From Arcobacter cloacae (lineage in GTDB: Bacteria > Campylobacterota > Campylobacteria > Campylobacterales > Arcobacteraceae): a stretch of 64,000 nt of DNA. Where the stretch lies: NCBI RefSeq assembly GCF_013201935.1, contig NZ_CP053833.1:558001-622000 (forward strand), in the 5' to 3' direction. Below, piece after piece: positions 1-64,000 of the stretch. The position numbers were made by a program, and so were the translations under genes. Each line of letters opens with the position of its first letter. Within the stretch, counting starts at the first letter, position 1. The notes under the pieces were generated by a model that saw only the letters and a list, made by a program, of their open reading frames with translations, did not search any database and was not told where the DNA came from.

Positions 1-2
1 AT

Positions 3-575
3 ACAACAAGTGAATATGATAAAGAGAAATTACAAGAAAGATTAGCAAAACTGAGTGGTGGAGTTGCTGTTATTAAAGTTGGAGCTGCAACAGAGACTGA
101 AATGAAAGAGAAAAAAGATAGGGTTGATGATGCCTTAAGTGCAACAAGAGCTGCTGTAGAAGAAGGTATCGTAATTGGTGGAGGAGCTGCATTAATCAGA
201 GCTGCTGCGAAAGTTAATCTTGACCTTGAAGGTGATGAAGCAATTGGAGCTGCTATTGTTTTAAGAGCTATTAAAGCACCTATGAAACAAATTGCTATTA
301 ATGCTGGATTTGATGCTGGTGTTGTTGTAAATGAAGTTGAAAAATCTTCAAATGAAAATTTAGGATTTAATGCAGCAACTGGTGAATATGTAGATATGTT
401 TGAAGCTGGAATTGTAGATCCTGCTAAAGTTGAAAGAGTTGCAATGCAAAAAGCTGTTTCAGTTGCATCTTTACTTTTAACAACTGAAGCTACAGTTACA
501 GATATAAAAGAAGATAAAGCAAGTATGCCTTCTATGCCTGATATGGGTATGGGTGGAATGCCAGGAATGATGTAG
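3..575 (+). CDS. groL: Chaperonin GroEL (60 kDa), C-terminal part
   Basis: This is the 3' part of groEL; its start lies before the window and the frame is open from base 3. GroEL forms the double-ring ATP-dependent folding chamber in the cytoplasm. The visible residues include the typical block '[20 protein letters not shown]', then '[10 protein letters not shown]' and the C-terminal equatorial domain, and they end in the Gly/Met-rich tail '[11 protein letters not shown]' that hangs into the cavity. About 190 of roughly 545 residues are present. groES is expected upstream, outside the window. A strong terminator follows, so this is the end of the operon. Identification is very secure. Confidence 0.97.
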
Positions 576-598
576 TAATATAATTTTATATCAAAAGT

Positions 599-632
599 GA
601 AAAGGGAAGTTCAAAGAACTTCCCTTTTTTTA
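599..632 (+). terminator. Rho-independent terminator of groEL
   Basis: A perfect 12-bp stem (AAAGGGAAGTTC / GAACTTCCCTTT, loop AAA) is followed by a T-run, 25 bases after the groEL stop. This is a textbook intrinsic terminator. Confidence 0.92.
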
Positions 633-894
633 TTATTTTATAGAAAGAACTTCTTTCTATAAAGCTTATTTGTAAATAAACTTAAAGTCATTTAACAGTT
701 TGTAACAATCCTAAATCGAGAAATTAAATCCATTAACACCTCCAATTGTTTTAGATAACGTAATTATAACATCATTTAAAATTAAAATAAACTGAATTTA
801 TAATAAATAAATTAAAAATATTATTTTCTATAAAAAAGATTAAATTATTTACTAAGTTTGGATAAAATATAAAAAACAAATAAAAAGAGATAAA
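633..894. other. Non-coding gap between groEL terminator and the next gene
   Basis: A second small hairpin (ATAGAAAG / CTTTCTAT) lies near 640-660. Otherwise the stretch is AT-rich with no supported gene. The promoter of the following phosphatase gene should lie in its last 100 bases, but I cannot fix its boxes. The short reverse-strand ORF at 845-1048 is an antisense shadow. Confidence 0.5.
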
Positions 895-1668
895 ATGAAA
901 AAAGATTTAATAAAAATAATAAAAAAAGCTGGAAAGATTTTAAGAAAAGGCTATTACTCAAATAAAGAGGTAAGTTTAAAAGCAAAAAAAGATCTAGTAA
1001 CAAAATATGATGTGGCAGTTGAAGAGTATTTAAAAAAGAAATTTTCAAAAAAATTTAAAGAGTTTAATATAATCGCTGAAGAGTCTGATAATAGTTCAGT
1101 TGAATTTAATAATTCAATAATAATCGATCCAATTGATGGAACAACAAATTTTGTAAATGGTGTTCCTCATACTGCTATTTCAGTTGGAGTTTATAAAGAT
1201 AAAAAACCATATTTAGCAGTTGTTTATAATCCAATTTTAGATGAATTATATGAAGCTAAAATTGGATGTGGTGCTTATTTAAATGGAAAAAAATTAGAAG
1301 TGTCAAAAGAAGAAAATTTTCAAAAAGCACTTATTGCAACAGGTTTCCCATATTCAAGTGGAACAAACAATGATGATTTAGATGATGTAATAAAAAAAAT
1401 AAAAGATATTTTACCTTTATGTCAAGATATCAGAAGATTAGGAAGTGCATCTATTGATTTATGTATGGTTGCAAAGGGTGTTTTTGAAGGATATTATGAA
1501 ATGAACTTAAAAGCTTGGGATGTTAGTGCTGGAATTTTAATACTTACAGAAGCAGGTGGAAAAATCACAAATATAGAAGGTGTAGATTATAAACTTTTTG
1601 AAGATAAATATATTGTTGCTTCAAATAGCAAAATACACGAAGAATTTATTAAAAATTTAAATTTATAA
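895..1668 (+). CDS. suhB: Inositol monophosphatase family protein (SuhB-like)
   Basis: This 257-residue protein belongs to the Mg-dependent, Li-sensitive phosphatase family, which acts on inositol phosphate, related sugar phosphates or 3'-phosphoadenosine phosphate in the cytoplasm. Visible signatures are 'AEES' near residue 61, the metal-binding motif 'IDPIDGTTNF' near 77-86 and 'AWDVSAG' near 207-213. The length is normal for the family. The start ATG follows 'AAGAGATAAA', a moderate ribosome binding site. The gene stands alone between a terminator and glmS. Family is certain. The exact substrate (SuhB versus CysQ or a histidinol-phosphatase role) cannot be read from sequence. Confidence 0.85.
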   Translation: MKKDLIKIIKKAGKILRKGYYSNKEVSLKAKKDLVTKYDVAVEEYLKKKFSKKFKEFNIIAEESDNSSVEFNNSIIIDPIDGTTNFVNGVPHTAISVGVYKDKKPYLAVVYNPILDELYEAKIGCGAYLNGKKLEVSKEENFQKALIATGFPYSSGTNNDDLDDVIKKIKDILPLCQDIRRLGSASIDLCMVAKGVFEGYYEMNLKAWDVSAGILILTEAGGKITNIEGVDYKLFEDKYIVASNSKIHEEFIKNLNL

Positions 1669-1752
1669 AATAATCAAAAAAGTTAGAAAAGGGCAGATTT
1701 AGTTATTATTAAATATAATAATTACTTTAAAATAAGAATAAGAGGTTTTTTT

Positions 1753-3555
1753 ATGTGTGGAATAGTTGGATATATTGGTAAAAATGATACTACGAAAATA
1801 TTGTTAGATGGACTAAAAGAGTTAGAGTACAGAGGATATGATAGTGCAGGAATTGCTGTATTAAAAGATGATAAAATTGATGTATTTAAAGCATTAGGAA
1901 AACTTGTAAATCTTGAAGAAAAAGTTAATGCAACAGCAAATAGCGATTACAATTTGGGAATTGGACACACAAGATGGGCAACACATGGAAAACCAACAGA
2001 ATTAAACGCACATCCACACTTAGGTGAATATTCTTATGTGGTTCATAATGGAATTATTGAAAACTATAAAGAGTTAAAAGAAGAATTGATTTCAAAAGGT
2101 CATAAATTTGTATCTCAAACTGATACAGAAGTTATAGTTCACCTATTTGAAAACTTTTATAACCAACTAAACGATACAACAAAAGCCTTTCAAAATACCA
2201 TTTCAAGACTTGAGGGAGCTTTTTCTATTTTATTAATTACAAAAGCAGACCCAACAAAAGTATTTTTCTTTAAACATGGAAGCCCTTTAATTGTTGCAAA
2301 GGGGAATGAAAAAGAGGAAGTTTTATTTGCTTCATCAGATGCTCCACTCATAGGATTAGCTTCAAATGTAGTTTATTTAGAAGATGGAGTTGGTGGAATT
2401 GCAAGTGCTGATTCTATTGAGTTTTTTTGCGATAATTACTCTTGGTCAAGCTTACCAACTTCAAAACAATTTGCTCAAAAAGATGGTTATAGATTTTTTA
2501 TGGAAAAAGAGATTTATGAGCAAAGTAGTGTTGTTAGTGATTGTATGCTTGGAAGAATTAAAGATAATGAGATTTTATTTGATGAAATTGAAGCTTCAAT
2601 AATTGAGGGAATCAATGAGATAAAAATCTGCGCTTGTGGAACTTCATATCATGCAGGATTAACAGCATCTTATTTATTTGAACGACTTTCAAAAGTAAAA
2701 TGTAATGTGGAAATCGCAAGTGAATTTAGATATAAAGAGCCACTTTTAACAAAAGATACTCTATTTATTGTAATTTCTCAAAGTGGAGAAACAGCTGATA
2801 CTTTAGAAGCTTTAAAAATGGCAAAAAATGCAGGTTTAAAAACACTAGTGGTTTGTAATGTTGATAACTCTTCAATGACAAGAACAGCAGATGCAACGAT
2901 TCTTACAAGAGCTGGAATTGAAAAAGGAGTTGCATCAACAAAAGCTTTCTCAACTCAAACAGTAGTACTTTGGATGTTAGCTCTGTATTTTGCAAAAGCA
3001 AAAAATGTAATTTCAAGTGAAGTTATGCAAAAAGAGTTACACACTTTAAGAGAAGTTCCAAAAACCCTTTGTATTAGCGATAAAATCCATGAAAAAATGA
3101 AAAGATTATCAAAAAGATATTTACATGGTCATGGATTTTTCTTTATAGGTAGAGATGTATTTTATCCTCTTGCTTTAGAGGGTGCTTTAAAACTAAAAGA
3201 GATTTCATATTTACACGCTGAGGGTTATCCAGCAGGTGAAATGAAACATGGACCAATTGCTTTAGCAGACCCTGAACTTTTCACAATTGCTCTAATGCCA
3301 CAAAATTTACTTTATGATAAAATCAAATCAAATGTTGAAGAGTTAAGTGCAAGGGATAGTACTATTTGTGCTATTTCTCCACTTGATTTTGATTTAGCAG
3401 ATGATTTTATAAAAATAAATATGTGCGACCATTATATGTTGGAATTTTTTGAAATGTTGATAGTTTTACAACTTTTATCAATGGAAATTTCAATAAGACT
3501 TGGAAATGATGTAGATATGCCTAGAAATCTTGCAAAATCAGTAACGGTGGAATAA
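1753..3555 (+). CDS. glmS: Glutamine-fructose-6-phosphate aminotransferase
   Basis: GlmS makes glucosamine-6-phosphate from fructose-6-phosphate and glutamine, the first step toward UDP-GlcNAc for peptidoglycan and LPS. The protein starts MCGIVGYIG, so Cys2 is the N-terminal nucleophile of the glutaminase domain (about residues 2-220). Two SIS isomerase domains follow, with 'SQSGETADT' near 343-351 and the C-terminal 'MPRNLAKSVTVE' typical of the family. At 600 residues it is normal length. I see no glmS ribozyme upstream, as expected outside Gram-positives. Its stop codon overlaps the start of the next gene by one base (TAATG), so the two are probably translationally coupled. Confidence 0.97.
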   Translation: MCGIVGYIGKNDTTKILLDGLKELEYRGYDSAGIAVLKDDKIDVFKALGKLVNLEEKVNATANSDYNLGIGHTRWATHGKPTELNAHPHLGEYSYVVHNGIIENYKELKEELISKGHKFVSQTDTEVIVHLFENFYNQLNDTTKAFQNTISRLEGAFSILLITKADPTKVFFFKHGSPLIVAKGNEKEEVLFASSDAPLIGLASNVVYLEDGVGGIASADSIEFFCDNYSWSSLPTSKQFAQKDGYRFFMEKEIYEQSSVVSDCMLGRIKDNEILFDEIEASIIEGINEIKICACGTSYHAGLTASYLFERLSKVKCNVEIASEFRYKEPLLTKDTLFIVISQSGETADTLEALKMAKNAGLKTLVVCNVDNSSMTRTADATILTRAGIEKGVASTKAFSTQTVVLWMLALYFAKAKNVISSEVMQKELHTLREVPKTLCISDKIHEKMKRLSKRYLHGHGFFFIGRDVFYPLALEGALKLKEISYLHAEGYPAGEMKHGPIALADPELFTIALMPQNLLYDKIKSNVEELSARDSTICAISPLDFDLADDFIKINMCDHYMLEFFEMLIVLQLLSMEISIRLGNDVDMPRNLAKSVTVE

Positions 3556-5327
3556 TGAAGAAATATTTATCTTACATATTATTAGCTTTACTAGCTTATT
3601 TACTTTATATAAATGAAGACTCAAAATATATTGTTGCGGGAGTTGGAATTTTTATAATTGGTATGCATTTTATGGAAGATGGATTTAAGCTTTTTAGTGG
3701 CGGAATTTTAGAAAAATTAATTGCTAAAAGTACAAATACAACTTCAAAATCAGTATTTTTAGGAATAACGGCAACGGCAATTTTACAAAGTTCTTCATTA
3801 ATTGCGATTATTGTAATCTCTTTTTTATCAGCAAAAATTATCTCACTTGCAGGTGCTTTAGGTGTTGTATTTGGATCAGCTGTTGGAACAACCGCTACAA
3901 CATGGGTAGTTTCAACTTTAGGTGTAAAAGTTGATGTTGCTGCTTTTGCTTTGCCTATGATTATTTTTGGGGTAATTTTTAGATTTTACAAGAAAAAAAA
4001 TATTCAAGGAATAGGAAATATTCTTTTAGGTTTAGGATTTGTCTTTTTAGGTATTGGATATATGAAAGATGGATTTGAAGATTTAAAACAAGGAATAGAT
4101 TTAGCTCAGTTTTCAATGGATGGATATGCTGGAATAGTTGTTTATACATTAGTTGGAGCAATTGCAACTGTTATTATTCAATCAAGTAGTGCAACTATGG
4201 CTTTAACAATTACTGCACTTGCAACTGGACAAATTATGTACGTAAATGCAATGGCAATTGCTGTTGGAGCAAATATAGGAACAGCAACAACAGCTGCAAT
4301 GGGAGCTATGGTTTCAAATGCAAATAGTAAAAGAATGGCTGTTGGATTATTTATTTTTAAAGGTGTAACAGCTTTAATTACTTTATCTATATTATATTTT
4401 ATAGTTGATTTTGTTGATTATTTAGCAAGTGCTTTAGGAATAGCACCTGATGATTGGGCTATGAAGTTAGCAGTTTTTCATACATTATTTAATTTATTAG
4501 GTCTTATAATATTTTCATTTTTCATTCCTAAATTAGTAATCTTTTTAAAGAAATTATTTGTTGAAGAAAAAGAGAGTTATATTTTAAAACCAAAATATCT
4601 TGATATGGAAGTAGTTGCTGTTCCTTTTGCAGCATTAAAAGCTACAAGAAAAGAGACTATTCACTTATATGATAATGCTAGTGAAGTTTTAAGTCATGCT
4701 ATTATGTTACATAGACATAGATATTTAGGAAAAACCGATATAACAACCGTTGTAAAAGAATCAACAGATATTATAGATTTAAATATTGATGATTTTTATC
4801 AAACAAGAATTAAATCTTTGTATAGTGATATTATTGACTATTCAACTTATTTTATAAATGAACTAGAAAGTGATAAAAAACTTTATTTATATGATTTAAG
4901 AAGTGCGTGTAGAGATATAGCAGAAGCTGTTAAAAACACAAAAGAGTTACAAAAAAATATAAGTAAATATCTTTCAAGTGATAATAATTATATAAAAGAT
5001 GAATATAACTACATTAGAGAAGCAATAGCTAAAACTATAAATACTATAAATGAAATAAAAAATAGTAAAGATGAGATAGATGTTTTATCAAAATCTGAAC
5101 TACTAAAAGAGTATTTAAAAAGTTTAGATGTAATTGCAACGGGAAGAATAGACGTTTTAATTAGGGAAAAAAGAATTGATAAAAAAATGGCTACTACTTT
5201 ATTAAATGATAGTGCCCATGCAAATATTGTAATCAATAAGTTAATAAATGTTGCTAAAGTATTATGGATCGAAGATTTAAGTATTAAACAATTAGGAGAA
5301 GATTATGAAACTCTTAAAAATTCTTGA
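3555..5327 (+). CDS. Na/phosphate cotransporter family protein with PhoU-like tail
   Basis: The 590-residue inner-membrane protein has about eight to ten hydrophobic segments in residues 1-340. It carries the two inverted 'QSSS' repeats that mark the NptA/YjbB (PF02690) Na+/Pi cotransporter family: 'ILQSSSLI' near 76-83 and 'IQSSSATM' near 207-214. The last ~220 residues are a charged helical cytoplasmic region like the PhoU-type domain fused to YjbB proteins. It starts one base before the end of glmS and overlaps the small coiled-coil gene downstream, forming a tight three-gene unit. It could import or export phosphate or a related anion; direction cannot be read from sequence. Confidence 0.88.
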   Translation: MKKYLSYILLALLAYLLYINEDSKYIVAGVGIFIIGMHFMEDGFKLFSGGILEKLIAKSTNTTSKSVFLGITATAILQSSSLIAIIVISFLSAKIISLAGALGVVFGSAVGTTATTWVVSTLGVKVDVAAFALPMIIFGVIFRFYKKKNIQGIGNILLGLGFVFLGIGYMKDGFEDLKQGIDLAQFSMDGYAGIVVYTLVGAIATVIIQSSSATMALTITALATGQIMYVNAMAIAVGANIGTATTAAMGAMVSNANSKRMAVGLFIFKGVTALITLSILYFIVDFVDYLASALGIAPDDWAMKLAVFHTLFNLLGLIIFSFFIPKLVIFLKKLFVEEKESYILKPKYLDMEVVAVPFAALKATRKETIHLYDNASEVLSHAIMLHRHRYLGKTDITTVVKESTDIIDLNIDDFYQTRIKSLYSDIIDYSTYFINELESDKKLYLYDLRSACRDIAEAVKNTKELQKNISKYLSSDNNYIKDEYNYIREAIAKTINTINEIKNSKDEIDVLSKSELLKEYLKSLDVIATGRIDVLIREKRIDKKMATTLLNDSAHANIVINKLINVAKVLWIEDLSIKQLGEDYETLKNS

Positions 5328-5535
5328 GAAAGCAAAAAAATATTTGTTATTGATTGAAGAAAAAGAAGATATAAAAGAGAAAAAAGTAGAGAAATTAAGA
5401 GATAAATTAGAAGATAAAATTTCAAAATTAGAAAAAAAAATAAGATCTACAAAAGATCAAGAAGAGAAATTAAAATTAAAAGAAGAGAGAGAATTACTCA
5501 AGAATTTTAGAAAACAATTAAAAGAAAAAAACTAA
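5305..5535 (+). CDS. Small charged coiled-coil protein
   Basis: This 76-residue protein is almost entirely Lys/Glu/Leu with heptad spacing ('LRDKLEDKISKLEKKI', 'EEKLKLKEERELLKNF'). It is predicted to be one long helix or coiled coil, with no signal peptide or membrane segment. It overlaps the end of the phosphate transporter gene by 23 bases, with 'TTAGGAGAAG' before its ATG as ribosome binding site. Translational coupling argues that it is real and may work with the transporter. No function is recognised. Confidence 0.7.
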   Translation: MKLLKILEKAKKYLLLIEEKEDIKEKKVEKLRDKLEDKISKLEKKIRSTKDQEEKLKLKEERELLKNFRKQLKEKN

Positions 5536-5625
5536 ATAACAGCAATTTTTAGTTAATATAATAAACTTTTTGTCTTTATGGCAAATTGAATTCTTTAAAT
5601 TTTTATTTTAAATTTCTTACAAATT

Positions 5626-5720
5626 ATAGAAAACAAAAAAATGGAAAACAAAAGATGGAAAACAACTCAAGATTTTTCTTGTGGAAAACAAAGGATGGAA
5701 AACAAAAATGGAAAACAAAA
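5626..5720 (+). repeat. Degenerate tandem repeat (ATGGAAAACAAA unit) over the metK start
   Basis: Six imperfect units of ATRGAAAACAAA(R) begin at 5626, 5641, 5655, 5681, 5695 and 5708, spaced 13-15 bases apart except for one 26-base step. The last unit contains the metK start codon. Several units carry their own ATG or GTG. From 5641 one ATG opens a 36-codon frame that ends at 5751, overlapping the beginning of metK in another frame. The array may have grown by slippage or unequal exchange. Whether it affects metK translation is unknown. Confidence 0.75.
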
Positions 5721-6931
5721 CAAAACAGACTCAATACTTATTTACAAGTGAAGTAGTAAGTCCAGGTCACCCTGATAAATGTGCAGATATTATAGCAGAC
5801 TCAATAGTAGACAGATTAATTATTGAAGATAAAGATAGTAGAGTTGCTTCTGAAGTATTTGTTGCAGGAAAACATGTGGTTATTGGTGGTGAAGTAAAAT
5901 CAAGTGCAAATTTATCATTTGAAGATTATGAAAAACTTGTAAAAGATGCTTTGGCAAAAATTGGATATGATGGAAAATCAGCTTTTACAAAAGAGCAATG
6001 TTTACATCCAGATGATGTAAAAGTTCAAGTTTTATTAAATCAACAAAGCCCTGATATTAATCAAGGTGTTGATCAAGAAGATGGAGAAATTGGAGCTGGA
6101 GATCAAGGAATTATGTTTGGTTTTGCTTCAAGTGAAACGGCTGATTATATGCCAGCAGCAATTACTTATGCTAGAATGTTATGTGATAAGGTTTATAATT
6201 ATGCTTTAAAACATAATCAAAAACTAGGAGTTGATATAAAAACTCAAGTTACAGTTGATTATGGAACAAAAGAAAACTTTGAAAATTGTAATCCTCAAAA
6301 AATTCATACAATAGTTGTAAGTGCACCTTCAGTTGAAGGAATGCCAATTGAAGAAGTAAGAGAATTAATTCAAGGTTTAATTGATGATGCTGGACTTCCT
6401 ACAAATATGTATGACAAAAAATCAACGATTATTCATATAAACCCAACAGGAAGATATGTAAATCACTCTTCTTTACATGATAGTGGATTAACAGGAAGAA
6501 AATTAATCGTTGATTCATTTGGTGGATATGCACCAATTGGTGGTGGAGCTCAAAGTTCAAAAGATTATACAAAAGTTGATAGAAGTGGATTATATGCGGC
6601 ACGTTGGATTGCAAAACATATAGTTGCATCAGGTTTAGCTAAAAAAGCAATAGTTCAAATATCTTATGCTATTGGAGTAGCACGTCCAACTTCTGTTTCT
6701 GTTGATACAATGGGTTCTTATACAAAATTTGATGATGATAAATTATCAGCTTTTGTAATGGAAACTTTTCCCTTAACACCAAGATGGATTACACAAAAAT
6801 TTGCCTTAGATAAACCAAGTGAAAAAACATTTCTTTATGCAGATGTTGCAGCACGTGGTCAAGTTGGGCAAAGTGATTACCCTTGGGAAAAACTAGACGA
6901 ACTTGATAAATTTGAAAATATTCAAAACTAA
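5708..6931 (+). CDS. metK: S-adenosylmethionine synthetase
   Basis: MetK joins methionine and ATP to make SAM, the cell's methyl donor. Starting at the ATG of the last repeat unit gives 407 residues, beginning MENKTKQTQYLFTSEVVSPG. The methionine/ATP site motif 'GHPDK' is at 20-24, 'GAGDQG' near 129-134 and 'GGGAQSSKDYTKVDRS' near 277-292, so all three domains are present. A longer GTG start at 5681 in the same frame would add nine residues made of the repeat. I prefer 5708, which has AAGGAT about 12 bases upstream. No SAM riboswitch fold was recognised in the 170 bases before it. Confidence 0.95.
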   Translation: MENKTKQTQYLFTSEVVSPGHPDKCADIIADSIVDRLIIEDKDSRVASEVFVAGKHVVIGGEVKSSANLSFEDYEKLVKDALAKIGYDGKSAFTKEQCLHPDDVKVQVLLNQQSPDINQGVDQEDGEIGAGDQGIMFGFASSETADYMPAAITYARMLCDKVYNYALKHNQKLGVDIKTQVTVDYGTKENFENCNPQKIHTIVVSAPSVEGMPIEEVRELIQGLIDDAGLPTNMYDKKSTIIHINPTGRYVNHSSLHDSGLTGRKLIVDSFGGYAPIGGGAQSSKDYTKVDRSGLYAARWIAKHIVASGLAKKAIVQISYAIGVARPTSVSVDTMGSYTKFDDDKLSAFVMETFPLTPRWITQKFALDKPSEKTFLYADVAARGQVGQSDYPWEKLDELDKFENIQN

Positions 6932-6945
6932 GAAAAAGGATTATT

Positions 6946-7812
6946 ATGGATTTAAGAAACCTATTTAGCAAAATATCTTTTGATAGTAAATCAAAAGAAC
7001 AACCAACGAAAAAAGATGCACCAAGTCATTGGATTAAATGTCCTGAATGTAGTTCTTTGATGTTTTTCAAAGAGGTAGAAGCTCAAGATAATATTTGTCC
7101 GAAATGTAATTTTCACATGAGAATTGGTGCAAAAAGAAGAATAGAGATTTTAACTGATAAAGATAGCTTTGTTGAATATGATGTTGAATTAAAACCAAAT
7201 GATCCTTTAAAATTTGTTGATAAAACTTCTTATAAAAAAAGAGTAGAAGAAGCACTTAAAAACACAGGAAGAACATCTTCAGTTGTTAGTGGAGAAGCAA
7301 AAATAAATGAAATTCCAGTACAACTTGTAGTTTTTGATTTTGCTTATATGGGTGGAAGTTTAGGTTCAGTTGAAGGTGAAAAAATTGTAAGAGCAGTTAA
7401 TAGAGCTATAGAAAAACAACAAGGGCTTATTATTGTTTCAGCTTCAGGTGGGGCTAGAATGCAAGAATCAACATTTGCTTTAATGCAAATGGCAAAAACA
7501 TCAGCAGCTCTTAAAAAACTTGATCATGCAAAACTTCCATATATTTCAATATTAACAGATCCAACAATGGGTGGAGTTTCTGCATCTTTTGCATTTTTAG
7601 GTGATATTATTATGGCAGAACCAGGTGCATTAATTGGATTTGCAGGGCAAAGAGTAATCAAACAAACTATTGGAGCTGATTTACCAGCAGGATTCCAAAG
7701 AGCAGAATTTTTACTTGAAAAAGGTTCTATTGATATGGTTGTTAATAGATCAGATATGAAAAAAACTCTAACTGATTTATTAACAATGTTTCAAAAAGAA
7801 AAAATTAGTTAA
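6946..7812 (+). CDS. accD: Acetyl-CoA carboxylase carboxyltransferase subunit beta
   Basis: AccD with AccA transfers the carboxyl group from biotin to acetyl-CoA to make malonyl-CoA for fatty acid synthesis. The N-terminal zinc ribbon has the four cysteines CPEC (32-35) and CPKC (51-54). The crotonase-fold core follows, with 'SASGGARMQE' and 'PTMGGVSASFA' forming the acyl-CoA site. At 288 residues it is full length. It begins 14 bases after metK with 'AGAAAAAGGATTATT' before its ATG, and it is followed closely by thiE, suggesting cotranscription from metK onward. Confidence 0.96.
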   Translation: MDLRNLFSKISFDSKSKEQPTKKDAPSHWIKCPECSSLMFFKEVEAQDNICPKCNFHMRIGAKRRIEILTDKDSFVEYDVELKPNDPLKFVDKTSYKKRVEEALKNTGRTSSVVSGEAKINEIPVQLVVFDFAYMGGSLGSVEGEKIVRAVNRAIEKQQGLIIVSASGGARMQESTFALMQMAKTSAALKKLDHAKLPYISILTDPTMGGVSASFAFLGDIIMAEPGALIGFAGQRVIKQTIGADLPAGFQRAEFLLEKGSIDMVVNRSDMKKTLTDLLTMFQKEKIS

Positions 7813-7818
7813 TAACTT

Positions 7819-8430
7819 ATGTTGTCAAATTTAGAAAAGGCTTTAGGTTTTAAACTTAAAGCCTTTAACTACTTATATGTTTTGTGTGATTATGAAACCT
7901 TATTAAAAAAAGATATTTCTTTAGAAAAATTTGTAGATTTATGTAAAAAAAAAGATGTGAAATTAGTTCAATACAGGGATAAAATTTCATCTTTGCAAGA
8001 GCAAAAAATAAATCTTTTATACTTAAAATCACAGCTTAATATTCCAATAATAATAAATGATAAAATAGAATTGATAGAGTTTGCTGATGGTTTGCATGTT
8101 GGACAAGAGGATTTAGAAAAAATTCATAAAGATAAAAAATTAGCAGTAAAACTTGTTCGTGTAAAAATAAAAGATAAACTTTTAGGACTTTCAACTCACA
8201 ATGAAATAGAAATTTTAGAGGCTAATGAATTAGCTTTAGATATGATAGGTTTGGGAGCTTATAGAAATACAAATACAAAAGATGTAAGTTCAATAATAGG
8301 TTCTAAAATCTCATATTTGGCAAAAATTTCAAAACATCCAGTTTGTGCTATTGGTGGAGTTAGAATGGATGATATAATAGAAAATATTAGATTTAATGTA
8401 ATAGGAAGTAACTTTTTTAATGAAAATTAA
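7819..8430 (+). CDS. thiE: Thiamine-phosphate synthase-like protein
   Basis: ThiE couples the pyrimidine diphosphate and thiazole phosphate to give thiamine monophosphate. The 203-residue TIM barrel shows 'LVQYRDK' near 49-55, 'DGLHVGQEDL' near 90-99, 'GLGAYRNTNTK' near 145-155 and 'VCAIGGV' near 175-181, all at family positions. The usual 'IGPxxPTxTK' loop is replaced by 'LGAYRNTNTK', so it is divergent. A related regulatory or TenI-like role is possible. It overlaps rlmH by 11 bases and lies six bases after accD, in one operon. No TPP riboswitch is seen. Confidence 0.82.
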   Translation: MLSNLEKALGFKLKAFNYLYVLCDYETLLKKDISLEKFVDLCKKKDVKLVQYRDKISSLQEQKINLLYLKSQLNIPIIINDKIELIEFADGLHVGQEDLEKIHKDKKLAVKLVRVKIKDKLLGLSTHNEIEILEANELALDMIGLGAYRNTNTKDVSSIIGSKISYLAKISKHPVCAIGGVRMDDIIENIRFNVIGSNFFNEN

Positions 8431-8875
8431 TATTTATTCTATTTTAAAACCAAGTAAAGATAATTTTGACTCAATAATTCAAGATTTTTTAAAAATGTCA
8501 TCAAAATACGCAAAAGTTGAAGTTCACTATATTTTTAATAAAAATATAGCAAAAGCTCAAACAATAGGTGAAAAAGAGGCTCAACAATCTTATAGTGAAA
8601 CCTATGAACCTTTATTAAAAGGGTTTAATATTGCACTTGATGTTTTAGGAAAGAAAGTTGATACTTATGCTTTTTCTTCATTAATTGAAGATAAAAATGA
8701 AGTAAATTTTTTTATTGGTGGAGCATATGGTTTTCAAAGAGAATTTCTACAAAAATGTGATAATGTAATTTCACTTAGTGATTTAACAATGGCGCATAAG
8801 GTTGCAAATGTTGTTCTTACAGAACAAATATTTAGAAGTTTATGTATTCAAAATAATCATCCCTATCATAAGTAA
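8420..8875 (+). CDS. rlmH: 23S rRNA pseudouridine-1915 N3-methyltransferase
   Basis: RlmH is a SPOUT-class methyltransferase that methylates pseudouridine 1915 in helix 69 of 23S rRNA on the assembled 70S ribosome. The 151-residue protein has the knot motif 'FFIGGAYGF' near 96-104, 'ISLSDLTMAHKVANVVLTEQ' in the SAM-binding trefoil region and the diagnostic C-terminus 'HPYHK'. The length matches the family. It starts inside the end of thiE. Confidence 0.95.
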   Translation: MKINIYSILKPSKDNFDSIIQDFLKMSSKYAKVEVHYIFNKNIAKAQTIGEKEAQQSYSETYEPLLKGFNIALDVLGKKVDTYAFSSLIEDKNEVNFFIGGAYGFQREFLQKCDNVISLSDLTMAHKVANVVLTEQIFRSLCIQNNHPYHK

Positions 8876-8935
8876 TTTATAAACATTTTTGTATAATAAA
8901 AATATAATAAAAGAAATTTAAAAAAAGGAAAGAAG

Positions 8936-9949
8936 ATGGGTTTAAAAAAATATATCGTAGCCACAATAATTTTTCTTGTAGTGGTTTTTGGATATACATA
9001 TAGCTTAGAGTTGGGTAGTTATGAAGCTTCACTACTTGGATACTCACTTAGTTTACCTATATCTGTATGGATAGTATTTCCAGCTGCTGTTTTAGTGCTA
9101 GTTACATATTTACATATTATATTTTATGGACTAGTAAATTATTTTAAACAAAGAGCAGTTTTAAAAGATCATGAATCAATGATAGAGTTTATAAAAGCTG
9201 AGTTACTTGAAAAAAATAATACAGTAAAATTTAAAACTAAAGAGTTTAAAAATTTATCTTCTATACTTAATCAATTTAAAATTTCGACAAAGGATGAAAG
9301 ATTTACTTCTTCAAATGAAGATTTAAATAAAATTGTAGGAAATATTCAAGATATAAATGATGGAAAGTATGTAAATGATAAATCATTTAAAGTAAATGAA
9401 ACTACAAAGTTAGCTAATTTAAATATGCTAAATAAAGTAAATGAGCAAATTGATTTTGCAGTTGATGTTCTTAAAAAACCTGAGAATTATTCATCAAATG
9501 TTGTAAAACAAGCTTTTGAGAATGTTTTAAGAGAAAAAAGCATGACTACAATTAAAAAACTTTATAAAAATATAAAATTAGACAAAGAACAAGCTTTTAA
9601 ACTTTTTGAAAAAGATGCTTCAAATAATGAGTTTGGATTTACAGCAGATGAAATTTTATCAATTGTAAAAAGTTTAGATTTTACAAAAGATGACTATTTG
9701 GTTTTAGCAAAAAATTACGAGAAAATTTTAAAACCTGATCAAATTATTGCTTTATTTGAGAAATTATCATCTGAAATAGATGAATCAACACCTGCATATT
9801 TACACGTATTATGTGAATATGAAATGATAGAAAAAGTTAAAGAAATAATTACTTTAACTCCTGACAATGAATTTACTGCATTTAAAGCTCTTTTAGATTT
9901 AAAAGATGCAGGTAAACACTACAATTTAGAAGCGATATCTTACAAATAA
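8936..9949 (+). CDS. Membrane-anchored protein of unknown function
   Basis: The 337-residue protein has two hydrophobic segments near residues 5-22 and 38-65, then a long charged helical cytoplasmic part with no motif I recognise. A good ribosome binding site (AAAAAAGGAAAGAAG) precedes the ATG. Its last base is the first base of the dus start codon (TAATG), so it is coupled to dus. The composition is like that of its core neighbours. It is probably conserved in related genomes, but I cannot name it. Confidence 0.75.
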   Translation: MGLKKYIVATIIFLVVVFGYTYSLELGSYEASLLGYSLSLPISVWIVFPAAVLVLVTYLHIIFYGLVNYFKQRAVLKDHESMIEFIKAELLEKNNTVKFKTKEFKNLSSILNQFKISTKDERFTSSNEDLNKIVGNIQDINDGKYVNDKSFKVNETTKLANLNMLNKVNEQIDFAVDVLKKPENYSSNVVKQAFENVLREKSMTTIKKLYKNIKLDKEQAFKLFEKDASNNEFGFTADEILSIVKSLDFTKDDYLVLAKNYEKILKPDQIIALFEKLSSEIDESTPAYLHVLCEYEMIEKVKEIITLTPDNEFTAFKALLDLKDAGKHYNLEAISYK

Positions 9950-10881
9950 TGAAAAATAAACTTGATTTTAGCCGACCCCTTGTGGTGTTGGCGCCACTTG
10001 CTGGTTATACTGATTTACCTTTTAGGTCTGTTGTGAAGAAATTTGGTGCAGATTTGACAATTTCTGAAATGATATCTTCAAATGCCTTGGTTTATAAATC
10101 TGCTCGAACACTTAAAATGATAGAAAAATCGCCAACAGAAGATCCTTATTTTGTTCAAATAGCAGGAAATAGTGTTGAGTTAGTTCGTGATGCAGTTCTG
10201 CTTTTAAATGAAGTTGAAGGAATCGATGGAATTGATTTAAATTGTGGATGTCCTGCTCCAAAAGTATTTAATCATGGAAGTGGTTCAAATCTTTTAGGGG
10301 ATTTAAAAAAACTTGAAGAGATACTTTCAACAGTTAAGAAATATTCTAAGAAACAATATACATCTGCAAAAGTAAGACTTGGTGTTAATGAAAAAATTCC
10401 AGTTGAAATAGGAAAAGCTGTTGAATCTTGTGGAGTTGATTTTGTATCTGTTCATGGAAGAACAAGGGCTGGAAAATATAAAGCACCAGTTGATTATGAT
10501 GCAATTAAAGCAATGAAAGAAGCTATTTCTATACCAGTAATTGCAAATGGAGACATTAAAGATTATGATAAAGCAAAAGAAGTTTTAGAGTATACAAAAG
10601 CAAATGGAGTGATGATAGGAAGAGGTGCAATTGGAAAACCTTGGGTGTTTTATCAGTTAAAACATGGAATTGAAGATATCTCAAATGAGATGAAAAAAGA
10701 GATTATTTTAGAACATTATGATGCTATGCTTAAGTTTCATGGTCCTCATGGGGCTATTATGTTCAGAAAACTGCTTCATTCTTATTCAAAAGGCTATACA
10801 GGAGCTAATGAATTTAGGGATATCGTAAATAAAATTTCTGATATTGATGTTATGAGAGATTTAATAGAAAACTTTTTTTAA
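9949..10881 (+). CDS. dus: tRNA-dihydrouridine synthase
   Basis: This FMN enzyme reduces specific uridines in tRNA D-loops. The 310-residue protein has the barrel start 'LAPLAGYTDLPFR', the catalytic cysteine motif 'NCGCPAPKV' near 98-106, the 'KVRLGV' strand and 'VHGRTRAGKY', and the flavin phosphate site 'IGRGAIGKPW'. It looks most like the DusB subgroup, but subgroup assignment by eye is not certain. The first base of its ATG is the last base of the upstream gene. Confidence 0.92.
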   Translation: MKNKLDFSRPLVVLAPLAGYTDLPFRSVVKKFGADLTISEMISSNALVYKSARTLKMIEKSPTEDPYFVQIAGNSVELVRDAVLLLNEVEGIDGIDLNCGCPAPKVFNHGSGSNLLGDLKKLEEILSTVKKYSKKQYTSAKVRLGVNEKIPVEIGKAVESCGVDFVSVHGRTRAGKYKAPVDYDAIKAMKEAISIPVIANGDIKDYDKAKEVLEYTKANGVMIGRGAIGKPWVFYQLKHGIEDISNEMKKEIILEHYDAMLKFHGPHGAIMFRKLLHSYSKGYTGANEFRDIVNKISDIDVMRDLIENFF

Positions 10882-10972
10882 ACCTTTTTAATTTGATTCA
10901 AAAGTTATTTAGATAGAATATTGCACTTTTTAAAAGTAAAGAAATAAAAATATTTTTTAATAAAGGAATTAT

Positions 10973-11791
10973 TTGTCTAAATACTATTTTGAATTAGCTT
11001 TTAAACCAAATAATCATTACGAACTTTTTTTAGATTTATTAGAATCAATAACAACAGATGCCATCGAGGAAAACGACGGAGTTTTGATAGTAAGAAGTGA
11101 AGATGAGCTGGAAGACTTAAAATTTGGAATTGAGGAATTTGCAAAGGCTTTAAACACAGAGTGTGAGATTTTATATGAAAAAAAAGAGAATATTGATTGG
11201 ATAAGAGAGTATCAAAAATCTGTTAAATCAGTTGAAATTGGAAACTTTTTTGTTAGGCCATCTTGGGAAGATAAAAAAGAAGGAAAGATAGATATTATAA
11301 TTGATCCAGCTTTATCTTTTGGTTCTGGACATCATGAAACTACTTCTTCATGTATTGAGGCTATTGATGAATTTGTGAAACCTGAACAAACTGTTTTAGA
11401 TGTGGGAACAGGAAGTGGGATACTTGCAATTGCAGCTTCAAAAAAAGGTTGTCTAGTTGATATTTGTGATACTGATGAAGTTTGTATCATAGATACAAAA
11501 TCAAATTTTGAATTAAATAGTGTTTCATTTAATGATTCATGGGTTGGCTCAACCAATAAAACTACAAAAAAATATGATGTAGTAATTGCTAATATTGTTG
11601 CAGATGTTTTAGTAATGATAGCAAATGATTTAAAAAAATGTTTAAATGATAATGGAATATTAATAATTTCAGGAATATTAGACAAGCATACTAATAAAGT
11701 TTTAAATAAATTTAAAGATTTAACACAATTAAAACTTATTCATAAAAATGAATGGGTGACAATTGTATTTGAAAATAAAAAGGAGTCTTAA
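10973..11791 (+). CDS. prmA: Ribosomal protein L11 methyltransferase
   Basis: PrmA trimethylates ribosomal protein L11. The SAM site is 'VLDVGTGSGILAIAASKKG' near 140-158 and the catalytic loop motif is 'IANIVADVL' near 204-212. The N-terminal substrate domain is present but divergent ('SKYYFELAFKP'). The start is a TTG at 10973, placed eight bases after AAGGAATT. No upstream ATG in frame fits. The 272-residue length is slightly short for the family. The gene is followed by ftsH after three bases. Confidence 0.92.
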   Translation: MSKYYFELAFKPNNHYELFLDLLESITTDAIEENDGVLIVRSEDELEDLKFGIEEFAKALNTECEILYEKKENIDWIREYQKSVKSVEIGNFFVRPSWEDKKEGKIDIIIDPALSFGSGHHETTSSCIEAIDEFVKPEQTVLDVGTGSGILAIAASKKGCLVDICDTDEVCIIDTKSNFELNSVSFNDSWVGSTNKTTKKYDVVIANIVADVLVMIANDLKKCLNDNGILIISGILDKHTNKVLNKFKDLTQLKLIHKNEWVTIVFENKKES

Positions 11792-11794
11792 AGT

Positions 11795-13816
11795 ATGGTA
11801 AAAAAGCCTAAAAATAACAATCAGAATAATAACCAGAATTTTAACAACAACAATAATAACAATAACAACAATAATAATTTTTTTAATAATAATCCATTGT
11901 TGATATTTGTAATTTTTTCAATTGTTACTATTTTTGCATTTAAAGCAATCTTTCCCGAAGAACAGATGGGAAATGCTACAAACTCTAATATGCAAGCGTT
12001 TGGTCAAACAGCAAATAAAACAGTTGCATATTCAGATTTAAAAAGAATGATTAGTTCAGGTAAAATTGAATATGTAGGAATTGGAAATACTCAAATAAGA
12101 GCTATCTCAAAAGGTGATAGTGGACAGATTATTACATATACAGCAAGAAGAGTTGTTCCTGATGAAACACTTATTCCTGAGTTAGAAAAAAATGGTATAG
12201 GATATGGTGGAATTAATGAAGAAAATATCTTAGCTGATATTTTATTCGGTTGGGTTTTACCAATATTTATCTTCTTTGCTATTTGGATGTTTATTGCTAA
12301 AAGAATGCAAAAATCTATGGGTGGTGGTTCAGGAGGAATTCTTGGAATTGGTTCATCTAAGAAGATGATTAATTCTGAAAAACCAAATGTAAAATTTGAT
12401 GATATGGCTGGAAATAAAGAAGCGAAAGAAGAAGTACAAGAAGTTGTTGATTTCTTAAAGTCACCTGATAGATATGTAAGACTTGGTGCTCAAATTCCAA
12501 AAGGTGTTCTATTAGTAGGACCTCCTGGAACAGGTAAGACTTTATTAGCAAAAGCAGTTGCTGGTGAAGCTGATGTTGAATTTTTATCAGTTTCAGGTTC
12601 TGCATTTATAGAGATGTTTGTAGGAGTTGGAGCTTCAAGAGTTAGAGATTTATTTGAACAAGCAAAAAAAGTTGCACCTGCAATTATTTTCATTGATGAA
12701 ATTGATGCTATTGGTAAAAGTAGAGCAAGTGGTGGACCAATGGGTGGAAATGATGAGAGAGAGCAAACATTAAATCAGCTTTTAGCTGAAATGGATGGAT
12801 TCTCAACAGAACATGCCCCTGTTATTGTATTAGCAGCAACAAATAGACCAGAGGTTTTAGACCCAGCACTTTTAAGACCAGGAAGATTTGATAGACAAGT
12901 TTTAGTTGATAAACCTGATTATGAAGGAAGAATTGAAATTTTAAATGTTCATATTAAAGATGTAAAACTTGGAAAAAATGTAGATTTAAAAGAAATTGCA
13001 AAAATGACAGCAGGACTTGCTGGTGCTGATTTAGCAAATATTATAAATGAAGCTGCATTACTAGCAGGTCGGGCGAATAAAGATGAAGTAGAACCTAGTG
13101 ATTTTAAAGAAGCAGTTGAGAGACAAATTGCAGGTTTAGAGAAAAAATCAAGAAGAATTTCTCCAAAAGAGAGAAAAATTGTTGCTTATCACGAATCAGG
13201 ACATGCATTAATTGCAGAGATTACAAAAGGTGCAAATAAAGTAAATAAAGTATCTATTGTTCCAAGAGGTTTAGCTGCTCTTGGATATACACTTAATACT
13301 CCTGAAGAGAACAAATATTTAATGCAAAAACATGAACTTATAGCTGAAGTTGATGTACTTCTTGGAGGTAGAGCTGCTGAAGAGGTATTCATTGGTGAAA
13401 TTTCTACAGGTGCTGGAAATGACCTTGAAAGAGCAACTGGAATTATTAAATCAATGGCAACTATTTATGGTATGAGTGATATTGCAGGATTGATGGTTCT
13501 TGAAAAAAGAACTAATCAGTTTTTAGGTGGACAAACACAAAAAGACTTCTCTGATGCAATGGCTAAAGACTTAGATGACCATGTTAAAAAAACATTAAAT
13601 GAAAGATATGAAATCGTATTACAAGCATTAAGAGATAATAGTGCTGCAATTGAACAAATGACTGCAGAATTATTAGAAATAGAAGTAATCACAGGTGAAA
13701 GAGTAAGAGAAATCATAAAAGAAAATGGTGGAAAAGTTTTTGAAGATGAAGATTTACATACAGAAGCTTTAAAAGATACTCAAACTGAAGAAAAAAAAGA
13801 AACTACTGATGAATAA
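11795..13816 (+). CDS. ftsH: ATP-dependent zinc metalloprotease FtsH
   Basis: FtsH is the membrane-bound AAA+ protease that removes damaged or unassembled membrane proteins. Order: an Asn-rich cytosolic N-terminus (residues 5-32, mostly N with a few Q/F), TM1 near 33-50, a periplasmic domain, TM2 near 150-170, the AAA domain with Walker A 'GPPGTGKT' near 242-249 and Walker B 'IIFIDEID', the SRH, and the zinc site 'HESGH' near 465-469. At 673 residues it is normal length. The Asn-rich tract is coded by AAC/AAT repeats and is unusual for the family. Confidence 0.97.
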   Translation: MVKKPKNNNQNNNQNFNNNNNNNNNNNNFFNNNPLLIFVIFSIVTIFAFKAIFPEEQMGNATNSNMQAFGQTANKTVAYSDLKRMISSGKIEYVGIGNTQIRAISKGDSGQIITYTARRVVPDETLIPELEKNGIGYGGINEENILADILFGWVLPIFIFFAIWMFIAKRMQKSMGGGSGGILGIGSSKKMINSEKPNVKFDDMAGNKEAKEEVQEVVDFLKSPDRYVRLGAQIPKGVLLVGPPGTGKTLLAKAVAGEADVEFLSVSGSAFIEMFVGVGASRVRDLFEQAKKVAPAIIFIDEIDAIGKSRASGGPMGGNDEREQTLNQLLAEMDGFSTEHAPVIVLAATNRPEVLDPALLRPGRFDRQVLVDKPDYEGRIEILNVHIKDVKLGKNVDLKEIAKMTAGLAGADLANIINEAALLAGRANKDEVEPSDFKEAVERQIAGLEKKSRRISPKERKIVAYHESGHALIAEITKGANKVNKVSIVPRGLAALGYTLNTPEENKYLMQKHELIAEVDVLLGGRAAEEVFIGEISTGAGNDLERATGIIKSMATIYGMSDIAGLMVLEKRTNQFLGGQTQKDFSDAMAKDLDDHVKKTLNERYEIVLQALRDNSAAIEQMTAELLEIEVITGERVREIIKENGGKVFEDEDLHTEALKDTQTEEKKETTDE

Positions 13817-13824
13817 CTACAACA

Positions 13825-13856
13825 AGAGTGAATAGATATAATATTCACTCTTTTAT
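13825..13856 (+). terminator. Terminator after ftsH
   Basis: A 9-bp stem, GAGTGAATA (13826-13834) with TATTCACTC (13842-13850), ends in TTTTATTT nine bases after the ftsH stop. It is an intrinsic terminator closing the prmA-ftsH unit. Confidence 0.88.
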
Positions 13857-13893
13857 TTAATTAAATAAATTTAAAAAATAATATCATTTTATA

Positions 13894-13922
13894 TTGACAA
13901 AATAGAATTTATTAATTATACT
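13894..13922 (+). promoter_or_regulatory. Sigma-70-like promoter for leader peptide and leuA
   Basis: TTGACA (13894-13899) is separated by exactly 17 bases from TATACT (13917-13922). It lies 42 bases before the leader peptide ATG and after the ftsH terminator, so it should drive leader and leuA as one transcript. Confidence 0.75.
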
Positions 13923-13964
13923 TAATCACTTGAAATACAAAATACTTAAAATAAGGAGAGAGAT

Positions 13965-14042
13965 ATGAAAATATTTAATTTTTCAAATAACCATTTTATC
14001 AAAAGTGTTAACTCTCTTCTACTTCTTAATTTTTCTCTCTAA
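13965..14042 (+). CDS. Leucine-rich leader peptide (leuA attenuator peptide)
   Basis: The 25-codon frame reads MKIFNFSNNHF, then IKSVNSLLLLNFSL and a stop. It contains four consecutive leucine codons (CTT CTA CTT CTT) and a fifth (CTC) just before the stop. The ribosome binding site AAGGAGAGAG is the strongest nearby, far better than expected by chance. It sits between a consensus promoter and leuA, 104 bases before the leuA ATG. This is the layout of amino-acid attenuation leaders such as leuL of enteric bacteria: scarce charged leucyl-tRNA stalls the ribosome and changes the RNA fold. That mechanism here is an inference. Confidence 0.82.
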   Translation: MKIFNFSNNHFIKSVNSLLLLNFSL

Positions 14043-14061
14043 TTATAATTTTTTATAATTA
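14040..14061 (+). promoter_or_regulatory. AT-only hairpin in the leuA leader, possible attenuator element
   Basis: A perfect 9-bp inverted repeat (TAATTATAA, loop TTTT, TTATAATTA) overlaps the stop codon of the leader peptide. Downstream, AAAC/GTTT arms near 14083-14094 are followed directly by CTTTTTTT, a weak terminator-like element. A stalled ribosome on the leucine codons would affect pairing here. The stems are AT-rich and weak, so the exact switch is uncertain. Confidence 0.45.
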
Positions 14062-14146
14062 TTAATTTACAAAAACAATCAAACTTAGGTTTTCTTTTTT
14101 TAAATAAAAAAAGATATAATATATAACATTTTAAAAGGTTAATACA

Positions 14147-15700
14147 ATGGATAAAAATAAAATTATAGTATTTGATACAACATTAAGAGATGGTGAACAA
14201 AGTCCTGGTTGTTCTATGAACACAGAAGAAAAAATAAAAGTGGCATTACAGTTAGAAAAATTAGGAGTTGATGTAATTGAAGCTGGTTTTGCAGCTGCAA
14301 GTCCAGGAGATTTCGATGCTGTTAGTAGAATTGCTGAAATTGTTAAAAATTCAAGTATCTGTTCTTTGAGTAGAGCTGTTGAGAATGATATTAAACAATC
14401 AGGTTTAGCAGTTAGTAAAGCTCCTAAACATAGAATTCATACATTTATAGCAACTTCACCAATTCATATGAAATACAAATTGAAAATGACTCCAGATGAA
14501 GTAATCAAAAGAGCAATTCATGCAGTTGAGTACGCAAAAACATTTGTTGATGATGTTGAGTTCTCTTTAGAAGATGCAGGAAGAAGTGAAATTTCATTTA
14601 TGAAAGAAGTAATGGATGCTGTAATAGAAGCAGGGGCTAGAACTATAAATTTACCAGATACAGTAGGATATAGATTACCAACAGAATTAGGTGCAATGGT
14701 TAAAGAATTAAGTGCTTATGCAGGTGATAGAGCGATTATTTCAGTTCATAATCACAATGATTTAGGATTAGCAACAGCAAATACTTTAGCAGCTGTTTTA
14801 AATGGTGCTAGACAAATTGAAGTAACAATAAATGGTTTAGGAGAAAGAGCTGGAAATTCAGCTTTAGAAGAGGCTGTTATGGCTATTAAGACGCGAAAAG
14901 ATGCTTTTGGAGATTTATATACAACAATTAATACTCCTGAAATTTATGCAACTTCAAGATTAGTAGCAACAATTACAGGTGTTGAGCCACAACAAAATAA
15001 AGCAATTGTTGGTAAAAATGCATTTGCACATGAAAGTGGAATTCACCAAGATGGTGTTTTAAAACATCAAGAAACTTATGAAATTATGAAACCTGAAGAT
15101 GTTGGAGTATTTAAAGACTCTACTTTAATTTTAGGTAAACATAGTGGTCGTGCAGCATTTAGAGATAAAATTGTTCATTTAGGTTTTGATAAAGTAACAG
15201 ATGAAGAGTTAAATGCAGCATTTGAAAGATTTAAAGTTTTAGCTGATAAGAAAAAAGAAGTAACAGATGATGATATTAGAATGTTAATAACTGATGAATC
15301 TTTAAATCATGATAAAACTTATGAGTTAATAGGATTACAAATTAGTGATTGTACAGCAGGTGTTCCAACAGCAGCTGTTGCTATTAAATATAAAGATGAG
15401 ATTTTAAGAGATGCAGCTATTGGTGATGGAACGATGGATGCTATATTTAAAACAATTGATAGATTAACAGGTTATAATGGCGAATTAAAAGATTATAAAG
15501 TAATCTCTGTAACTGAAGGAAAAGATGCTTTAGCAAAAGTTACAACAAGAGTATCTTTTGATGAAACAAGTCCTGCTTTTGTAGGACATGGATTAAGTAT
15601 TGATACAATGCTTGCAACTGCAAAAGCATATTTAGGAGCTTTAAATTCTTATCTTTCTCAAAAAGAGAGACTTTCTAAAAGTTGTGAGCATCAAGTATAA
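14147..15700 (+). CDS. leuA: 2-isopropylmalate synthase
   Basis: LeuA condenses acetyl-CoA with 2-oxoisovalerate, the committed step of leucine synthesis, and is usually feedback-inhibited by leucine. The 517-residue protein has '[12 protein letters not shown]' at 10-21, the metal-binding 'HNHNDLGLA' near 201-209 and 'GKHSGRAAF' near 331-339. The C-terminal allosteric domain spans about 390-505, so the bacterial-type full enzyme is intact. The start ATG has 'AAAAGGTTAATACA' before it. It follows a leucine-codon leader peptide, consistent with attenuation control. The other leu genes are not adjacent. Confidence 0.96.
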
Positions 15701-15701
15701 A

Positions 15702-16034
15702 ATGATGGAACAAATAGAAACATTAGATGAGTTTCAAAATAGAATTAATACAGGAAATCCTGTATTAATCTATTTTTCTGGTGAAAATTGTTCTGTTTGT
15801 AAAGTTTTAAAACCTAAAATTGAAGAAGAGATAACAAAACATTATCCAAAATTTAAACTTTTTGAAGTTAAAACAGATATATCTATTGAGCTTACTGCTC
15901 AGTGTATGATATTTTCTATTCCTACAATAATAATCTATTTTGATAAAAAAGAGTTCAAAAGATATGGAAGAAATATAAGTATTCCACTTTTTATAGATGA
16001 ATTAAAAAGACCATATAATTTAATGTGTGAGTAA
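15702..16034 (+). CDS. Thioredoxin-like protein
   Basis: This 110-residue protein has the thioredoxin fold with a redox motif CSVC near residues 29-32 ('SGENCSVCKVLKPKI') and the cis-proline loop 'FSIPTIIIY'. There is no signal peptide, so it is likely cytoplasmic. The first ATG lies right after the leuA stop. A second ATG is the next codon, and a GTG at 15684 inside leuA is also in frame but less likely. It is coupled to leuA and to the haem-binding gene that follows. CSVC instead of CGPC suggests a specialised reductant rather than the main thioredoxin. Confidence 0.83.
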   Translation: MMEQIETLDEFQNRINTGNPVLIYFSGENCSVCKVLKPKIEEEITKHYPKFKLFEVKTDISIELTAQCMIFSIPTIIIYFDKKEFKRYGRNISIPLFIDELKRPYNLMCE

Positions 16035-16461
16035 AAAAATGAAATTAGCCCTTTTAATATTTTTGATTATTTTTATAGTTATGCAGTTTATTCAACCAAA
16101 TAAAGAGAATATTATTGTTGATAAAAATCTTGAAATAAAAGCACCAACTGAAGTGATGACTTTATTAAAAACATCTTGTTTTGATTGTCATTCAAATGAA
16201 ACAACTTGGCCTTGGTATTCAAAGATTGCACCATTTTCTTGGGTTGTAGCAAATCATGTAAATACGGGAAGAAAAGCACTAAATTTTTCAACTTGGGAAA
16301 ATTATTCACCTCAATTAAAAGAGGAGAAGTTAAAAGCTATTTATAGAACAGCTTATGCTTCAATGCCTCTTCCTAGTTATATTTATGCTCATGAAGAAGC
16401 TAATTTAACAAAAGAACAAAGAAGTATGATAAGAGATTGGACAGGAGTTCGGTCTAAGTGA
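16027..16461 (+). CDS. Haem-binding domain protein, membrane-anchored
   Basis: An N-terminal hydrophobic segment (about 'LALLIFLIIFIVMQFI') anchors or exports the protein. The periplasmic part has one c-type haem motif, CFDCH, followed by 'SNETTWPWYSKIAPFSWVV' and a C-terminal 'YASMPLPSYIYAHEEANLT', matching the small haem-binding domain family (PF14376-type). Start is either GTG at 16027, overlapping the previous gene by eight bases, or ATG at 16039. It lies between a thioredoxin-like gene and mutS, overlapping the latter by four bases. The physiological electron partner is unknown. Confidence 0.8.
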   Translation: MSKKMKLALLIFLIIFIVMQFIQPNKENIIVDKNLEIKAPTEVMTLLKTSCFDCHSNETTWPWYSKIAPFSWVVANHVNTGRKALNFSTWENYSPQLKEEKLKAIYRTAYASMPLPSYIYAHEEANLTKEQRSMIRDWTGVRSK

Positions 16462-19412
16462 GAGAAGAAGTAGCTGAACTTTTAGAGAGTAAAAAAGAGT
16501 TATTAACAATCACATATTTTAAACTTCAGAAATTATTTGAAAAAAAGTATGGAGTAAATACTGTTGTTCTTATGGAAATAGGAACATTCTTTGAAGTTTA
16601 CGAAGTTAATAATGATGAAGAAAAAATAGGAAAAGCAAAAGAGATTGCAGAACTTCTAAATATTCAGCTTACAAGAAAAAATAAATCTATTTTAGAAAAC
16701 TCAAAAGAAAATCCTATAATGGCAGGAGTTCCTGCTATTTCATTTGAAAAACATTTAGCAAGAATAATAGCTGAACAAAAATACACAGTTGCAATTATCA
16801 GGCAAAAAGGAGTTCCTCCAAATGTAACTAGATATTTAGATACAGTTGTAAGTCCAGGGACAAACTTTGATTTTGTAATAGACCAAGATGAAAATAATAT
16901 CACTTCACTTTTAATTGACCAAATAAGAGGAATTTATTTAGTTGGTTATAGTGCTATTGATGTAACAACGGGAAAATGTTATTACAATGAAGTTCATGGA
17001 ACAAGTGAAGATAAATTTTTTGCTTTAGATGAAGTATTTAATTATATGAATATGCATAAAACAAATGAAGTTGTAATTACATTTGCTGATAATAATATAA
17101 ATCAAAAAGAGGTTATAGATTATTTAGAATTGAGATTAAAAACTTTTCATATAGGAACTTTTAGACCAAAGATAAATTATCAAAATGAGTTGTTTAAAAA
17201 TGTTTTTAATATTCAATCTTTATTAACTTCTATTGAACATCTTGATATGGAAAGAGTTCCGCTTAGTACAGAATCACTTGCTGTGTTAATTGATTTTGTT
17301 ATAGGACATGATTCTAATATTATCCAAAAACTTTCACACCCTTTTAAACTTGATGTAAGTAGATATGTTTATTTAGGAAATAATGCATTAGAGCAACTAA
17401 ATGTTATTGAAACAACACATAATCCAAGTTTACTAAAGCTTTTAAATAATACTTCAACAGCTATGGGGAAAAGACTTTTAAAAGAGAGACTTACTCATCC
17501 CATAAAAGATAGTAAAGAGATTTTAAGAAGACTTGCTTTATCAAAAGAGTTATATGATTATCATGCTCCAATAGAGAATGAATTAGCAAATATTTATGAT
17601 ATAGAAAGATTAACACGAAGAATAAAGTTAAATAGACTTCATCCTTTTGAGTTAAATTATTTATATGACTCTTTACTTAGTATAAAAGAGGTAGTTAAGT
17701 TTATGGAAAACTATAAATTTTTAACACCTCCTTGTAGTAGTGCTGATATTGAACTATTTATTCAATCTATTAATTCAACTTTTGATTTATCAGTTAGTGG
17801 TAAATATATGCTAAAAGATGTTGATGATAATATGATAAATGTAGGGATTAATACAAAAATTGATGAGTTAAATCAGCAAAATGAGATTTTATATTCAAAA
17901 CTTGAATTATTAAAAGCTCATATTTTAACTTATATAAAATCAGAAGATTCAAATTTTGTAGGAATAAATAGACTTGATAAGGAAGGTTTTTTTCTAACAT
18001 TAACAAAAAATAGATACAACTTAATAAAAGATGAGTTATTGAAATCTCACATAATTATCGATAATGAATTGTATTTATTTAAAGATTTTACTATTAGAAT
18101 TCAAACTAATTCAGTAAAAATATTTTGTAAATTAACAGAAGATGTTTCCGATAAATATGTTCATAATTTACGAAAAATAGTAGAGTTAAATAAACTTGTT
18201 TTTAAAGAGAAGATTTTTGAATTTGAAAAAAAATTCACTATTTTATTGGAAGAATTAGTGCAATTTATAGCAGAAGTTGATTTAACCGTTTCAAATATAA
18301 AAATAGCAAAAAAATATAATTATTCTTGTCCTAAAATTGTAAAAACAAAAGATGATGAAAACTTTTTGGAGTTGATAGATTTAAGACATCCAATAATTGA
18401 AGCAAATGAAGAACAGGGGATTTATGTACCAAATGATATTATTTTAGGTGAACTAACATTAGCTTCAAAAGAGTATAAAGATAATGTGATTATAAAAAAT
18501 TCAAATCCTGTAAATATGAATAACAACAAAATGCATGGGATTTTACTTTATGGAATTAACTCTTCAGGTAAATCTTCACTTATGAAATCTATAGGAATTG
18601 CAGTTATCTTAGCTCAAGCTGGATTTTATGTACCTTGTAAATCTATGAGATTTTCAATTTTTGATTCAGTATTTACAAGAATTAGTGGGGCTGATAATAT
18701 TGCAAAAGGATTATCTTCTTTTGCTGTTGAGATGTTAGAATTAAAAAATATTTTTAATAGAGCAAGTAAGAAATCACTTATTTTAGGTGATGAAATTTCA
18801 CATAGTACTGAAACTATGAGTGGATTAAGTATAGTTGCTAGTTCTATTTTAAAGTTATCAAAACTTGAAGCTATTTTTGTTTTTGCAACACACTTACATC
18901 AACTTCCAGAGATTGAAGAGATACAAAAATTAAAAAATATAATAGCTCTTCATTTATCAGTTATCTATAAAGATGAAGAGGATAAACTTATTTTTGATAG
19001 AAAACTAGGCTTTGGAAGTGGCTCTTCTATGTATGGTTTAGAGTATGCAAGATCTCTTCATATGGATAAAGAGTTTTTAAATAAAGCAAATGAGATAAGA
19101 AAAAGATTAACTGATGATTATGATAAGATTGAAAGATTAAGTCAGAAAAAAACATCAAAATATAACAATAATCTTTTTACAAGTACTTGTGTGATTTGTG
19201 GAAAACCTTGTGATGAAGTTCATCATATAAAAGAACAAGCCAGAGCAAATAAAGATGGATTTATAGGACATATAAACGCAAATCATAAATATAACTTAAT
19301 ACCACTTTGCAAAGTTCACCATAAGATGGTTCATGATGGAAAAATAAATGTAAATGGTTTTGTTTCAACTTCAAATGGATTGGAATTACACTATACTATA
19401 ATCGAGAGTTAA
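16458..19412 (+). CDS. MutS family protein with C-terminal HNH endonuclease (MutS7 type)
   Basis: The 984-residue protein starts with GTG at 16458, overlapping the previous gene. Near the start is a MutS domain I with 'MEIGTFFEVYEV', then the connector, lever and clamp regions, then the ATPase with Walker A 'GINSSGKSS' near 699-707 and Walker B 'LILGDEISHS'. After the ATPase is a 75-residue HNH domain: 'CVICGKPCDEVHHIKEQ' followed by 'NLIPLCKVHHKMVHDG'. A MutS-HNH fusion with an intact mismatch domain matches the MutS7 subfamily known from Campylobacterota, giant viruses and octocoral mitochondria. It may recognise mismatches and cut the strand itself, doing the work of MutS plus a MutL/MutH nuclease. 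Confidence 0.9.
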   Translation: MREEVAELLESKKELLTITYFKLQKLFEKKYGVNTVVLMEIGTFFEVYEVNNDEEKIGKAKEIAELLNIQLTRKNKSILENSKENPIMAGVPAISFEKHLARIIAEQKYTVAIIRQKGVPPNVTRYLDTVVSPGTNFDFVIDQDENNITSLLIDQIRGIYLVGYSAIDVTTGKCYYNEVHGTSEDKFFALDEVFNYMNMHKTNEVVITFADNNINQKEVIDYLELRLKTFHIGTFRPKINYQNELFKNVFNIQSLLTSIEHLDMERVPLSTESLAVLIDFVIGHDSNIIQKLSHPFKLDVSRYVYLGNNALEQLNVIETTHNPSLLKLLNNTSTAMGKRLLKERLTHPIKDSKEILRRLALSKELYDYHAPIENELANIYDIERLTRRIKLNRLHPFELNYLYDSLLSIKEVVKFMENYKFLTPPCSSADIELFIQSINSTFDLSVSGKYMLKDVDDNMINVGINTKIDELNQQNEILYSKLELLKAHILTYIKSEDSNFVGINRLDKEGFFLTLTKNRYNLIKDELLKSHIIIDNELYLFKDFTIRIQTNSVKIFCKLTEDVSDKYVHNLRKIVELNKLVFKEKIFEFEKKFTILLEELVQFIAEVDLTVSNIKIAKKYNYSCPKIVKTKDDENFLELIDLRHPIIEANEEQGIYVPNDIILGELTLASKEYKDNVIIKNSNPVNMNNNKMHGILLYGINSSGKSSLMKSIGIAVILAQAGFYVPCKSMRFSIFDSVFTRISGADNIAKGLSSFAVEMLELKNIFNRASKKSLILGDEISHSTETMSGLSIVASSILKLSKLEAIFVFATHLHQLPEIEEIQKLKNIIALHLSVIYKDEEDKLIFDRKLGFGSGSSMYGLEYARSLHMDKEFLNKANEIRKRLTDDYDKIERLSQKKTSKYNNNLFTSTCVICGKPCDEVHHIKEQARANKDGFIGHINANHKYNLIPLCKVHHKMVHDGKINVNGFVSTSNGLELHYTIIES

Positions 19413-19430
19413 ATTTAAAATGGATTAAAG

Positions 19431-19919
19431 ATGAGTAAAAAAGAGTATATTTTCACTGCATTAAAGCTTTTTGTTGTTTATTCATTACTTTGGGCAGTTT
19501 TAAGCTCTTTTAAATTCTCATTTTTTGTAATCTCTTTTTTATTTATTTTTTCTTTTATTACACCTTTGATTTTTACTTTACACTTAGAAAAATTCGCTTT
19601 TATAAAAGGAATAAAATTAATAGGATTTTTTATTTATTATTCTGTAAAAAGTGGACTTTTAGTAGCTATTTATGCTTTAGCTAAGAAAATTAAATTAGAG
19701 CCCATAATATATAAACTACCACTAAGAACTACAACACCTTTTTCAACTTCTATGTTAAGTAATATCTACTCTTTAATGCCAGGAACTGTAAGTATGGGAA
19801 TGGAAAATAATAATCTATTACTTCATATTTTAGATGAGAAATTGTTAGATGAGGAATTTATGGAATATACTCAAGATAAAATAATAGAAGTTTTTGAAAA
19901 AGATAGGATAAAAAAATGA
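19431..19919 (+). CDS. mnhE: Mrp-type Na+/H+ antiporter subunit E
   Basis: The 162-residue membrane protein matches MnhE/MrpE: N-terminal transmembrane helices ('LFVVYSLLWAVLSSFKF', 'FFVISFLFIFSF'), then a soluble part containing 'PGTVSMGMENNNLLLHILDE', the family signature. It starts the nine-gene Mrp-type operon (19431-25904), 18 bases after mutS, so the operon may be read through from mutS. Mrp complexes exchange Na+ or K+ for protons across the inner membrane and help pH and salt tolerance. Confidence 0.87.
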   Translation: MSKKEYIFTALKLFVVYSLLWAVLSSFKFSFFVISFLFIFSFITPLIFTLHLEKFAFIKGIKLIGFFIYYSVKSGLLVAIYALAKKIKLEPIIYKLPLRTTTPFSTSMLSNIYSLMPGTVSMGMENNNLLLHILDEKLLDEEFMEYTQDKIIEVFEKDRIKK

Positions 19920-20182
19920 GTTTATCTTCTATTTTACTTTTTTTACTGGTTTTAAATCTAATTCTAACAACAATTTTTATTTTAAAAACAAAAACTAAAA
20001 GTAGTAAGATGTTAGTAACTTTGTTGTTTAGTACAACAGGAGTTGCAATTTTGCTTTTGTTATATGATATAAATAAAAATGAATCTATTTTAGATATTGC
20101 ATTAATATTTGTACTTTTAAGTTCAGTTAGTGCAATTGTTTTTGCAAAAAGATTGCGTTATAGTGGGAAATCAGATGTTTGA
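19916..20182 (+). CDS. mnhF: Mrp-type antiporter subunit F
   Basis: The 88-residue protein has three hydrophobic helices separated by short loops, with 'FVLLSSVSAIVFAKRLR' at the end, as in MnhF/MrpF. It overlaps mnhE by four bases (ATGA) and mnhG by eight, the tight packing typical of Mrp operons. Identity rests on position and topology more than on strong motifs. Confidence 0.8.
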   Translation: MSLSSILLFLLVLNLILTTIFILKTKTKSSKMLVTLLFSTTGVAILLLLYDINKNESILDIALIFVLLSSVSAIVFAKRLRYSGKSDV

Positions 20183-20504
20183 TTTTTTAAACTTAATTTC
20201 AAATATTTTTTTGATACTTGGCACAGTTTTTTTTATAATAGGAACAATAGGAGTATTTAGATTTTTTGATTTATACACAAGATTACATGCTCTTGCAAAG
20301 GTTGATAATTTAGGAGTTGGTTTTTTTGTATTTGGATTAATTTTAAAAAGTAGCAGTTTTTTAATCTCTTTAAAATTGATTTTAATTTGGATTTTGGTTT
20401 TGATAACTTCTTCAACAATTACTTATATTTTGACAAGTCATTCAAATAAAAGTGGTGAAAAACCTATTTTAAAAGATGATGAAAGTTTAAAAAATGATAG
20501 TTGA
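20175..20504 (+). CDS. mnhG: Mrp-type antiporter subunit G
   Basis: With the ATG at 20175 the protein is 109 residues: MFDFLNLISNIFLILGTVFF, then 'IGTIGVFRFFDLYTRLHALAKVDNLGVG', the conserved MnhG block (RxPDxYTRLHAxxKxxTLG). It has three membrane helices. An upstream start at 20130 in the same frame would lie deep in mnhF and is unlikely. Confidence 0.88.
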   Translation: MFDFLNLISNIFLILGTVFFIIGTIGVFRFFDLYTRLHALAKVDNLGVGFFVFGLILKSSSFLISLKLILIWILVLITSSTITYILTSHSNKSGEKPILKDDESLKNDS

Positions 20505-20739
20505 TATATTATTAAGTTTTGGCATTTTATGGTTATCTTATAGAATGATAACTTCTACAAACCTTTTTCATGTGGTTGTTTATTTTATTGTTTTTGGAAT
20601 GATTTTAGCTTTGATTTGGACAAGACTTGGTGCTTATGATTTAGCTTTAGCAGAAGTTGCTTTAGGGTCTGGAATTACAGGAGCTATACTTCTTGATACA
20701 ATTACTTTTTTAAAAAATCAAAGGCAAAAAGATGAATAA
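20494..20739 (+). CDS. MbhD/DUF4040-like subunit (detached MnhA C-terminal region, part 1)
   Basis: The 81-residue, three-helix protein contains 'YFIVFGMILALIWTRLGAYD' and 'LALAEVALGSGITGAIL', the DUF4040 signature. In classical Mrp systems this lies near the C-terminus of the large MnhA; in Mbh/Mbx complexes it is the separate subunit MbhD. Here it is a separate gene, overlapping mnhG by 11 bases and the next gene by eight. It forms part of the ion path of the complex. Confidence 0.8.
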   Translation: MIVDILLSFGILWLSYRMITSTNLFHVVVYFIVFGMILALIWTRLGAYDLALAEVALGSGITGAILLDTITFLKNQRQKDE

Positions 20740-21388
20740 TTTCTTTAAAATTATTTTAGCTTTTTTGGCTTTTTTACTATTTTTATTTTTAGCTTTTTTG
20801 TTATTGAATCTAAAACCTTTTGAGAATAGTTTAGAAAAAATTGTAACAAATGAGATGATAAATAGTGAAATTACCCATGAAGTAACGTTGGTGTTACTTG
20901 ATTTTAGGTCTTTGGATACTTTATTGGAAGTTGCTGTTATATTCTTGGCTTTAATAGGAATAAAAACAGTTTCACCTCTATTTAGATATAAGCCATTAAG
21001 TTTTCCTCTTTTGATTACGGATACTTATAACTCTTTGATTTTTCCAATTATTGTAATAGTCTCTTTTTATATTTTAACAAGTGGTGCTTATCAAAGTGGC
21101 GGAGCATTTCAAGCTTCTGCTATTTTAGCTGGAGGATTTATCTTGATAAATCTTACAAAACCACAATTCTTAAAAGATATAAAAGAGTTAATTTTAAGAT
21201 TTATCTATTCTCTTGGATTGTTATATTTTATTTTTATAGGTTTTTTTACTCTTTTTAATGGAAATTTTTTAGAGTATCCAAAAGAGTATAGTTATCATAT
21301 AATTATTAGTATTGAAACTTTTTTAACTATTAGTTTATCGGTTATATTGGCAAATTATTTTATAAATGCAGTTCAAAGGTTTAAATAA
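20732..21388 (+). CDS. mnhB: MbhE-MnhB fusion, Mrp-type antiporter subunit B
   Basis: The 218-residue protein combines two regions. The first ~90 residues hold 'VTLVLLDFRSLDTLLEVAVI', the MbhE-like segment that usually ends MnhA. The second part has 'LTSGAYQSGGAFQASAILAG', the MnhB core. About six membrane helices are visible. It follows the MbhD-like gene with an 8-base overlap and precedes mnhC with a one-base overlap. The fusion suggests MnhA's tail was moved into MnhB. Confidence 0.82.
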   Translation: MNNFFKIILAFLAFLLFLFLAFLLLNLKPFENSLEKIVTNEMINSEITHEVTLVLLDFRSLDTLLEVAVIFLALIGIKTVSPLFRYKPLSFPLLITDTYNSLIFPIIVIVSFYILTSGAYQSGGAFQASAILAGGFILINLTKPQFLKDIKELILRFIYSLGLLYFIFIGFFTLFNGNFLEYPKEYSYHIIISIETFLTISLSVILANYFINAVQRFK

Positions 21389-21654
21389 TGGAAAATATCT
21401 ATATTTTAGTAGGAATTGCTCTTTTTGTTATGGGTATTTGGGGATTTATCGTAACTGAACATTTAATCCAAAAATTAATAAGTTTAAATATTTTTACAAG
21501 TGGAATTTTTTTGGTTTTTGTAGCTATTACTTACACAAATGAAAAAGCAAGTTCAATTGCAACAGCTTTAGTTTTGACAGGTTTAGTTGTATCTTTAGCT
21601 GCAATGGCTTTGGGAATTATGTTAATTCGTGCCTATTATAAGAGTGAAAAATGA
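21388..21654 (+). CDS. mnhC: Mrp-type antiporter subunit C
   Basis: The 88-residue, three-helix protein is homologous to MnhC and to NuoK of complex I. It has the internal 'LVLTGLVVSLAAMALGIMLI' (usually 'ALVLTAIVIxxA') and an acidic/polar residue pair in helix two. It overlaps mnhB by one base and mnhD by four. Confidence 0.87.
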   Translation: MENIYILVGIALFVMGIWGFIVTEHLIQKLISLNIFTSGIFLVFVAITYTNEKASSIATALVLTGLVVSLAAMALGIMLIRAYYKSEK

Positions 21655-23060
21655 CGCATTTAATTCCTTTTATAATAACTTTACCTTTAATATTTTCAAT
21701 ATTCTCTTTCATATTTAAAAGATTTTCAAAAATATCTATGTTAATTTTCTCTTTTTTATGGTTTGTTCTTTGTTTAAATCTTTTTTTACAAATTTTAGTT
21801 GAAAATAAAATTGTATATAACTTTGCTGGATATTTAGCACCTTTAGGAATAGAGTTTATAGCTTTTAAAATAAATAGTTTAATTTTGCTTTTTTCTTCTT
21901 TTATTTTATTTATGGTTGTTTTATACGCATTTTTTTATTTAAAAAAAGAGAAAGAGTTTCTATTTTTCCCTTTGATTGGTTTTTTAGCTTCGGGTTTAGC
22001 AATACTATTTTTATCAAACGATATTTTTAATATCTATGTTGGTTTAGAAATTTTATCTTTAAGTGCTGTTTCTTTAACAGCTTTAGGAGCAAATAAAAAC
22101 TCTATAAAAGCAGCGATAAAGTATCTATTTGCCTCTTTATTGGCTTCTGGATTTTATCTTTTTGCTGTTGTTTTAATCTATACAAATTATTCAACACTAA
22201 GTATTGAAATGTTAAGTTTAATAATAAAAGATGATGAAATAACACATCTAGCTTTTATTTTTATCGTTCTTTGTTTTGCTATAAAAACAGCACTTTTTCC
22301 TTTTCATTACTGGTTAGCAGATGCTCACTCAAATGCCCTAACTCCTGTTTCTGCACTTTTATCAGCAATAGTTATAAAAACAACTATTTATTTAATTCTG
22401 TTTTTTTCTTATAAAGTATTTATTTTTGATTATGAAATTAAAACAATCATAGGATATTTGGCATTAGTTGCGATTTTTTATGGGGGAATTAAAGCTATTT
22501 TTTGTGAGCAATTAAAATTATTGATTGCTTATTCTACTATTTCGCAAATTGGATATTTATTTGTAGTATTTATTTTATTATCTAATGAAGCTTTATATGC
22601 TTCAATTTTTGTTTTAATTTCACACATGTTTGCAAAAGCAGGACTTTTTTTAGTTGCTGGAATTATGATAATAGTTGCTTCAAGTAAAGAAATATCTCAA
22701 TTAAAAGGAATATCATCTGTTTTACCCTTGAGTATTTTTAGTTTAAGTCTTAGTTCAATCACACTAATAGGTTTTCCTCCAACTTTAGGATTTAGTTCAA
22801 AATGGTACTATTTACAAGAGAGTTTAAAAAGTAGTGAATGGATTTTATTTATAGCTTTATTATGTGGAACTTTTTTTACAGCTTTTTATCTTTTTAAATT
22901 AATCATTATAACTTTAATGCAAAAAGAGCAAACAAAAGATTTTGTAAAACCTAAAGAGTATAATTTTACAATATTACAAAACATAGCTTTTATTTTGAGT
23001 CTAAGTTCGGTTTTATTAGGATTTTTTTCTGCAAATATGATAGAAATGATAGGTTGGTAA
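21651..23060 (+). CDS. mnhD: Mrp-type antiporter subunit D (NuoN/M-like)
   Basis: The 469-residue protein has about 14 hydrophobic helices and the proton-conducting membrane transporter core. This includes 'YVGLEILSLSAVSLTALG', 'FPFHYWLADAHSNALTPVSALLSAIVIKT' (the conserved HxWLPxAHxxAPxPVSAxLSGxxxK region, cut here by my own spacing) and 'AYSTISQIGYLFV'. The conserved Lys and His of the channel are present. It is the first of three such subunits in the operon. Confidence 0.88.
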   Translation: MTHLIPFIITLPLIFSIFSFIFKRFSKISMLIFSFLWFVLCLNLFLQILVENKIVYNFAGYLAPLGIEFIAFKINSLILLFSSFILFMVVLYAFFYLKKEKEFLFFPLIGFLASGLAILFLSNDIFNIYVGLEILSLSAVSLTALGANKNSIKAAIKYLFASLLASGFYLFAVVLIYTNYSTLSIEMLSLIIKDDEITHLAFIFIVLCFAIKTALFPFHYWLADAHSNALTPVSALLSAIVIKTTIYLILFFSYKVFIFDYEIKTIIGYLALVAIFYGGIKAIFCEQLKLLIAYSTISQIGYLFVVFILLSNEALYASIFVLISHMFAKAGLFLVAGIMIIVASSKEISQLKGISSVLPLSIFSLSLSSITLIGFPPTLGFSSKWYYLQESLKSSEWILFIALLCGTFFTAFYLFKLIIITLMQKEQTKDFVKPKEYNFTILQNIAFILSLSSVLLGFFSANMIEMIGW

Positions 23061-23061
23061 T

Positions 23062-24555
23062 ATGAGCAACTCTTTTTATATAATTTTATTATTGTTAAGC
23101 TCTTTTGTTCCTGCTTTAATTATTTTTATCTTAAAAGAAGAACAATATTATTTAAGAAATTTTTTCAATCTTATTGGAATATTTTTTAAACTCTTTTTTG
23201 TTTTTTTTCTAATAAAAGCAGTTTTAAATAATGAAGAGTTTGTTTTTAGATATGAGTTTATTAAAGATTTAGAGTTTGTTTTAAAAGTTGATTATTTATC
23301 ACTTCTTTTTTCTACTTTATCTTCGATATTATGGCTTTTTACTACATTTTATGCAATTGGTTATTTAAAAAATAGTGCTTTTCAAAGTAGATTTTTTGGA
23401 TTTTTCTCTTTATGTGTAACTGCAACTGTTGGTTTAAGTATGGCTGGAAATCTTTTTACATTTTTCCTTTTTTATGAATTTTTAACATTAGTTACAATTC
23501 CATTGATTATTCATAATCAAAACTTAGAATCGAAAAAAGCTTTAATAATATATTTAAAATATACTATTTTTGGTGGAGTTATGTTTTTAGCAGGAATTTC
23601 ACTTTTATATTCTCAAACGGGAAGTGTAGAGTTTGTAAGTGGTGGATATTTAGACCAATATACTCAAACAACTCCACTTTTTTGGCAAATTTCATTTGTG
23701 ATTTTGATTTTAGGATTAGGAGTAAAAGCAGCTATTTTTCCACTTCACGGTTGGCTTCCAAATGCTATGGCAGCACCTGCTCCTGTTTCTGCACTTTTAC
23801 ATGCGGTTGCAGTTGTAAAAGCTGGAGCTTTTGGAATAATAAGAGTAGTTTATGAAGTTTATGGAATAAATTTTATTCAAGAGTTAAATTTATTAAATTT
23901 TTTGATGATAATTTCATGTGTAACCATACTTTATGGAAGTGTTATGGCTTTATATCAAACAGATATAAAAAAACTATTAGCATATTCAACCGTATCTCAG
24001 GTATCTTATATAATTTTGGGAGTTTCAATATTTGGAGCTTTTGGAACTATTGGTGGAATGGTTCATTTAGTACATCAAGGAGTTATGAAAATAACTCTAT
24101 TTTTTTGTGCAGGAGCATTTGCTTTGACTTATGGAATAAAAAAGATAGAACAAATGAATGGTTTAGGAAAACTTATGCCTTTAAGTTCAATAGCATTTAC
24201 AATTGCAGCTTTAGGAATGATAGGATTACCCCCAACTGCTGGATTTATGACAAAATGGTATTTGTCTTTAGGTTCAATTGATAATCAATTATGGATAGTT
24301 CTAGTGGTTTTAGCATTATCTTCACTTTTAAATGCTGCATATTTTTTACCTTTAGTTTATAGAATTTGGTTTTTAAGTCCAATTTTACAAAATAAACAAA
24401 TAGAGTCTTACAAAGGTTTTGAAAGTAGTCTATTATTGGTTTTACCTTTGGTTTTTACAGCTATTTTGACACTTCTTTTAGGTATTTTTGCATTTAGTGA
24501 TTATAGTGCTTTAAGATGGGTAATTGATATTGTAAAAATGGAGTATTCATCATGA
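23062..24555 (+). CDS. Proton-conducting antiporter subunit (MnhA/MnhD-like, second copy)
   Basis: The 497-residue protein has 14 membrane helices and the same family core: 'PLHGWLPNAMAAPAPVSALL', 'AVAVVKAGAFGI' and 'AYSTVSQVSYI'. It is closest in style to the MnhA N-terminal or NuoL/M-type subunits but lacks the MnhA C-terminal extension, which is coded separately at 20494-21388. It lies one base after mnhD and overlaps the next gene by four bases. Confidence 0.83.
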   Translation: MSNSFYIILLLLSSFVPALIIFILKEEQYYLRNFFNLIGIFFKLFFVFFLIKAVLNNEEFVFRYEFIKDLEFVLKVDYLSLLFSTLSSILWLFTTFYAIGYLKNSAFQSRFFGFFSLCVTATVGLSMAGNLFTFFLFYEFLTLVTIPLIIHNQNLESKKALIIYLKYTIFGGVMFLAGISLLYSQTGSVEFVSGGYLDQYTQTTPLFWQISFVILILGLGVKAAIFPLHGWLPNAMAAPAPVSALLHAVAVVKAGAFGIIRVVYEVYGINFIQELNLLNFLMIISCVTILYGSVMALYQTDIKKLLAYSTVSQVSYIILGVSIFGAFGTIGGMVHLVHQGVMKITLFFCAGAFALTYGIKKIEQMNGLGKLMPLSSIAFTIAALGMIGLPPTAGFMTKWYLSLGSIDNQLWIVLVVLALSSLLNAAYFLPLVYRIWFLSPILQNKQIESYKGFESSLLLVLPLVFTAILTLLLGIFAFSDYSALRWVIDIVKMEYSS

Positions 24556-25904
24556 GTTTTTTAGTAATACTACCTTTTGTTTTAGGCTTTTTATTCTCTT
24601 TATTTGTTCCTATTGATTTTTTCTATAGAGTTGATTGGTTTTTATTTGGTTTAGAGTTTAGGGTTGATTATATTTCTAAACAATTTTTACTTTTTACATC
24701 TTTTATTTGGTTAATAAGTGCTGTTTATGCAATGGTTAGTATAAAAGAGAATAAAAAGTCATACTTTTTTTGGTTTATATTTACTTATATAGGAAATCTA
24801 TTTTTATGTATAAGTTTTGATGTAATCTCTTTTTATCTCTTTTTTTCTTTGATGTCTTTAAGTTCTTTTGGGTTAATTCTACATAATCGTTCAAATGAAG
24901 CTAAAAATGCTGCTTTTGTATATATCAAATATGCAATTTTGGGTGAAGTACTAATCTTTTTTGGAATAATTAATTTAGTATTTACCTTTGGGGCATTTAA
25001 TTTTTCGAATTTTATAAATGCAGATATTTCATATTCTCATCTATTAATATTAATTGGATTTGGAATAAAAATAGGTATGTTTTTACTGCACTCTTGGCTT
25101 CCTTTAGCTCATAGTAATGCACCTGCAAGTGCAAGTGCTGTTTTATCAGCAGTTATGTTAAAAGCAGGAATTTTAGGATGGTTTAGATTTTTTAATTCAA
25201 GTTTAGAGTATGGTGAATTTTTGCCTTATTGTTTGATGACTTTGGGAATTTTAGGGATTTTTATAGGTTTTTATGGTCTTTTTCAAGATAAAATAAAAGC
25301 AGTTTTAGCATATTCAAGTATCTCTCAAATGGGATTTGTAGTTTTGATGTTTGGAGTAGCTGTTTATGATACTAAAAATTATGATTTGATTCTTATAGCT
25401 ATTTTGTTTTTTATAACTCATCATGCTTTTAATAAAGCAGCGATATTTTTACTTGCAAATGAGATAAGTAAAAATGGTTTAAATAAATTAAATCTATTTA
25501 TATTTTTTATTACTTCATTTAGTTTAATTGGTTTACCTTTTACAAGTGGAGCAATGGCAAAAGATTTATTAAAAAGTGAAGTAGATTTATTGTTTGTATT
25601 GGTAGTTTTAACTATTGGCTCAATTATTACCTCTATTTTAATGATAAGATTTTATTTATTAAGTAAAAAATATGAGATTAAAAATCAAAATTTTAATAAC
25701 TCAGTTCTTATTTTACCTTTGATTTTTGTATCTGTTTTTTTAGCATATATTTTAGATTTTAATTTTAGTTTTAGTATTTGGCAAATTTTGCCTCTTTTTA
25801 TAGCAATAATATTTTTTGTTGTGATTTATAAAAAAGGTTTAGGTATAAAAGTTCTACCACAAGGTGATATTTTGAATCTAATTAGTTTTAAAAAGAGAGA
25901 TTAA
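24552..25904 (+). CDS. Proton-conducting antiporter subunit (MnhD-like, third copy)
   Basis: This third NuoL/M/N-type subunit has 450 residues. It shows 'FLLHSWLPLAHSNAPASASAVLSAVMLKAG' (conserved channel region; the block begins near residue 177) and 'AYSSISQMGFVVLMFG', with about 13 helices. It is more divergent than the two before it. It ends the operon and overlaps the converging diguanylate cyclase gene by four bases, so there is no intergenic terminator between the two. Confidence 0.82.
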   Translation: MSFLVILPFVLGFLFSLFVPIDFFYRVDWFLFGLEFRVDYISKQFLLFTSFIWLISAVYAMVSIKENKKSYFFWFIFTYIGNLFLCISFDVISFYLFFSLMSLSSFGLILHNRSNEAKNAAFVYIKYAILGEVLIFFGIINLVFTFGAFNFSNFINADISYSHLLILIGFGIKIGMFLLHSWLPLAHSNAPASASAVLSAVMLKAGILGWFRFFNSSLEYGEFLPYCLMTLGILGIFIGFYGLFQDKIKAVLAYSSISQMGFVVLMFGVAVYDTKNYDLILIAILFFITHHAFNKAAIFLLANEISKNGLNKLNLFIFFITSFSLIGLPFTSGAMAKDLLKSEVDLLFVLVVLTIGSIITSILMIRFYLLSKKYEIKNQNFNNSVLILPLIFVSVFLAYILDFNFSFSIWQILPLFIAIIFFVVIYKKGLGIKVLPQGDILNLISFKKRD

Positions 25905-27757
25905 TATCTCTCTTTATCTCCATTTTTAAGAAGTTCTTTTGTAAATTTTACTACTTTATTTCTTCCAGTTTCTTTTGCCTCATAAAGTGATAAATCAGCA
26001 AATTTAATGCATTTCCATATTTGGTCTGTATCACTTGGGAAAAAGGCATAACCAATACTTACAGTTTTACTAAATGACTCATTGTTGAATGTGAAAATTA
26101 ATTTTGAGAAATCTTCATTTATTTTATTTGCTAAAGATAAAGCACTCTCTTGAGTTGGATTTTTCATAATAATTAAAAACTCTTCACCACCAAATCTAAT
26201 AATAAATTCATTTTCACTAATTGCATCTTTCATTGTTTTTGAAAGTTTTTGTAAAATAGCATCTCCTGCATCATGTCCATAAGTATCATTTATCATTTTG
26301 AAATAATCAATATCTAAGAACATAACAGCATAAGTTGTACCTTCTTTTAATTCATAAGGCATTTTTTTATCTATAAATTCATCTAGATATTTTCTATTAT
26401 AAAGACCTGTTAATCCATCTACTAAGTTTCTTTCTCTTAGCACATCCATTAATAACTTACTTTCTAAGATAGGTTTAGTCTCTTCTAAATATTTTTTTAT
26501 TATTCCTATTTGATATTTTGTATGTTTTAAACACTCTTCATTATCACAAATAATATGAATAACAACATTTTTTTGCTCGTTTATTAAAAATGGAATACAA
26601 ATATGATTTGAATTAGCAGGGCAAATAGCAAGTCTACAAATCTCTGGAAAATTTTCAGATGCAACAATAGTATTAGTTCTTTCTGCTCTACATTTTTCTT
26701 TTATATTTTTTGAGATATTACAACAAGGAACAACTTCTTTTGTTGAGTAAATAATTTTTCTTTCATCTTTTATTAAATCTGTTTCAAAAATAAAGAAATT
26801 TTCTATTTTTAATTTATCTTTTAATACTTGAATTAATCTATAATAAATATCATCTTTTGTTAAATCTGTCTCAATAGTTTTCTTATAATTATAAATTTCT
26901 GAGATATCTTCAATAATCTCTTGGGCACTTAACAATTTATCATTATTTATATTTGATGAACGATTATGAACAAATGTTGTAAGGTTTTTTTCAATTCCTG
27001 TTAAAACCGTTTCTAGTTTTTCTATAAGTTCATTTAGCCAAGTTGAAGCTTCTTTATCTTCTTTTAAAACTCCTCCTTTGACTCTTACTGAATAATTTCC
27101 TTCATGAACTTGTTTTAAAACTTCAGTAATTGAATCAAATGAAGAAGTATAAGGTTTGATTTTTCTACTAATATAAATTAAGATAAATATTAAAAATAAT
27201 GAAATTATTCCTATAATATTTAAAAGTACAGTAATACTAGAAATTCTATCTTCTTGAATATCAAAAGTTACGGAAATTGCACCCAAAACTTCACCTTCTT
27301 GTGCATTATGACAAGAGATACAATTTGGTTTATCAAGCGATGAAGCAGTATATGGAATAGTTATTCTTAGAGTTGCATCTGTTAAAGATTCATTAATTAC
27401 TATTTTTTCTTTACCATCTTTTAATACTTGTTCATCAATATCATCTCTTGGAACTTCATTTGTAAGATTTGATTTACCAAATTGTTGGCTAACACTTTTA
27501 GCTCTAATTATCCATAAATCATTTACTTCATCCAATTGATTAATACTATTAAGAAACACCTCTCTTTGATCCATATTTCCATTTATCATGTGAGAGGTTA
27601 GAGATTTTTTTACAATATCAGCAGTTAAATAAGCTCTTTTTTTTGCACTATCATAACCACTTTGCCTAGAACCCAACGCAACTAAAGCAACTATTACTAT
27701 TGTCAGTAATGAAACCATAGTAAAGATAATAATTGTTATTTTCTTGTTTGAGTTCAT
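25901..27757 (-). CDS. Membrane diguanylate cyclase with periplasmic haem-c motif
   Basis: The 618-residue protein has TM1 near 7-28, then a periplasmic sensor of about 150 residues resembling the Tll0287/DUF3365-like haem domain with the motif CISCH near 143-147, and TM2 near 177-197. A short HAMP-like stretch follows. The cytoplasmic middle region is unusually rich in cysteines ('VVPCCNISKNIKEKCR', 'CRLAICPANSNHICIPF'). The C-terminal GGDEF domain has 'RFGGEEFLII' near 520, an intact active site, so it should make c-di-GMP. It probably couples a redox or gas signal to c-di-GMP. Confidence 0.87.
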   Translation of the reverse strand: MNSNKKITIIIFTMVSLLTIVIVALVALGSRQSGYDSAKKRAYLTADIVKKSLTSHMINGNMDQREVFLNSINQLDEVNDLWIIRAKSVSQQFGKSNLTNEVPRDDIDEQVLKDGKEKIVINESLTDATLRITIPYTASSLDKPNCISCHNAQEGEVLGAISVTFDIQEDRISSITVLLNIIGIISLFLIFILIYISRKIKPYTSSFDSITEVLKQVHEGNYSVRVKGGVLKEDKEASTWLNELIEKLETVLTGIEKNLTTFVHNRSSNINNDKLLSAQEIIEDISEIYNYKKTIETDLTKDDIYYRLIQVLKDKLKIENFFIFETDLIKDERKIIYSTKEVVPCCNISKNIKEKCRAERTNTIVASENFPEICRLAICPANSNHICIPFLINEQKNVVIHIICDNEECLKHTKYQIGIIKKYLEETKPILESKLLMDVLRERNLVDGLTGLYNRKYLDEFIDKKMPYELKEGTTYAVMFLDIDYFKMINDTYGHDAGDAILQKLSKTMKDAISENEFIIRFGGEEFLIIMKNPTQESALSLANKINEDFSKLIFTFNNESFSKTVSIGYAFFPSDTDQIWKCIKFADLSLYEAKETGRNKVVKFTKELLKNGDKERY

Positions 27758-27839
27758 TTCAAAGCCTTTATAAATCTTTTGCTTTATAATATCATAAAAT
27801 TATTTTTATTTGAAGATATTTTATAATAATTTAATAAAT

Positions 27840-28547
27840 TTATAAAATTTTAAAAGCTTCTTCTAAATCAAGAGTTCCTTCATAGAAAGCTTTTCCTACA
27901 ATAACACCTGAAATATTTCCATTATTTTTACAATTGATGATATCTTGAATATCTTTTACTCCACCACTTGCAATTGTATCAACTTGACTTGAAAGTGCTA
28001 TTGATTCTGTAAATTCAACATTTACACCACAAAGCATACCATCTTTACTTATATCTGTACAAATAATAGCTTGAACACCTGCATTTGCAAATTCTTGTGC
28101 TAAAGTAGTTGCTTTCATAGTTGAAACTTCTGCCCAACCTTCAACAGCAACCATTCCATTCATAGCATCAATACCAACTGCTATTGGATATTTTGAAGCC
28201 ATTTTTTTTACAAACATTGGATCTTTAACTGCAATTGAACCAAGAATAAGCCTATCAACACCAAGGTCTAAATACATTTTAATAGTCTCTTCATCTCTGA
28301 TTCCACCACCAAGTTCTATTTTTAGGTTACAATTTTCTCTAATCTTTTTGATTTGTTCAAGATTTGCAGGTTTCCCTTCAAATGCTCCATTTAAATCAAC
28401 AATATGAACCCATTTAGAACCTAATTCTTCAAATCTTTTAGCTACTTGCCATGGCTCATCAGAGTAGATTTTAGCACTATCCATTAATCCTTTGCTTAGT
28501 CTTACAGCCTTTCCATCTTTTAAATCAATCGCAGGTAATATATCCAT
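27840..28547 (-). CDS. hisA: Phosphoribosylformimino-AICAR-phosphate isomerase
   Basis: HisA opens the ribose of ProFAR, the fourth step in histidine synthesis. The 235-residue (beta-alpha)8 barrel starts '[20 protein letters not shown]', with the catalytic Asp at 'PAIDLKDG' and the second at '[14 protein letters not shown]'. The phosphate loops '[11 protein letters not shown]' and 'IASGGVKDI' are intact. It lies downstream of the epimerase and hisH on the same strand. Confidence 0.96.
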
Positions 28548-28564
28548 TAGTTTTCTCCTTTGTG

Positions 28565-29416
28565 TTATTTACATAAATCTTCAATAGTCTCTTCAATAGT
28601 TTTAAATCTGAATTTAAAACCTAAATCTAATAATTTTTTTGGAATTGCACTTTGTCCATCTGTTAGAACACGTGCTCCTTCACTAAAAATAATATTTAAA
28701 ACAAATTGTGGTACTGGAAGTATAGTAGGTCTTTTTAGTGTTTTTCCTAAAGCAAGAGTTAAGCCTTTATTCGTTGTTGGAACAGGTGCTGTTAAATTAA
28801 ATGTATCTTCAAATTCATTTTCAATAACAAATTTATAAGCATTTAATAAATCTTCTATATGAATATAAGAAAAAGCTTGTTTTCCATCTCCAATAGTTCC
28901 ACCAAGTCCTAACTTAAAAGGAGTTATCATTTTTTGTAATGCTCCTCCATCTTTCCCCATAACTATTCCAAATCTAAAAATAGATACTTTTGTTGTTTCA
29001 TTTTTTGCTTTTTTTGCCTCTTTTTCCCAATCTTGACAAAGATTTGATAAAAAATCATTTGAATAAGAGCCATTTTCATCATATGTTGTTTTATTGTCGT
29101 ATATTCCCACAGCAGATGTAGAAATAAGAAGTTTTGGTTTGTTTTGAACACTATTTATAGCATTTACAATTTTTGATGTTGTTTCTATTCGGCTTGAATA
29201 TAGAAGTTTTTTATAAGATTCACTCCATCTGTTTATGATGTTTGCACCAGCAAGATTAATAACAATATCAGTTTGATTTAAAGTCTCTTCTAGTTTTTTA
29301 TTGTCATTTAAAATATCTCTTGAAATAGATACTATTTTATATCCTAAAGCAGAAAAATATTTTTTTAAACTCGTTCCTACAAAACCACTTGCACCTGTAA
29401 TTGCTATAGTTTTCAT
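28565..29416 (-). CDS. TIGR01777-type NAD-dependent epimerase/dehydratase
   Basis: The 283-residue extended SDR protein starts with the dinucleotide motif '[14 protein letters not shown]' at 7-20. It has '[13 protein letters not shown]' (Ser-Tyr of the active site; the usual YG is changed), '[19 protein letters not shown]' and '[17 protein letters not shown]', the TIGR01777 (SulA/YfcH-like) signature. Its substrate is unknown in any organism I can name. It sits between hisH and hisA with gaps under 20 bases, so it is cotranscribed with histidine genes, possibly by chance. Confidence 0.86.
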
Positions 29417-29425
29417 AAATGTCCT

Positions 29426-30034
29426 TTATTTTATATTTACAAAATTCTTTAAAATTCTAAGTCCATTATCATGAGATTTTTCAGGATGAGGTTGGAATCC
29501 ATAAATATTCTCTTTATTTACAGCACTTGTAAATTCATATCCATAAGTTGTTGTTCCTATGATATTTTTTTCACTTGTTACTGCATGAAAAGAGTGAACA
29601 AAATATAAGTAAGGATTGTTTAATCCTTCAAATAACGGATGCTCTTTATTTACTATTGTATTCCAGCCCATGTGAGGAATTTTAAAATCTTCATGCATTT
29701 TAGATTTATCAAATTTTACAACTTTTCCATCAATTAAACCTAAACCATCTGTATGCCCAAACTCTGTTGAGCTTTCAAAAAGTAGTTGCATTCCAAGACA
29801 AATACCCATCATTGGTTTACCACTTTTTGCATACTCATAAACAGCTTCATTCATTCCTGATTGAATTAAATGTTCCATAGCATCTTTGTATGCTCCAACA
29901 CCTGGCAATATAACCCTATCAAAGTTTTTTAAATCATTTGGGTCCTTTACAATAGTTGCTTTTGCATCTATTAAATGACAAGCATTATAAACGCTTGCAA
30001 GATTTCCCATATTATAATCAATAATTCCTATCAC
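29426..30034 (-). CDS. hisH: Imidazole glycerol phosphate synthase glutaminase subunit
   Basis: HisH supplies ammonia from glutamine to HisF. The 202-residue class I amidotransferase has 'IDYNMGNLASV' at the start, the oxyanion strand 'PGVGAYKDAM', the nucleophile elbow 'GICLGMQLLFE' (Cys near 79) and the C-terminal His-Glu pair in 'GFQPHPEKS'. It begins the histidine gene group on the - strand. The accessory island is inserted just upstream, in its promoter side. Confidence 0.95.
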   Translation of the reverse strand: MIGIIDYNMGNLASVYNACHLIDAKATIVKDPNDLKNFDRVILPGVGAYKDAMEHLIQSGMNEAVYEYAKSGKPMMGICLGMQLLFESSTEFGHTDGLGLIDGKVVKFDKSKMHEDFKIPHMGWNTIVNKEHPLFEGLNNPYLYFVHSFHAVTSEKNIIGTTTYGYEFTSAVNKENIYGFQPHPEKSHDNGLRILKNFVNIK

Positions 30035-30160
30035 AACATTCCTTTAAACAAGCTCTTTGATTTTTAAACTATTATACTAAAGTTTAGCATCAGCAAGGGT
30101 TAATGTAGAACAATAACCATAAAATAGATATTATAACCGTAACTTTTTAAAAAATGATAC

Positions 30161-30173
30161 TAAAGTTATACTA
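30161..30173. repeat. Putative left attachment site core (attL)
   Basis: The 13-mer TAAAGTTATACTA occurs here and again, exactly and in the same orientation, at 55752-55764 beside the integrase. It lies in the intergenic region upstream of hisH. A related word, ATACTAAAGT, is also present at 30074-30083 and at 30157-30166. No tRNA gene is adjacent. Confidence 0.55.
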
Positions 30174-30291
30174 AAATGCCAAAACTTGTATAATCCATCT
30201 TTATCTTAATTAATGATTATATCGAATAATTACTTTTGATATTGTTTTTTACCAATGTTTAAAGTTCTAGTATATTGCTTTTGGAAAAAAT

Positions 30292-31893
30292 TTAGTAGTT
30301 ATTATTTGTAGGTTTAAATACTTTATCAAAAGTGTCATAAAAAGAATTTTGATACTCCGTACTTATAATACTAGTTCTTGAAAATGCATATTGTGCTGTT
30401 AAAGAAATAAAATCATCATTATTGTTGTCTTTTCTATAGTATGCAAAACTGAATTGCTTAAAATCATATTTATTAAGTTCTTTTAATAGGATAGATACAT
30501 ATTTTATTTTTAGTTCATCTCCATATAAATAGTTAAAAGCGGCTAATAAATTTTTTATTTTAAATTTATGGTTTTTTAAATCATTAATAATTTCATTGTA
30601 GAAATCTAAATTTTCAAATTCTATACTTCTAAATGCATAAATATCACAGTATTTGAGTGCATATCCAAATTGTATTATTGAATCATGAATTTTAATTGCT
30701 TGAGAATATTTCGATTTTTGTTTTTTTTCTTGCACATTAATATGTAACATTTGAAGTTCTCTTTTCTCATTCGTATCTAAAGCTTCATTTGCTTTTTCTA
30801 CATTTACAGAATAATTTTTTAAATATTGGGCAAAAGATTCTAATTGAGTTTCTATTCTAGTTGATAGATTATGATAACTACCATAGTTTAAATAATTGTT
30901 GTGAGCTAAGTTAGTGTTTGAAGTGTTAAAAATTGTGTAACGTCTATCACTTGGTTCTATATCTAATACATATGGTTCATTTGATGTTATTAATACTTGA
31001 GCATATATATTTGTTTCTTTTTCTAGTGTGACAAATTTTTTTTCTGCTGTAATTGTATCATTTGTAATTAATGCTTTTAAAAAATTTTTTATTGTTTTAT
31101 TTTCTACTTTTTTATAAGAAATCTCATCTAAATTAAAAAATAGTGCATTTTCTATAATACCTCCTAAGTAAGAAGAACTTAGACTTTTATCATTAATTGT
31201 TTTACAATATTCAGCACCGAACAATGGCTTAATTATTTCATTGAAAAAAATACCTTTCCCTGTCCCTTGATTACCTCTTAGTACAAGTGCAACTTGTGAT
31301 TTTTTCAACGCTTGGAAAAAATATGCTAACCAATTAATGAGATAATCAAATCTTTCTGGAACATAATCTACTAAATGCATTATCAATCTTTTAATTGATT
31401 CAAAAGAGGTATCTGTATCTTTTTGATAATTTGGAGTTAATTTTATACTTTTAGGATTGTTTTCTTGTTTTATTTGTAAATAATAAGATGGTTTAAATAA
31501 ATTTCTGTAATATAATAATTTAGATTCGATAAAAAATTCTGCTAATCTTTGTGGTTCAAATTTATTATCATGTACCATTTTTAAATGATGAACATCTATG
31601 TTTGTTAATCCATTTCCTCGTATTTTAAGAAAAGTTACAGGAATATCTAAAAAACTACTAAAAACAATTTCTGCATGTTTATAGTTTTTTGTTGTCACTA
31701 TAGGTTCATCTTCTGAAAATCTATAACATAATGCGCCATCTTTATTTAACCAAATGGCAGCCTCTTTTTCTTCAATTAAATCTAAAATTCCAAGTTGCTT
31801 ACCAAAAGATGTTACTTTCCAATTATTGAACATATATCTTGAAAAATTAACTGCTTTAAATGTGTGTATTTCATTTTTAACATCATTTTCCAA
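30292..31893 (-). CDS. Superfamily 3 helicase / primase-helicase-like replication protein
   Basis: The 533-residue protein has a P-loop ATPase core like the DUF5906/P4-type helicases: Walker A 'LRGNQGTGKGIFF' near 202-214, Walker B 'ALFFNLDEI' near 250-258 and the sensor strand 'VLITSNEPYVL', followed by 'DRRYTIFNTSN'. Such proteins unwind origins of satellites and plasmids. The N-terminal ~150 residues do not show a clear primase motif. It lies downstream of an unknown gene on the same strand with 14 bases between, at the left end of the island. It probably initiates or drives replication of the excised element. Confidence 0.8.
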   Translation of the reverse strand: MENDVKNEIHTFKAVNFSRYMFNNWKVTSFGKQLGILDLIEEKEAAIWLNKDGALCYRFSEDEPIVTTKNYKHAEIVFSSFLDIPVTFLKIRGNGLTNIDVHHLKMVHDNKFEPQRLAEFFIESKLLYYRNLFKPSYYLQIKQENNPKSIKLTPNYQKDTDTSFESIKRLIMHLVDYVPERFDYLINWLAYFFQALKKSQVALVLRGNQGTGKGIFFNEIIKPLFGAEYCKTINDKSLSSSYLGGIIENALFFNLDEISYKKVENKTIKNFLKALITNDTITAEKKFVTLEKETNIYAQVLITSNEPYVLDIEPSDRRYTIFNTSNTNLAHNNYLNYGSYHNLSTRIETQLESFAQYLKNYSVNVEKANEALDTNEKRELQMLHINVQEKKQKSKYSQAIKIHDSIIQFGYALKYCDIYAFRSIEFENLDFYNEIINDLKNHKFKIKNLLAAFNYLYGDELKIKYVSILLKELNKYDFKQFSFAYYRKDNNNDDFISLTAQYAFSRTSIISTEYQNSFYDTFDKVFKPTNNNY

Positions 31894-31907
31894 CTAAATT
31901 CCTTTAC

Positions 31908-32942
31908 TTATTTATATTTTTTAATAATACTTATTGGTAATTCTACTATTTTACTTATAGTTTTTTCTTCAATGTCTGTAAAATATAAAAGTTTTTTAGC
32001 AATGTGAATTTTTATTTCTAGTTCAGTTTCTAATTTAATCTCTTTTTCACTTTTTGCTTTTATATTTAAATTATATGCTTTTACTTTTGTTTTTGATAAT
32101 ATATTATAATTAACTGAACTATCTCTACATATTTTTATTAAATCAATAGTTTGGCTTTTTACTCCAAGTATTTTATTAAAATATCTTCCTACTTCAGTTA
32201 TAGTTGCATCAATATTAAAGAGAGCTTTTCTATATAAAACTATTGAAAGTCTGGATGTTAAAAAACCTTTTTCTTTCAGAATAATAATATCATTATACAA
32301 ATAATGTTTTTCTAAATTATTTTCAAAAATTGAATTAATAGGTTTAGTAATCATAATATTTTTATTCCAGAGATTTTCAAGGTCTTCATCTAAATTAGTA
32401 TCTTTAATAAGATATTTAAAAGATGTTTCTTTAAAATAGGAATACTCTCCATAAACATTTGTAATAAAACAGTTTAGCATATGTGAAGATTTATTTATTA
32501 ATTCATAAGGTACTAATTTATTTAAATAAATTAAATCTTTTTCATCGTTAGATAATACTGGTTTTTTAGAATATAGTTCAATATTGTCTAATTTAATTTC
32601 ATTGAGATTAATTCCATCTATAAAGTTATAACATAAAATTTTTCTATCTAAAAAAAAATTATTTATAATTAGCTGCTCATATCCAATTAATATAATGTTC
32701 TTTTTTGATAATAATGTTTTATTTTTTTTTAAATCGATGGAATTAAAAATATTATATTCTTTGCCTTCATGAGTTGTTGGAATGATGTACATATTTAGTA
32801 AATGATTTATTTCATTTTCAAAAGTTAAAGTATTTTCTCGATTTGTAATGAATAATATTTCTTCATTTTCAATGCTGTATTTAATATTATAAAACCAATT
32901 ACCAATTAATTCTTTTCTCTTCTGATTGATTAGTTCTTCCAT
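31908..32942 (-). CDS. Unknown protein of the island replication module
   Basis: The 344-residue protein has no motif I can name. It is rich in Ile, Asn, Lys and Leu. Near the end it carries a short helical stretch, 'IAKKLLYFTDIEEKTISKIV' followed by 'ELPISIIKKYK', that resembles the small C-terminal helix-turn-helix-like tail of some transposase/nuclease families, but no catalytic motif goes with it. It is the first gene leftward from the divergent control region and precedes the helicase, so a role in replication or its control is a guess from position. Confidence 0.65.
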   Translation of the reverse strand: MEELINQKRKELIGNWFYNIKYSIENEEILFITNRENTLTFENEINHLLNMYIIPTTHEGKEYNIFNSIDLKKNKTLLSKKNIILIGYEQLIINNFFLDRKILCYNFIDGINLNEIKLDNIELYSKKPVLSNDEKDLIYLNKLVPYELINKSSHMLNCFITNVYGEYSYFKETSFKYLIKDTNLDEDLENLWNKNIMITKPINSIFENNLEKHYLYNDIIILKEKGFLTSRLSIVLYRKALFNIDATITEVGRYFNKILGVKSQTIDLIKICRDSSVNYNILSKTKVKAYNLNIKAKSEKEIKLETELEIKIHIAKKLLYFTDIEEKTISKIVELPISIIKKYK

Positions 32943-32964
32943 TATTTTACTACCTAATAAAAAT

Positions 32965-33145
32965 AAAACTAGTTATAACTAGTTTTTAATATAAATGAAT
33001 TTAATTATATCAAAATAATACTATAAAGCTTACATACTAATAAAAATTATTTTATTAGTATTTTATATTTAAAATTGACAAGTTTTAAAGATATATTACA
33101 AAAGTAATCAAAATAAACAGAGCAACTCATCAAGAGTTGCTCTGT
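32965..33145. promoter_or_regulatory. Divergent control region with three perfect inverted repeats
   Basis: Three perfect inverted repeats lie between the leftward and rightward island genes: a 22-bp palindrome at 32965-32986 (half AAAACTAGTTA), 12-bp arms ATACTAATAAAA with a 4-base loop at 33034-33061, and 12-bp arms ACAGAGCAACTC with a 5-base loop at 33117-33145. A TTGACA (33075-33080) with TACAAA (33097-33102) lies between the second and third, directed right, so the third would form at the 5' end of the rightward RNA. This looks like an operator/switch region. Confidence 0.6.
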
Positions 33146-33180
33146 ACTTTTGTATCCCAAAATCATACAAGGAGTGATAT

Positions 33181-33402
33181 TTGAAAAAAGAGAATAAATG
33201 TTTTGATTTAAACCCAAAACAAAAAAAGCATTATTATGACAAGTGGAAAAAATTTATCAACAACTTAGCTGATAAACAAAAAGAAACAGAACCAAAAAAC
33301 AAAGAAAAAGAAAAAAAGACCTTTGAGGACTATTCCCCAGTTAGCACAATCACAAAGTGTTATGTAAATAAATCAGATTATGAGCCTATTTTAAGGGCAT
33401 AA
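33181..33402 (+). CDS. Small basic protein, first gene of the rightward operon
   Basis: The 73-residue, Lys-rich protein has no recognised domain ('FDLNPKQKKHYYDKWKKFIN', then a charged linker). The start is TTG, supported by a strong ribosome binding site (CAAGGAGTGAT) seven bases upstream. It is the first gene after the hairpin leader and is followed three bases later by a 28-residue membrane peptide gene. Confidence 0.65.
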   Translation: MKKENKCFDLNPKQKKHYYDKWKKFINNLADKQKETEPKNKEKEKKTFEDYSPVSTITKCYVNKSDYEPILRA

Positions 33403-33404
33403 CA

Positions 33405-33491
33405 ATGATACCACCCACAATTTTACTCGCAATAGTCATTGCAGCAGCAACTATAGTCAAAGAGTATTTAGACTTGAGAGATGATGAATAA
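33405..33491 (+). CDS. Very small single-helix membrane protein
   Basis: A 28-residue frame begins two bases after the previous stop: MIPPTILLAIVIAAATIVKE then YLDLRDDE. It is one hydrophobic helix with an acidic cytoplasmic tail. It could be a miniature membrane protein of the element. Its ribosome binding site is weak (translation may be coupled to the preceding gene), so it could also be a chance frame. Confidence 0.5.
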   Translation: MIPPTILLAIVIAAATIVKEYLDLRDDE

Positions 33492-33557
33492 TCTTCTATA
33501 AAACTCTTTAAACCCAAAAAACAAATCAAAAATATAAAAACAAAAAAGGATAAAACC

Positions 33558-34385
33558 ATGTCAAAAACAATTAAACCCCTAACAAATGAACAATTAAGAA
33601 TTAAAGCACCAAGTCTATTCCAAGACCAACCTTATCATGAAGTAAGCTCAAAGTACCATTTTATAGGTACTATTGATATTATTGAACAATTACGAGGTGA
33701 ATCTTGGTTTCCAGTAAGTGTAAGCGAAGCAGGAGTAAGAGATCTATCAAAAGATGGATTTCAACAGCACTATGTTAGGTTTCAGCATTTCTCTGATTTA
33801 ATAAATCCAAATGCTAATGTAGTTGAGTTATTATTATTCAACAGTCATGACAGAAGTAAGGCATTTTCGATTTCGGCAGGGGTCTATCGATATATATGTA
33901 GCAATGGTCTCATAATAGCTGATTCAGTTTTTGATAGCTATAAAATCAAACATTTAGGAGATAAAGAAAATGATGTAATAGATGCTGTAAATAAAATTAC
34001 ACAAGTAAAACCAAAACTGCTTGAGAAAATCTCAAAGTTTGAATCTATAACTCTAAATCAAAATGAAAAAGAGTCATTTTTACAAAGTGCCTTACCTTTA
34101 AGATTTGAAAATCATTTAGAACTTGATAATCCAACTGAATTATTAACTCCACTTAGAATTGAAGATAAAAAGGATGACTTATATACAGTTTTAAATATCC
34201 TACAAGAGAACTTTCTCTCTTCAAAAATTTCAGGATATAACAAAGATACTAAACGAAAATTTACTTCAAAGCAAATTACTTCTATCTCAAAAGATGTAGA
34301 AATAAATAAAGGTCTTTGGGAAATTGCAGAAAGAATAGCAAATATTAAAGATGGTTCTTATGAATCACCATTAATTGCTGCATAA
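33558..34385 (+). CDS. DUF932 family phage/plasmid protein
   Basis: The 275-residue protein has the features of DUF932 proteins found in phages and plasmids: 'YHFIGTIDIIEQLRGESWFPV' near 28-48 (given here only as a location), 'HYVRFQHFSDL', 'ELLLFNSHDRSKAFSISAGV' and 'RYICSNGLIIADSVFDSYKI'. AAAAAGGATAAAACC precedes the ATG. Function of the family is not settled; it goes with recombination and replication genes, as here. Confidence 0.82.
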   Translation: MSKTIKPLTNEQLRIKAPSLFQDQPYHEVSSKYHFIGTIDIIEQLRGESWFPVSVSEAGVRDLSKDGFQQHYVRFQHFSDLINPNANVVELLLFNSHDRSKAFSISAGVYRYICSNGLIIADSVFDSYKIKHLGDKENDVIDAVNKITQVKPKLLEKISKFESITLNQNEKESFLQSALPLRFENHLELDNPTELLTPLRIEDKKDDLYTVLNILQENFLSSKISGYNKDTKRKFTSKQITSISKDVEINKGLWEIAERIANIKDGSYESPLIAA

Positions 34386-34395
34386 GGAGTAAAAA

Positions 34396-35022
34396 ATGAA
34401 ACTTATTAACTATACTTTACAAACACAAATAGAATACCTTAGTGAGAATAAAACAAATTCTCACTTCAAAGATTATTTAAAATCAGTTTTAGAAGATACT
34501 TCAAAGCCTTATTATCAAAGAGCCGATTACATTGGACTATCGCTAAATGAAATCAAATCAAAAATTGACACTCTCTCAACTGATATATCAGATTTACAAG
34601 CACTAAAAAAGAAACTTACCTCTGCTTTAGATATTGCAAAAGTTCAAGTAGCTGAAATCTTCATAGCAAATGGAATAGATAGAATTGATGGAAATGTTAT
34701 CTCTTCTCTAACTCTATCAAATACCACTTCTAAAACCAAAGATGAAATCATCATTAAAAATGAAGAAGCATTAATAAATCTTGGATATGTAAAGTTCTCG
34801 GTTGATGTTGAAGCAATTGAAAAAGCCTTACAAACTAAAGAAGGAAAAAAAGAGTTAAAGAAATTAGTAGATGTTATTCCTATTACAATAACAACACCTG
34901 CAAAAATAAAAGTTAATACAAAAAGAACATCTGCAAATAATACTCAAAGTGTAGAAACAGATGAAATTTTAGTTATTGAAGAACAAATTGAAGATTATCA
35001 ATCAGAAAAATTAGTAGCATAG
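34396..35022 (+). CDS. Gp157-like coiled-coil phage protein
   Basis: The 208-residue protein has a central coiled coil ('LNEIKSKIDTLSTDISDLQ', 'LKKKLTSALDIAKVQVAEIF') followed by 'ANGIDRIDGNVISSLTLSNT' and a C-terminal region with 'GYVKFSVDVEAIEKALQTKE'. This order resembles the siphovirus Gp157-like family (PF05565), which lies beside recombination genes in many phages. It starts 10 bases after the DUF932 gene (ribosome binding site AAGGAG) and precedes rad52. The family call is moderate. Confidence 0.6.
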   Translation: MKLINYTLQTQIEYLSENKTNSHFKDYLKSVLEDTSKPYYQRADYIGLSLNEIKSKIDTLSTDISDLQALKKKLTSALDIAKVQVAEIFIANGIDRIDGNVISSLTLSNTTSKTKDEIIIKNEEALINLGYVKFSVDVEAIEKALQTKEGKKELKKLVDVIPITITTPAKIKVNTKRTSANNTQSVETDEILVIEEQIEDYQSEKLVA

Positions 35023-35039
35023 AAAGGAGGAATAAATCT

Positions 35040-35936
35040 ATGTTTAATAAAAATCAATTGGCTAGTTTAAATAAAGAGCTTGATAGTTCAAGAATTAAAA
35101 CAAGAGAAAAAGGAAATGTATCTTTATCCTATATAGAGGGCTTTGATGTAATAGATACTGCTAATAGTATCTTTGGATATGGAAACTGGTCTTATCTTAT
35201 TTCAAAACTTGAACAAGTATCACAAGAGCAAAACCATAATCAAAATTTTGTCGTATGTTATAAGGCTGTTGTAAAATTAATAGTAAAAGATGAAGAACAT
35301 AGTAAATCAATTTCAAGGCAAGATGTAGGATTTGGAACAGGTGTATCTAAAACTCTAGCTGATTCCCATGAAAATGCTGGGAAAGAGGCAGTTACCGATG
35401 CTATAAAAAGAGCAATGAGGAGTTTTGGAAACCAATTCGGAAATTCACTATATGATAAAAGTAGAAATCATGCAAATCAAGACAGTTCTTATCAACAGAA
35501 TCAAAACTATAATCAAAGACCACTACAAAATAACCAACAACAGCAACACACTTATCAAAATGATAATGTAAATAATAGAGCAATAAATGCTAACGCAAAC
35601 ACAAATTTTAAAGGTGTTGTAAATCAGCAACAAACAGCTAGACAAAATCAGACTCAAACAATGCAACAGCAAGTGCAAAATCCAAATAGTAGAAATGTAA
35701 ATCAAAATCCAAACAATCAGCAGAATAATCCACCACCACAACACTCTTTTCAAAATAATCAAACATTTGAGTATCAGTCTCTTTTCAATCTAGGACTTGA
35801 TGTTATTGAGCAAAATGGCTTCTTGATTATTACAGGAGAGAATCAATACTCATATCGAGATGCAATAAAAGCTTGTGCTTTTAGGTTCGATTCAAAATCA
35901 AAAACTTGGTATAAACCAATTGAAAGTGCTGCTTAA
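35040..35936 (+). CDS. Rad52-like single-strand annealing protein
   Basis: Residues 1-140 match the Rad52/Rad22 domain of phage and bacterial annealing proteins: 'ELDSSRIKTREKGNVSLSYI', 'EGFDVIDTANSIFGYGNWSY' and 'NAGKEAVTDAIKRAMRSFG', a conserved DNA-binding helix. It should anneal complementary single strands during element replication or recombination. Residues ~145-240 are a low-complexity Q/N-rich linker. The last ~50 residues form a small domain ('NGFLIITGENQYSYRDAIKA', 'FRFDSKSKTWYK') of the type seen on other mobile-element proteins. AAAGGAGG precedes the ATG. Confidence 0.85.
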   Translation: MFNKNQLASLNKELDSSRIKTREKGNVSLSYIEGFDVIDTANSIFGYGNWSYLISKLEQVSQEQNHNQNFVVCYKAVVKLIVKDEEHSKSISRQDVGFGTGVSKTLADSHENAGKEAVTDAIKRAMRSFGNQFGNSLYDKSRNHANQDSSYQQNQNYNQRPLQNNQQQQHTYQNDNVNNRAINANANTNFKGVVNQQQTARQNQTQTMQQQVQNPNSRNVNQNPNNQQNNPPPQHSFQNNQTFEYQSLFNLGLDVIEQNGFLIITGENQYSYRDAIKACAFRFDSKSKTWYKPIESAA

Positions 35937-35937
35937 A

Positions 35938-36183
35938 ATGAATAATTCAATAAAAAAGAGTTATCTATTCTTCTCAAAAGATGGCTATACCTATGATAAA
36001 TCCCATAATCAAACTAACAATATGCAAATACTAGGTAGTGGTATGGGTAAAAATTTCAATGAAGCATTTAAGGATTTTAAGAAAAATCAATCTTATTTAC
36101 TCTCATTTGATTATGAAAATGTAATGGCAGTAAAAACAGTTGGAAAATTTATAACAAATATAAAACTAAAAGGAGGAAAATAA
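35938..36183 (+). CDS. Small protein of unknown function
   Basis: Taking the ATG just after the rad52-like stop gives 81 residues starting MNNSIKKSYLFFSKDGYTYD. The C-terminus is 'TVGKFITNIKLKGGK'. The sequence 'MQILGSGMGKNFNEAFKDFK' recalls small accessory proteins found next to phage recombination genes, but I cannot name it. An upstream frame start inside the rad52-like gene is possible but less likely. Confidence 0.6.
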   Translation: MNNSIKKSYLFFSKDGYTYDKSHNQTNNMQILGSGMGKNFNEAFKDFKKNQSYLLSFDYENVMAVKTVGKFITNIKLKGGK

Positions 36184-36471
36184 ATGGAACTAATACCTAA
36201 AGAACTAATAAATACCATTCCCAAACTTTATGAGACAGAAAATGAAATAGACCCTATTGCCTATGTCAAGCTTTTCATAATAAATGGTTGGACATGGTAC
36301 ATCACAGAATTTTCTATAGATAAAAATATTTGTTTTGGATATGTGGTATCGCCATTTGGAGCAGAATTAGGTTATTTTAGTCTTGATGAAATTAGAAGTC
36401 TTGGAATTGGCGTTGAAAGAGATTTATCTTTTAAGCCTACAAAACTATCAATTATTAAAAAGGCTTCATAA
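36184..36471 (+). CDS. Small DUF2958-like protein
   Basis: The 95-residue protein starts immediately after the previous stop, with AGGAGGAAAATAA as ribosome binding site. The pattern 'LIPKELINTIPKLYETENE' followed by 'AYVKLFIINGWTWYITEFS' and 'CFGYVVSPFGAELGYFSLDE' and then 'EIRSLGIGVERDLSFKP' fits the small DUF2958 family found on plasmids and integrative elements. Function is unknown. The next gene overlaps it by one base. Confidence 0.7.
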   Translation: MELIPKELINTIPKLYETENEIDPIAYVKLFIINGWTWYITEFSIDKNICFGYVVSPFGAELGYFSLDEIRSLGIGVERDLSFKPTKLSIIKKAS

Positions 36472-36680
36472 TGTTAAAAAATGAATATATTTATCAAGAA
36501 GTTAGAAACAATTTTAAAGATTGGACTAAAGAGGGATTGGATTTTTTACTTAGTTGTAATGGAATTTTGCCTCAAATTAAAAACAAAGCTCAACAAAAAT
36601 TAAATAGTACATCGATTAAAAGGAATTCAACTCCAATTTTTCCATTATCAGAAAAAAAATTTCAACTATCAAATTTGTGA
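36471..36680 (+). CDS. Small protein of unknown function
   Basis: The 69-residue protein overlaps the previous gene by one base (TAATG). It is mostly helical and polar, with no motif or membrane segment that I recognise. Coupling to the upstream gene supports expression. Confidence 0.5.
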   Translation: MLKNEYIYQEVRNNFKDWTKEGLDFLLSCNGILPQIKNKAQQKLNSTSIKRNSTPIFPLSEKKFQLSNL

Positions 36681-36701
36681 AATAAAAACAAAGGATAGAA
36701 A

Positions 36702-36911
36702 ATGAGAACAGATTATAATTCGATTTTACCGAAAGGTGTATTGTTTAATTTAAAGGAGATTGAAGCTCATGGGATAATTAAAATAGACATGCTAAAAAAA
36801 CTTGTATTAAAAAAACAGATTGAATTTATCAAAATAGGGAGAAAGGTTCATATTGCTAGAAGTGAACTTATAAGATACCTTGAAAGTAGAACAGTAAAAG
36901 CAGTAATCTAA
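36702..36911 (+). CDS. HTH (excisionase-like) DNA-binding protein
   Basis: The 69-residue protein has the MerR-like fold of small excisionase/HTH_17 proteins: 'GVLFNLKEIEAHGIIKIDML' leads into 'KKLVLKKQIEFIKIGRKVHI' and 'ARSELIRYLES', where 'IKIGRKVHIARSELIRYLE' is the wing plus final helix. Such proteins direct excision by the integrase or regulate early genes. It is the last gene before a terminator. AAAGGATAGAAA precedes the ATG. Confidence 0.8.
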   Translation: MRTDYNSILPKGVLFNLKEIEAHGIIKIDMLKKLVLKKQIEFIKIGRKVHIARSELIRYLESRTVKAVI

Positions 36912-36917
36912 ATTTTT

Positions 36918-36944
36918 CTAAAAGTCACTAGTTGTGGCTTTTAG
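36918..36944 (+). terminator. Hairpin terminator of the rightward recombination operon
   Basis: CTAAAAGTCAC (36918-36928) pairs with GTGGCTTTTAG (36934-36944) through 10 Watson-Crick pairs and one G-T pair. It lies seven bases after the excisionase-like gene. The T-run follows only later (after CATTATTATT), so it may be a weak terminator. Confidence 0.6.
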
Positions 36945-37131
36945 AGAATCTTTCATTATTATTTTTTTTGTAGCAATTTATATTATGAAATGGAATAAAA
37001 ATTAATAAAAATGGAGAGTGAAAAAAGCTAGGATATTCAGCATTTTTTAATTCTTTATAATAGGTAGTAAATATCATACTAGATTATTATTTTATTCCTT
37101 TATCAAAACATTAAAAATATGAGGATAAAAG

Positions 37132-38052
37132 ATGTTAGATTATCACACAGGATTAGATAAATTAGGTCTAAAAATTGAATTTGATGATGGTGTAGAACAA
37201 CGAGAAATACTACAAGAACTATTTGTTTATATTACAAAAAAATATGATTCAATATTTATAAAAGAAATAGAAAGATTTAATTCTAAAAAATACTATATTT
37301 ATCAAAATAAAAAGACTATATTTGGCGTAGTTACTGGTTGTTATAGAAAGAAGAATCCTAAAGCATCAGGATATTATTTTCAATATTACATAAATATCGA
37401 ATTTTCTGGACTTAAGAGATATGATGAGTTACTAGATGAAATAACAAAAAATGTACTATATAGTGTGTATGCTTTTTTACATACAAAAAATATAGAATAT
37501 AGCAATATGGCTGCTGATATTTATGTAGATATTAAGTGTCCTATTGAGAATGTTTTATCATTATGTGTTAAAAAAGTTCCATCTGTAAAGTATCATAAAC
37601 TGGATGAATTACAAGAGAAAACTAATATTAACTATATAGAGAAAGTATCTGAAAAGAAATATAATAAAACAGCATTAAGAGGATATTGGTATAACAAGGG
37701 TAAAAGAGCAAAATTAAAGTATCACTTAACAAGATATGAACTTAAGCTACAGCCAAAATATTTTTATAGACATGGATTTAGCTTAGCAGCCATGGAAAAA
37801 GCGTTGGAACGTTATTATGTACTATATTTTAAGAATGAAAATGAAAAGATAGAAAAGATTGATAAATATAGTAATTATAAACATGTGGCAAAAAGAGAGT
37901 TAAAAAAATTAGAATTTGACAAATACAAATTAAAGTTTGATATAACAGCTATCAAAACATTCTTAAATTGGCTGGATAGTGCATATGATGAAGATTTAAT
38001 CTGTGAAAAGCAAGATGAACAATTTGAAGATGAATGGTTTGTAGAATATTAA
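37132..38052 (+). CDS. Putative replication-initiation-like protein
   Basis: The 306-residue protein is basic and aromatic-rich, without membrane segments. The central 'LKYHLTRYELKLQPKYFYRH' resembles the 'R-Y-E-L' core seen in phage replication initiation factors (Rep_trans-like), and 'YYFQYYINIEFSGLKRYDEL' fits an upstream strand of that fold. The catalytic tyrosine pattern is not clear. It stands alone between a terminator and hsdM, with 'GAGGATAAAAG' before its ATG. A Rep role is inferred weakly; another DNA-binding role is possible. Confidence 0.5.
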   Translation: MLDYHTGLDKLGLKIEFDDGVEQREILQELFVYITKKYDSIFIKEIERFNSKKYYIYQNKKTIFGVVTGCYRKKNPKASGYYFQYYINIEFSGLKRYDELLDEITKNVLYSVYAFLHTKNIEYSNMAADIYVDIKCPIENVLSLCVKKVPSVKYHKLDELQEKTNINYIEKVSEKKYNKTALRGYWYNKGKRAKLKYHLTRYELKLQPKYFYRHGFSLAAMEKALERYYVLYFKNENEKIEKIDKYSNYKHVAKRELKKLEFDKYKLKFDITAIKTFLNWLDSAYDEDLICEKQDEQFEDEWFVEY

Positions 38053-38222
38053 TAAAAGTCAAAAAAAGTAATTTGATATTCTTAATAGTGAAAAATAATA
38101 TGATTTTAAATAAAGTATCTATTTTTAGATATTTAAATAGTTATTTTTTATTAATAATTAGTTTAAATTAAACCTATTTAGATAAAATAATTACAAATAA
38201 TATATTAGGTAAGAAAAGTTTT

Positions 38223-39782
38223 ATGGCAAAAGAAAAAAATCAAAAGTCTATGGAAGAAACTCTTTGGGAGAGTGCAAATAAACTAAGAGGTAGTGTTGAA
38301 TCAAGTGAATATAAGCATATCGTTTTAGGGCTAATTTTCCTTAAGTTTGTTAGTGATACATTTGAAGAACGAAGAGAAAAACTACTAGTTGAGGGTAAAG
38401 AAGCATTTATCGATATGGTGGAGTTTTACACTATGGAAAATGTATTTTATCTTCCTGCTGAATCGCGATGGTCATACATAAAACAAAATGCAAAACAAGA
38501 TGACATTGCTCTTAAAATCGATACAGCACTTGCAACTATTGAAAAAAACAATCCTAGCCTAAAAGGTGCATTACCTGATAACTACTTTTCAAGACTTGGT
38601 CTTGATGTGAGTAAACTTTCAAGCTTAATAGATACTATCAATAACATCAACACAATAGAGGATAAAGGACACGATATAGTAGGGCGTGTTTATGAATACT
38701 TCTTGGGTAATTTTGCCATTGCAGAGGGTAAAGGAAAAGGAGAGTTCTATACTCCAAAATCAATAGTAAACCTAATAGCAAATATGATAGAACCCTACAA
38801 AGGAAAAATCTACGACCCTGCTTGTGGAAGTGGTGGTATGTTTGTACAATCTATCAAGTTTATAGAAGCTCATAAAGGAAATAAAAAAGATATTTCTATC
38901 TATGGGCAAGAATATACAGCAACTACATATAAACTAGCAAAGATGAATCTAGCAATTAGAGGAATATCTGCAAATCTTGGAGATGTACCAGCTGATACAT
39001 TTGCAAAAGACCAACACAAAGATTTAAAAGCTGATTTTATCATGGCAAATCCTCCTTTTAATCAAAAAGATTGGAGAGGTGTAAATGAACTATTAGATGA
39101 CCCAAGATGGTCAGGGTATGATGTTCCTCCAACATCAAATGCAAATTATGGATGGATACTAAATATGGTATCAAAACTATCTCAAAATGGTGTAGCTGGA
39201 TTTATTCTTGCAAATGGTGCATTAAGTGGTGGTGGTGAAGAGTATAAAATACGAAAAAAGCTTATTGAAAATGATTTAGTAGAGGCTATTCTAGTTTTAC
39301 CAATGAAAATGTTTTATACAACAGATATTAGCGTAACTCTTTGGATTTTAAATGCAAATAAAAAAGAAAGAACTTTTGAACAAAACAATATTACAAAAAT
39401 TCACAGAGATAGAACAAATGAAATTCTATTTATGGACTTAAGAAAATTGGGTGTAGCTTTTGAAAAGAAGTTTATTCAATTTGATATAGAAACTATTGAA
39501 AAGATTTCATCAACATATCATACTTGGCAAAGTGACAAAGAAGCTTATGAAGATATAGCTGAATACTGTAAAAGTGCAACACTAAGTGAAGTAATAGCAA
39601 AAGATTATTCGCTAGTACCTAGTAAATATATAGAGTTTGTAAATAGAGATGAAAATATTGATTTTGATACAAAAATGACAGCTTTACAAAGTGAATTTGT
39701 AGAACTTTTAAAAGAAGAAGAAAAATCAAAACAAGAACTACTAACAGTATTTAAAGAGTTGGGTTATGAAATCAAACTATAA
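38223..39782 (+). CDS. hsdM: Type I restriction-modification methyltransferase subunit
   Basis: HsdM with HsdS methylates adenine in the target site and protects the host. The 519-residue protein has the N-terminal helical domain, the SAM motif 'DPACGSGGMFV' near 198-208 and the catalytic 'ANPPFNQKDW' near 275-284 (NPPF). It overlaps hsdS by 17 bases. The order hsdM, hsdS, rloC-like, unknown, fic, hsdR follows. The ribosome binding site (AAGAAAAG) is weak. Confidence 0.96.
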   Translation: MAKEKNQKSMEETLWESANKLRGSVESSEYKHIVLGLIFLKFVSDTFEERREKLLVEGKEAFIDMVEFYTMENVFYLPAESRWSYIKQNAKQDDIALKIDTALATIEKNNPSLKGALPDNYFSRLGLDVSKLSSLIDTINNINTIEDKGHDIVGRVYEYFLGNFAIAEGKGKGEFYTPKSIVNLIANMIEPYKGKIYDPACGSGGMFVQSIKFIEAHKGNKKDISIYGQEYTATTYKLAKMNLAIRGISANLGDVPADTFAKDQHKDLKADFIMANPPFNQKDWRGVNELLDDPRWSGYDVPPTSNANYGWILNMVSKLSQNGVAGFILANGALSGGGEEYKIRKKLIENDLVEAILVLPMKMFYTTDISVTLWILNANKKERTFEQNNITKIHRDRTNEILFMDLRKLGVAFEKKFIQFDIETIEKISSTYHTWQSDKEAYEDIAEYCKSATLSEVIAKDYSLVPSKYIEFVNRDENIDFDTKMTALQSEFVELLKEEEKSKQELLTVFKELGYEIKL

Positions 39783-40956
39783 AAAGCTTGGGGATTTTAT
39801 TCAACAAGTTAAAAAGAGAAATAATGACAATAGCTTAACAGTTGATAATCTAAGAGGTATAAATATTAGTAAAGAGTTTATGCCATCTGTTGCAAATGTT
39901 ACTGGAACAGATTTATCAGTTTATAAAGTTGTAGAAAGAAATCAATTTGCATATAATCCTATGCACGTTGGTAGAGATGAAGTATTACCTATAAGTATGC
40001 TTGTAAACGAAGATAAAGTAATTGTATCTCCTGCTTATGTAATTTTTGAAATAGTGGATACAGATAAGTTATTACCAGAATATCTTATGATTTGGTGTAG
40101 AAGAAGTGAGTTTGATAGAAATGCTTGGTTTACAACAGATAGTAGTGTAAGAGGTGGATTTAATTGGGAAGATTTTTGTGATTTAGAACTTCCAGTTCCT
40201 TCACTTGAAAAACAAAAAGAGATAATCAAAGAGTATCACACTATCACAGACCGAATCAGACTAAATGAACAACTAAATCAAAAACTAGAAGATACAGCAC
40301 AAAGTATTTATAAAGAGTGGTTTGTAAATTTTGAGTTTCCTGATGAAAATGGTAAGCCATATAAATCAAATGGTGGTGAAATGGTTTATTGTGATGAGTT
40401 GGAAATGGAAATACCATATAATTTCAGAAATGGCTATTTAGAGGAAATTATAGATATTTTTGATTCACGAAGAATTCCCTTATCAGGTTTTGAGAGAGAA
40501 AGTATGATAAAAATTTATCCATATTATGGAGCTGCTTCATTAATGGATTATGTAGAAGATTATATTTTTGATGGAACATACATATTACTTGGTGAAGATG
40601 GAACAGTTATGACTGAAAAAGGTTATCCCGTCTTGCAATATGTTTATGGAAAGTTTTGGGTAAATAATCATGCACACATTTTGAAAGGAAAAAATGGATT
40701 TGATGAGAATAGTTTATTTGTTCTTTTGAATAATACAAATATTAGCGATATTATAACTGGAGGAGTTCAAGCAAAAATCAGTCAGACTAATTTAAAGACA
40801 GTTAAAATATCAGTACCTCCTGAAAATTTAATTCAAGAGTTAAATAAAAAATTAAAACCAATATTTGATGTAAAAATTCAAACACTTGAAATACAAAAGA
40901 TTTGTTTTAAATTAAAAGAAATTCTACTTTCAAAAATGGCAACTATTGAGGAATAA
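39766..40956 (+). CDS. hsdS: Type I restriction-modification specificity subunit
   Basis: HsdS reads the bipartite DNA target. The 396-residue protein has a first target-recognition domain (about 1-150), a conserved helical spacer with 'QKEIIKEYHTITDRIRLNEQ' and 'LEDTAQSIYKEWFVNFEFP', a second domain (about 200-340) and a final helical repeat near 355-392. Both halves are complete, so the recognition site should be two-part and asymmetric. There is no second partial hsdS nearby, so no sign of shuffling-based phase variation. Confidence 0.93.
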   Translation: MKSNYKKLGDFIQQVKKRNNDNSLTVDNLRGINISKEFMPSVANVTGTDLSVYKVVERNQFAYNPMHVGRDEVLPISMLVNEDKVIVSPAYVIFEIVDTDKLLPEYLMIWCRRSEFDRNAWFTTDSSVRGGFNWEDFCDLELPVPSLEKQKEIIKEYHTITDRIRLNEQLNQKLEDTAQSIYKEWFVNFEFPDENGKPYKSNGGEMVYCDELEMEIPYNFRNGYLEEIIDIFDSRRIPLSGFERESMIKIYPYYGAASLMDYVEDYIFDGTYILLGEDGTVMTEKGYPVLQYVYGKFWVNNHAHILKGKNGFDENSLFVLLNNTNISDIITGGVQAKISQTNLKTVKISVPPENLIQELNKKLKPIFDVKIQTLEIQKICFKLKEILLSKMATIEE

Positions 40957-40958
40957 AA

Positions 40959-43241
40959 ATGATTACATCACTAACTATTAAAAATGTAGCAAGTTATAAT
41001 TCAGCTGGTGAGACAGTTAGTGAGTTAAAAAAAGTTAATTATTTCTTTGGAAATAATGGTTCTGGAAAATCAACATTAGCAAAATATTTGCATAGTTTAA
41101 GTCAAAATGTTCCAGAAAATAGATTTAATAACTGTACACAAGTAGGTTTTGATAGTGATAATAATCAAATTATAGTTTTTAATGAAGAATTTATAAAAAG
41201 AAATTTTATTGCAAGAAATACTCAAATAGGTATATTTTCATTAAATCAAAAAAATGAAGAAATTGATGAAGCTATAAAAGAAAAGCAAAAAGAGCTTGAA
41301 CAATTAGAAAATAAAAATGAATCTTTGAATTTTAGAAAAAGTAAATTTGCCAAATTTCAAGAAGATGAATTATCTACACTTAAAGACAATTGTTTTGATT
41401 TGAGAAAAACTGTATTAAATTCATTTCCAAAAATAAAAGATTTGTTCCCAAACAAACAAAAACAAAATAACTTTGAGCAGATATTAAAAATTTTACAAGT
41501 TCAGCCACTTCAAAATCTAACATTTGATATGCTACTAGAGGATTATAAAAAATATTATGATACAGAGATAGTTTATATTACTCACACTATTTCATTAGAT
41601 AAATTAAATATAATAGTTGACATAGAAAAATCAATAAATGAAATATTACAAAAAGTGATCATAGGTAATACAGAAGTTGATATTTCAGGATTAATTGATT
41701 TCCTACAAAATAAAAAATGGGTAGAAAATGGTATTGACTATTTAGATAAAGAAAAAGATATCCAAGCTTGTCCATTTTGTCAACAAGAAACTATAGATAA
41801 AGAGCTAATAAAAAAATTCAATAGTTATTTTGATGAGTCTTATAAAAAGAGTATTGAAGATATTGAAAAATTTAGAATACAATATGTAAATTTATATAAT
41901 GAATTCAAGTTAAATTTCCAAAATGTTGTTAATGAATATAATGAATTAAATAAAGTTTCAAATTTAATTGAAAAGCTAAAAGATAACTTTGATACTAATA
42001 TAAAAATTTTTGATGAAAAACTTGAAAAAACAAATGAAAAAAAAGATATTATGTCTTTTTTAGGATTCAAGCAGACAATATTAGATATAAATAAAGAAAT
42101 TAATACAAACAATGAAAACTATAATAATTTAGATAGTCATAGAAAAAGCTTTTTAAATAAGATATGGTTATATATTACATTTAAAATGAAAACTACTATT
42201 GAAACTATCTTGAATAAAGAAAAAAAATATCAAGATATATTTAGCCTAATAGATCATAAAAAAGAAGTAATTAAAGATAAAATTATTGTTATAAAAGGTG
42301 AAATAGAAAGTTTAAGAGAACAAACTATTTCAACTAAAGAAGCTGTAGAAAATATTAATACAATATTAAAAAATAGTGGTTTTGGAAGCTTTTCAATAGA
42401 AGAAAAAGAATTAACAAACAATAATATTTCAGAATATTATCTAAAAAGAGATAGTGGAGAGGATGAAGAAGTTTTTAAAACATTGAGTGAGGGGGAAAAA
42501 AACTTTATTGCATTTTTGTATTATTATCAATTATGTTTGGGTGTACATGATATAGATGAATCTGAAAAGAGAAAAATTTTAGTCATTGATGATCCAGTTT
42601 CAAGTTTAGATAGTCAAGTTTTATTTATTGTAAATTCTTTAATTCAACATTTAATTGCTAATAAAGGTAAAACAAAACCAGAGAAAAAAGCATTTAAGAA
42701 TCCACTCTTAGAGCAAGTTTTTATTTTAACACATAATATATATTTTCATAAAGAAGTTTCTCTTTTTAGTCATCAAAGAATTTGTATAGATCATCAGTTT
42801 TTTACTGTTAAAAAAGTTAATGGTGCTTCTAAAATTCAGATTAATGAAAAACCAGTAGTTAATGATTATTTTTTATTATGGGATACATTAAAAAATATAA
42901 ATGATACTATCACTAAAAATCCAAATGATAAAACTCATAATATTTCAATTACAAATTTAATGCGTAGAATATTGGAAAGTTATGTTAATTTTACAGGTCT
43001 AGGTAATACAGTCTGGAATGCTATCAAGGATACAAATCCTGAAGACCCTATTAATATTATTTGTAGTTCTTTAATATCAGAATTACAAGATGGGAGTCAT
43101 AAGGTATCTCCACTTGATGAAATGTATTTTACAAGGGTTATTAATGAAGAGTCACAAAAACTATTTGATGTATTTAAAATAATTTTTGATGAAATTGGTA
43201 AAGAACATTATTTAATAATGATGGGAATAGAGAATGAATAA
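40959..43241 (+). CDS. RloC-like AAA ATPase with putative anticodon nuclease domain
   Basis: The 760-residue protein begins with an ABC/SMC-like ATPase: Walker A 'FFGNNGSGKSTLAKYLHS' near 30-46. Long coiled coils follow, with a CxxC zinc-hook-like motif (ACPFCQQ) near residues 269-275. The second ATPase half has 'LSEGEKNFIAFLYYYQL' and Walker B 'ILVIDDPVSSLDSQ'. The C-terminus has Arg669, Glu673 and His714 in the R-xxx-E...H spacing of the PrrC/RloC ribonuclease triad. RloC-type proteins cut tRNA anticodons when their guard, often a type I restriction enzyme or DNA damage, is disturbed. It lies between hsdS and hsdR, as prrC does. The nuclease role is inferred. Confidence 0.78.
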   Translation: MITSLTIKNVASYNSAGETVSELKKVNYFFGNNGSGKSTLAKYLHSLSQNVPENRFNNCTQVGFDSDNNQIIVFNEEFIKRNFIARNTQIGIFSLNQKNEEIDEAIKEKQKELEQLENKNESLNFRKSKFAKFQEDELSTLKDNCFDLRKTVLNSFPKIKDLFPNKQKQNNFEQILKILQVQPLQNLTFDMLLEDYKKYYDTEIVYITHTISLDKLNIIVDIEKSINEILQKVIIGNTEVDISGLIDFLQNKKWVENGIDYLDKEKDIQACPFCQQETIDKELIKKFNSYFDESYKKSIEDIEKFRIQYVNLYNEFKLNFQNVVNEYNELNKVSNLIEKLKDNFDTNIKIFDEKLEKTNEKKDIMSFLGFKQTILDINKEINTNNENYNNLDSHRKSFLNKIWLYITFKMKTTIETILNKEKKYQDIFSLIDHKKEVIKDKIIVIKGEIESLREQTISTKEAVENINTILKNSGFGSFSIEEKELTNNNISEYYLKRDSGEDEEVFKTLSEGEKNFIAFLYYYQLCLGVHDIDESEKRKILVIDDPVSSLDSQVLFIVNSLIQHLIANKGKTKPEKKAFKNPLLEQVFILTHNIYFHKEVSLFSHQRICIDHQFFTVKKVNGASKIQINEKPVVNDYFLLWDTLKNINDTITKNPNDKTHNISITNLMRRILESYVNFTGLGNTVWNAIKDTNPEDPINIICSSLISELQDGSHKVSPLDEMYFTRVINEESQKLFDVFKIIFDEIGKEHYLIMMGIENE

Positions 43242-44172
43242 TATTAAAGTATTAGATAAACTAGAAATTCACTACTATCTAACTGATGGTAGTCACTCGA
43301 TGAACGCTTTTGTTAGAAATAAAGCAGAGAAAGATTTATTAGATGCTTTAAGAAAAATAGGTGAATTATTAGATAGTGAACTTGAAATTGAAACTGAGGC
43401 TTATCAAGAAGGTGGCTTAAAAGAACTTATTTTAATTGGTTTTTTAGGAACGCTACATTATCTTTCTCCATCTATCAATGATATTATTACTCACTATACA
43501 ACAAAAGATGCAGTTGTTGAAGAATTAGATAAAAAAATTAAAGAAGAAACTTTAAAAAATCTACAGTTAAATAACAAACAAAAAGAATTAGAGTTAGAAA
43601 AAGATATTGATAAAAAACTTGAAAATAAATTAGTTCAAAAATATATTTCAAATTTTTATAAAAAAATAGATGATTATAAAAAAGTAGAAAAAATTGGCTT
43701 CAAGGATTTAACAAACAATTCTAAAGAAATTATAGTTGAAAGACAATATTTTAAGAATTTTATTTTAGAAGATAATGTTACTATTGAAGAAGATGATGAA
43801 GCAATGATTGAGATAATCTCTCCTGTATTAAAAGAAGGAAAATATAATTGGAGAGGGAAATATAAAAGTGAAAAAATAGATTTTAGTATGGGAGATACAA
43901 AATTTAAACAAGAAGTTATTGAAGGAAAACATACTTTCTTAAATGGTTCTTTAATTTTATCAAGTCTTCATATCAAAATAACATTTGATGAATTTGGTGA
44001 TGAAAAACGTAAAAATTATTCTGTACAAAAAGTTTATGGTACACAAGAAATAGAACTTGGAGAATTAAAACTTCGCGACATAGGTAAAAAGAAAAAAGAT
44101 AAAGATTTATTTGAAAAACAATGTCCTAGTTTATTTGATTTATTAGATAAGAATGAGAATAAAAATGATTAG
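43234..44172 (+). CDS. Unknown protein coupled to the RloC-like gene
   Basis: The 312-residue protein overlaps the end of the RloC-like gene by eight bases, so translation is coupled. It starts with 'LEIHYYLTDGSHSMNAFVRN' and 'LDSELEIETEAYQEGGLKEL', a pattern I have seen only as a hypothetical family. A single hydrophobic stretch lies near 75-90, a charged helical linker follows (115-155), and a beta-rich C-terminal domain includes 'EGKYNWRGKYKSEKIDFSMG'. No catalytic motif is visible. Its position inside the hsd/RloC locus suggests a partner or modulator of that system. Confidence 0.6.
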   Translation: MNNIKVLDKLEIHYYLTDGSHSMNAFVRNKAEKDLLDALRKIGELLDSELEIETEAYQEGGLKELILIGFLGTLHYLSPSINDIITHYTTKDAVVEELDKKIKEETLKNLQLNNKQKELELEKDIDKKLENKLVQKYISNFYKKIDDYKKVEKIGFKDLTNNSKEIIVERQYFKNFILEDNVTIEEDDEAMIEIISPVLKEGKYNWRGKYKSEKIDFSMGDTKFKQEVIEGKHTFLNGSLILSSLHIKITFDEFGDEKRKNYSVQKVYGTQEIELGELKLRDIGKKKKDKDLFEKQCPSLFDLLDKNENKND

Positions 44173-44192
44173 AAATTTGAAAAGAAATTAAA

Positions 44193-45164
44193 ATGAATAA
44201 CTACACACCACCATACAAAATAACCTCAAAAATACTAAAACTATCAACACAAATAAGTGAAGAACTCACAAAACTTCAATTTACTGGTGTTGAAAAAGTA
44301 AACCCAATGCTAAGAAAAAAGAATCGTATCAAAACTTTAGCAGGTACTTTGGAAATAGAGGGTAATTTTTTAGGCGAAGAAAAAATCACAGCTATTTTAG
44401 ATGGAAAAAGAGTATTAGGAACAGTAAAAGAATTAGCAGAAGTTCAAGGGGCTATAAAAGCTTATGAGAAACTAGATAGCTATAGATATTTTGAATTAGA
44501 TGATTTACTACTAGCTCATAAAATCTTGATGGATGAGATTCTTACAACTGCTGGAAGTTTTAGAAGTGTAAATGTAAAAGTGGGTGAACATATTGCACCA
44601 CAGCCAAATATGGTAAATGAACTTATGATAAATCTTTTTTCATGGCTAAAAAATAGTGATGAACATATGCTTTTAAAATCTTGCATATTTCACTATGAAT
44701 TTGAGTTTATACATCCATTTTCAGATGGTAATGGCAGAATTGGAAGACTTTGGCAAAGTGTGATTTTAAATAGTTTTAATCCAATTTTTTCACTTCTACC
44801 AACGGAAAGTATAGTAAGAGATTATCAAGAAGAATACTATAAAGCAATAGAAGATTCAACCCAGATTGGTGAAAGTACGCCATTTATAGAGTTCATGCTT
44901 GAGATGATATTCAAATCTATACAAAATATTAAAGATGATAATGTCCCAATAAATGTCCCTAAAGATGACCCAATAAAAAGATTAGATAAAATAATAGAAA
45001 TAATTAGTGAAAATAAAGATATAACCATCCTAGAACTTGCAAATAAATTGAATGTAGCAGATAAAACAATCAAAAGAGATATAGCGAAACTAAAAGAACA
45101 AAATAGAATCATAAGAGTTGGAAGTCTAAAATCTGGTCATTGGGAAGTAAAAGTATATGAGTAA
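44193..45164 (+). CDS. Fic family AMPylase with N-terminal inhibitory helix and C-terminal HTH
   Basis: The 323-residue protein has the Fic core motif 'HPFSDGNGRIGRLWQS' (HxFx(D)GNGRxxR) near 178-193, which transfers AMP or another nucleotide monophosphate to a target hydroxyl. Upstream is 'TLEIEG' near 50-55, matching the (S/T)xxxE(G/N) inhibitory motif of class II Fic proteins. The C-terminal ~70 residues form a winged helix ('ITILELANKLNVADKTIKRD', 'LKEQNRIIRVGS'), so it can probably bind DNA. It lies between the RloC-associated gene and hsdR. It could regulate the locus or be a toxin-type effector. Confidence 0.88.
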   Translation: MNNYTPPYKITSKILKLSTQISEELTKLQFTGVEKVNPMLRKKNRIKTLAGTLEIEGNFLGEEKITAILDGKRVLGTVKELAEVQGAIKAYEKLDSYRYFELDDLLLAHKILMDEILTTAGSFRSVNVKVGEHIAPQPNMVNELMINLFSWLKNSDEHMLLKSCIFHYEFEFIHPFSDGNGRIGRLWQSVILNSFNPIFSLLPTESIVRDYQEEYYKAIEDSTQIGESTPFIEFMLEMIFKSIQNIKDDNVPINVPKDDPIKRLDKIIEIISENKDITILELANKLNVADKTIKRDIAKLKEQNRIIRVGSLKSGHWEVKVYE

Positions 45165-45187
45165 TTTGTTTTATAAAAAATCACTAT

Positions 45188-45292
45188 GTCGGAAATTCCG
45201 ACTAACTCAAATTTTAGATAGTTCCAAAATGGAACAAACTTGTAATAATTTTTTACAAATTCAAAATTATAAAATTCGGGAATTCCGAATTT
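45188..45292. promoter_or_regulatory. Cluster of four perfect inverted repeats upstream of hsdR
   Basis: In 105 bases between fic and hsdR there are four inverted repeats: GTCGGAAATTCCGAC (45188-45202), GTTCCAAAATGGAAC (45221-45235), TTGTAA...TTACAA (45240-45258) and AAATTCGG-GAATT-CCGAATTT (45272-45292). The first and last share the 13-bp core TCGGRAATTCCGA. They probably are operators or RNA hairpins controlling hsdR, and the Fic HTH is an obvious candidate binder. hsdR control separate from hsdM fits the need for methylation before restriction. Confidence 0.75.
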
Positions 45293-45323
45293 CTAAAAAA
45301 CATTGGAGCTAAAGAAATAAATC

Positions 45324-48300
45324 ATGAGTAAATTCACAGAAGAAAAATTAGAATTAGCATTTATAGAGTTACTTGGAAATCAAGGTATCACTTATCAATT
45401 TGGAAAAGAAATTATAAGAAATGAAAGTGAAGTATTACTAGAAGATGATTTAAAAGAGTATCTAAAAGATAGATATAAAAATGAAAATATCACTGATAGT
45501 GAAATTACTCAAATAATACGAAAACTTCACTCTTATCCAGCAAGTGACCTTTACGATTCAAACAAATCTATAATGAAACTAATCTCTGATGGATTTATTC
45601 TAAAAAGAGAAAAAGCAGATGATAAAGATATTTATATAGAGTTTATAAATTATGAAGATGTAAACTCAAACAACTTTAAAATAGTAAATCAACTTGAAAT
45701 TATGGGCTATGAAAAAAGAATACCTGATGGAATACTGTATATAAACGGTATTCCATTGGTTGTGTTTGAGTTCAAAAGTGCCATAAGAGAAGAAGCAACA
45801 ATCCATGATGCTTTTGTGCAACTTACCGTTAGATATAGAAGAGATATTCCAGAACTTTTTAAATATAACGCATTTTGTGTCATAAGTGATGGAGTAAATA
45901 ATAAATCAGGTTCATTTTTTTCTCCTTATGAGTTTTTTTATGCTTGGAGAAAAATCACTGGAGATGAAATAGATGTAGATGGAATAGCATCTATGCACTC
46001 TATGATTCAAGGTATGTTTGATAAAGAGCGACTTGTTGATGTGATTCATAATTTTATCTATATGCCAGATAAATCAAAAAAAGAAGAAAAGATAGTTTGT
46101 CGTTATCCTCAATATTACGCAACTAGAAAACTATATGAAAATATAAAAGTTCATCAAAAGCCACAAGGCGATGGAAAAGGTGGTACATACTTTGGTGCAA
46201 CTGGTTGTGGAAAAAGTTTTACTATGCTTTATTTAACAAGAATGCTTATGAAAAGTATTTATTTCTCAAGTCCAACAATTATTTTAATAACTGATAGAAC
46301 AGATTTAGATGTACAGCTAAGTAGTCAGTTTTCAAATGCAAAAGGTTTTATTGGTGATGATGGAATTGTAAGTGTTGAAAGTAGGGCAGATTTAAGAGCT
46401 AGACTTCAAGGTCGTGAAAGTGGTGGAGTATTTTTAACAACTATTCATAAGTTCACAGAAGATTTAGAAATACTAAGCCATAGAACAAATATCATAGTGA
46501 TTTCAGATGAAGCCCATAGAAGCCAAATCAACTTAGACCAAAAGGTAAAGGTAACTGATAAAGGGGTTAAAAAGACTTACGGTTTTGCAAAATACTTGCA
46601 TGATTCACTTCCAAATGCTACTTATGTTGGATTTACTGGAACTCCTATTGATGCAACACTTGATGTGTTTGGAGATGTTATTGATAGCTATACAATGACT
46701 GAATCAGTTAGAGATGAAATAACAGTAAGAATTGTATATGAAGGAAGAGCTGCTAAAGTTTTACTTGATAACTCAAAACTTCATGAGATAGAAAAATATT
46801 ATGATGAATGTGCAACACTTGGAGCAAATGAACACCAAATAGAAGATAGTAAAAATGCTATGGCAAATATGAGCCAAATTCTAGGAGATCCAGATAGAAT
46901 AAAAGCAATAGCAAAAGATTTTATAGAACACTATGAAAAAAGAGTAGAAGAGGGTGCAACACTAAAAGGAAAAGCTATTTTTGTATCTAGTTCAAGACCT
47001 ATTGCCTATGCACTTTTCAAAGAATTAGTAGCATTAAGACCATCTTGGAATGAATCAAGAGTTTGTGATGAGGGTGTGGAACTTAGTGATAAAGATAAAA
47101 AAGAGATACTTCCACTTGAAAAACTAAAAATGATTATGACTCGAAATAAAGATGATGAAAAAGAGTTGTATGATTTATTAGGAACTAAAGAGTATAGAAA
47201 AACTTTAGATACACAGTTTAAAAATGAAAAATCAAACTTTAAAATAGCTATTGTTGTTGATATGTGGCTTACTGGGTTTGATGTACCATTTTTGGACACA
47301 ATATATATAGATAAACCTATACAAGAACATAATCTAATCCAAACTATTTCAAGAGTAAATAGAAAATATGCAGGAAAAGAAAAAGGATTAGTAGTTGATT
47401 ATATAGGTATAAAAACTGCAATGAATAAAGCTTTGAAACAATTTTCAAGAATTGACTCCCAAAACTTTGAAGATATAGAAGCTTCAATAGTTGTAGTAAA
47501 GGATCAATTAGATTTATTATCAAAACTATTTTATAAATTTGATACTAGTAAATATTTTAATGGAAGTGCAATAGAACAATTAGAGTGTTTAAATCTTGCT
47601 AGTGAATTTGTACAACTTACAAAAGAGCTTGAAAATAGATTTATGTACATAGTAAAAAGACTAAAATCAGCTTATGACATTTGTTGTGGTAGTGAAGTAT
47701 TTACACAAAAGGAAAAAGATTATATTCACTTCTATTTAGCTGTTCGTTCAATCGTAATAAAGCTTACAAAGGGCGAAGCTCCTGATACTGCACAAATGAA
47801 TGCAAAAGTTGCTCAAATGATAGAAGAAGCACTAAAAAGTGAAGGCGTAGAAGAAATCTTCAAACTGGGCAGTGAAGATGAAAGCAAGATAGATATTTTT
47901 GATGAAGATTATATAAATAAGATAAATAAAATAAAACTACCAAATACAAAAATAAAACTACTTCAACAACTACTAGCAAAAGCCCTTGAAGAGTTTAAAA
48001 AAGTAAATAAAGTAAAAGCAGTTGATTTTTCTAAAAAGTTTAATGCTCTTGTTGAAAAATATAATGAAAGAAAAGAAGAAGATGTACTTGTTAGTGAGGT
48101 CTTAAATGACTTTACTGATGAGATAATTGACCTTTATCACGCACTACAAAAAGAAAAAGAATCATTTGGTGATTTAGGAATAGACTTTGAAGAAAAAGCT
48201 TTTTACGATATTTTAAAAACAATAGCTATTAAATATGATTTTTCATATCCTGAAGATAAACTTCTATCACTTGCAAAAGAGGTAAAATTAGTGGTTGATG

Positions 48301-48467
48301 ATAAATCAAAATATACAGATTGGAATATAAGAGAAGATATAAAAGCCGAATTAAAAGTAGATTTGATAATGCTTTTAGCCAAACATGGTTATCCACCAAT
48401 CACAAAAGATGAAGTGTTTAAAGAGATTTTTGAACAAGCAGAGAATTTTAAGAGGTTTAGAAATTAA
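45324..48467 (+). CDS. hsdR: Type I restriction endonuclease subunit R
   Basis: HsdR translocates DNA and cuts it at a distance when unmethylated sites are met. The 1047-residue protein has the PD-(D/E)xK nuclease near 130-150 ('PDGILYINGIPLVVFEFKSA'), then a SF2 motor with Walker A 'FGATGCGKSFTM' near 289-300, 'ISDEAHRSQ' (DEAH) near 393-401 and 'YVGFTGTPIDA'. The C-terminal helical region binds HsdM. It is full length and appears intact. It lies 159 bases after fic, separated by the inverted-repeat cluster. Confidence 0.96.
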   Translation: MSKFTEEKLELAFIELLGNQGITYQFGKEIIRNESEVLLEDDLKEYLKDRYKNENITDSEITQIIRKLHSYPASDLYDSNKSIMKLISDGFILKREKADDKDIYIEFINYEDVNSNNFKIVNQLEIMGYEKRIPDGILYINGIPLVVFEFKSAIREEATIHDAFVQLTVRYRRDIPELFKYNAFCVISDGVNNKSGSFFSPYEFFYAWRKITGDEIDVDGIASMHSMIQGMFDKERLVDVIHNFIYMPDKSKKEEKIVCRYPQYYATRKLYENIKVHQKPQGDGKGGTYFGATGCGKSFTMLYLTRMLMKSIYFSSPTIILITDRTDLDVQLSSQFSNAKGFIGDDGIVSVESRADLRARLQGRESGGVFLTTIHKFTEDLEILSHRTNIIVISDEAHRSQINLDQKVKVTDKGVKKTYGFAKYLHDSLPNATYVGFTGTPIDATLDVFGDVIDSYTMTESVRDEITVRIVYEGRAAKVLLDNSKLHEIEKYYDECATLGANEHQIEDSKNAMANMSQILGDPDRIKAIAKDFIEHYEKRVEEGATLKGKAIFVSSSRPIAYALFKELVALRPSWNESRVCDEGVELSDKDKKEILPLEKLKMIMTRNKDDEKELYDLLGTKEYRKTLDTQFKNEKSNFKIAIVVDMWLTGFDVPFLDTIYIDKPIQEHNLIQTISRVNRKYAGKEKGLVVDYIGIKTAMNKALKQFSRIDSQNFEDIEASIVVVKDQLDLLSKLFYKFDTSKYFNGSAIEQLECLNLASEFVQLTKELENRFMYIVKRLKSAYDICCGSEVFTQKEKDYIHFYLAVRSIVIKLTKGEAPDTAQMNAKVAQMIEEALKSEGVEEIFKLGSEDESKIDIFDEDYINKINKIKLPNTKIKLLQQLLAKALEEFKKVNKVKAVDFSKKFNALVEKYNERKEEDVLVSEVLNDFTDEIIDLYHALQKEKESFGDLGIDFEEKAFYDILKTIAIKYDFSYPEDKLLSLAKEVKLVVDDKSKYTDWNIREDIKAELKVDLIMLLAKHGYPPITKDEVFKEIFEQAENFKRFRN

Positions 48468-48506
48468 AATTTGTACTATTAGTGATATAAAGTTAGGAGT
48501 TAATAT

Positions 48507-49868
48507 TTGAGTCAAATAATTTATGATTTTTTAAAAGATAGTTTTCTTTATGATGATAGATATATAGAAAATTACTACTCAATAGCTTCAGAATTGGAAC
48601 TAAAAAATGAATTTACAAAGTATAGAAACTATATTTTAAGAAATATGAGTAAACTTCATGAAGAAATAACACTTTATGCAAATCAAATAAAAATATTTAG
48701 TATTGATAAATTTATTGATTTCTCAAAAATAAGACAAATGTCATTTTATTTAGATCAAGTAATAATATCTGATCCACTATTTAAAATAGCTACTCCAAAC
48801 AATTTAAGTCAGGATGTTTTTAGTGAATATTTAGGAATAAAAAAAGAAAACAATATAGATAGGCAAGAATTAACAAATATAATGCAAAATTTTAAAAAGG
48901 CAGAAGTATTAGTAGAAGCAACTTATCTAAAATTTTTTCCAACAAGCTATTTTTTTGAACTAAAAAGTGAAATTCCTTTATTATACTCAGAAACACAATT
49001 TTATGATGCTCTTCCAAAAAATATTATGGATTTATATCATAAAAATACTGAACTACGTACTTTTAAGAAAAATGGACCTTACCTAACTATAAATAAAAAC
49101 TTTGAAAGAGATAGAACGCTTGAAGTACTTTTTAAAAATGATGATACTATATTTACAAATATGTATAATTTATTTGAACAGAAAATAATCAGTTATGATG
49201 AAAAAACAAATGTTGCTGAGTTTATAATGACATTACCAAATACGGTACCTTCAAAAGAATCTTTTGATAACTGGGTTTTTCAATCAATTAATCAAAGTGC
49301 TATATCTCATTTCAAAAAGATTTCATTAGATATTAATTTATCTATGAATTTAAAAGCTCAATATTCAACTACTTCTATATTTGTAGATATGATATTAAAA
49401 AGTCAATTTAATATTCAATCAGACATAAAAAGTCATGTGTCAAACTTAATGTTAAATTTTGATTTAAATTTTTTTGAGAATATTAATATAAAAGAATTAA
49501 TGGCAATTAGAAAAAATGATGGTGAAGAATTTGAAGTTTTTAGGCGTGAATTAGAAAAACAATTAAGAGATATAAAAAATGAAAAAGATATTTCTATAAT
49601 TCAATCAAAAATACAAGATGTGAAACATGAATTAGATGAAGTTCAGATTACATCAATAAATTCAAAAATTAAAAAAATAAGAAAAAAATCTTCAATTGAT
49701 TTTATAATAGGAACTGCTGGTTTAGGGGCAAGTTTTGTTACAGGGGGATTATCAACTTTTGCAACTTTAATAGCTTTGTTTAATGGGTATAAAACTTACA
49801 ATGATTATCAAGATGAAGTAAAAGAAAATCCTTCATACTTTTTATGGAAAGTTAAAAATAATAAATAA
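48507..49868 (+). CDS. Unknown protein downstream of hsdR
   Basis: The 453-residue protein starts at TTG with GTTAGGAGTTAATA as ribosome binding site. It is mostly helical and polar. A coiled-coil stretch lies near 345-385, and a hydrophobic Gly-rich helix near 401-425 ('IIGTAGLGASFVTGGLSTFA') could insert in a membrane. No catalytic motif is visible. Being in the defence cluster and ending in a membrane-like helix, it could be an effector of abortive infection. That is only a guess from position and topology. Confidence 0.6.
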   Translation: MSQIIYDFLKDSFLYDDRYIENYYSIASELELKNEFTKYRNYILRNMSKLHEEITLYANQIKIFSIDKFIDFSKIRQMSFYLDQVIISDPLFKIATPNNLSQDVFSEYLGIKKENNIDRQELTNIMQNFKKAEVLVEATYLKFFPTSYFFELKSEIPLLYSETQFYDALPKNIMDLYHKNTELRTFKKNGPYLTINKNFERDRTLEVLFKNDDTIFTNMYNLFEQKIISYDEKTNVAEFIMTLPNTVPSKESFDNWVFQSINQSAISHFKKISLDINLSMNLKAQYSTTSIFVDMILKSQFNIQSDIKSHVSNLMLNFDLNFFENINIKELMAIRKNDGEEFEVFRRELEKQLRDIKNEKDISIIQSKIQDVKHELDEVQITSINSKIKKIRKKSSIDFIIGTAGLGASFVTGGLSTFATLIALFNGYKTYNDYQDEVKENPSYFLWKVKNNK

Positions 49869-50024
49869 TAGAAAAAGTAATATTTAAGTTTTTGGGGAAA
49901 ATTAATTAATCTTAAATTTAAAACGACTAATTTGTGAAATAATAGCTAAAAATTCATATTCTTTTAATTCTTTCTTTAAAAAAAAGTTTTAATAATAAAT
50001 ACTTTGTTTGGTGTGGAAATAGGC
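49869..50024. other. Non-coding stretch left of the nested element
   Basis: I see no gene or strong hairpin here. It is the left flank of the nested IS256-type element; the right half of the same original locus resumes at 53598. Confidence 0.4.
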
Positions 50025-50056
50025 AGAAGCTTGAGACTGTTCAGAATTTTGTGTCA
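50025..50056 (+). repeat. Left terminal inverted repeat with 8-bp target duplication
   Basis: AGAAGCTT (50025-50032) is followed by the inward repeat GAGACTGTTCAG-AATTTTGTGTCA (50033-50056). It matches the inverted right end at 53566-53589 at 19 of 24 positions by my alignment. The same 8-mer, AGAAGCTT, follows the right end at 53590-53597 in direct orientation. Confidence 0.85.
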
Positions 50057-50202
50057 AAGTTAAATAGTCCCAAAATTTTAGCATAGTTAATCTTACTTAG
50101 TCTAATTTGTTCCAAATATCAATGGTAAAATTGAACTTTTTTAGTACCTCTAATAAAATTATGATGAACATGGTTGTGCCTTTATAAAGTTTTTTTGATT
50201 TT

Positions 50203-50236
50203 AATAATGTTGAAAAAAAAGATTTTCAACATTATT
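50203..50236. terminator. Bidirectional hairpin terminator after the SIR2-STAND gene
   Basis: AATAATGTTGAAAA (50203-50216) pairs perfectly with TTTTCAACATTATT (50223-50236). T-runs exist on the outside in both directions, so it can end transcripts of the - strand SIR2 gene and + strand read-through. Confidence 0.8.
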
Positions 50237-50278
50237 GTAGAGGTTATTTTAAGTTGTTTTTTACGATATACAATTAAA

Positions 50279-52888
50279 TCAAATTAAATATTGCTCTTCG
50301 GCATCTTTTGTAATATCTATAGAATCAAGTATCTTTTTATCTTCAAGTGATGTTTTAATCATGTATAGTTTTTTATTTCTCTCTAAAAATTTATAAAACT
50401 TTTTCCATATAATTAAAAGTAATGCATGATTATTAAATCTTTTTAAAGAATCCATAATTATAGAATATAGATATTTTATTTTTTTACTATCTAAATCAAA
50501 ATTAAATCTTTTGTGTAACTGCATAAATCCATCAATATATGAATGAACAGGATATGCATCATTAATAGGTAATTGAGCTATCATTATTTTTTCACCTTTT
50601 TCAAATTCTTCTTTTGCAAGATTATAATCAGAAATCCTTATAGCATAAAACATATGCCATTGACCAATAGTATGTTGTATTTTATAAGAAGATGGATTTA
50701 ATGTAGATGCCTGTTCAAGATGTATCTTTGCCGAATCAAAATCTTTTAACTTCATTTCCATTCTCGCATATTGAAGCCAAAAATCAGAATTAGCATTAAA
50801 ATAACTACTTAATGAATAATAAAAATTATCACTTAATTTTTTATCTTTTATTTCAAAATATTTATAATACAATTTCGATACTAATAATGTATGAGTTACT
50901 TCCGTATAGAGATTTTTTCCTTTGTTAAAATTTACATCATAATTTAAAGATATATAAACTAATATTTCTTTCGTAATATTAAATATCTCCTTTTGTTCAA
51001 AATGTTTTTTTACATAATTTAATATACTCTTTGTTACAAATGAACCTCTAGGTCTAATATTGATATTTAAATTCTTATAATCATGAATATTATTATGATT
51101 TAACAAATCTGAACATTCAGTAATTGTCTTATGTAAATTAGTAATTTTATTTTTAAAAATATTTAGATATAAATTTAATGGAAGATGGTATGAACCAAAA
51201 CTATCAAAAATAGAAAGAACTATTAAAAATAGTGCATTTTCTTTATCTTGCATTTTTTCTATTACTTTAAGATTAATACTATTATAAAAACCTCTACCAG
51301 AAGTAGATTTAATAAGAGATGAGAATAAATCAAATTTACTATTTTTAGAATTCTTTAAGAAATAATTAACTCTTTCATCTAAAGTTTTAAAATCAATTAA
51401 TTTTCCCAAATATCCTTTTTCCTCCAATTTTAAAACAATTTTTCCAGCATCATTTTTAGATATTAGTTGATCAAAATTATATATTACTTGGGGAATATTA
51501 AGTAAATTTCTCATTTCCCTATAATATTCAGGTATTCTTGAGCTTATTACTACTGATACACTTTTTTCTTCAAGTAAATAATCATACAATCTAGATGTAA
51601 AATTAAATGCCCAACTACCATTATCAAAAAAAATGATAACTTTTTTGTCATTTTTATTTATAAATTCTGCTAATTTTTCTGCATTATTATCATATAATTG
51701 AACATTCTCATCATGAACTAAAACATAATAATCATTATTTATTGAATAGTCATAAATTAGTCGTTTTAAAGACGTAGTTTTTCCATTACCAGATTTTCCT
51801 AAAAGTAAATATAAATTAAAATTACTGTTAGTATTTATTTCTTTTTTTAAATCCTCAGTATTTGTTAAAATAACATCTGCTTGAGAGATTATATCAATCC
51901 ATTTTGCTTCAAAGCCTGTATAAAAATTTATTGGTTTATGAGTTGCTATTTGTTCATTTGTATAACGTTTTTTTAAATTATTTTCTAATTTAAATCCAAT
52001 ATTTTCTAATGTTTTTTCTATTGGTACTTTCTTTACTATTTTAAATTTATTTTCTTTTTTTTCATTAAGAGAGATAAATTCTAAAACTTTTTTTATAAAA
52101 CTTTCTGCAGTTTCTTCTATACATACAATATTTCTTTTACTTAATTCTAGTTCATCTTCAGGATAAATAGTTCTACTTATATAATAAATTTTTTCTATTG
52201 GTAATTCAGACCCCATTCCTTTACCAAATCTTTCAACATATATATCCAAATCTATTTCATCCAATTTTGTGCCTATAATACATATCGTATCCATATAAAG
52301 TGCTTCACCTAATTTTAAAAAATTATATGAGTCTTTTGGATCAATTAATTTTGTCAAATATTGTTTATCTGAAAATACAAAGCCTTCTGATTTATTTCTT
52401 ACATCTCCATGTAATTTATAATAAGGAGTTATATTATCTGCAACAATTTTTTGCGGTTGTTTTTTAGTATTGTAAATTTGAAGTTCGATATCACAATCTT
52501 TATAAGTATTTTCTAAAACATCATCTATATTTAAAGTAAATATTTCTTTCCAATTTACAGTTGTATAATCTTTATGAAAAGTTGTCGGAGTACAATTACT
52601 AAACCATCTTGTAAGTTTGTTATTAAATTCATTTTCAGTAATTTTATCTATCGCTAATTGACAAATTTGCTTTAAATTTTTTCTTTTTTTAATTCTTTCA
52701 GAATTTTCTTCATCAAGTTCTAATATTTCATTTAAAATTTTATCTATTAAAGCATTAGTAGATAACATATCTTCATTTTTTATAGTTGCACCTATTGAAA
52801 AGCCAGCTCCTGTCATTAAACTAACATCACCATTTTGTATTTTTTTTAATAAAGATTTGTGTTTTTCAAAACATAACTTTTTTTCCAT
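50279..52888 (-). CDS. SIR2-STAND-TPR anti-phage protein (Avs5-like)
   Basis: The protein of 869 residues (ATG at 52888; a GTG four codons upstream is also in frame) has three parts. Residues ~20-260 are a SIR2-type NAD-binding domain: 'MTGAGFSIGA' near 25-34, 'IFTLNIDDVLENTY' near 117-130 and 'YYKLHGDV' near 158-165. A STAND P-loop NTPase follows with Walker A 'LLGKSGNGKTTSLKRL' near 360-375 and Walker B 'KVIIFFDNG' near 412-420. The C-terminal ~300 residues are helical repeats, with a TPR-like block 'AKIHLEQASTLNPSS' near 717. SIR2-STAND proteins (AVAST type 5) sense phage proteins and deplete NAD+ to stop infection. That role here is inferred. Confidence 0.83.
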   Translation of the reverse strand: MEKKLCFEKHKSLLKKIQNGDVSLMTGAGFSIGATIKNEDMLSTNALIDKILNEILELDEENSERIKKRKNLKQICQLAIDKITENEFNNKLTRWFSNCTPTTFHKDYTTVNWKEIFTLNIDDVLENTYKDCDIELQIYNTKKQPQKIVADNITPYYKLHGDVRNKSEGFVFSDKQYLTKLIDPKDSYNFLKLGEALYMDTICIIGTKLDEIDLDIYVERFGKGMGSELPIEKIYYISRTIYPEDELELSKRNIVCIEETAESFIKKVLEFISLNEKKENKFKIVKKVPIEKTLENIGFKLENNLKKRYTNEQIATHKPINFYTGFEAKWIDIISQADVILTNTEDLKKEINTNSNFNLYLLLGKSGNGKTTSLKRLIYDYSINNDYYVLVHDENVQLYDNNAEKLAEFINKNDKKVIIFFDNGSWAFNFTSRLYDYLLEEKSVSVVISSRIPEYYREMRNLLNIPQVIYNFDQLISKNDAGKIVLKLEEKGYLGKLIDFKTLDERVNYFLKNSKNSKFDLFSSLIKSTSGRGFYNSINLKVIEKMQDKENALFLIVLSIFDSFGSYHLPLNLYLNIFKNKITNLHKTITECSDLLNHNNIHDYKNLNINIRPRGSFVTKSILNYVKKHFEQKEIFNITKEILVYISLNYDVNFNKGKNLYTEVTHTLLVSKLYYKYFEIKDKKLSDNFYYSLSSYFNANSDFWLQYARMEMKLKDFDSAKIHLEQASTLNPSSYKIQHTIGQWHMFYAIRISDYNLAKEEFEKGEKIMIAQLPINDAYPVHSYIDGFMQLHKRFNFDLDSKKIKYLYSIIMDSLKRFNNHALLLIIWKKFYKFLERNKKLYMIKTSLEDKKILDSIDITKDAEEQYLI

Positions 52889-53116
52889 TTCCAAAGGCAC
52901 CTTTCAAATTAGTTAAAAAAGTGTAGCTAAAAAATAATTATTTTTAACTTTATTAAATACTAATATTATTAATTAATCTAATGTGACTATTGTCCATTGA
53001 TAAATAGTCGATAATTCAATAACATACAATCCATGAATAAAAAAGAACTACAATTTTAATATTTCAAAATAACAATTATTTAAATAGTGTTGTTTAGGAA
53101 TAAGAGGTTATTCTAT
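52889..53116. other. Upstream region of the SIR2-STAND gene
   Basis: Non-coding AT-rich DNA that should hold the leftward promoter of the SIR2-STAND gene. I could not fix its boxes, and no open frame is supported. Confidence 0.4.
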
Positions 53117-53170
53117 ATAAAACATCACAGAAAAAAAATATTTCAATATTTTTTTTCTGTGATGTTTTAT
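53117..53170. repeat. Perfect 26-bp inverted repeat with 2-base loop
   Basis: The left arm 53117-53142 (starting ATAAAACATCACAG and ending in A8-TATT) is the exact reverse complement of 53145-53170. The loop is only TC. The arms are long and flanked by A8/T8 runs, so it can act as a bidirectional terminator, an RNA duplex or a remnant of mobile-element ends. It lies between the SIR2-STAND promoter side and the internal IS end. Confidence 0.85.
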
Positions 53171-53198
53171 AAAATCCTGATCTGGCTCCACTATATAG

Positions 53199-53221
53199 GA
53201 CATAAAATTCTGAATAATCTT
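53199..53221. repeat. Internal IS256-end-like repeat
   Basis: GACATAAAATTCTGAATAAT (starting 53199) matches the inverted left end at 50033-50056 at about 19 of 24 positions. It has the orientation of a right end, so the SIR2 gene is bracketed by ends at 50033 and 53221 as well as by 50033 and 53589. No target duplication is seen here. Confidence 0.6.
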
Positions 53222-53449
53222 TTTCTAAATCTCTAAATTTTGGAACAAAATTATAAAATCTAACTTATTGGCTTTATAACCTTTATTTAGAGATATAATT
53301 TGTTCCAAAAATTGTTCAAGAAGTAGAATTGAGAGATTCTCTTAACCCCTCAGGACTTTTTGAACAACAAAAGTCAATTTTTAAGTCATAAGTTTAAAGA
53401 TTGATCCAGTCTACTCTCAAACAATATTACCAACTGAGAATAAAGGGAG

Positions 53450-53533
53450 CTAAAACGCTCCATCCTTACCATCTATTTTTGCACCAGCTTTAATTTGTTC
53501 CAGTGCTTCTGTTAAATCAAATATTTGATTCAT
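53450..53533 (-). pseudogene. Remnant of IS256-family transposase (N-terminus only)
   Basis: Reading the - strand from ATG at 53533 gives MNQIFDLTEALEQIKAGAKI then DGKDGAF and a stop. This resembles the beginning of IS256-type transposases ('ALEQLKAGKPLxGKDGxLxPL'). A ribosome binding site (AAAGGATTG) stands before it, and the terminal inverted repeat 32 bases further out, as in an intact IS. The rest of the transposase, with its DDE residues, is absent. Confidence 0.72.
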
Positions 53534-53565
53534 TTTTCAATCCTTTAGAATAAATTCTATCAGAC

Positions 53566-53597
53566 TGACACAAAATTTCTAACACTCCCAGAAGCTT
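53566..53597 (-). repeat. Right terminal inverted repeat with 8-bp target duplication
   Basis: TGACACAAAATTTCTAACAC (from 53566, ending CTCCC-type at 53589) is the inverted partner of the left end at 50033-50056. It is followed by AGAAGCTT (53590-53597), the direct copy of the 8-mer before the left end. The same stretch forms the left half of a 22-bp palindrome (53590-53611), the apparent insertion target. Confidence 0.83.
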
Positions 53598-53598
53598 A

Positions 53599-54090
53599 TT
53601 AATAAGCTTCTACTTGTCTTTTAATATTGATTTGTCTTGTAATATGAGAAAGTTCAAAAAGATTTTCATTAATTTTATTTTCTTGTTTACCAAGAGATTT
53701 TAACCAATCTAAAACTTCTGATAAATGCCAAATTGATGGATTACCTATGTGAATTGGTGCAGGTAAAGATGAAGTATCAGAGTTAAACAATTTTCTAGTG
53801 TATTGTCTTGAATGACCTAATATAGATGAAATTTCTGAAATACTAACAATATCAGGAGTTGCTTCAACTAATTTTGCAGATGGAATTGCTTTTTTTACAT
53901 CATTAATTGCACTTTCTACAGCTTCAGACGCATTAATTGCTTCTCTTGTAAATGATAAACTTACCATTCCTAATTGTCCAGTACTTATAGTTGCATCATC
54001 ACATCCATTTTCAAAAAGTACATCAAGATATTCATTTGAATCTTGATTATCTACTAATTTAAATATTAATTCAAAGTTAAATTCTTTCAT
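53599..54090 (-). CDS. HTH protein, putative antitoxin of a toxin-antitoxin-like pair
   Basis: The 163-residue protein has an N-terminal domain ('FELIFKLVDNQDSNEYLDVL', 'FENGCDDATISTGQLGMVSL') and a MerR/AlpA-like HTH near 85-140 ('VSISEISSILGHSRQYTRKL', 'IGNPSIWHLSEVLDWL'). I recognise it as one member of a recurrent two-gene pair with the small 85-residue gene directly upstream (one base apart). It probably binds DNA at the palindrome over the shared promoter. Its stop codon is two bases from the target duplication of the nested element, so insertion left the gene intact. Confidence 0.75.
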   Translation of the reverse strand: MKEFNFELIFKLVDNQDSNEYLDVLFENGCDDATISTGQLGMVSLSFTREAINASEAVESAINDVKKAIPSAKLVEATPDIVSISEISSILGHSRQYTRKLFNSDTSSLPAPIHIGNPSIWHLSEVLDWLKSLGKQENKINENLFELSHITRQINIKRQVEAY

Positions 54091-54091
54091 A

Positions 54092-54349
54092 TTATTTGTC
54101 CTCTTTATAAATACATTTATCTATTATTCTTTTTAATTGCTTAGCATGATTTTCACTATTTTTTGGTGTACTCCAAATACTTGTTGAACAATAAATACCC
54201 GTCCAACAATTACTGTCATTATTTTTACACTTCATTACACCCCAAGCATGAGATTTACTTTTATTATGTACCTCAATTATCCAACCATTTTGTTCTGCAT
54301 ATTGAAGAACTTCTTCAATTTCTTTAATTTTATGCTTTTGCCGTGCCAA
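54092..54349 (-). CDS. Small cysteine-containing protein, putative toxin partner
   Basis: The 85-residue protein starts with TTG, eight bases after AAGG. It has a basic N-terminus, 'VLQYAEQNGWIIEVHNKSKS', 'HAWGVMKCKNNDSNCWTGIY' and 'CSTSIWSTPKNSENHAKQLK'. The conserved His and Cys and the short 'GW..E' opening recall HicA-sized RNA-binding proteins, though not HicA itself. It is encoded just before the HTH gene in one operon. The toxin call is an inference from size, pairing and a repressor-like partner. Confidence 0.65.
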   Translation of the reverse strand: MARQKHKIKEIEEVLQYAEQNGWIIEVHNKSKSHAWGVMKCKNNDSNCWTGIYCSTSIWSTPKNSENHAKQLKRIIDKCIYKEDK

Positions 54350-54372
54350 TTTATTTACCTTATCACGGATTA

Positions 54373-54408
54373 ATTATACCTAATAAGAATTTAGTTGTCA
54401 ATTGACAA
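54373..54408 (-). promoter_or_regulatory. Consensus promoter with overlapping palindromic operator
   Basis: On the - strand, TTGACA (54401-54396), 17 bases, then TATAAT (54378-54373) is a perfect sigma-70 consensus, 24 bases before the TTG start of the small gene. The -35 box lies in a perfect 14-bp palindrome TTGTCAATTGACAA (54395-54408). A repressor bound there would block RNA polymerase; the HTH product of the second gene is the natural candidate. Confidence 0.82.
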
Positions 54409-54449
54409 TCTTGATTCTATTATGATTATTAATCTCCTAATTTTTTTCT

Positions 54450-55739
54450 TTATCTTTCTAAGACTTCTAATAAAACTTTTAATTGTTCATCTGTTTTATC
54501 AGGCATTAAAATTCTCAACTTTTCTAATCTTTTGTCTTCTTTAGAAGATGTCATCATATCTTTAAATTTATTAGTTGCTCTCAATGCTTGTTTTTGGTCT
54601 TTACTTGCATATACTGATTCTGTATATTTTGTAGATTGATGTCCTAACATAACACTTATATCTTCAATAGCTGTTTCATTTTGGATTAAAATAGAAGCTA
54701 TTAAATGCCTCATATCATGGATTCTAATCTCAGGATAACCCAATGCCTTCAACATGCCATGAAAATGTCTTCTAACGGTAATTATGGTCACATTAAATAG
54801 TTTATTATTCTTACTAATTTCTTTTTGTTCTCTTACTGCTCTTTTTAAGTCATCATCTAATGAAAAAGTTAGTGTTTTTTTAATTTTGCTAATCTCTTTT
54901 GGAATGTCATAATCATTTTCTCTAAAATGTTTAAATTCTAGTTTTAAAACTTCTCCAATTCTTCTTCCTGTTAATAAAAAAGCAAATACATTTCTCATCT
55001 CTTTATTTGTATAGTATTTTTGCCCATCAATTTCAATAAGACTATATTCCATCATAACATTAACAATCTTTTTACAGTCATCATCTTTTAATCCATATTG
55101 TTTAAAACTAACTGATTCAAGGCTAGGTAATTTAATTTTATCCCATCTAACCAATTCATTCTCACAATCGTTTAAAAACATCTTGATATTGCTTATTGTT
55201 CCTCTTAATGTGTTTGGAGCAAACTCTTTTTTTAATCTACTAATCATATCGTTAATGTCTGCTGTAGTAATTTCTTTTACAGATTTATTATGCAGTTCAG
55301 TTGCTCTAATTATTAAAGAAGCTTTCCTATTGAATGTAGTTGATGGTATCTCAGGATTATGTTTTTCTTCAATCCATTCTTCGGCTTTATCTATAAATCT
55401 TTCTATAACAACAGTATTTTTATGTGCTTTTTCAATTTTATTTTTATTTCTTAATGTACCAAACTCCATTACACTATTTCTAATTATCTCTTTTTCAGAA
55501 ATTACATAATCCAGAGCTTTTAAAAATGTATCAAAGTTTACATCATTAACAATAGTATAAATTTTTTTTACTAATTGTCCATCAACTCTTAATTTCAATC
55601 TAAATTTAAAAGATTTATCTTTTATATCTTTTGCATTTGTAATCTTTTCAAGATTTAGGTCTGTGTAATATGCGATACCTTTACAATTTCTATTTGGTAT
55701 TTCAACAAGAATATATTTCTTTTCCATTATCTTATCCAT
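54450..55739 (-). CDS. Tyrosine recombinase integrase of the island
   Basis: The 429-residue phage-type integrase has an N-terminal arm-binding region, a SAM-like core-binding domain (about 130-215) and a catalytic domain with 'LTGRRIGEVLKLEF' (Arg) near 255-268, 'IHDMRHLIASILI' (HxxR) near 340-352, 'VMLGHQSTKYTESVYAS' with the final Tyr nucleophile near 376. It should integrate and excise the element at the 13-bp att core. It is the rightmost gene of the island. MEKKYILVEI four residues later is an alternative start. Confidence 0.93.
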   Translation of the reverse strand: MDKIMEKKYILVEIPNRNCKGIAYYTDLNLEKITNAKDIKDKSFKFRLKLRVDGQLVKKIYTIVNDVNFDTFLKALDYVISEKEIIRNSVMEFGTLRNKNKIEKAHKNTVVIERFIDKAEEWIEEKHNPEIPSTTFNRKASLIIRATELHNKSVKEITTADINDMISRLKKEFAPNTLRGTISNIKMFLNDCENELVRWDKIKLPSLESVSFKQYGLKDDDCKKIVNVMMEYSLIEIDGQKYYTNKEMRNVFAFLLTGRRIGEVLKLEFKHFRENDYDIPKEISKIKKTLTFSLDDDLKRAVREQKEISKNNKLFNVTIITVRRHFHGMLKALGYPEIRIHDMRHLIASILIQNETAIEDISVMLGHQSTKYTESVYASKDQKQALRATNKFKDMMTSSKEDKRLEKLRILMPDKTDEQLKVLLEVLER

Positions 55740-55743
55740 GTAA

Positions 55744-55775
55744 AGTATACTTAAAGTTATACTATTAAGTATACT
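55744..55775. repeat. Putative right attachment site (attR) inside an inverted repeat
   Basis: The 13-mer TAAAGTTATACTA (55752-55764) matches 30161-30173 exactly. Here it sits within inverted arms AGTATACTTA (55744-55753) and TAAGTATACT (55766-55775) just upstream of the integrase start. Such paired arms are expected for tyrosine recombinase core sites or for an integrase-promoter operator. Confidence 0.6.
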
Positions 55776-55880
55776 AGAGAGTCATTTATTGTATTTAATT
55801 ATAGCAGATAAAACTTTTTATTTAGTCTATAAAAGTCTATTTTGTTGGGATTATATTAATAAGTAGTTGGTTGTATTTTT

Positions 55881-56447
55881 CTATGTACTACATAGGGTTA
55901 AAGAGAATAAAACTTGGTTATTTTTCTTTTCAAGAGCTTTTTTTGCTTGTTTAATTGTAGCACCTGTTGTGATTAAATCATCACATAAAATTGTCATTTG
56001 ATTAGATATATTTGTTACTTTAAATCCACGAGGATTTTTTTGCCTAAATTCTAAATCTTTTCCTGCGTATTTAACTATATTTGTAGCTTTTAAACAGTTG
56101 TATTTTGGAGTTATAAATTGTGATTTTAGATGTTTTGCCAAAATTGCAGTATGTGAAAAATCATGTCTTGTGTGATCATCAATTGGAATTGCAAAAACTT
56201 GTGATGAAAAAGTAAAATTTTGTGCAAATTTAGCAAAAGAGAGTTTTGCTAAAAGATTAAAAACCCTATCTCCATGGAAATAGTATTTAGAAGAGATTAA
56301 ATCTTCAAGTTCTGAAAGAGTATAAAAAGAGTAATTAAAAAATCCATCTTCTATTTCTCTTTTGTGAAAAGAGGGAATTAATAGATTATCTTGGCAATCT
56401 ATGCAAATAATTTCAAATGATAGGTTTTTACAGGTTAGGCATAACAT
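55881..56447 (-). CDS. comF: ComF family phosphoribosyltransferase-like protein
   Basis: The 188-residue protein has an N-terminal zinc-ribbon-like set of cysteines ('LCLTCKNLSFEIICIDC') and a C-terminal type I phosphoribosyltransferase core with the PRPP-loop 'MTILCDDLITTGATIKQAKK' near 150-169. ComF proteins help internalise DNA during natural transformation. It follows lepA on the same strand, 269 bases apart, and originally preceded hisH before the island entered. Confidence 0.82.
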   Translation of the reverse strand: MLCLTCKNLSFEIICIDCQDNLLIPSFHKREIEDGFFNYSFYTLSELEDLISSKYYFHGDRVFNLLAKLSFAKFAQNFTFSSQVFAIPIDDHTRHDFSHTAILAKHLKSQFITPKYNCLKATNIVKYAGKDLEFRQKNPRGFKVTNISNQMTILCDDLITTGATIKQAKKALEKKNNQVLFSLTLCST

Positions 56448-56638
56448 AAAAATAATAATATCATAAATTATATATTTTTTATTTACGCTATTTTGAAAAT
56501 ACTCACATTTTTGGGAGCTTAAATTCTTATATATATTGTGAAATGTAGAGTTATAAAGTTTTTAAGAATAGCTTCTTTCTATGGAATAGTTTTAAAAATA
56601 GAGTTTTAGATTTTGAGTGAAGTTCAAGGAAAAGAGAG

Positions 56639-56681
56639 AATTTAAAGCGCAGCGTACTAAAAGTACGTGAGCATTTAAATT
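56639..56681. repeat. Large hairpin between lepA and comF
   Basis: Outer arms AATTTAAA/TTTAAATT (56639-56646, 56674-56681) and inner arms CGTACT/AGTACG (56653-56658, 56662-56667) enclose an internal loop. It lies downstream of lepA and upstream of comF (both - strand). It may be the lepA terminator or a dispersed repeat. Confidence 0.55.
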
Positions 56682-56716
56682 ATTGATTTGACGTAGAAAT
56701 TCGCCAAAAGATGAAA

Positions 56717-58504
56717 TTATATTTTTAAAACTGCCATAAATGCTTCTTGAGGTACATTCACCTTTCCAATTGCTTTCATTCTTTTCTTACCTGCTTTTTG
56801 TTTTTCTAGTAGTTTTCTTTTTCTTGTAATATCCCCACCATAACATTTTGCAGTTACATTTTTACCTGTTGATTTTACTGTTTCTCTAGCTATAATCATA
56901 CTTCCAATACTAGCTTGAATTGCTACTTCAAAAAGTTGTCTAGGAATCAATTCTTTTAGGGCTTTTACAAACTCTCTTCCTTTTGCAACAGCTCTATCAT
57001 CAGGAACAATAATTGACAATGCATCAACAACATCACCAGCAACTCTAACATCAAGTTTTTTAAGATTTCCAGGTCTAAATCCAACTGGTTCATAATCAAA
57101 TGAAGCATAACCTTTTGTAGTTGATTTTAATTTATCATAAAAATCCATTACAATTTCATTCATAGGTAAATCGTACTCTAATAAAACTCTTTTTCCTAAA
57201 TAATCCATTTTTATTTGGATTCCTCTTTTATCATTAAGAAGTTTTATAACATTTCCTAAAAATTCATCAGGTACTAAAATAGTTGCTTTTACATAAGGTT
57301 CAAAAATTGTTTTTATATAGTTTGGTTCAGGAAGTTCACTAGGATTTTGAATTTCAATAATTTCTCCATCGGTTTTTTCAACTTGGTAAACAACTGTTGG
57401 AGCAGTTGCAATTAAATCTAAATCAAACTCTCTTTCAAGTCTTTCTTTAATAACTTCCATATGAAGCATTCCCAAAAATCCAGTTCTAAATCCACTTCCT
57501 AGCGCTGCTGAACTTTCTGGTTCAAAAGAGATTGAAGAATCATTTAATTTTAACTTATTTAAAGCATCTCTTAAATCTTCAAATTTATCAGTTTCAATTG
57601 GATAAATTCCTGCAAATACAAAAGGTTTTGCAGGTTCAAACCCATCTATTGCAACTGCAGTTGGATTTTTTGCATCTGTCATTGTATCACCAACTGCAAT
57701 ACCATCTAAAGTTTTAAGTCCAAGTACAACAATACCTATTTCACCTGTTTTTATCTCTGTTGTATCTTGTCTTTTAAGTGGATGTGGATACATCAAACTC
57801 AACACTTGATGTTCAACTTTTGTATTCATAAGTTTAATTTTCTGACCTTTTTTGATACTTCCATCATAAACTCTAACAAGTGCTAAAGCTCCAAGATAGT
57901 TATCAAACCAAGAATCATAAATCAAAGCTTTCGTAGGAGCATCTTCATCTCCAGTTGGGCAAGGAACTCTATCAACTATTGAATCAATTAAATCTTTCAC
58001 TCCAAGACCAGTTTTTGCAGAAATTAGATTATTTTGTGTACAATCAAGTCCAATAGCCTCTTCAACTTCTTCTAAAACTCTAATAGGATCAGCACTAGGT
58101 AAATCTATTTTATTTACAACAGGTAATAGTTCTAAATCATTATCCATAGCTATATAAACGTTTGCTATAGTTTGAGCTTCAACACCTTGCGTTGAATCAA
58201 CAATTAATAATGCACCTTCAGACGAAGCTAATGAACGACTAACTTCGTAAGAAAAATCCACATGACCTGGAGTGTCAATAAGATTTAAAACATATTTTTG
58301 ACCATCTTTTACATAATCAAGTCTAACACTTTGAGCTTTAATAGTAATTCCACGCTCTTTTTCAATATCCATTGTATCCATAACTTGAGCAGACATATCC
58401 CTATCTGCAATGGCCCCACACTCTTGAATTATTCTATCTGCAAGAGTTGACTTTCCATGGTCAATATGTGCAATAATACTAAAGTTTCTAATATTTTTTT
58501 GCAA
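56717..58504 (-). CDS. lepA: Elongation factor 4 (LepA)
   Basis: LepA is a translational GTPase that binds stalled or assembling ribosomes. The 595-residue protein has G1 '[13 protein letters not shown]', the switch region '[14 protein letters not shown]', G3 '[12 protein letters not shown]', G4 '[10 protein letters not shown]', then domains II, III and V, and the LepA-specific C-terminus ('[19 protein letters not shown]', '[20 protein letters not shown]'). Length is normal. Confidence 0.97.
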
Positions 58505-58548
58505 AGGCTATCCTATTATTTGTTTATTATTTCATTAATTTAGTGGCG

Positions 58549-58554
58549 ATTATA
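58549..58554 (-). promoter_or_regulatory. -10 box of the lepA promoter
   Basis: On the - strand GATATAATCGCC places TATAAT at 58554-58549, about 45 bases before lepA. The same GATATAAT(T)CGCC wording precedes the OmpA-like gene at 60852. The -35 region is AT-rich, as is usual in this phylum. Confidence 0.6.
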
Positions 58555-58587
58555 TCTAAAGTTTTGTAAGTTTATAGTTAAATGATT

Positions 58588-58634
58588 TTAGAATTATTTA
58601 GCAGATTTAGAAAATCTAAATCTACTAAAATTAT
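58588..58634 (-). terminator. Hairpin terminator downstream of the OmpA-like gene
   Basis: A long inverted repeat with AGATTTAGA / TCTAAATCT at its tip (loop AAA) and nearly continuous outer pairing (AATTATTTAGC / AAAATTATT) overlaps the end of the OmpA-like gene at 58631 and extends toward lepA. Confidence 0.7.
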
Positions 58635-59692
58635 TGATTTATTAAAGCGGTAACTCTTCTATTCTTTGCTTTTCCTTCTTCTGTGTCATTAGTGGCAATT
58701 GGTTGAGTCTCTCCATAACCAATCGCTCTTAATCTTGAAGATTCTATTCCGTAAGATTTAAGTGCATTTACAACAGATATTGCTCTTCTATCAGATAGAG
58801 TTTGATTATAAGCATCACTACCTTTTGAATCAGTGTGAGCTTCTATAACTGCAGACATTGTTTTATTGTCTTTCATCATATTTGCAAATTTTTCTAATTT
58901 ATTTTGATACATACTTTTTATTTCTGCTGAATTATTATCAAAATTAATACTTAAATCTATAGTATCTACACAACCATCTTTATTTACTTTAACACCAGGT
59001 GATGTATTTGGACATTTGTCAAGTCTATTTATAACTCCATCATTATCGTCATCATCATTGCTTACTATAGGTAAAGATTTTTCTTCTTCAAAAATTTTTT
59101 TTGGAGGCTCTTCCACTACTTCAGGAATTTTTGCTGTGATCTGATCCTCTTTATATTTTTTACCTAAAGGCATTCCTAATCCTAATGTATACATTACATC
59201 ATTTTGATTCTCTTTTACAGCTATAAGATGTCTAACATCACCTTTTAGTGCTATTCCATAATAAGGAATATCGTATCTTAATCCAATTCCATAATTAAAA
59301 ACAGCAGAATCCTGATGTTTATCCAATTCTTGTGTTACATCTTGGTAACCAATACCAGCTAAACCATAAGCAGCTAACCTATCAGTTAATTCAAATCTTT
59401 TAACTGCATTTAAGAAAGTTCTGTTGATATTTGTGTTTCCAGTAGTTTTTTCATATCCAACACTTTGACTTCTCATGTAAGCTATTTCAAGTTGGTTAAT
59501 AAATGAGTCGTCTAGATTTTTGGCTAAAGATATACCCGCATTAAAATAGTTATCATTTTCTAATCCAGCTTTACTATCTGTTAATATTCCAGATGCAAAA
59601 GGTGTAACTTCATAACTATAAGTTTTACTAGGATCACTTGCTGCAAAAATTGATGATGCACATAATAGCGATGTTAATAAGATTTTTTTCAT
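58631..59692 (-). CDS. OmpA-family outer membrane protein (copy 1)
   Basis: The 353-residue protein has a signal peptide ('MKKILLTSLLCASSIFAASD'), an N-terminal beta-barrel of about 170 residues, a calcium-binding thrombospondin-type-3-like linker ('DDDNDGVINRLDKCPNTSPG') and a C-terminal OmpA peptidoglycan-binding domain ('EAHTDSKGSDAYNQTLSDRR', 'GYGETQPIATNDTEEGKAKN'). It anchors the outer membrane to the cell wall. A paralogue lies 140 bases upstream in the same orientation. Confidence 0.93.
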   Translation of the reverse strand: MKKILLTSLLCASSIFAASDPSKTYSYEVTPFASGILTDSKAGLENDNYFNAGISLAKNLDDSFINQLEIAYMRSQSVGYEKTTGNTNINRTFLNAVKRFELTDRLAAYGLAGIGYQDVTQELDKHQDSAVFNYGIGLRYDIPYYGIALKGDVRHLIAVKENQNDVMYTLGLGMPLGKKYKEDQITAKIPEVVEEPPKKIFEEEKSLPIVSNDDDDNDGVINRLDKCPNTSPGVKVNKDGCVDTIDLSINFDNNSAEIKSMYQNKLEKFANMMKDNKTMSAVIEAHTDSKGSDAYNQTLSDRRAISVVNALKSYGIESSRLRAIGYGETQPIATNDTEEGKAKNRRVTALINQ

Positions 59693-59776
59693 TAATATTT
59701 TCCTTTTATGAAATAATTTTACATATTATAACTTAAAAATAATATTATTGTTATTAAAATAATTAGAAATTTTAAA

Positions 59777-59809
59777 ATAAAAAAAGGGTTGAGTAAAAAC
59801 TCAACCCTT
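59777..59809 (-). terminator. Terminator between the two OmpA-like genes
   Basis: AAGGGTTGAG (59784-59793) pairs with CTCAACCCTT (59800-59809). On the - strand the stem is followed by a T-run (59777-59785), so it ends transcription of copy 2 (60852-59833) before copy 1. Confidence 0.9.
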
Positions 59810-59832
59810 AAAAGAAGAATAATTAATTAAAA

Positions 59833-60852
59833 TTATTTAACCATTACAGCTTCAACTCTTCTGTTTTCAGCTCTTCCTTCAGCAGTTTCATTAGAAGCAA
59901 CTGGTCTTGTTTCACCAAATCCAACAGCTTTAATTCTTGAAGAATCAACACCTAAATCTGTTAATGCTTTAACAGTTGAAGCAGCTCTTCTTTCAGATAA
60001 TTTTTGATTATAAGCATCACTTCCTACAGAATCTGTATGAGCTTCAATAGATGCTTTTAATTTAGGATTAGTTTTCATAACTTTTGCAAACTCAGCAATT
60101 CTTGAACTATAAGAATCTTTAATTACTGATTTATCAGTATCAAAATTAATATTTAAGTTTATTAATGTCATACATCCAACAGAGTCAACTTTAGCACCTT
60201 TCATTGTATCTGGACATTGGTCTAATTCATCAATTACACCATCACCATCTGAATCTTTTGGAGCTTGAACTGGAGCTGGAGTTTCAACAACTGGAGCTGG
60301 AGTTTCAACAACTGGAGCTGGTTTTGAAACAGCACCAAATGGAACAGCAAATCCTAAAGTATATAATAAGTTGTTATCACCATGGTCAATTTCAATTAAG
60401 TGTCTAACGTCAAATTTTAAAGCTAATTGGTCTGCTAATTGATATTTAACTCCAACACCATAGTTTCCAAATAAACCATCTTTATTGTATCCATCTTCTT
60501 TATCAAAGATTTCAACACCAGCTCCTACTAATGTATATAGTGAAGTGTTAGCTCCTACTGGATACTCTTTGATTAAGTTAGTAAATACTCTTGTAATACC
60601 TGTATCTTTATTTGTCCCTCTATATCCTACATCTTCAGTTGATCTTAAAAATCCTAATTCAACTTGGTCAATAAAAGAATCAAATTGATTGAAACCTAAG
60701 CTTAAACCTGCATTTGCATAATCTCTATCTAATCCTAAGTTACCTTCAGTGTAAACACCACCAAATAATGGAGTAATCTCATATTTATAGTCACTATTTG
60801 CTGCTAATGCTAAAGAAGCACAAGCAATTGTAGATAATAAAACCTTTTTCAT
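59833..60852 (-). CDS. OmpA-family outer membrane protein (copy 2)
   Basis: The 339-residue paralogue has signal peptide 'MKKVLLSTIACASLALAANS', the barrel domain, a Pro-Ala-Val repeat linker (three 'PAPVVETPAPVQ'-like units near 182-196), the calcium-binding 'DSDGDGVIDELDQCPDT' and an OmpA C-terminal domain ('AHTDSVGSDAYNQKLSERRA'). It has its own promoter and terminator, so the two copies can be expressed separately. Confidence 0.93.
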   Translation of the reverse strand: MKKVLLSTIACASLALAANSDYKYEITPLFGGVYTEGNLGLDRDYANAGLSLGFNQFDSFIDQVELGFLRSTEDVGYRGTNKDTGITRVFTNLIKEYPVGANTSLYTLVGAGVEIFDKEDGYNKDGLFGNYGVGVKYQLADQLALKFDVRHLIEIDHGDNNLLYTLGFAVPFGAVSKPAPVVETPAPVVETPAPVQAPKDSDGDGVIDELDQCPDTMKGAKVDSVGCMTLINLNINFDTDKSVIKDSYSSRIAEFAKVMKTNPKLKASIEAHTDSVGSDAYNQKLSERRAASTVKALTDLGVDSSRIKAVGFGETRPVASNETAEGRAENRRVEAVMVK

Positions 60853-60871
60853 TTCTTTTCCTTTTAATTAA

Positions 60872-60889
60872 ATAATTCGGCGAATTATA
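60872..60889 (-). promoter_or_regulatory. OmpA copy 2 promoter -10 with palindrome
   Basis: On the - strand GATATAATTCGCC gives TATAAT at 60889-60884. It overlaps a perfect palindrome ATAATTCG-G-CGAATTAT (60872-60888), which could be an operator. Confidence 0.6.
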
Positions 60890-60911
60890 TCATATTTTTT
60901 CAATTTTAATC

Positions 60912-61844
60912 TTAAGCATTAAAAATTGAATTAACAGATTCATTATTATGAATTCTTCTTATAGCTTCACCGATGATTGTAGATGCAGTCAACACCGTTA
61001 TCTTTTTAGCATTTTTTTGTGTAGGAATTGTGTCTGAAATAACTAATTCATCTAGTTCTCCCTTTTCAATTCTCTCATAAGCAGGTCCACTTAATACTCC
61101 ATGAGTACAACATGCCATAACAGAAGTTGCACCTTTTTTCTTTAAAACTTCTGCAGCTTTTACTAAAGTTCCAGCAGTATCAACCATATCATCTACTAAA
61201 ATAACATCTTTCCCTTGAACATCACCGATGATATTCATAACTTCTGCAACATTTGCTTTTTCTCTTTTTTTATCAACAATTACTAAATCATAACCTAGTT
61301 TATCAGCATAACTTCTAGCTCGTGCAACTCCTCCAATATCAGGGCTTGCAATAATTGGATTTGTTAAATTTTTACTTCTAATATAATTAACAAATAAAAT
61401 AGAGCCAAATAAGTTATCTGCAGGAATATTGAAAAATCCTTGAATTTGTGCAGCATGTAAATCAATAGTTACAAATCTTGTAATTCCAGCAGCTTCTAAT
61501 AAATCAGCAACTAATTTAGCTGTAATTGGAACTCTAGGCGCTGCTTTTCTATCTTGTCTTGCATAACCATAATATGGAATAACTGCTGAGATTGATTTTG
61601 CACTTGAACGCTTAAGTGCATCTACCATTATTAATAATTCCATTAAATTATCGTTTGTAGGAGCACATGTTGGTTGAATTATAAAGACATCTTGTCCTCT
61701 TACACTTTCTGTTATTTGAACAGATATCTCACCATCACTAAATTTATTTAGTGTAGCATCTGATACTGGCATACTTAGGTATTCACCCACTTTTCTTGCA
61801 AATTCAGGATTAGCTGAACCACTAAAAAGTTTAAATGTTGACAT
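60912..61844 (-). CDS. prs: Ribose-phosphate pyrophosphokinase
   Basis: Prs makes PRPP from ribose-5-phosphate and ATP for purine, pyrimidine, histidine and tryptophan synthesis. The 310-residue protein begins MSTFKLFSGSANPEFARKVG, with the ATP site 'YGYARQDRKAAPR', 'IDLHAAQIQGFF' and the PRPP loop 'DVILVDDMVDTAGTLVK'. TAAGGAATTTTTT precedes this ATG. A longer frame with 15 extra residues exists but lacks support. Confidence 0.96.
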   Translation of the reverse strand: MSTFKLFSGSANPEFARKVGEYLSMPVSDATLNKFSDGEISVQITESVRGQDVFIIQPTCAPTNDNLMELLIMVDALKRSSAKSISAVIPYYGYARQDRKAAPRVPITAKLVADLLEAAGITRFVTIDLHAAQIQGFFNIPADNLFGSILFVNYIRSKNLTNPIIASPDIGGVARARSYADKLGYDLVIVDKKREKANVAEVMNIIGDVQGKDVILVDDMVDTAGTLVKAAEVLKKKGATSVMACCTHGVLSGPAYERIEKGELDELVISDTIPTQKNAKKITVLTASTIIGEAIRRIHNNESVNSIFNA

Positions 61845-61930
61845 AAAAAATTCCTTAGATTGATATACATTATTATATCTAAAGAGCACTTAATGAATTT
61901 TAAATTAATCTTTTATTAAGAATTATATAT

Positions 61931-61949
61931 TATAATGATAATCAGTATT
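61931..61949. promoter_or_regulatory. Fur-box-like palindrome
   Basis: TATAATGATAATCAGTATT resembles the 19-bp Fur consensus (GATAATGATAATCATTATC) at about 16 of 19 positions by eye. It lies between prs and the porin, nearer prs (87 bases upstream of its ATG) but 156 before the porin. Iron control of one of them is possible. Confidence 0.4.
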
Positions 61950-62010
61950 AATTATATGTAAAAATATAAGATGTATAAATAATATAACAAAGAATTATAA
62001 TGGTAGTTTA

Positions 62011-62040
62011 TTTAATGTTATAATTTTATTGTTCTTCTAA
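62011..62040 (+). promoter_or_regulatory. Porin promoter, shared block copy 1
   Basis: TTAATGTTATAATTTTATTG with TATAAT at 62019-62024, followed by TTCTTCTAA, recurs almost identically at 63393-63422. It lies about 80 bases before the porin ATG, which has TTTAAGGAAAAAAC as ribosome binding site. Confidence 0.7.
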
Positions 62041-62104
62041 TATGAATTTTACATTTTGCGCGAAATGTTTTATTCAAAAGATTTATTATATTTAAGGAAA
62101 AAAC

Positions 62105-63229
62105 ATGAAAAACCTTTTAAGAGGTCAAACAATAAGTTTAGTAGCTTGTGGATTAATTTTAACTTCAACTATGTCTTTGGGGGCTGAGACAATAGATAGT
62201 GCATTTAAAGAAGGTAAAGTTTCAGGAAGCTTAGCTTTATATGGTGAAAAACATGATAAAACAGCTGGAAATTTAGATTCTGGATTTGGTAATGGAAATG
62301 CAACAATTGGGTATGAAACAGGTTCATTTTATGGTTTCACAGCTAAAGCTGAATTTAAAGGAAATCTAGGTCTTGGTGAAATAGAAAAAAATGATAGAGA
62401 TGGAAATTCAGATTCTGCATTTGCAAATAACGCATTAATGACTGAAGCATATATAAAATATACAACAGAAGGTTTTGCTATAAGTGCCGGTAGACAAGCT
62501 ATTGATTTAGAATGGTTGGGTGATTATAATGAATCAGTAGTTGCAGCAATTACAGCTATTCCAGATACTACAATTGTATTAGGATTTGCAAATAGACAAG
62601 CTGAATCTGGAATTGATTTAAGTGAAGATTTTACTGATATCAATGGAAGTAAAGGTGTTTATGTAGTTGATGCTAAATATGCTGGTTTAAAAGATGTTGA
62701 ATTAAATCCATATTATTACTCAGCTCCTAATCTTGCTGATTGGTATGGTTTAAAAACAATATTTACAACTGAATATTTTGGTGCTATTGCACACTATGCT
62801 GCTTCAAATGAAGAAACACAAAAAGATGGTTCAATTGGTCATATAGAATTAAATACAACTTTAGAAGGAGTTTCTGCAGCAGTTGGTTATATTAAAGCTG
62901 GTAAAGATGTTGGAGCAGGAAGTATGAGTAAAGGAGGAGACAACATTTCTCCATTTGATACAGGTAATAATACTTATTCAGCAGATGCAAAAACTATATA
63001 TGGTTCATTAGGATATACAATTGTTGGAATTGAATTATGTGCTTTATATGGTGAAACAAAATATGGTACAAATGATTATAAAGAAACAGAATTAAATTTA
63101 ACAGCAGGTTATTCTATAACTGAGTCAATTAAAACATCGATTTTATATGGTGTTGTTAATGAAGATTCAAGAGAAACATCTTTTTCAGATGATAAATATG
63201 TACTAGCAAGTGTAGAATATACTTTCTAA
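62105..63229 (+). CDS. Outer membrane porin (Campylobacterota type)
   Basis: The 374-residue protein has a signal peptide ending near 'STMSLGAETIDSAFKEGKVS' and then alternating strands typical of a 16-18-stranded barrel, starting 'GSLALYGEKHD' and ending in the aromatic 'VLASVEYTF' (C-terminal Phe needed for assembly). The 'AFKEGKVSGSLALYGE' opening is typical of OprD-like porins of Arcobacter and relatives. It probably lets small hydrophilic molecules through; selectivity unknown. Confidence 0.88.
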   Translation: MKNLLRGQTISLVACGLILTSTMSLGAETIDSAFKEGKVSGSLALYGEKHDKTAGNLDSGFGNGNATIGYETGSFYGFTAKAEFKGNLGLGEIEKNDRDGNSDSAFANNALMTEAYIKYTTEGFAISAGRQAIDLEWLGDYNESVVAAITAIPDTTIVLGFANRQAESGIDLSEDFTDINGSKGVYVVDAKYAGLKDVELNPYYYSAPNLADWYGLKTIFTTEYFGAIAHYAASNEETQKDGSIGHIELNTTLEGVSAAVGYIKAGKDVGAGSMSKGGDNISPFDTGNNTYSADAKTIYGSLGYTIVGIELCALYGETKYGTNDYKETELNLTAGYSITESIKTSILYGVVNEDSRETSFSDDKYVLASVEYTF

Positions 63230-63248
63230 TATAAATTTATGTAAATAT

Positions 63249-63275
63249 AATTGGGGAAAATTTCCTCAATTTATA
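63249..63275 (+). terminator. Hairpin after the porin gene
   Basis: An inverted repeat AATTGGGGAA/TTTCCTCAATT (63249-63271, one G-T pair) lies 20 bases after the porin stop and is followed by TTATAT. It is a possible but not strong intrinsic terminator. Confidence 0.5.
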
Positions 63276-63392
63276 TCTAAGATTAATTACTTTTTAAAAT
63301 CTCTTGCCTACTTTTCTTGCGTATTTATTGTAAAATTAATAATTAAAATATTGTATAAAAAATATACATTAAAGGTATTTATAATTTGTTTA

Positions 63393-63422
63393 CTTAATGT
63401 TATAATTTTTTTGTTCTTCTAA
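63393..63422 (+). promoter_or_regulatory. Promoter of the last gene, shared block copy 2
   Basis: TTAATGTTATAATTTTTTTG (TATAAT at 63401-63406) followed by TTCTTCTAA is identical to 62011-62040 except for one base in the common 24-mer. It lies about 75 bases before the ATG at 63476. Confidence 0.72.
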
Positions 63423-63475
63423 GATAAATCTTTTTCAGTCATGAAAAGTTTTACAAATAATAATAAGGAAAAATT

Positions 63476-64000
63476 ATGAAAAAATTAAGTTTAGCAGCTT
63501 TGTTAGCGTTAGGTACACTGGGGTCAGTATCAACAATTCAAGCAAATGATTTAGAGGTTAGTGGTAATGTAGGAGCAGCTTCAAATTATATTTGGAGAGG
63601 TATGACTCAAACTAAAGATAAATCTGCTGTTAATGGTGGTGTTGATTTAAAATATAATGGTTTTTATTTAGGTACTTGGGCTTCAAATGTTGATTTTGGT
63701 ACACAAGCAAATTATGAATTAGATGGATATGTTGGTTATAGTAATACAATTAATGATTTTTCATATGATTTATCTTATATTAAATATATGTATCCTGATT
63801 CAAAAGATCAATCTGATTTTGATGAAGCAAAACTTGCATTAGGTTATACTTTAGGAGATTTATCATTAGGTGCATCTTACTCTAAAGCAATGTATCAAGA
63901 ATGGGGTGGACACAAACCATATTATGTTGAAGGAACAGTATCATATGACTTTAAAATCTTAAGTGTAGATGCAAGTTATGGAGATTATCAAGATTATGGT
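63476..64000 (+). CDS. TIGR02001-like outer membrane protein, 5' part
   Basis: The frame runs from ATG at 63476 (AATAAGGAAAAATT before it) to the window end, 175 codons. It starts 'MKKLSLAALLALGTLGSVST' then IQANDLEVSGNVGAASNYIW, a signal peptide followed by 'ASNYIWRGMTQTKDKSAVNG', the N-terminal signature of the TIGR02001 putative outer membrane family. The strands that follow ('GFYLGTWASNVDFGTQANYE') are barrel-like. The rest lies outside the window. Confidence 0.85.
   Translation, partial: MKKLSLAALLALGTLGSVSTIQANDLEVSGNVGAASNYIWRGMTQTKDKSAVNGGVDLKYNGFYLGTWASNVDFGTQANYELDGYVGYSNTINDFSYDLSYIKYMYPDSKDQSDFDEAKLALGYTLGDLSLGASYSKAMYQEWGGHKPYYVEGTVSYDFKILSVDASYGDYQDYG

What the first reader, a model, noticed from the sequence alone, without database searches (positions are those of the whole stretch)
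13894..14146. Leucine-codon leader peptide and probable attenuator before leuA
A consensus promoter (TTGACA-17-TATACT) drives a 25-codon frame with a strong ribosome binding site and five Leu codons, four in a row, 104 bases before leuA. AT-rich hairpins overlap its stop and follow. Attenuation by leucyl-tRNA supply is well known in other bacteria; this small gene would normally be unannotated.
Basis: partly seen in the sequence, partly recalled or inferred. Interest (0 to 1): 0.66.

Follow-up and report, generated by a model that had tools for sequence, protein, structure and literature searches.

The report
Leucine-sensing leader peptide before leuA
A tiny gene rich in leucine codons sits just before leuA in an Arcobacter-type bacterium and very probably helps tune leucine synthesis to leucine supply; this kind of gene is already published for the group, but its detailed layout here does not match the textbook switch.

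Summary
A 25-codon frame (13965-14042, MKIFNFSNNHFIKSVNSLLLLNFSL) with a strong ribosome site lies 104 bases before leuA. By a fixed rule a Leu-rich leader precedes leuA in 146 of 182 regions from this and related genomes, against 1 on the reverse strand and 1.1 expected in shuffles. In Arcobacteraceae the peptide is under protein-level selection, promoter P1 is kept in 73 of 76, and the last Leu codon is CTC in 69 of 69 unique leaders, though CTC is 0.8% of Leu codons in the window's long ORFs.

The kind is published: LeuL of Campylobacter jejuni, reported in most Epsilonproteobacteria with leucine genes (PMC3847290) and seen translated in C. jejuni (PMC11955535).

No intrinsic terminator follows the leader (1 of 89 Arcobacteraceae, 2.4 expected), so the A/T hairpins are not a normal attenuator. 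And a second conserved promoter-like site, P2 (TATAAT 14115-14120; 74 of 76), lies 26 bases before leuA.

Best reading: a LeuL leader sensing charged tRNA-Leu and controlling read-through from P1, possibly through Rho, on top of P2 output. New member of a known kind.

The parts
13824..13852 (+). terminator-like hairpin after ftsH; upstream border of the unit
   Evidence: 11-pair stem, 3 GC, T-rich tail; also found by my own scanner as a positive control
13894..13922 (+). promoter P1 (TTGACA-17-TATACT), predicted start near 13929
   Evidence: TTGACA-N16-18-TATANT upstream of the leader in 73 of 76 leader-bearing genomes; alignment. Start site inferred, not measured
13953..13960 (+). Shine-Dalgarno AAGGAGAG of the leader
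   Evidence: AGGAGAG-type in most aligned relatives
13965..14042 (+). leader peptide frame LeuL, 25 codons
   Evidence: uncorrected pN/pS 0.22 for codons 2-17 in 63 unique leaders against 0.84 and 2.3 in the other two frames
14016..14027 (+). Leu run, codons 18-21 (CTT CTA CTT CTT)
   Evidence: longest Leu run 4 in 56 of 76, 3 in 15, 1-2 in 5; codon choice varies while Leu is kept
14037..14039 (+). terminal Leu codon CTC, directly before the stop
   Evidence: last Leu codon is CTC in 69 of 69 unique Arcobacteraceae leaders; CTC is 0.8% of 1700 Leu codons in the window's long ORFs
14040..14061 (+). hairpin H2, 9 A-U pairs starting at the stop codon
   Evidence: fold; own arms pair better than arms swapped between species (-2.54 against -1.42, 0 of 2000 permutations). 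Not recovered by RNAalifold on 32 sequences
14043..14092 (+). G-poor stretch between stop and the P2 repeat, candidate Rho loading RNA
   Evidence: C exceeds G in 67 of 75 unique regions, against 7 of 26 upstream gaps in the window, leuA's own included
14093..14114 (+). inverted repeat TCTTTTTTT-AAAT-AAAAAAAGA abutting P2 (hairpin or operator)
   Evidence: own arms better than swapped arms (-6.47 against -5.73, 0 of 2000); pattern occurs once in the whole genome
14115..14120 (+). P2, -10-like TATAAT, 26 bases before the leuA start
   Evidence: TATAAT 15-45 bases before leuA in 74 of 76 leader-bearing genomes, 24-29 bases from ATG; kept in G041, which lacks the leader
14133..14138 (+). Shine-Dalgarno AAAAGG of leuA
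   Evidence: conserved in alignment A1
14147..15700 (+). leuA, 2-isopropylmalate synthase
   Evidence: PF00682, PF22617 and PF08502 LeuA_dimer

Best explanation
This is LeuL, the leucine leader peptide gene of the Campylobacterota, with its control region. A strong promoter P1 makes a short RNA that is translated at once. Its 25-codon frame ends with four Leu codons and a terminal CTC. CTT and CTC, 74% of leader Leu codons in the family, are read by a single tRNA-Leu(GAG) gene in this genome. With enough charged tRNA-Leu the ribosome finishes and leaves, hairpin H2 closes over the stop, the bare C-containing, G-poor RNA is open (I suggest to Rho) and most P1 transcripts end before leuA. When charged tRNA-Leu(GAG) is short, the ribosome stalls on the Leu run or on CTC25, keeps H2 open and shields the RNA, and polymerase runs on into leuA. 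P2 supplies a basal level of leuA mRNA without the leader. Shown by sequence: leader, conservation, codon bias, P1 and P2 motifs, absence of an intrinsic terminator, presence of rho. Inferred: both start sites, translation, stalling, read-through, Rho, the role of H2.
For: Leader in 146 of 182 regions, reverse-strand control 1, shuffles 1.1. Protein-level selection. TTA 3.3% in leaders against 58.9% in the window's long ORFs; 246 of 334 leader Leu codons are CTT/CTC; one tRNA-Leu(GAG), one TAG, one CAA, two TAA. P1 in 73 of 76, P2 in 74 of 76. No intrinsic terminator. C over G in the gap in 67 of 75 and in 65 of 68 leaders of other families, against 7 of 26 window upstream gaps. rho present, 669 bits. 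H2 arms match within species. C. jejuni LeuL: short RNA ending soon after the stop and ribosome profiling signal, both from passages only. No such leader before the leuC-like gene or ilvB of this genome, so of the three checked it is tied to leuA.
Against: No transcript data for this genus were found. If P2 is strong, the leader may matter little. By footprint arithmetic (recalled footprint size) a ribosome stalled on codons 18-21 would probably not reach H2; only one at CTC25 would. C over G is a weak sign of a Rho site, and the stretch before the leader SD shows it too (431 C, 174 G). RNAalifold finds no consensus structure in 32 sequences. Pairing of the leader SD with the Leu run shows no species-specific match (own -9.91, permuted -9.80), and SD pairing with the terminal CTC is supported in genus g1 only (19 of 25, 11.3 expected; outside it 21 of 44, 22.5 expected). 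18 f1 regions with full upstream sequence fail the leader rule, plus one cut off at 69 bases.
Confidence: 0.68

Rival explanations
1. Classical attenuator: stalling on Leu codons favours an antiterminator over an intrinsic terminator hairpin before leuA, as in enterobacterial leu and his operons.
For: Leu run near the end of a short frame, A/T hairpins behind it; in genus g22 of family f3 a hairpin over the last Leu codons and stop is followed by a U-rich stretch (TGCTACTTAGGTAGCA; 7 of 26 f3 regions have a terminator-like site against 0.8 expected).
Against: In the window and its family no GC hairpin plus U run (1 of 89, 2.4 expected). H2 has A-U pairs only, H3 one C-G pair, and neither is followed by a U run.
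Confidence: 0.12
2. The nascent peptide itself takes part: residues upstream of the Leu run act in the ribosome tunnel as an arrest or slow-down motif, so LeuL is more than a codon counter. This can hold together with the best explanation.
For: Non-Leu codons 2-17 are constrained as protein (pN/pS 0.22; leuA itself 0.14). In five other families the core LPKIEIKN just before the Leu run is near-invariant in amino acids (27 unique leaders) while wobble bases vary freely.
Against: Constraint could serve translation start, peptide stability or an unseen RNA element; the core differs between families (FIKSVN here, LPKIEIKN elsewhere, other cores in f2, f3 g30 and f4). No arrest has been measured.
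Confidence: 0.22
3. leuA is transcribed from P2 and the P1 leader RNA is a separate small transcript with little or no control over leuA.
For: P2 in 74 of 76 and kept in G041 without leader; C. jejuni leader RNA ends soon after the stop (passage).
Against: The leader's link to leuA across families and its Leu codon bias are hard to explain without control of leucine synthesis.
Confidence: 0.1
4. Translational control: the leader changes access to the leuA ribosome site on the long P1 mRNA.
For: Only that the long P1 mRNA could fold over the leuA start (fold of TSS to leuA+60, z 0.23).
Against: Leader frame and leuA SD show no species-specific match (own -7.46, permuted -7.61).
Confidence: 0.05

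Closest known systems
LeuL of Campylobacter jejuni and other Epsilonproteobacteria (PMC3847290, passages read; PMC11955535, passages read)
   Same: Short frame of 20-35 aa with Leu codons at its end, own ribosome site, directly upstream of leuA, biased to Leu codons that are rare in the genome.
   Different: In C. jejuni it precedes leuABCD; here the next genes after leuA are a thioredoxin-like and a haem-binding-domain gene. The peptide differs. P2 with its inverted repeat is not mentioned in the passages I saw. Whether the paper's Table S12 lists Arcobacter leaders I could not see.
Enterobacterial leu operon leader (recalled)
   Same: Four adjacent Leu codons in a short leader before leuA (recalled).
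   Different: No leucine-leader family among Rfam matches even at E 5, no Pfam or NCBIfam match, no intrinsic terminator.
tnaC-type Rho-dependent leader control (recalled)
   Same: A ribosome on or near the leader stop would decide whether RNA behind it is open to Rho.
   Different: There the signal is free tryptophan and a nascent chain; here it would be uncharged tRNA. Rho action is not shown here.

Membership tests
Campylobacterota LeuL | short frame of 20-35 aa with own ribosome site directly upstream of leuA | tested here: met
   25 codons, AAGGAGAG, 104 bases before leuA
[quoted passage not shown]
   5 Leu in the last 8 codons; leader codon use far from the window's long ORFs
Campylobacterota LeuL | conserved in relatives by position and Leu content | tested here: met
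   146 of 182 regions; controls 1 and 1.1
Campylobacterota LeuL | translated | not testable with these tools
   shown for C. jejuni only (passage); here selection pattern only
Campylobacterota LeuL | leader RNA ends shortly after the stop codon | not testable with these tools
   stated for C. jejuni (passage); no transcript data for this genus found
Enterobacterial leu leader family | match to a leucine-leader RNA or protein model | tested here: not met
   Rfam; Pfam; NCBIfam
Intrinsic-terminator attenuator | GC-containing hairpin and U run between leader and first gene | tested here: not met
Rho-dependent leader control | rho gene in the genome | tested here: met
   TIGR00767 at 669 bits, over cut-off
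Rho-dependent leader control | C-rich, G-poor RNA behind the leader | tested here: inconclusive
   C over G in 67 of 75, control 7 of 26, but the region before the leader SD is also C over G
Rho-dependent leader control | termination lost when Rho is inhibited | not testable with these tools
   needs an experiment

The most novel reading that the evidence does not exclude
LeuL of the Campylobacterota is a terminator-less leader in which a family-specific nascent-chain core (FIKSVN in Arcobacteraceae, LPKIEIKN in five other families) placed in the upper ribosome tunnel makes the ribosome linger on Leu codons, and the stalled ribosome gates Rho rather than an intrinsic hairpin; a second promoter with a structured spacer sets the floor.
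Probability: 0.18. Interest if true: 0.66.

Novelty: new member of a known kind. Interest (0 to 1): 0.36.

Why it matters
It extends a leader known experimentally only from C. jejuni (as far as the passages I read go) to 13 genera of the window's family with one peptide type, with quantified conservation, and shows that the usual terminator/antiterminator picture does not fit. That makes two questions testable in culturable relatives: how attenuation works without an intrinsic terminator in AT-rich bacteria, and why the peptide outside the Leu codons is conserved.

Tried and rejected
Leader SD pairing with the Leu run, a 9-pair helix in the minimum-energy fold: rejected as a specific switch because own pairs are no better than pairs swapped between species, and Leu codons drawn at leader-wide usage pair as well. 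The match of codon 17 with the SD base was mixed (25 T-A, 13 A-T, 22 T-T, 3 G-A, 1 C-T).

Leader frame pairing with the leuA SD, and leader SD with leuA SD: no match above permutation. RNAalifold on 32 stop-to-leuA sequences, chosen from the 76 as plus-strand loci: no structure, probably because A/T stretches misalign; H2 and the P2 repeat therefore rest on the swapped-arm tests, which do not correct fully for relatedness (the one-per-genus version gave 0 of 500 draws against for both).

The P2 inverted repeat as a feature of all families: supported in part of f4 (5 of 8 tested at shuffle p 0.05 or less; 4 of 12 had no -10-like site) and not in f3 (3 of 14 tested). Other Leu-run leaders in this genome: the pattern AGGAG-N45-75-CTNCTNCTN gives 49 matches, of which by eye only the leuA leader looks like one. 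Literature searches that added nothing on this question: (listings only).

Rows dropped before counts: one region with no upstream sequence (L170) was left out of the 182; 88 of the 171 genomes outside the family with a leuA match were not fetched, and those fetched were picked from the listed rows, so toward higher LeuA similarity. The 76 Arcobacteraceae leaders were picked by a peptide pattern from 99 f1 regions, so P1, P2 and codon counts describe leader-bearing genomes only. pN/pS values are uncorrected proportions; sequence sets include close relatives.

Full report
Observation. The frame, the promoter, the ribosome site, the Leu codons and the A/T hairpins are all present at the stated places. 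The downstream gene is leuA by three Pfam domains and the upstream gene is ftsH, closed by its own terminator-like hairpin.

More than chance. I took upstream-of-leuA regions of 182 genomes: 99 from the window's family, its own included (all 100 genomes with a leuA match, less one without upstream sequence), and 83 of the 171 matching genomes outside it. With one fixed rule (frame of 18-40 codons, SD, at least 3 Leu within 6 residues near the end) 146 of 182 have a leader; the same rule on the reverse strand hits 1, on shuffles 1.1. The 36 misses include all 6 of f5, the single f9, f1 genera g5, g8, g11 and g20, and four of six g35 plus both g34 in f3. One miss has only 69 upstream bases; two (g18) carry the family peptide with fewer Leu, and G045, G187 and G311 show a Leu-rich frame that fails the rule. 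In f1 genera g5, g8, g11 and part of g20, leuA appears to lie directly behind another reading frame, without leader or P2 (by eye).

Selection. In 63 unique 25-codon leaders of the family, codons 2-17 have an uncorrected pN/pS of 0.22, the Leu run 0.27 and codons 22-24 0.79; leuA codons 3-32 give 0.14, and the leader read in the other two frames 0.84 and 2.3. So the frame behaves as protein. The Leu codons are special: TTA falls from 58.9% in the window's long ORFs to 3.3%, and the last Leu codon is CTC in 69 of 69 unique leaders although CTC makes up 0.8% of 1700 Leu codons in those ORFs. Of the 58 tRNA matches in the genome I examined all nine of 82 bases or more; five are tRNA-Leu, one with anticodon GAG, the one that reads CTC and CTT (decoding rule recalled). 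CTT would be read by the same tRNA, so the strict CTC suggests an added base-level constraint that I could not identify (one search gives a hint in one genus only).

Outside the family the last Leu codon is not fixed (CTC in 26 of 68 leaders). In 28 genomes of families f3, f8, f10, f11 and f12, out of 52 examined there, the residues before the Leu run are LPKIEIKN or nearly so, with free wobble bases.

Promoters. P1 has a full -35 and -10 and is kept in 73 of 76 leader-bearing genomes. The whole genome has 38 such sites, five of them near-identical copies that look like ribosomal RNA operon promoters (inference from repetition and from tRNA genes nearby). P2, a TATAAT 24-29 bases before leuA, is kept in 74 of 76 and in G041, where the leader is gone. 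Just upstream of it lies an inverted repeat whose arms match within species better than between species and which occurs once in this genome. It may be a hairpin in P1 RNA or an operator of P2; I cannot tell which.

No intrinsic terminator. The general scan finds none behind the leader, and my scanner finds 1 in 89 regions of the family, with 2.4 expected from mononucleotide shuffles, while it does find the ftsH terminator. Some f3 genomes do have a hairpin over the last Leu codons and stop with a U-rich tail, so mechanisms may differ among families. The RNA behind the leader is poor in G, unlike most other upstream gaps in the window, and rho is present. That makes Rho the most likely terminator, by elimination rather than proof.

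Mechanism and limits. The step from leader to control of leuA rests on the position, the Leu codon bias and the C. jejuni precedent. For C. jejuni I read passages only: LeuL with 5 rare Leu codons, an RNA ending soon after the stop, and LeuL relatives in most Epsilonproteobacteria with leucine genes, from a comparison that included 3 Arcobacter species; and an initiation-site signal in ribosome profiling, with the remark that tBLASTn finds leuL generally only in C. jejuni or related Campylobacter. The leaders of other families differ strongly in sequence, which may explain that remark. I did not see the 2013 supplement, so I cannot say whether an Arcobacter leader was printed there.

Verdict. 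An ordinary and well-supported member of a published leader family, with three details worth a specialist's look: no terminator, a second promoter, and a conserved peptide with one fixed codon.

Noticed in passing
leader-bearing regions of families f3, f8, f10, f11, f12 among L194-L253: Leaders in five families share the core LPKIEIKN directly before the Leu codons, near-invariant in amino acids with free wobble bases (27 unique leaders).
   Followed up: partly
window 14093-14120: Inverted repeat of T and A tracts abutting the P2 -10 site, conserved by pairing in the family and unique in this genome; in part of family f4 a different repeat (ACCC/GGGT) sits at the same place.
   Followed up: partly
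G000:C1:174852-176126 (L299, L300): The best leuC-like gene of this genome scores far below the curated leuC cut-off (158 bits in its best stretch against 560) and has no Leu-rich leader; leuA stands apart from it.
   Followed up: no
own genome, 38 places: Full TTGACA promoters are few in this genome; five are near-identical (TTGACAAGAGGGRAAAAACCTATTATAAT) and probably belong to ribosomal RNA operons. P1 is of this class.
   Followed up: no
window 54396 (minus strand): The only other full TTGACA promoter-type match outside ORFs in the window.
   Followed up: no
f3 g22 regions, e.g. L204-L206: Hairpin TGCTACTTAGGTAGCA built from the last Leu codons and the stop, followed by a U-rich stretch: a possible terminator that a stalled ribosome would block directly.
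   Followed up: no

Follow-up and report, generated by a model that had tools for sequence, protein, structure and literature searches.

A SIR2-STAND gene in a transposase-deleted IS256-type element of Arcobacter cloacae, a member of an apparently undescribed family of cargo transposons

The element and its surroundings

The window analysed here is a stretch of 64,000 nucleotides of the Arcobacter cloacae genome (contig NZ_CP053833.1, positions 558,001 to 622,000), and all positions given below are counted within it. At positions 50033-53589 the window contains an element of 3,557 bp, where a gene for a SIR2-STAND protein and remnants of an IS256-type transposase lie between terminal inverted repeats. 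Its parts are as follows, with related genomes designated by G and a number.

50025-50032: target duplication AGAAGCTT, left copy, 8 bp, exact repeat
50033-50056, + strand: left terminal inverted repeat GAGACTGTTCAGAATTTTGTGTCA, identical in G029, G078, G079 and G081
50033-50118, + strand: conserved left-end module of about 86 nt, 68-76 of 86 positions identical to other cargo elements
50279-52900, - strand: passenger gene for the SIR2-STAND protein, 873 aa, GTG start
53116-53171: perfect 27-bp inverted repeat with a 2-nt loop, upstream of the SIR2-STAND gene
53197-53222, - strand: internal end-like sequence AGATTATTCAGAATTTTATGTCC at the tail of the transposase remnant
53223-53439, - strand: IS256 transposase 3' remnant (codons about 384-397) and 3' flank
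53440-53533, - strand: transposase start, 27 codons and then a TAG stop
53566-53589, - strand: right terminal inverted repeat GGGAGTGTTAGAAATTTTGTGTCA, 24 of 24 positions identical to intact elements
53590-53597: target duplication AGAAGCTT, right copy, 8 bp, one arm of the terminator-like palindrome AGAAGCTTATTAATAAGCTTCT

The initial annotation had described the two ends as inverted copies with an exact 8-bp duplication outside both, and its coordinates hold exactly, with the ends pairing at 19 of 24 positions (25 nt, 80%) and AGAAGCTT present on both sides. The right end matches at 24 of 24 positions those of complete elements that have an intact transposase and target duplications of their own, while the left end is the same at 24 of 24 positions in G029, G078 and G079 and has 1-2 differences from most others. 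Compared with elements whose IS256 transposase is intact, the left end agrees at 22-24 of 24 positions. The internal end-like sequence occupies the same place in the copies of G009 and G012.

The element is situated in a defence island. A type I restriction-modification system (MTase, specificity and HsdR genes), PDC-S06, PDC-S42 and SoFic flank it on one side, PDC-M06 and a tyrosine integrase on the other. It had been suggested that related genomes be searched for the site without the element. When the joined flanks were searched in the genus, no full, exact empty site was found, but a right half-site is present in G016:C80, where the right flank is 89% identical and the AGAAGCTT palindrome is uninterrupted, the left flank there being unrelated.

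The passenger gene

The SIR2-STAND open reading frame is intact, as had been noted before, and the Pfam domains SIR2_2 and nSTAND_NTPase5 are both above cut-off in its 873-aa product. The GC content of the passenger is 22.2%, compared with 26.9% for the window. The protein is similar to Avs5 (AVAST type 5) in having an N-terminal SIR2_2 domain (PF13289) with the GAGxS, TxNxD and HG motifs (here GAGFS at aa 31, TLNID at 122 and HG at 164) and a central STAND NTPase with a Walker A motif (here GKSGNGKT at 368). It differs from Avs5 in its STAND part, which is matched best by nSTAND_NTPase5, the hit to nSTAND3 being below cut-off.

Homologues of the protein, with or without the ends, were found in none of 31 genus or 397 phylum genomes, relatives were found neither in GTDB by peptide patterns nor in phages, and the sole match outside is a partial one of 24% on a Vibrio pectenicida plasmid. 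By sequence, the protein has no match among solved structures; no PADLOC defence model reaches 0.001 against it, and no C-terminal sensor homology was found. AlphaFold on the single sequence gave no usable fold (pLDDT 36, pTM 0.26).

It is known for Avs5 that the SIR2 part hydrolyses NAD+ upon phage sensing and that such catalytic and STAND residues are important (PMC12931631). An anti-phage role of the gene is suggested by its domains, and from what is known of the family the protein may be a phage-triggered NADase. Based on this likeness, the STAND part would sense a phage product, the sensing would lead to ATP-driven oligomerisation of the protein, and the SIR2 part would then hydrolyse NAD+, by which the infection would be stopped.

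The transposase remnant

The first 27 codons of an IS256-like transposase, which had been reported inside the element, are indeed present at 53533-53453 and are followed by a stop. Directly beside this start remnant, the 3' end of the transposase survives as about 14 codons (53439-53398), which were missed earlier. Codons of about 28-383, including the DDE catalytic residues, are gone, so that the window element lacks the functional DDE transposase that is present in relatives. Because only 27 plus about 14 transposase codons remain, the element is a derivative rather than an IS. G012 has about 1,056 bp more within the matching stretch, with which a 400-aa transposase is complete, and therefore the window copy has been internally deleted.

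The same deletion derivative is present in G019, another species, with 96% identity over 358 nt including the deletion junction, which is thus common to the two. In G019, where the evidence is the right end only, on a short contig, the derivative adjoins a different gene and the sequences beyond the right end have no match to those of the window. By contrast, a single deletion shared by all of the transposase-less copies is rejected, since the junctions differ in the CRISPR copy of G009 and in others. The transposase is broken from about codon 20 to about 374-378 in that CRISPR copy, from 156 to 373 in the permease copy of G009, at multiple places in G029 and after codon 219 in G056, with only codons 6-36 left in G078.

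A family of cargo transposons in the Arcobacteraceae

A search with the DNA of 53180-53597 gave matches in 24 of 31 genus genomes. The family was then counted by end-pattern searches (covering the genus and 104 genomes of the family), a transposase search and region extraction, giving the following 13 elements, that of the window included, in which both ends are accompanied by an exact 8-bp duplication.

Window: AGAAGCTT, 3.6 kb
G009: ACTAGCTT, 2.2 kb
G012: AAAAAAAG, 8,548 bp
G024: GATAAAAA (+ strand of L038), 2.9 kb
G029: TTAAAAAA, 10.0 kb
G056: TAATTGTG, 3.0 kb
G059: GATAAAAT, 2.9 kb
G061: CTTCTTTT, 2.9 kb
G078: TATCTTTA, 7.7 kb
G083: ATTAATAC, 7.1 kb
G083: TATCTTTC, 14.7 kb
G083: TAAAAAGA, 2.9 kb
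G084: TTTGAAAT, 3.1 kb

Intact IS256 copies with the same ends, the existence of which had been put forward as a check, are thus found in both the genus and the family: 7 of the 13 elements (those of G012, G024, G059, G061 and G084 and two of G083) have an intact 400-aa IS256-family transposase. That of G012 scores 416 bits with NCBIfam transpos_IS256 (cut-off 150), is matched by Pfam Transposase_mut and retains the D, D and E motifs. Five further end pairs without a duplication are the CRISPR element of G009, the efflux-pump element of G083 and those of G030, G060 and G085.

The layout is right end, 400-aa DDE transposase, passengers and left end, with the 8-bp duplication outside. In all elements the stretch from the transposase 3' end to the left end holds the passengers; in G012, for example, the left end is 7 kb from the transposase with the passenger genes between them. 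The passenger genes of the relatives are as follows.

G009, G024, G059, G061, G083: ArsR-type regulator and ArsP_1/SO_0444-type permease
G084: LysE exporter and PhzF-like gene
G056: LysE exporter and AraC gene
G078: EptA-type transferase, DgkA and a two-component pair
G083: RND pump
G083: cytochrome bd and peroxiredoxin genes (named by eye from sequence)
G029: riboflavin/queuosine/pyrimidine-type paralogues (by eye) and a Fic gene
G012: signalling genes and a serine resolvase
G009: Cas9, Cas1, Cas2 and a CRISPR array (all but Cas9 by eye)
G030: DpnII/MboI-like nuclease gene
G060: AbiEii

Direct evidence for movement between sites comes from the permease (metal-efflux) element of 2.86 kb, the copies of which in G059, G061 and G083 are 99.8%, 99.4% and 98.0% identical, over the full length, to that in G024. 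As this near-identical element is present at different sites, with four different duplications, in three genera, the unit moves.

It is noted that the ends and the repeat of the window element, taken alone, are not significant. With dinucleotide-preserving shuffles of the window, the pattern of inverted ends identical at 19 or more of 24 positions together with an exact 8-bp repeat within 15 kb was obtained 5 times in 20 shuffles, i.e., 0.25 per shuffled window, while the real window gives one pair, which is this element. A chance reading would be that two end-like sequences flank the gene and that the 8-bp repeat is accidental in AT-rich DNA. Against it, the right end with 150 nt is 88-93% identical to intact transposons, the left 86 nt are 79-88% identical to the left ends of these, and both ends face inwards. 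The comparison with relatives, which have the same ends, intact transposases and duplications of their own, therefore makes the element certain where the repeats alone do not, and we reject the chance reading as extremely improbable.

Landing between converging genes

All of the 13 elements with a duplication lie between converging gene 3' ends, the neighbouring 3' ends being typically within 100 nt of the element and at most 287 nt from it. In the target background, taken from a set of these loci, converging intergenic DNA makes up 2.2% of positions and all intergenic DNA 15.2%. Selection against gene disruption can explain why the sites are intergenic, but not why they are converging. The target sites, as reconstructed, have a more stable fold (mean -10.9 kcal/mol) than either random positions (-7.1 kcal/mol, p = 0.007) or other gaps between converging genes (-7.2 kcal/mol, p = 0.008). 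Several elements, that of the window (AGAAGCTTATTAATAAGCTTCT) included, have as their duplication one arm of a hairpin resembling a terminator. Simple ISs belonging to the same subfamily, with transposases 72-74% identical, obey this landing rule too: a gene 3' end is present on the side of the transposase start in 15 of 15 cases and on the opposite side in 11 of the 12 testable ones. This preference for converging ends contrasts with the report of Guerillot et al. (2014, PMC3942029), in which insertions of the IS256 family looked random.

Comparison with known systems

The elements resemble the IS256 family (prokaryotic Mutator-like, p-MULT 1) in the transposase family, the DDE motifs, the imperfect ends of about 24 bp and the 8-bp duplications. 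All of the 109 p-MULT 1 elements surveyed by Guerillot et al. were simple ISs, whereas those of the Arcobacteraceae hold about 1.4-13 kb of passenger DNA and land between converging 3' ends. IS copies with passenger genes have been termed transporter ISs (tIS; PMC3129680), and the elements of G012, G024, G059, G061, G083 and G084 conform to this type, having one IS transposase and unrelated passengers between the IS ends; they differ in that the range of cargo is wide, from pumps for metals and drugs to defence genes, and that some copies reach 14.7 kb. In a literature search that was not exhaustive, no tIS of the IS256 family was found, and the family of IS256-type cargo transposons is apparently undescribed.

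A mobile insertion cassette (MIC) is an IS derivative without a transposase of its own that can be activated by a cognate transposase (PMC3129680). The window element is like a MIC in having IS ends, a passenger, a target duplication and no functional transposase, and differs in being IS256-type, in having a defence-type passenger and in retaining the remnants of both transposase ends, which show that it arose from a transporter IS through an internal deletion. The window element is a MIC-like member of an IS256-type transporter-IS family with converging-gene targeting, and it is the family that is new.

Origin of the window element and possible movement in trans

Taking these results together, the window element is very probably a non-autonomous, transposase-deleted cargo transposon of the IS256 family (p-MULT) with a SIR2-STAND passenger, which would be able to move in trans. 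The element inserted at the terminator-like palindrome between converging genes of the defence island, breaking no gene; an internal deletion took the catalytic core of the transposase and spared both ends; and a related transposase could then still move the element in trans. What weighs against this explanation is that the empty site was found as a right half only, that G019 shows the right end only, that the SIR2-STAND protein has no close relative and that the two ends pair at no more than 19 of 24 positions. The initial annotation had seen here a defence gene captured by an IS that had lost its transposase. A SIR2-STAND gene in a transposase-less IS256-type element is indeed what is present, but rather than a one-off capture it belongs to a family that carries many different cargoes. 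As intact relatives already hold passengers between the transposase and the left end, the passenger was probably present before the transposase was lost.

An intact related transposase was searched for in the genome of the window and none was found, the related transposases there being a frameshifted chromosomal copy and decayed pieces on a second contig. Thus, the element should be immobile at present, which is consistent with the earlier proposal that it would move only with a transposase supplied in trans. Whether movement in trans has already taken place is the sole point on which this explanation differs from one of its own sub-cases, namely that a complete transposon inserted and its transposase was then deleted in place. 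The transposase could have been lost after the last transposition, and in that case trans movement never happened to the window copy. That intact relatives hold passenger and transposase together, and that the transposases of G009, G029, G056 and G078 are separately broken, as neutral decay predicts, makes this sub-case a quite serious possibility, which we nevertheless hold to be somewhat short of probable. What speaks against it is the derivative in G019, where the same junction, with 96% identity and a clean right end, adjoins a different gene in another species. As a derivative without catalytic residues is present at two places, movement in trans, or else recombination, after the deletion is suggested.

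Recombination could also have acted at the window site itself. The CRISPR-Cas9 element (type II) of G009 and the DpnII/MboI-like nuclease element of G030 have common outer flanks and unrelated interiors, the shared stretches being 97% identical over 757 bp (with the right module) and 92% over 587 bp (with the left module), with end modules of about 126-129 nt; neither has a target duplication. With the same flanks and ends around other content, the ends can persist while the cargo changes, probably by homologous recombination. If this also happened in the window, an older transposase-deleted element would have been resident and its passenger swapped through the end modules, so that the SIR2-STAND gene was not transposed in. 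We consider this unlikely, because the perfect target duplication and the typical spacing of the window copy are what direct insertion would give, and a second occupant of this site is not known.

Concluding remarks

A broader proposal is that the family targets converging gene ends (bidirectional terminators), takes large passengers across genera and has repeatedly shed its transposase with the ends retained, the shed forms serving as interchangeable carriers of defence systems (SIR2-STAND here, CRISPR-Cas9 in G009, the nuclease in G030 and AbiEii in G060) that are moved in trans or refilled by recombination at the end modules. We put it forward tentatively, its chance of being right lying just below even.

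The results bear on the open question of the route by which defence genes travel if no phage, plasmid or integrase island carries them. The window element would be a small vehicle for such movement, with defined ends, a helper enzyme identifiable in relatives and a preference for landing that spares genes. Published work presents IS256 elements as simple ISs that insert at random; this view is revised, and the ends, the helper transposase and the target sites provide the material with which movement in trans can be tested.

Insertion sites and surroundings of the element

In the 13 cargo elements (related Arcobacteraceae IS256-type transposons with passenger genes and exact 8-bp target duplications) and in 12-15 simple ISs of the same transposase subfamily, nearly every insertion is flanked by converging gene 3' ends, with the duplication frequently being one arm of a terminator-like hairpin. 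In the window, the element carrying the SIR2-STAND gene lies beside the following features.

38223-48467, a defence island comprising type I RM subunits and, set between the specificity subunit and HsdR, genes for PDC-S06 (PrrC-like), PDC-S42 and SoFic
48507-49868, 453-aa protein with no family assigned, adjoining the element

The gene of the 453-aa protein has relatives elsewhere in the same genome (G000:C1:1678041) and in another compared genome (G025:C1:1017136), with 77% DNA identity over 1.38 kb. Within the element, upstream of the SIR2-STAND gene, there is a 27-bp perfect hairpin with a 2-nt loop (53116-53171).

Internal end-like sequence and cargo exchange

Immediately past the transposase 3' end and oriented toward the cargo is an end-like sequence.

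53197-53222, GAGACTGTTCA.AATTTTGTGTCC

It is conserved at the corresponding place in the copies of genomes G009, G012, G015, G016, G019, G020 and G021. This end-like sequence together with the left end, the terminus beyond the passengers, would enclose the cargo without the transposase part.

Several elements carry further genes.

L180:1468-9142, transposase-less G078 element with exact duplication; cargo: EptA-type phosphoethanolamine transferase, DgkA and a two-component pair
L097:6236-6799, L142:5284-5805, L179:3537-4100, L181:14518-15081 and L098:7512-7940, serine resolvase copies

A gene set like the G078 cargo alters lipid A in other bacteria. The serine resolvase (~187 aa) is found repeatedly and with near-identical sequence within several large elements, an arrangement like that of unit transposons, which resolve cointegrates.

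Two elements in two species have the insertion site and the end modules (conserved terminal stretches) in common while their cargoes differ.

L096:2189-10817, G009, type II CRISPR-Cas9 locus (Cas9, Cas1, Cas2, array)
L039:5027-7368, G030, DpnII/MboI-like nuclease gene

The target duplication is absent around both of them. This pair is a fixed site at which the cargo has been swapped.
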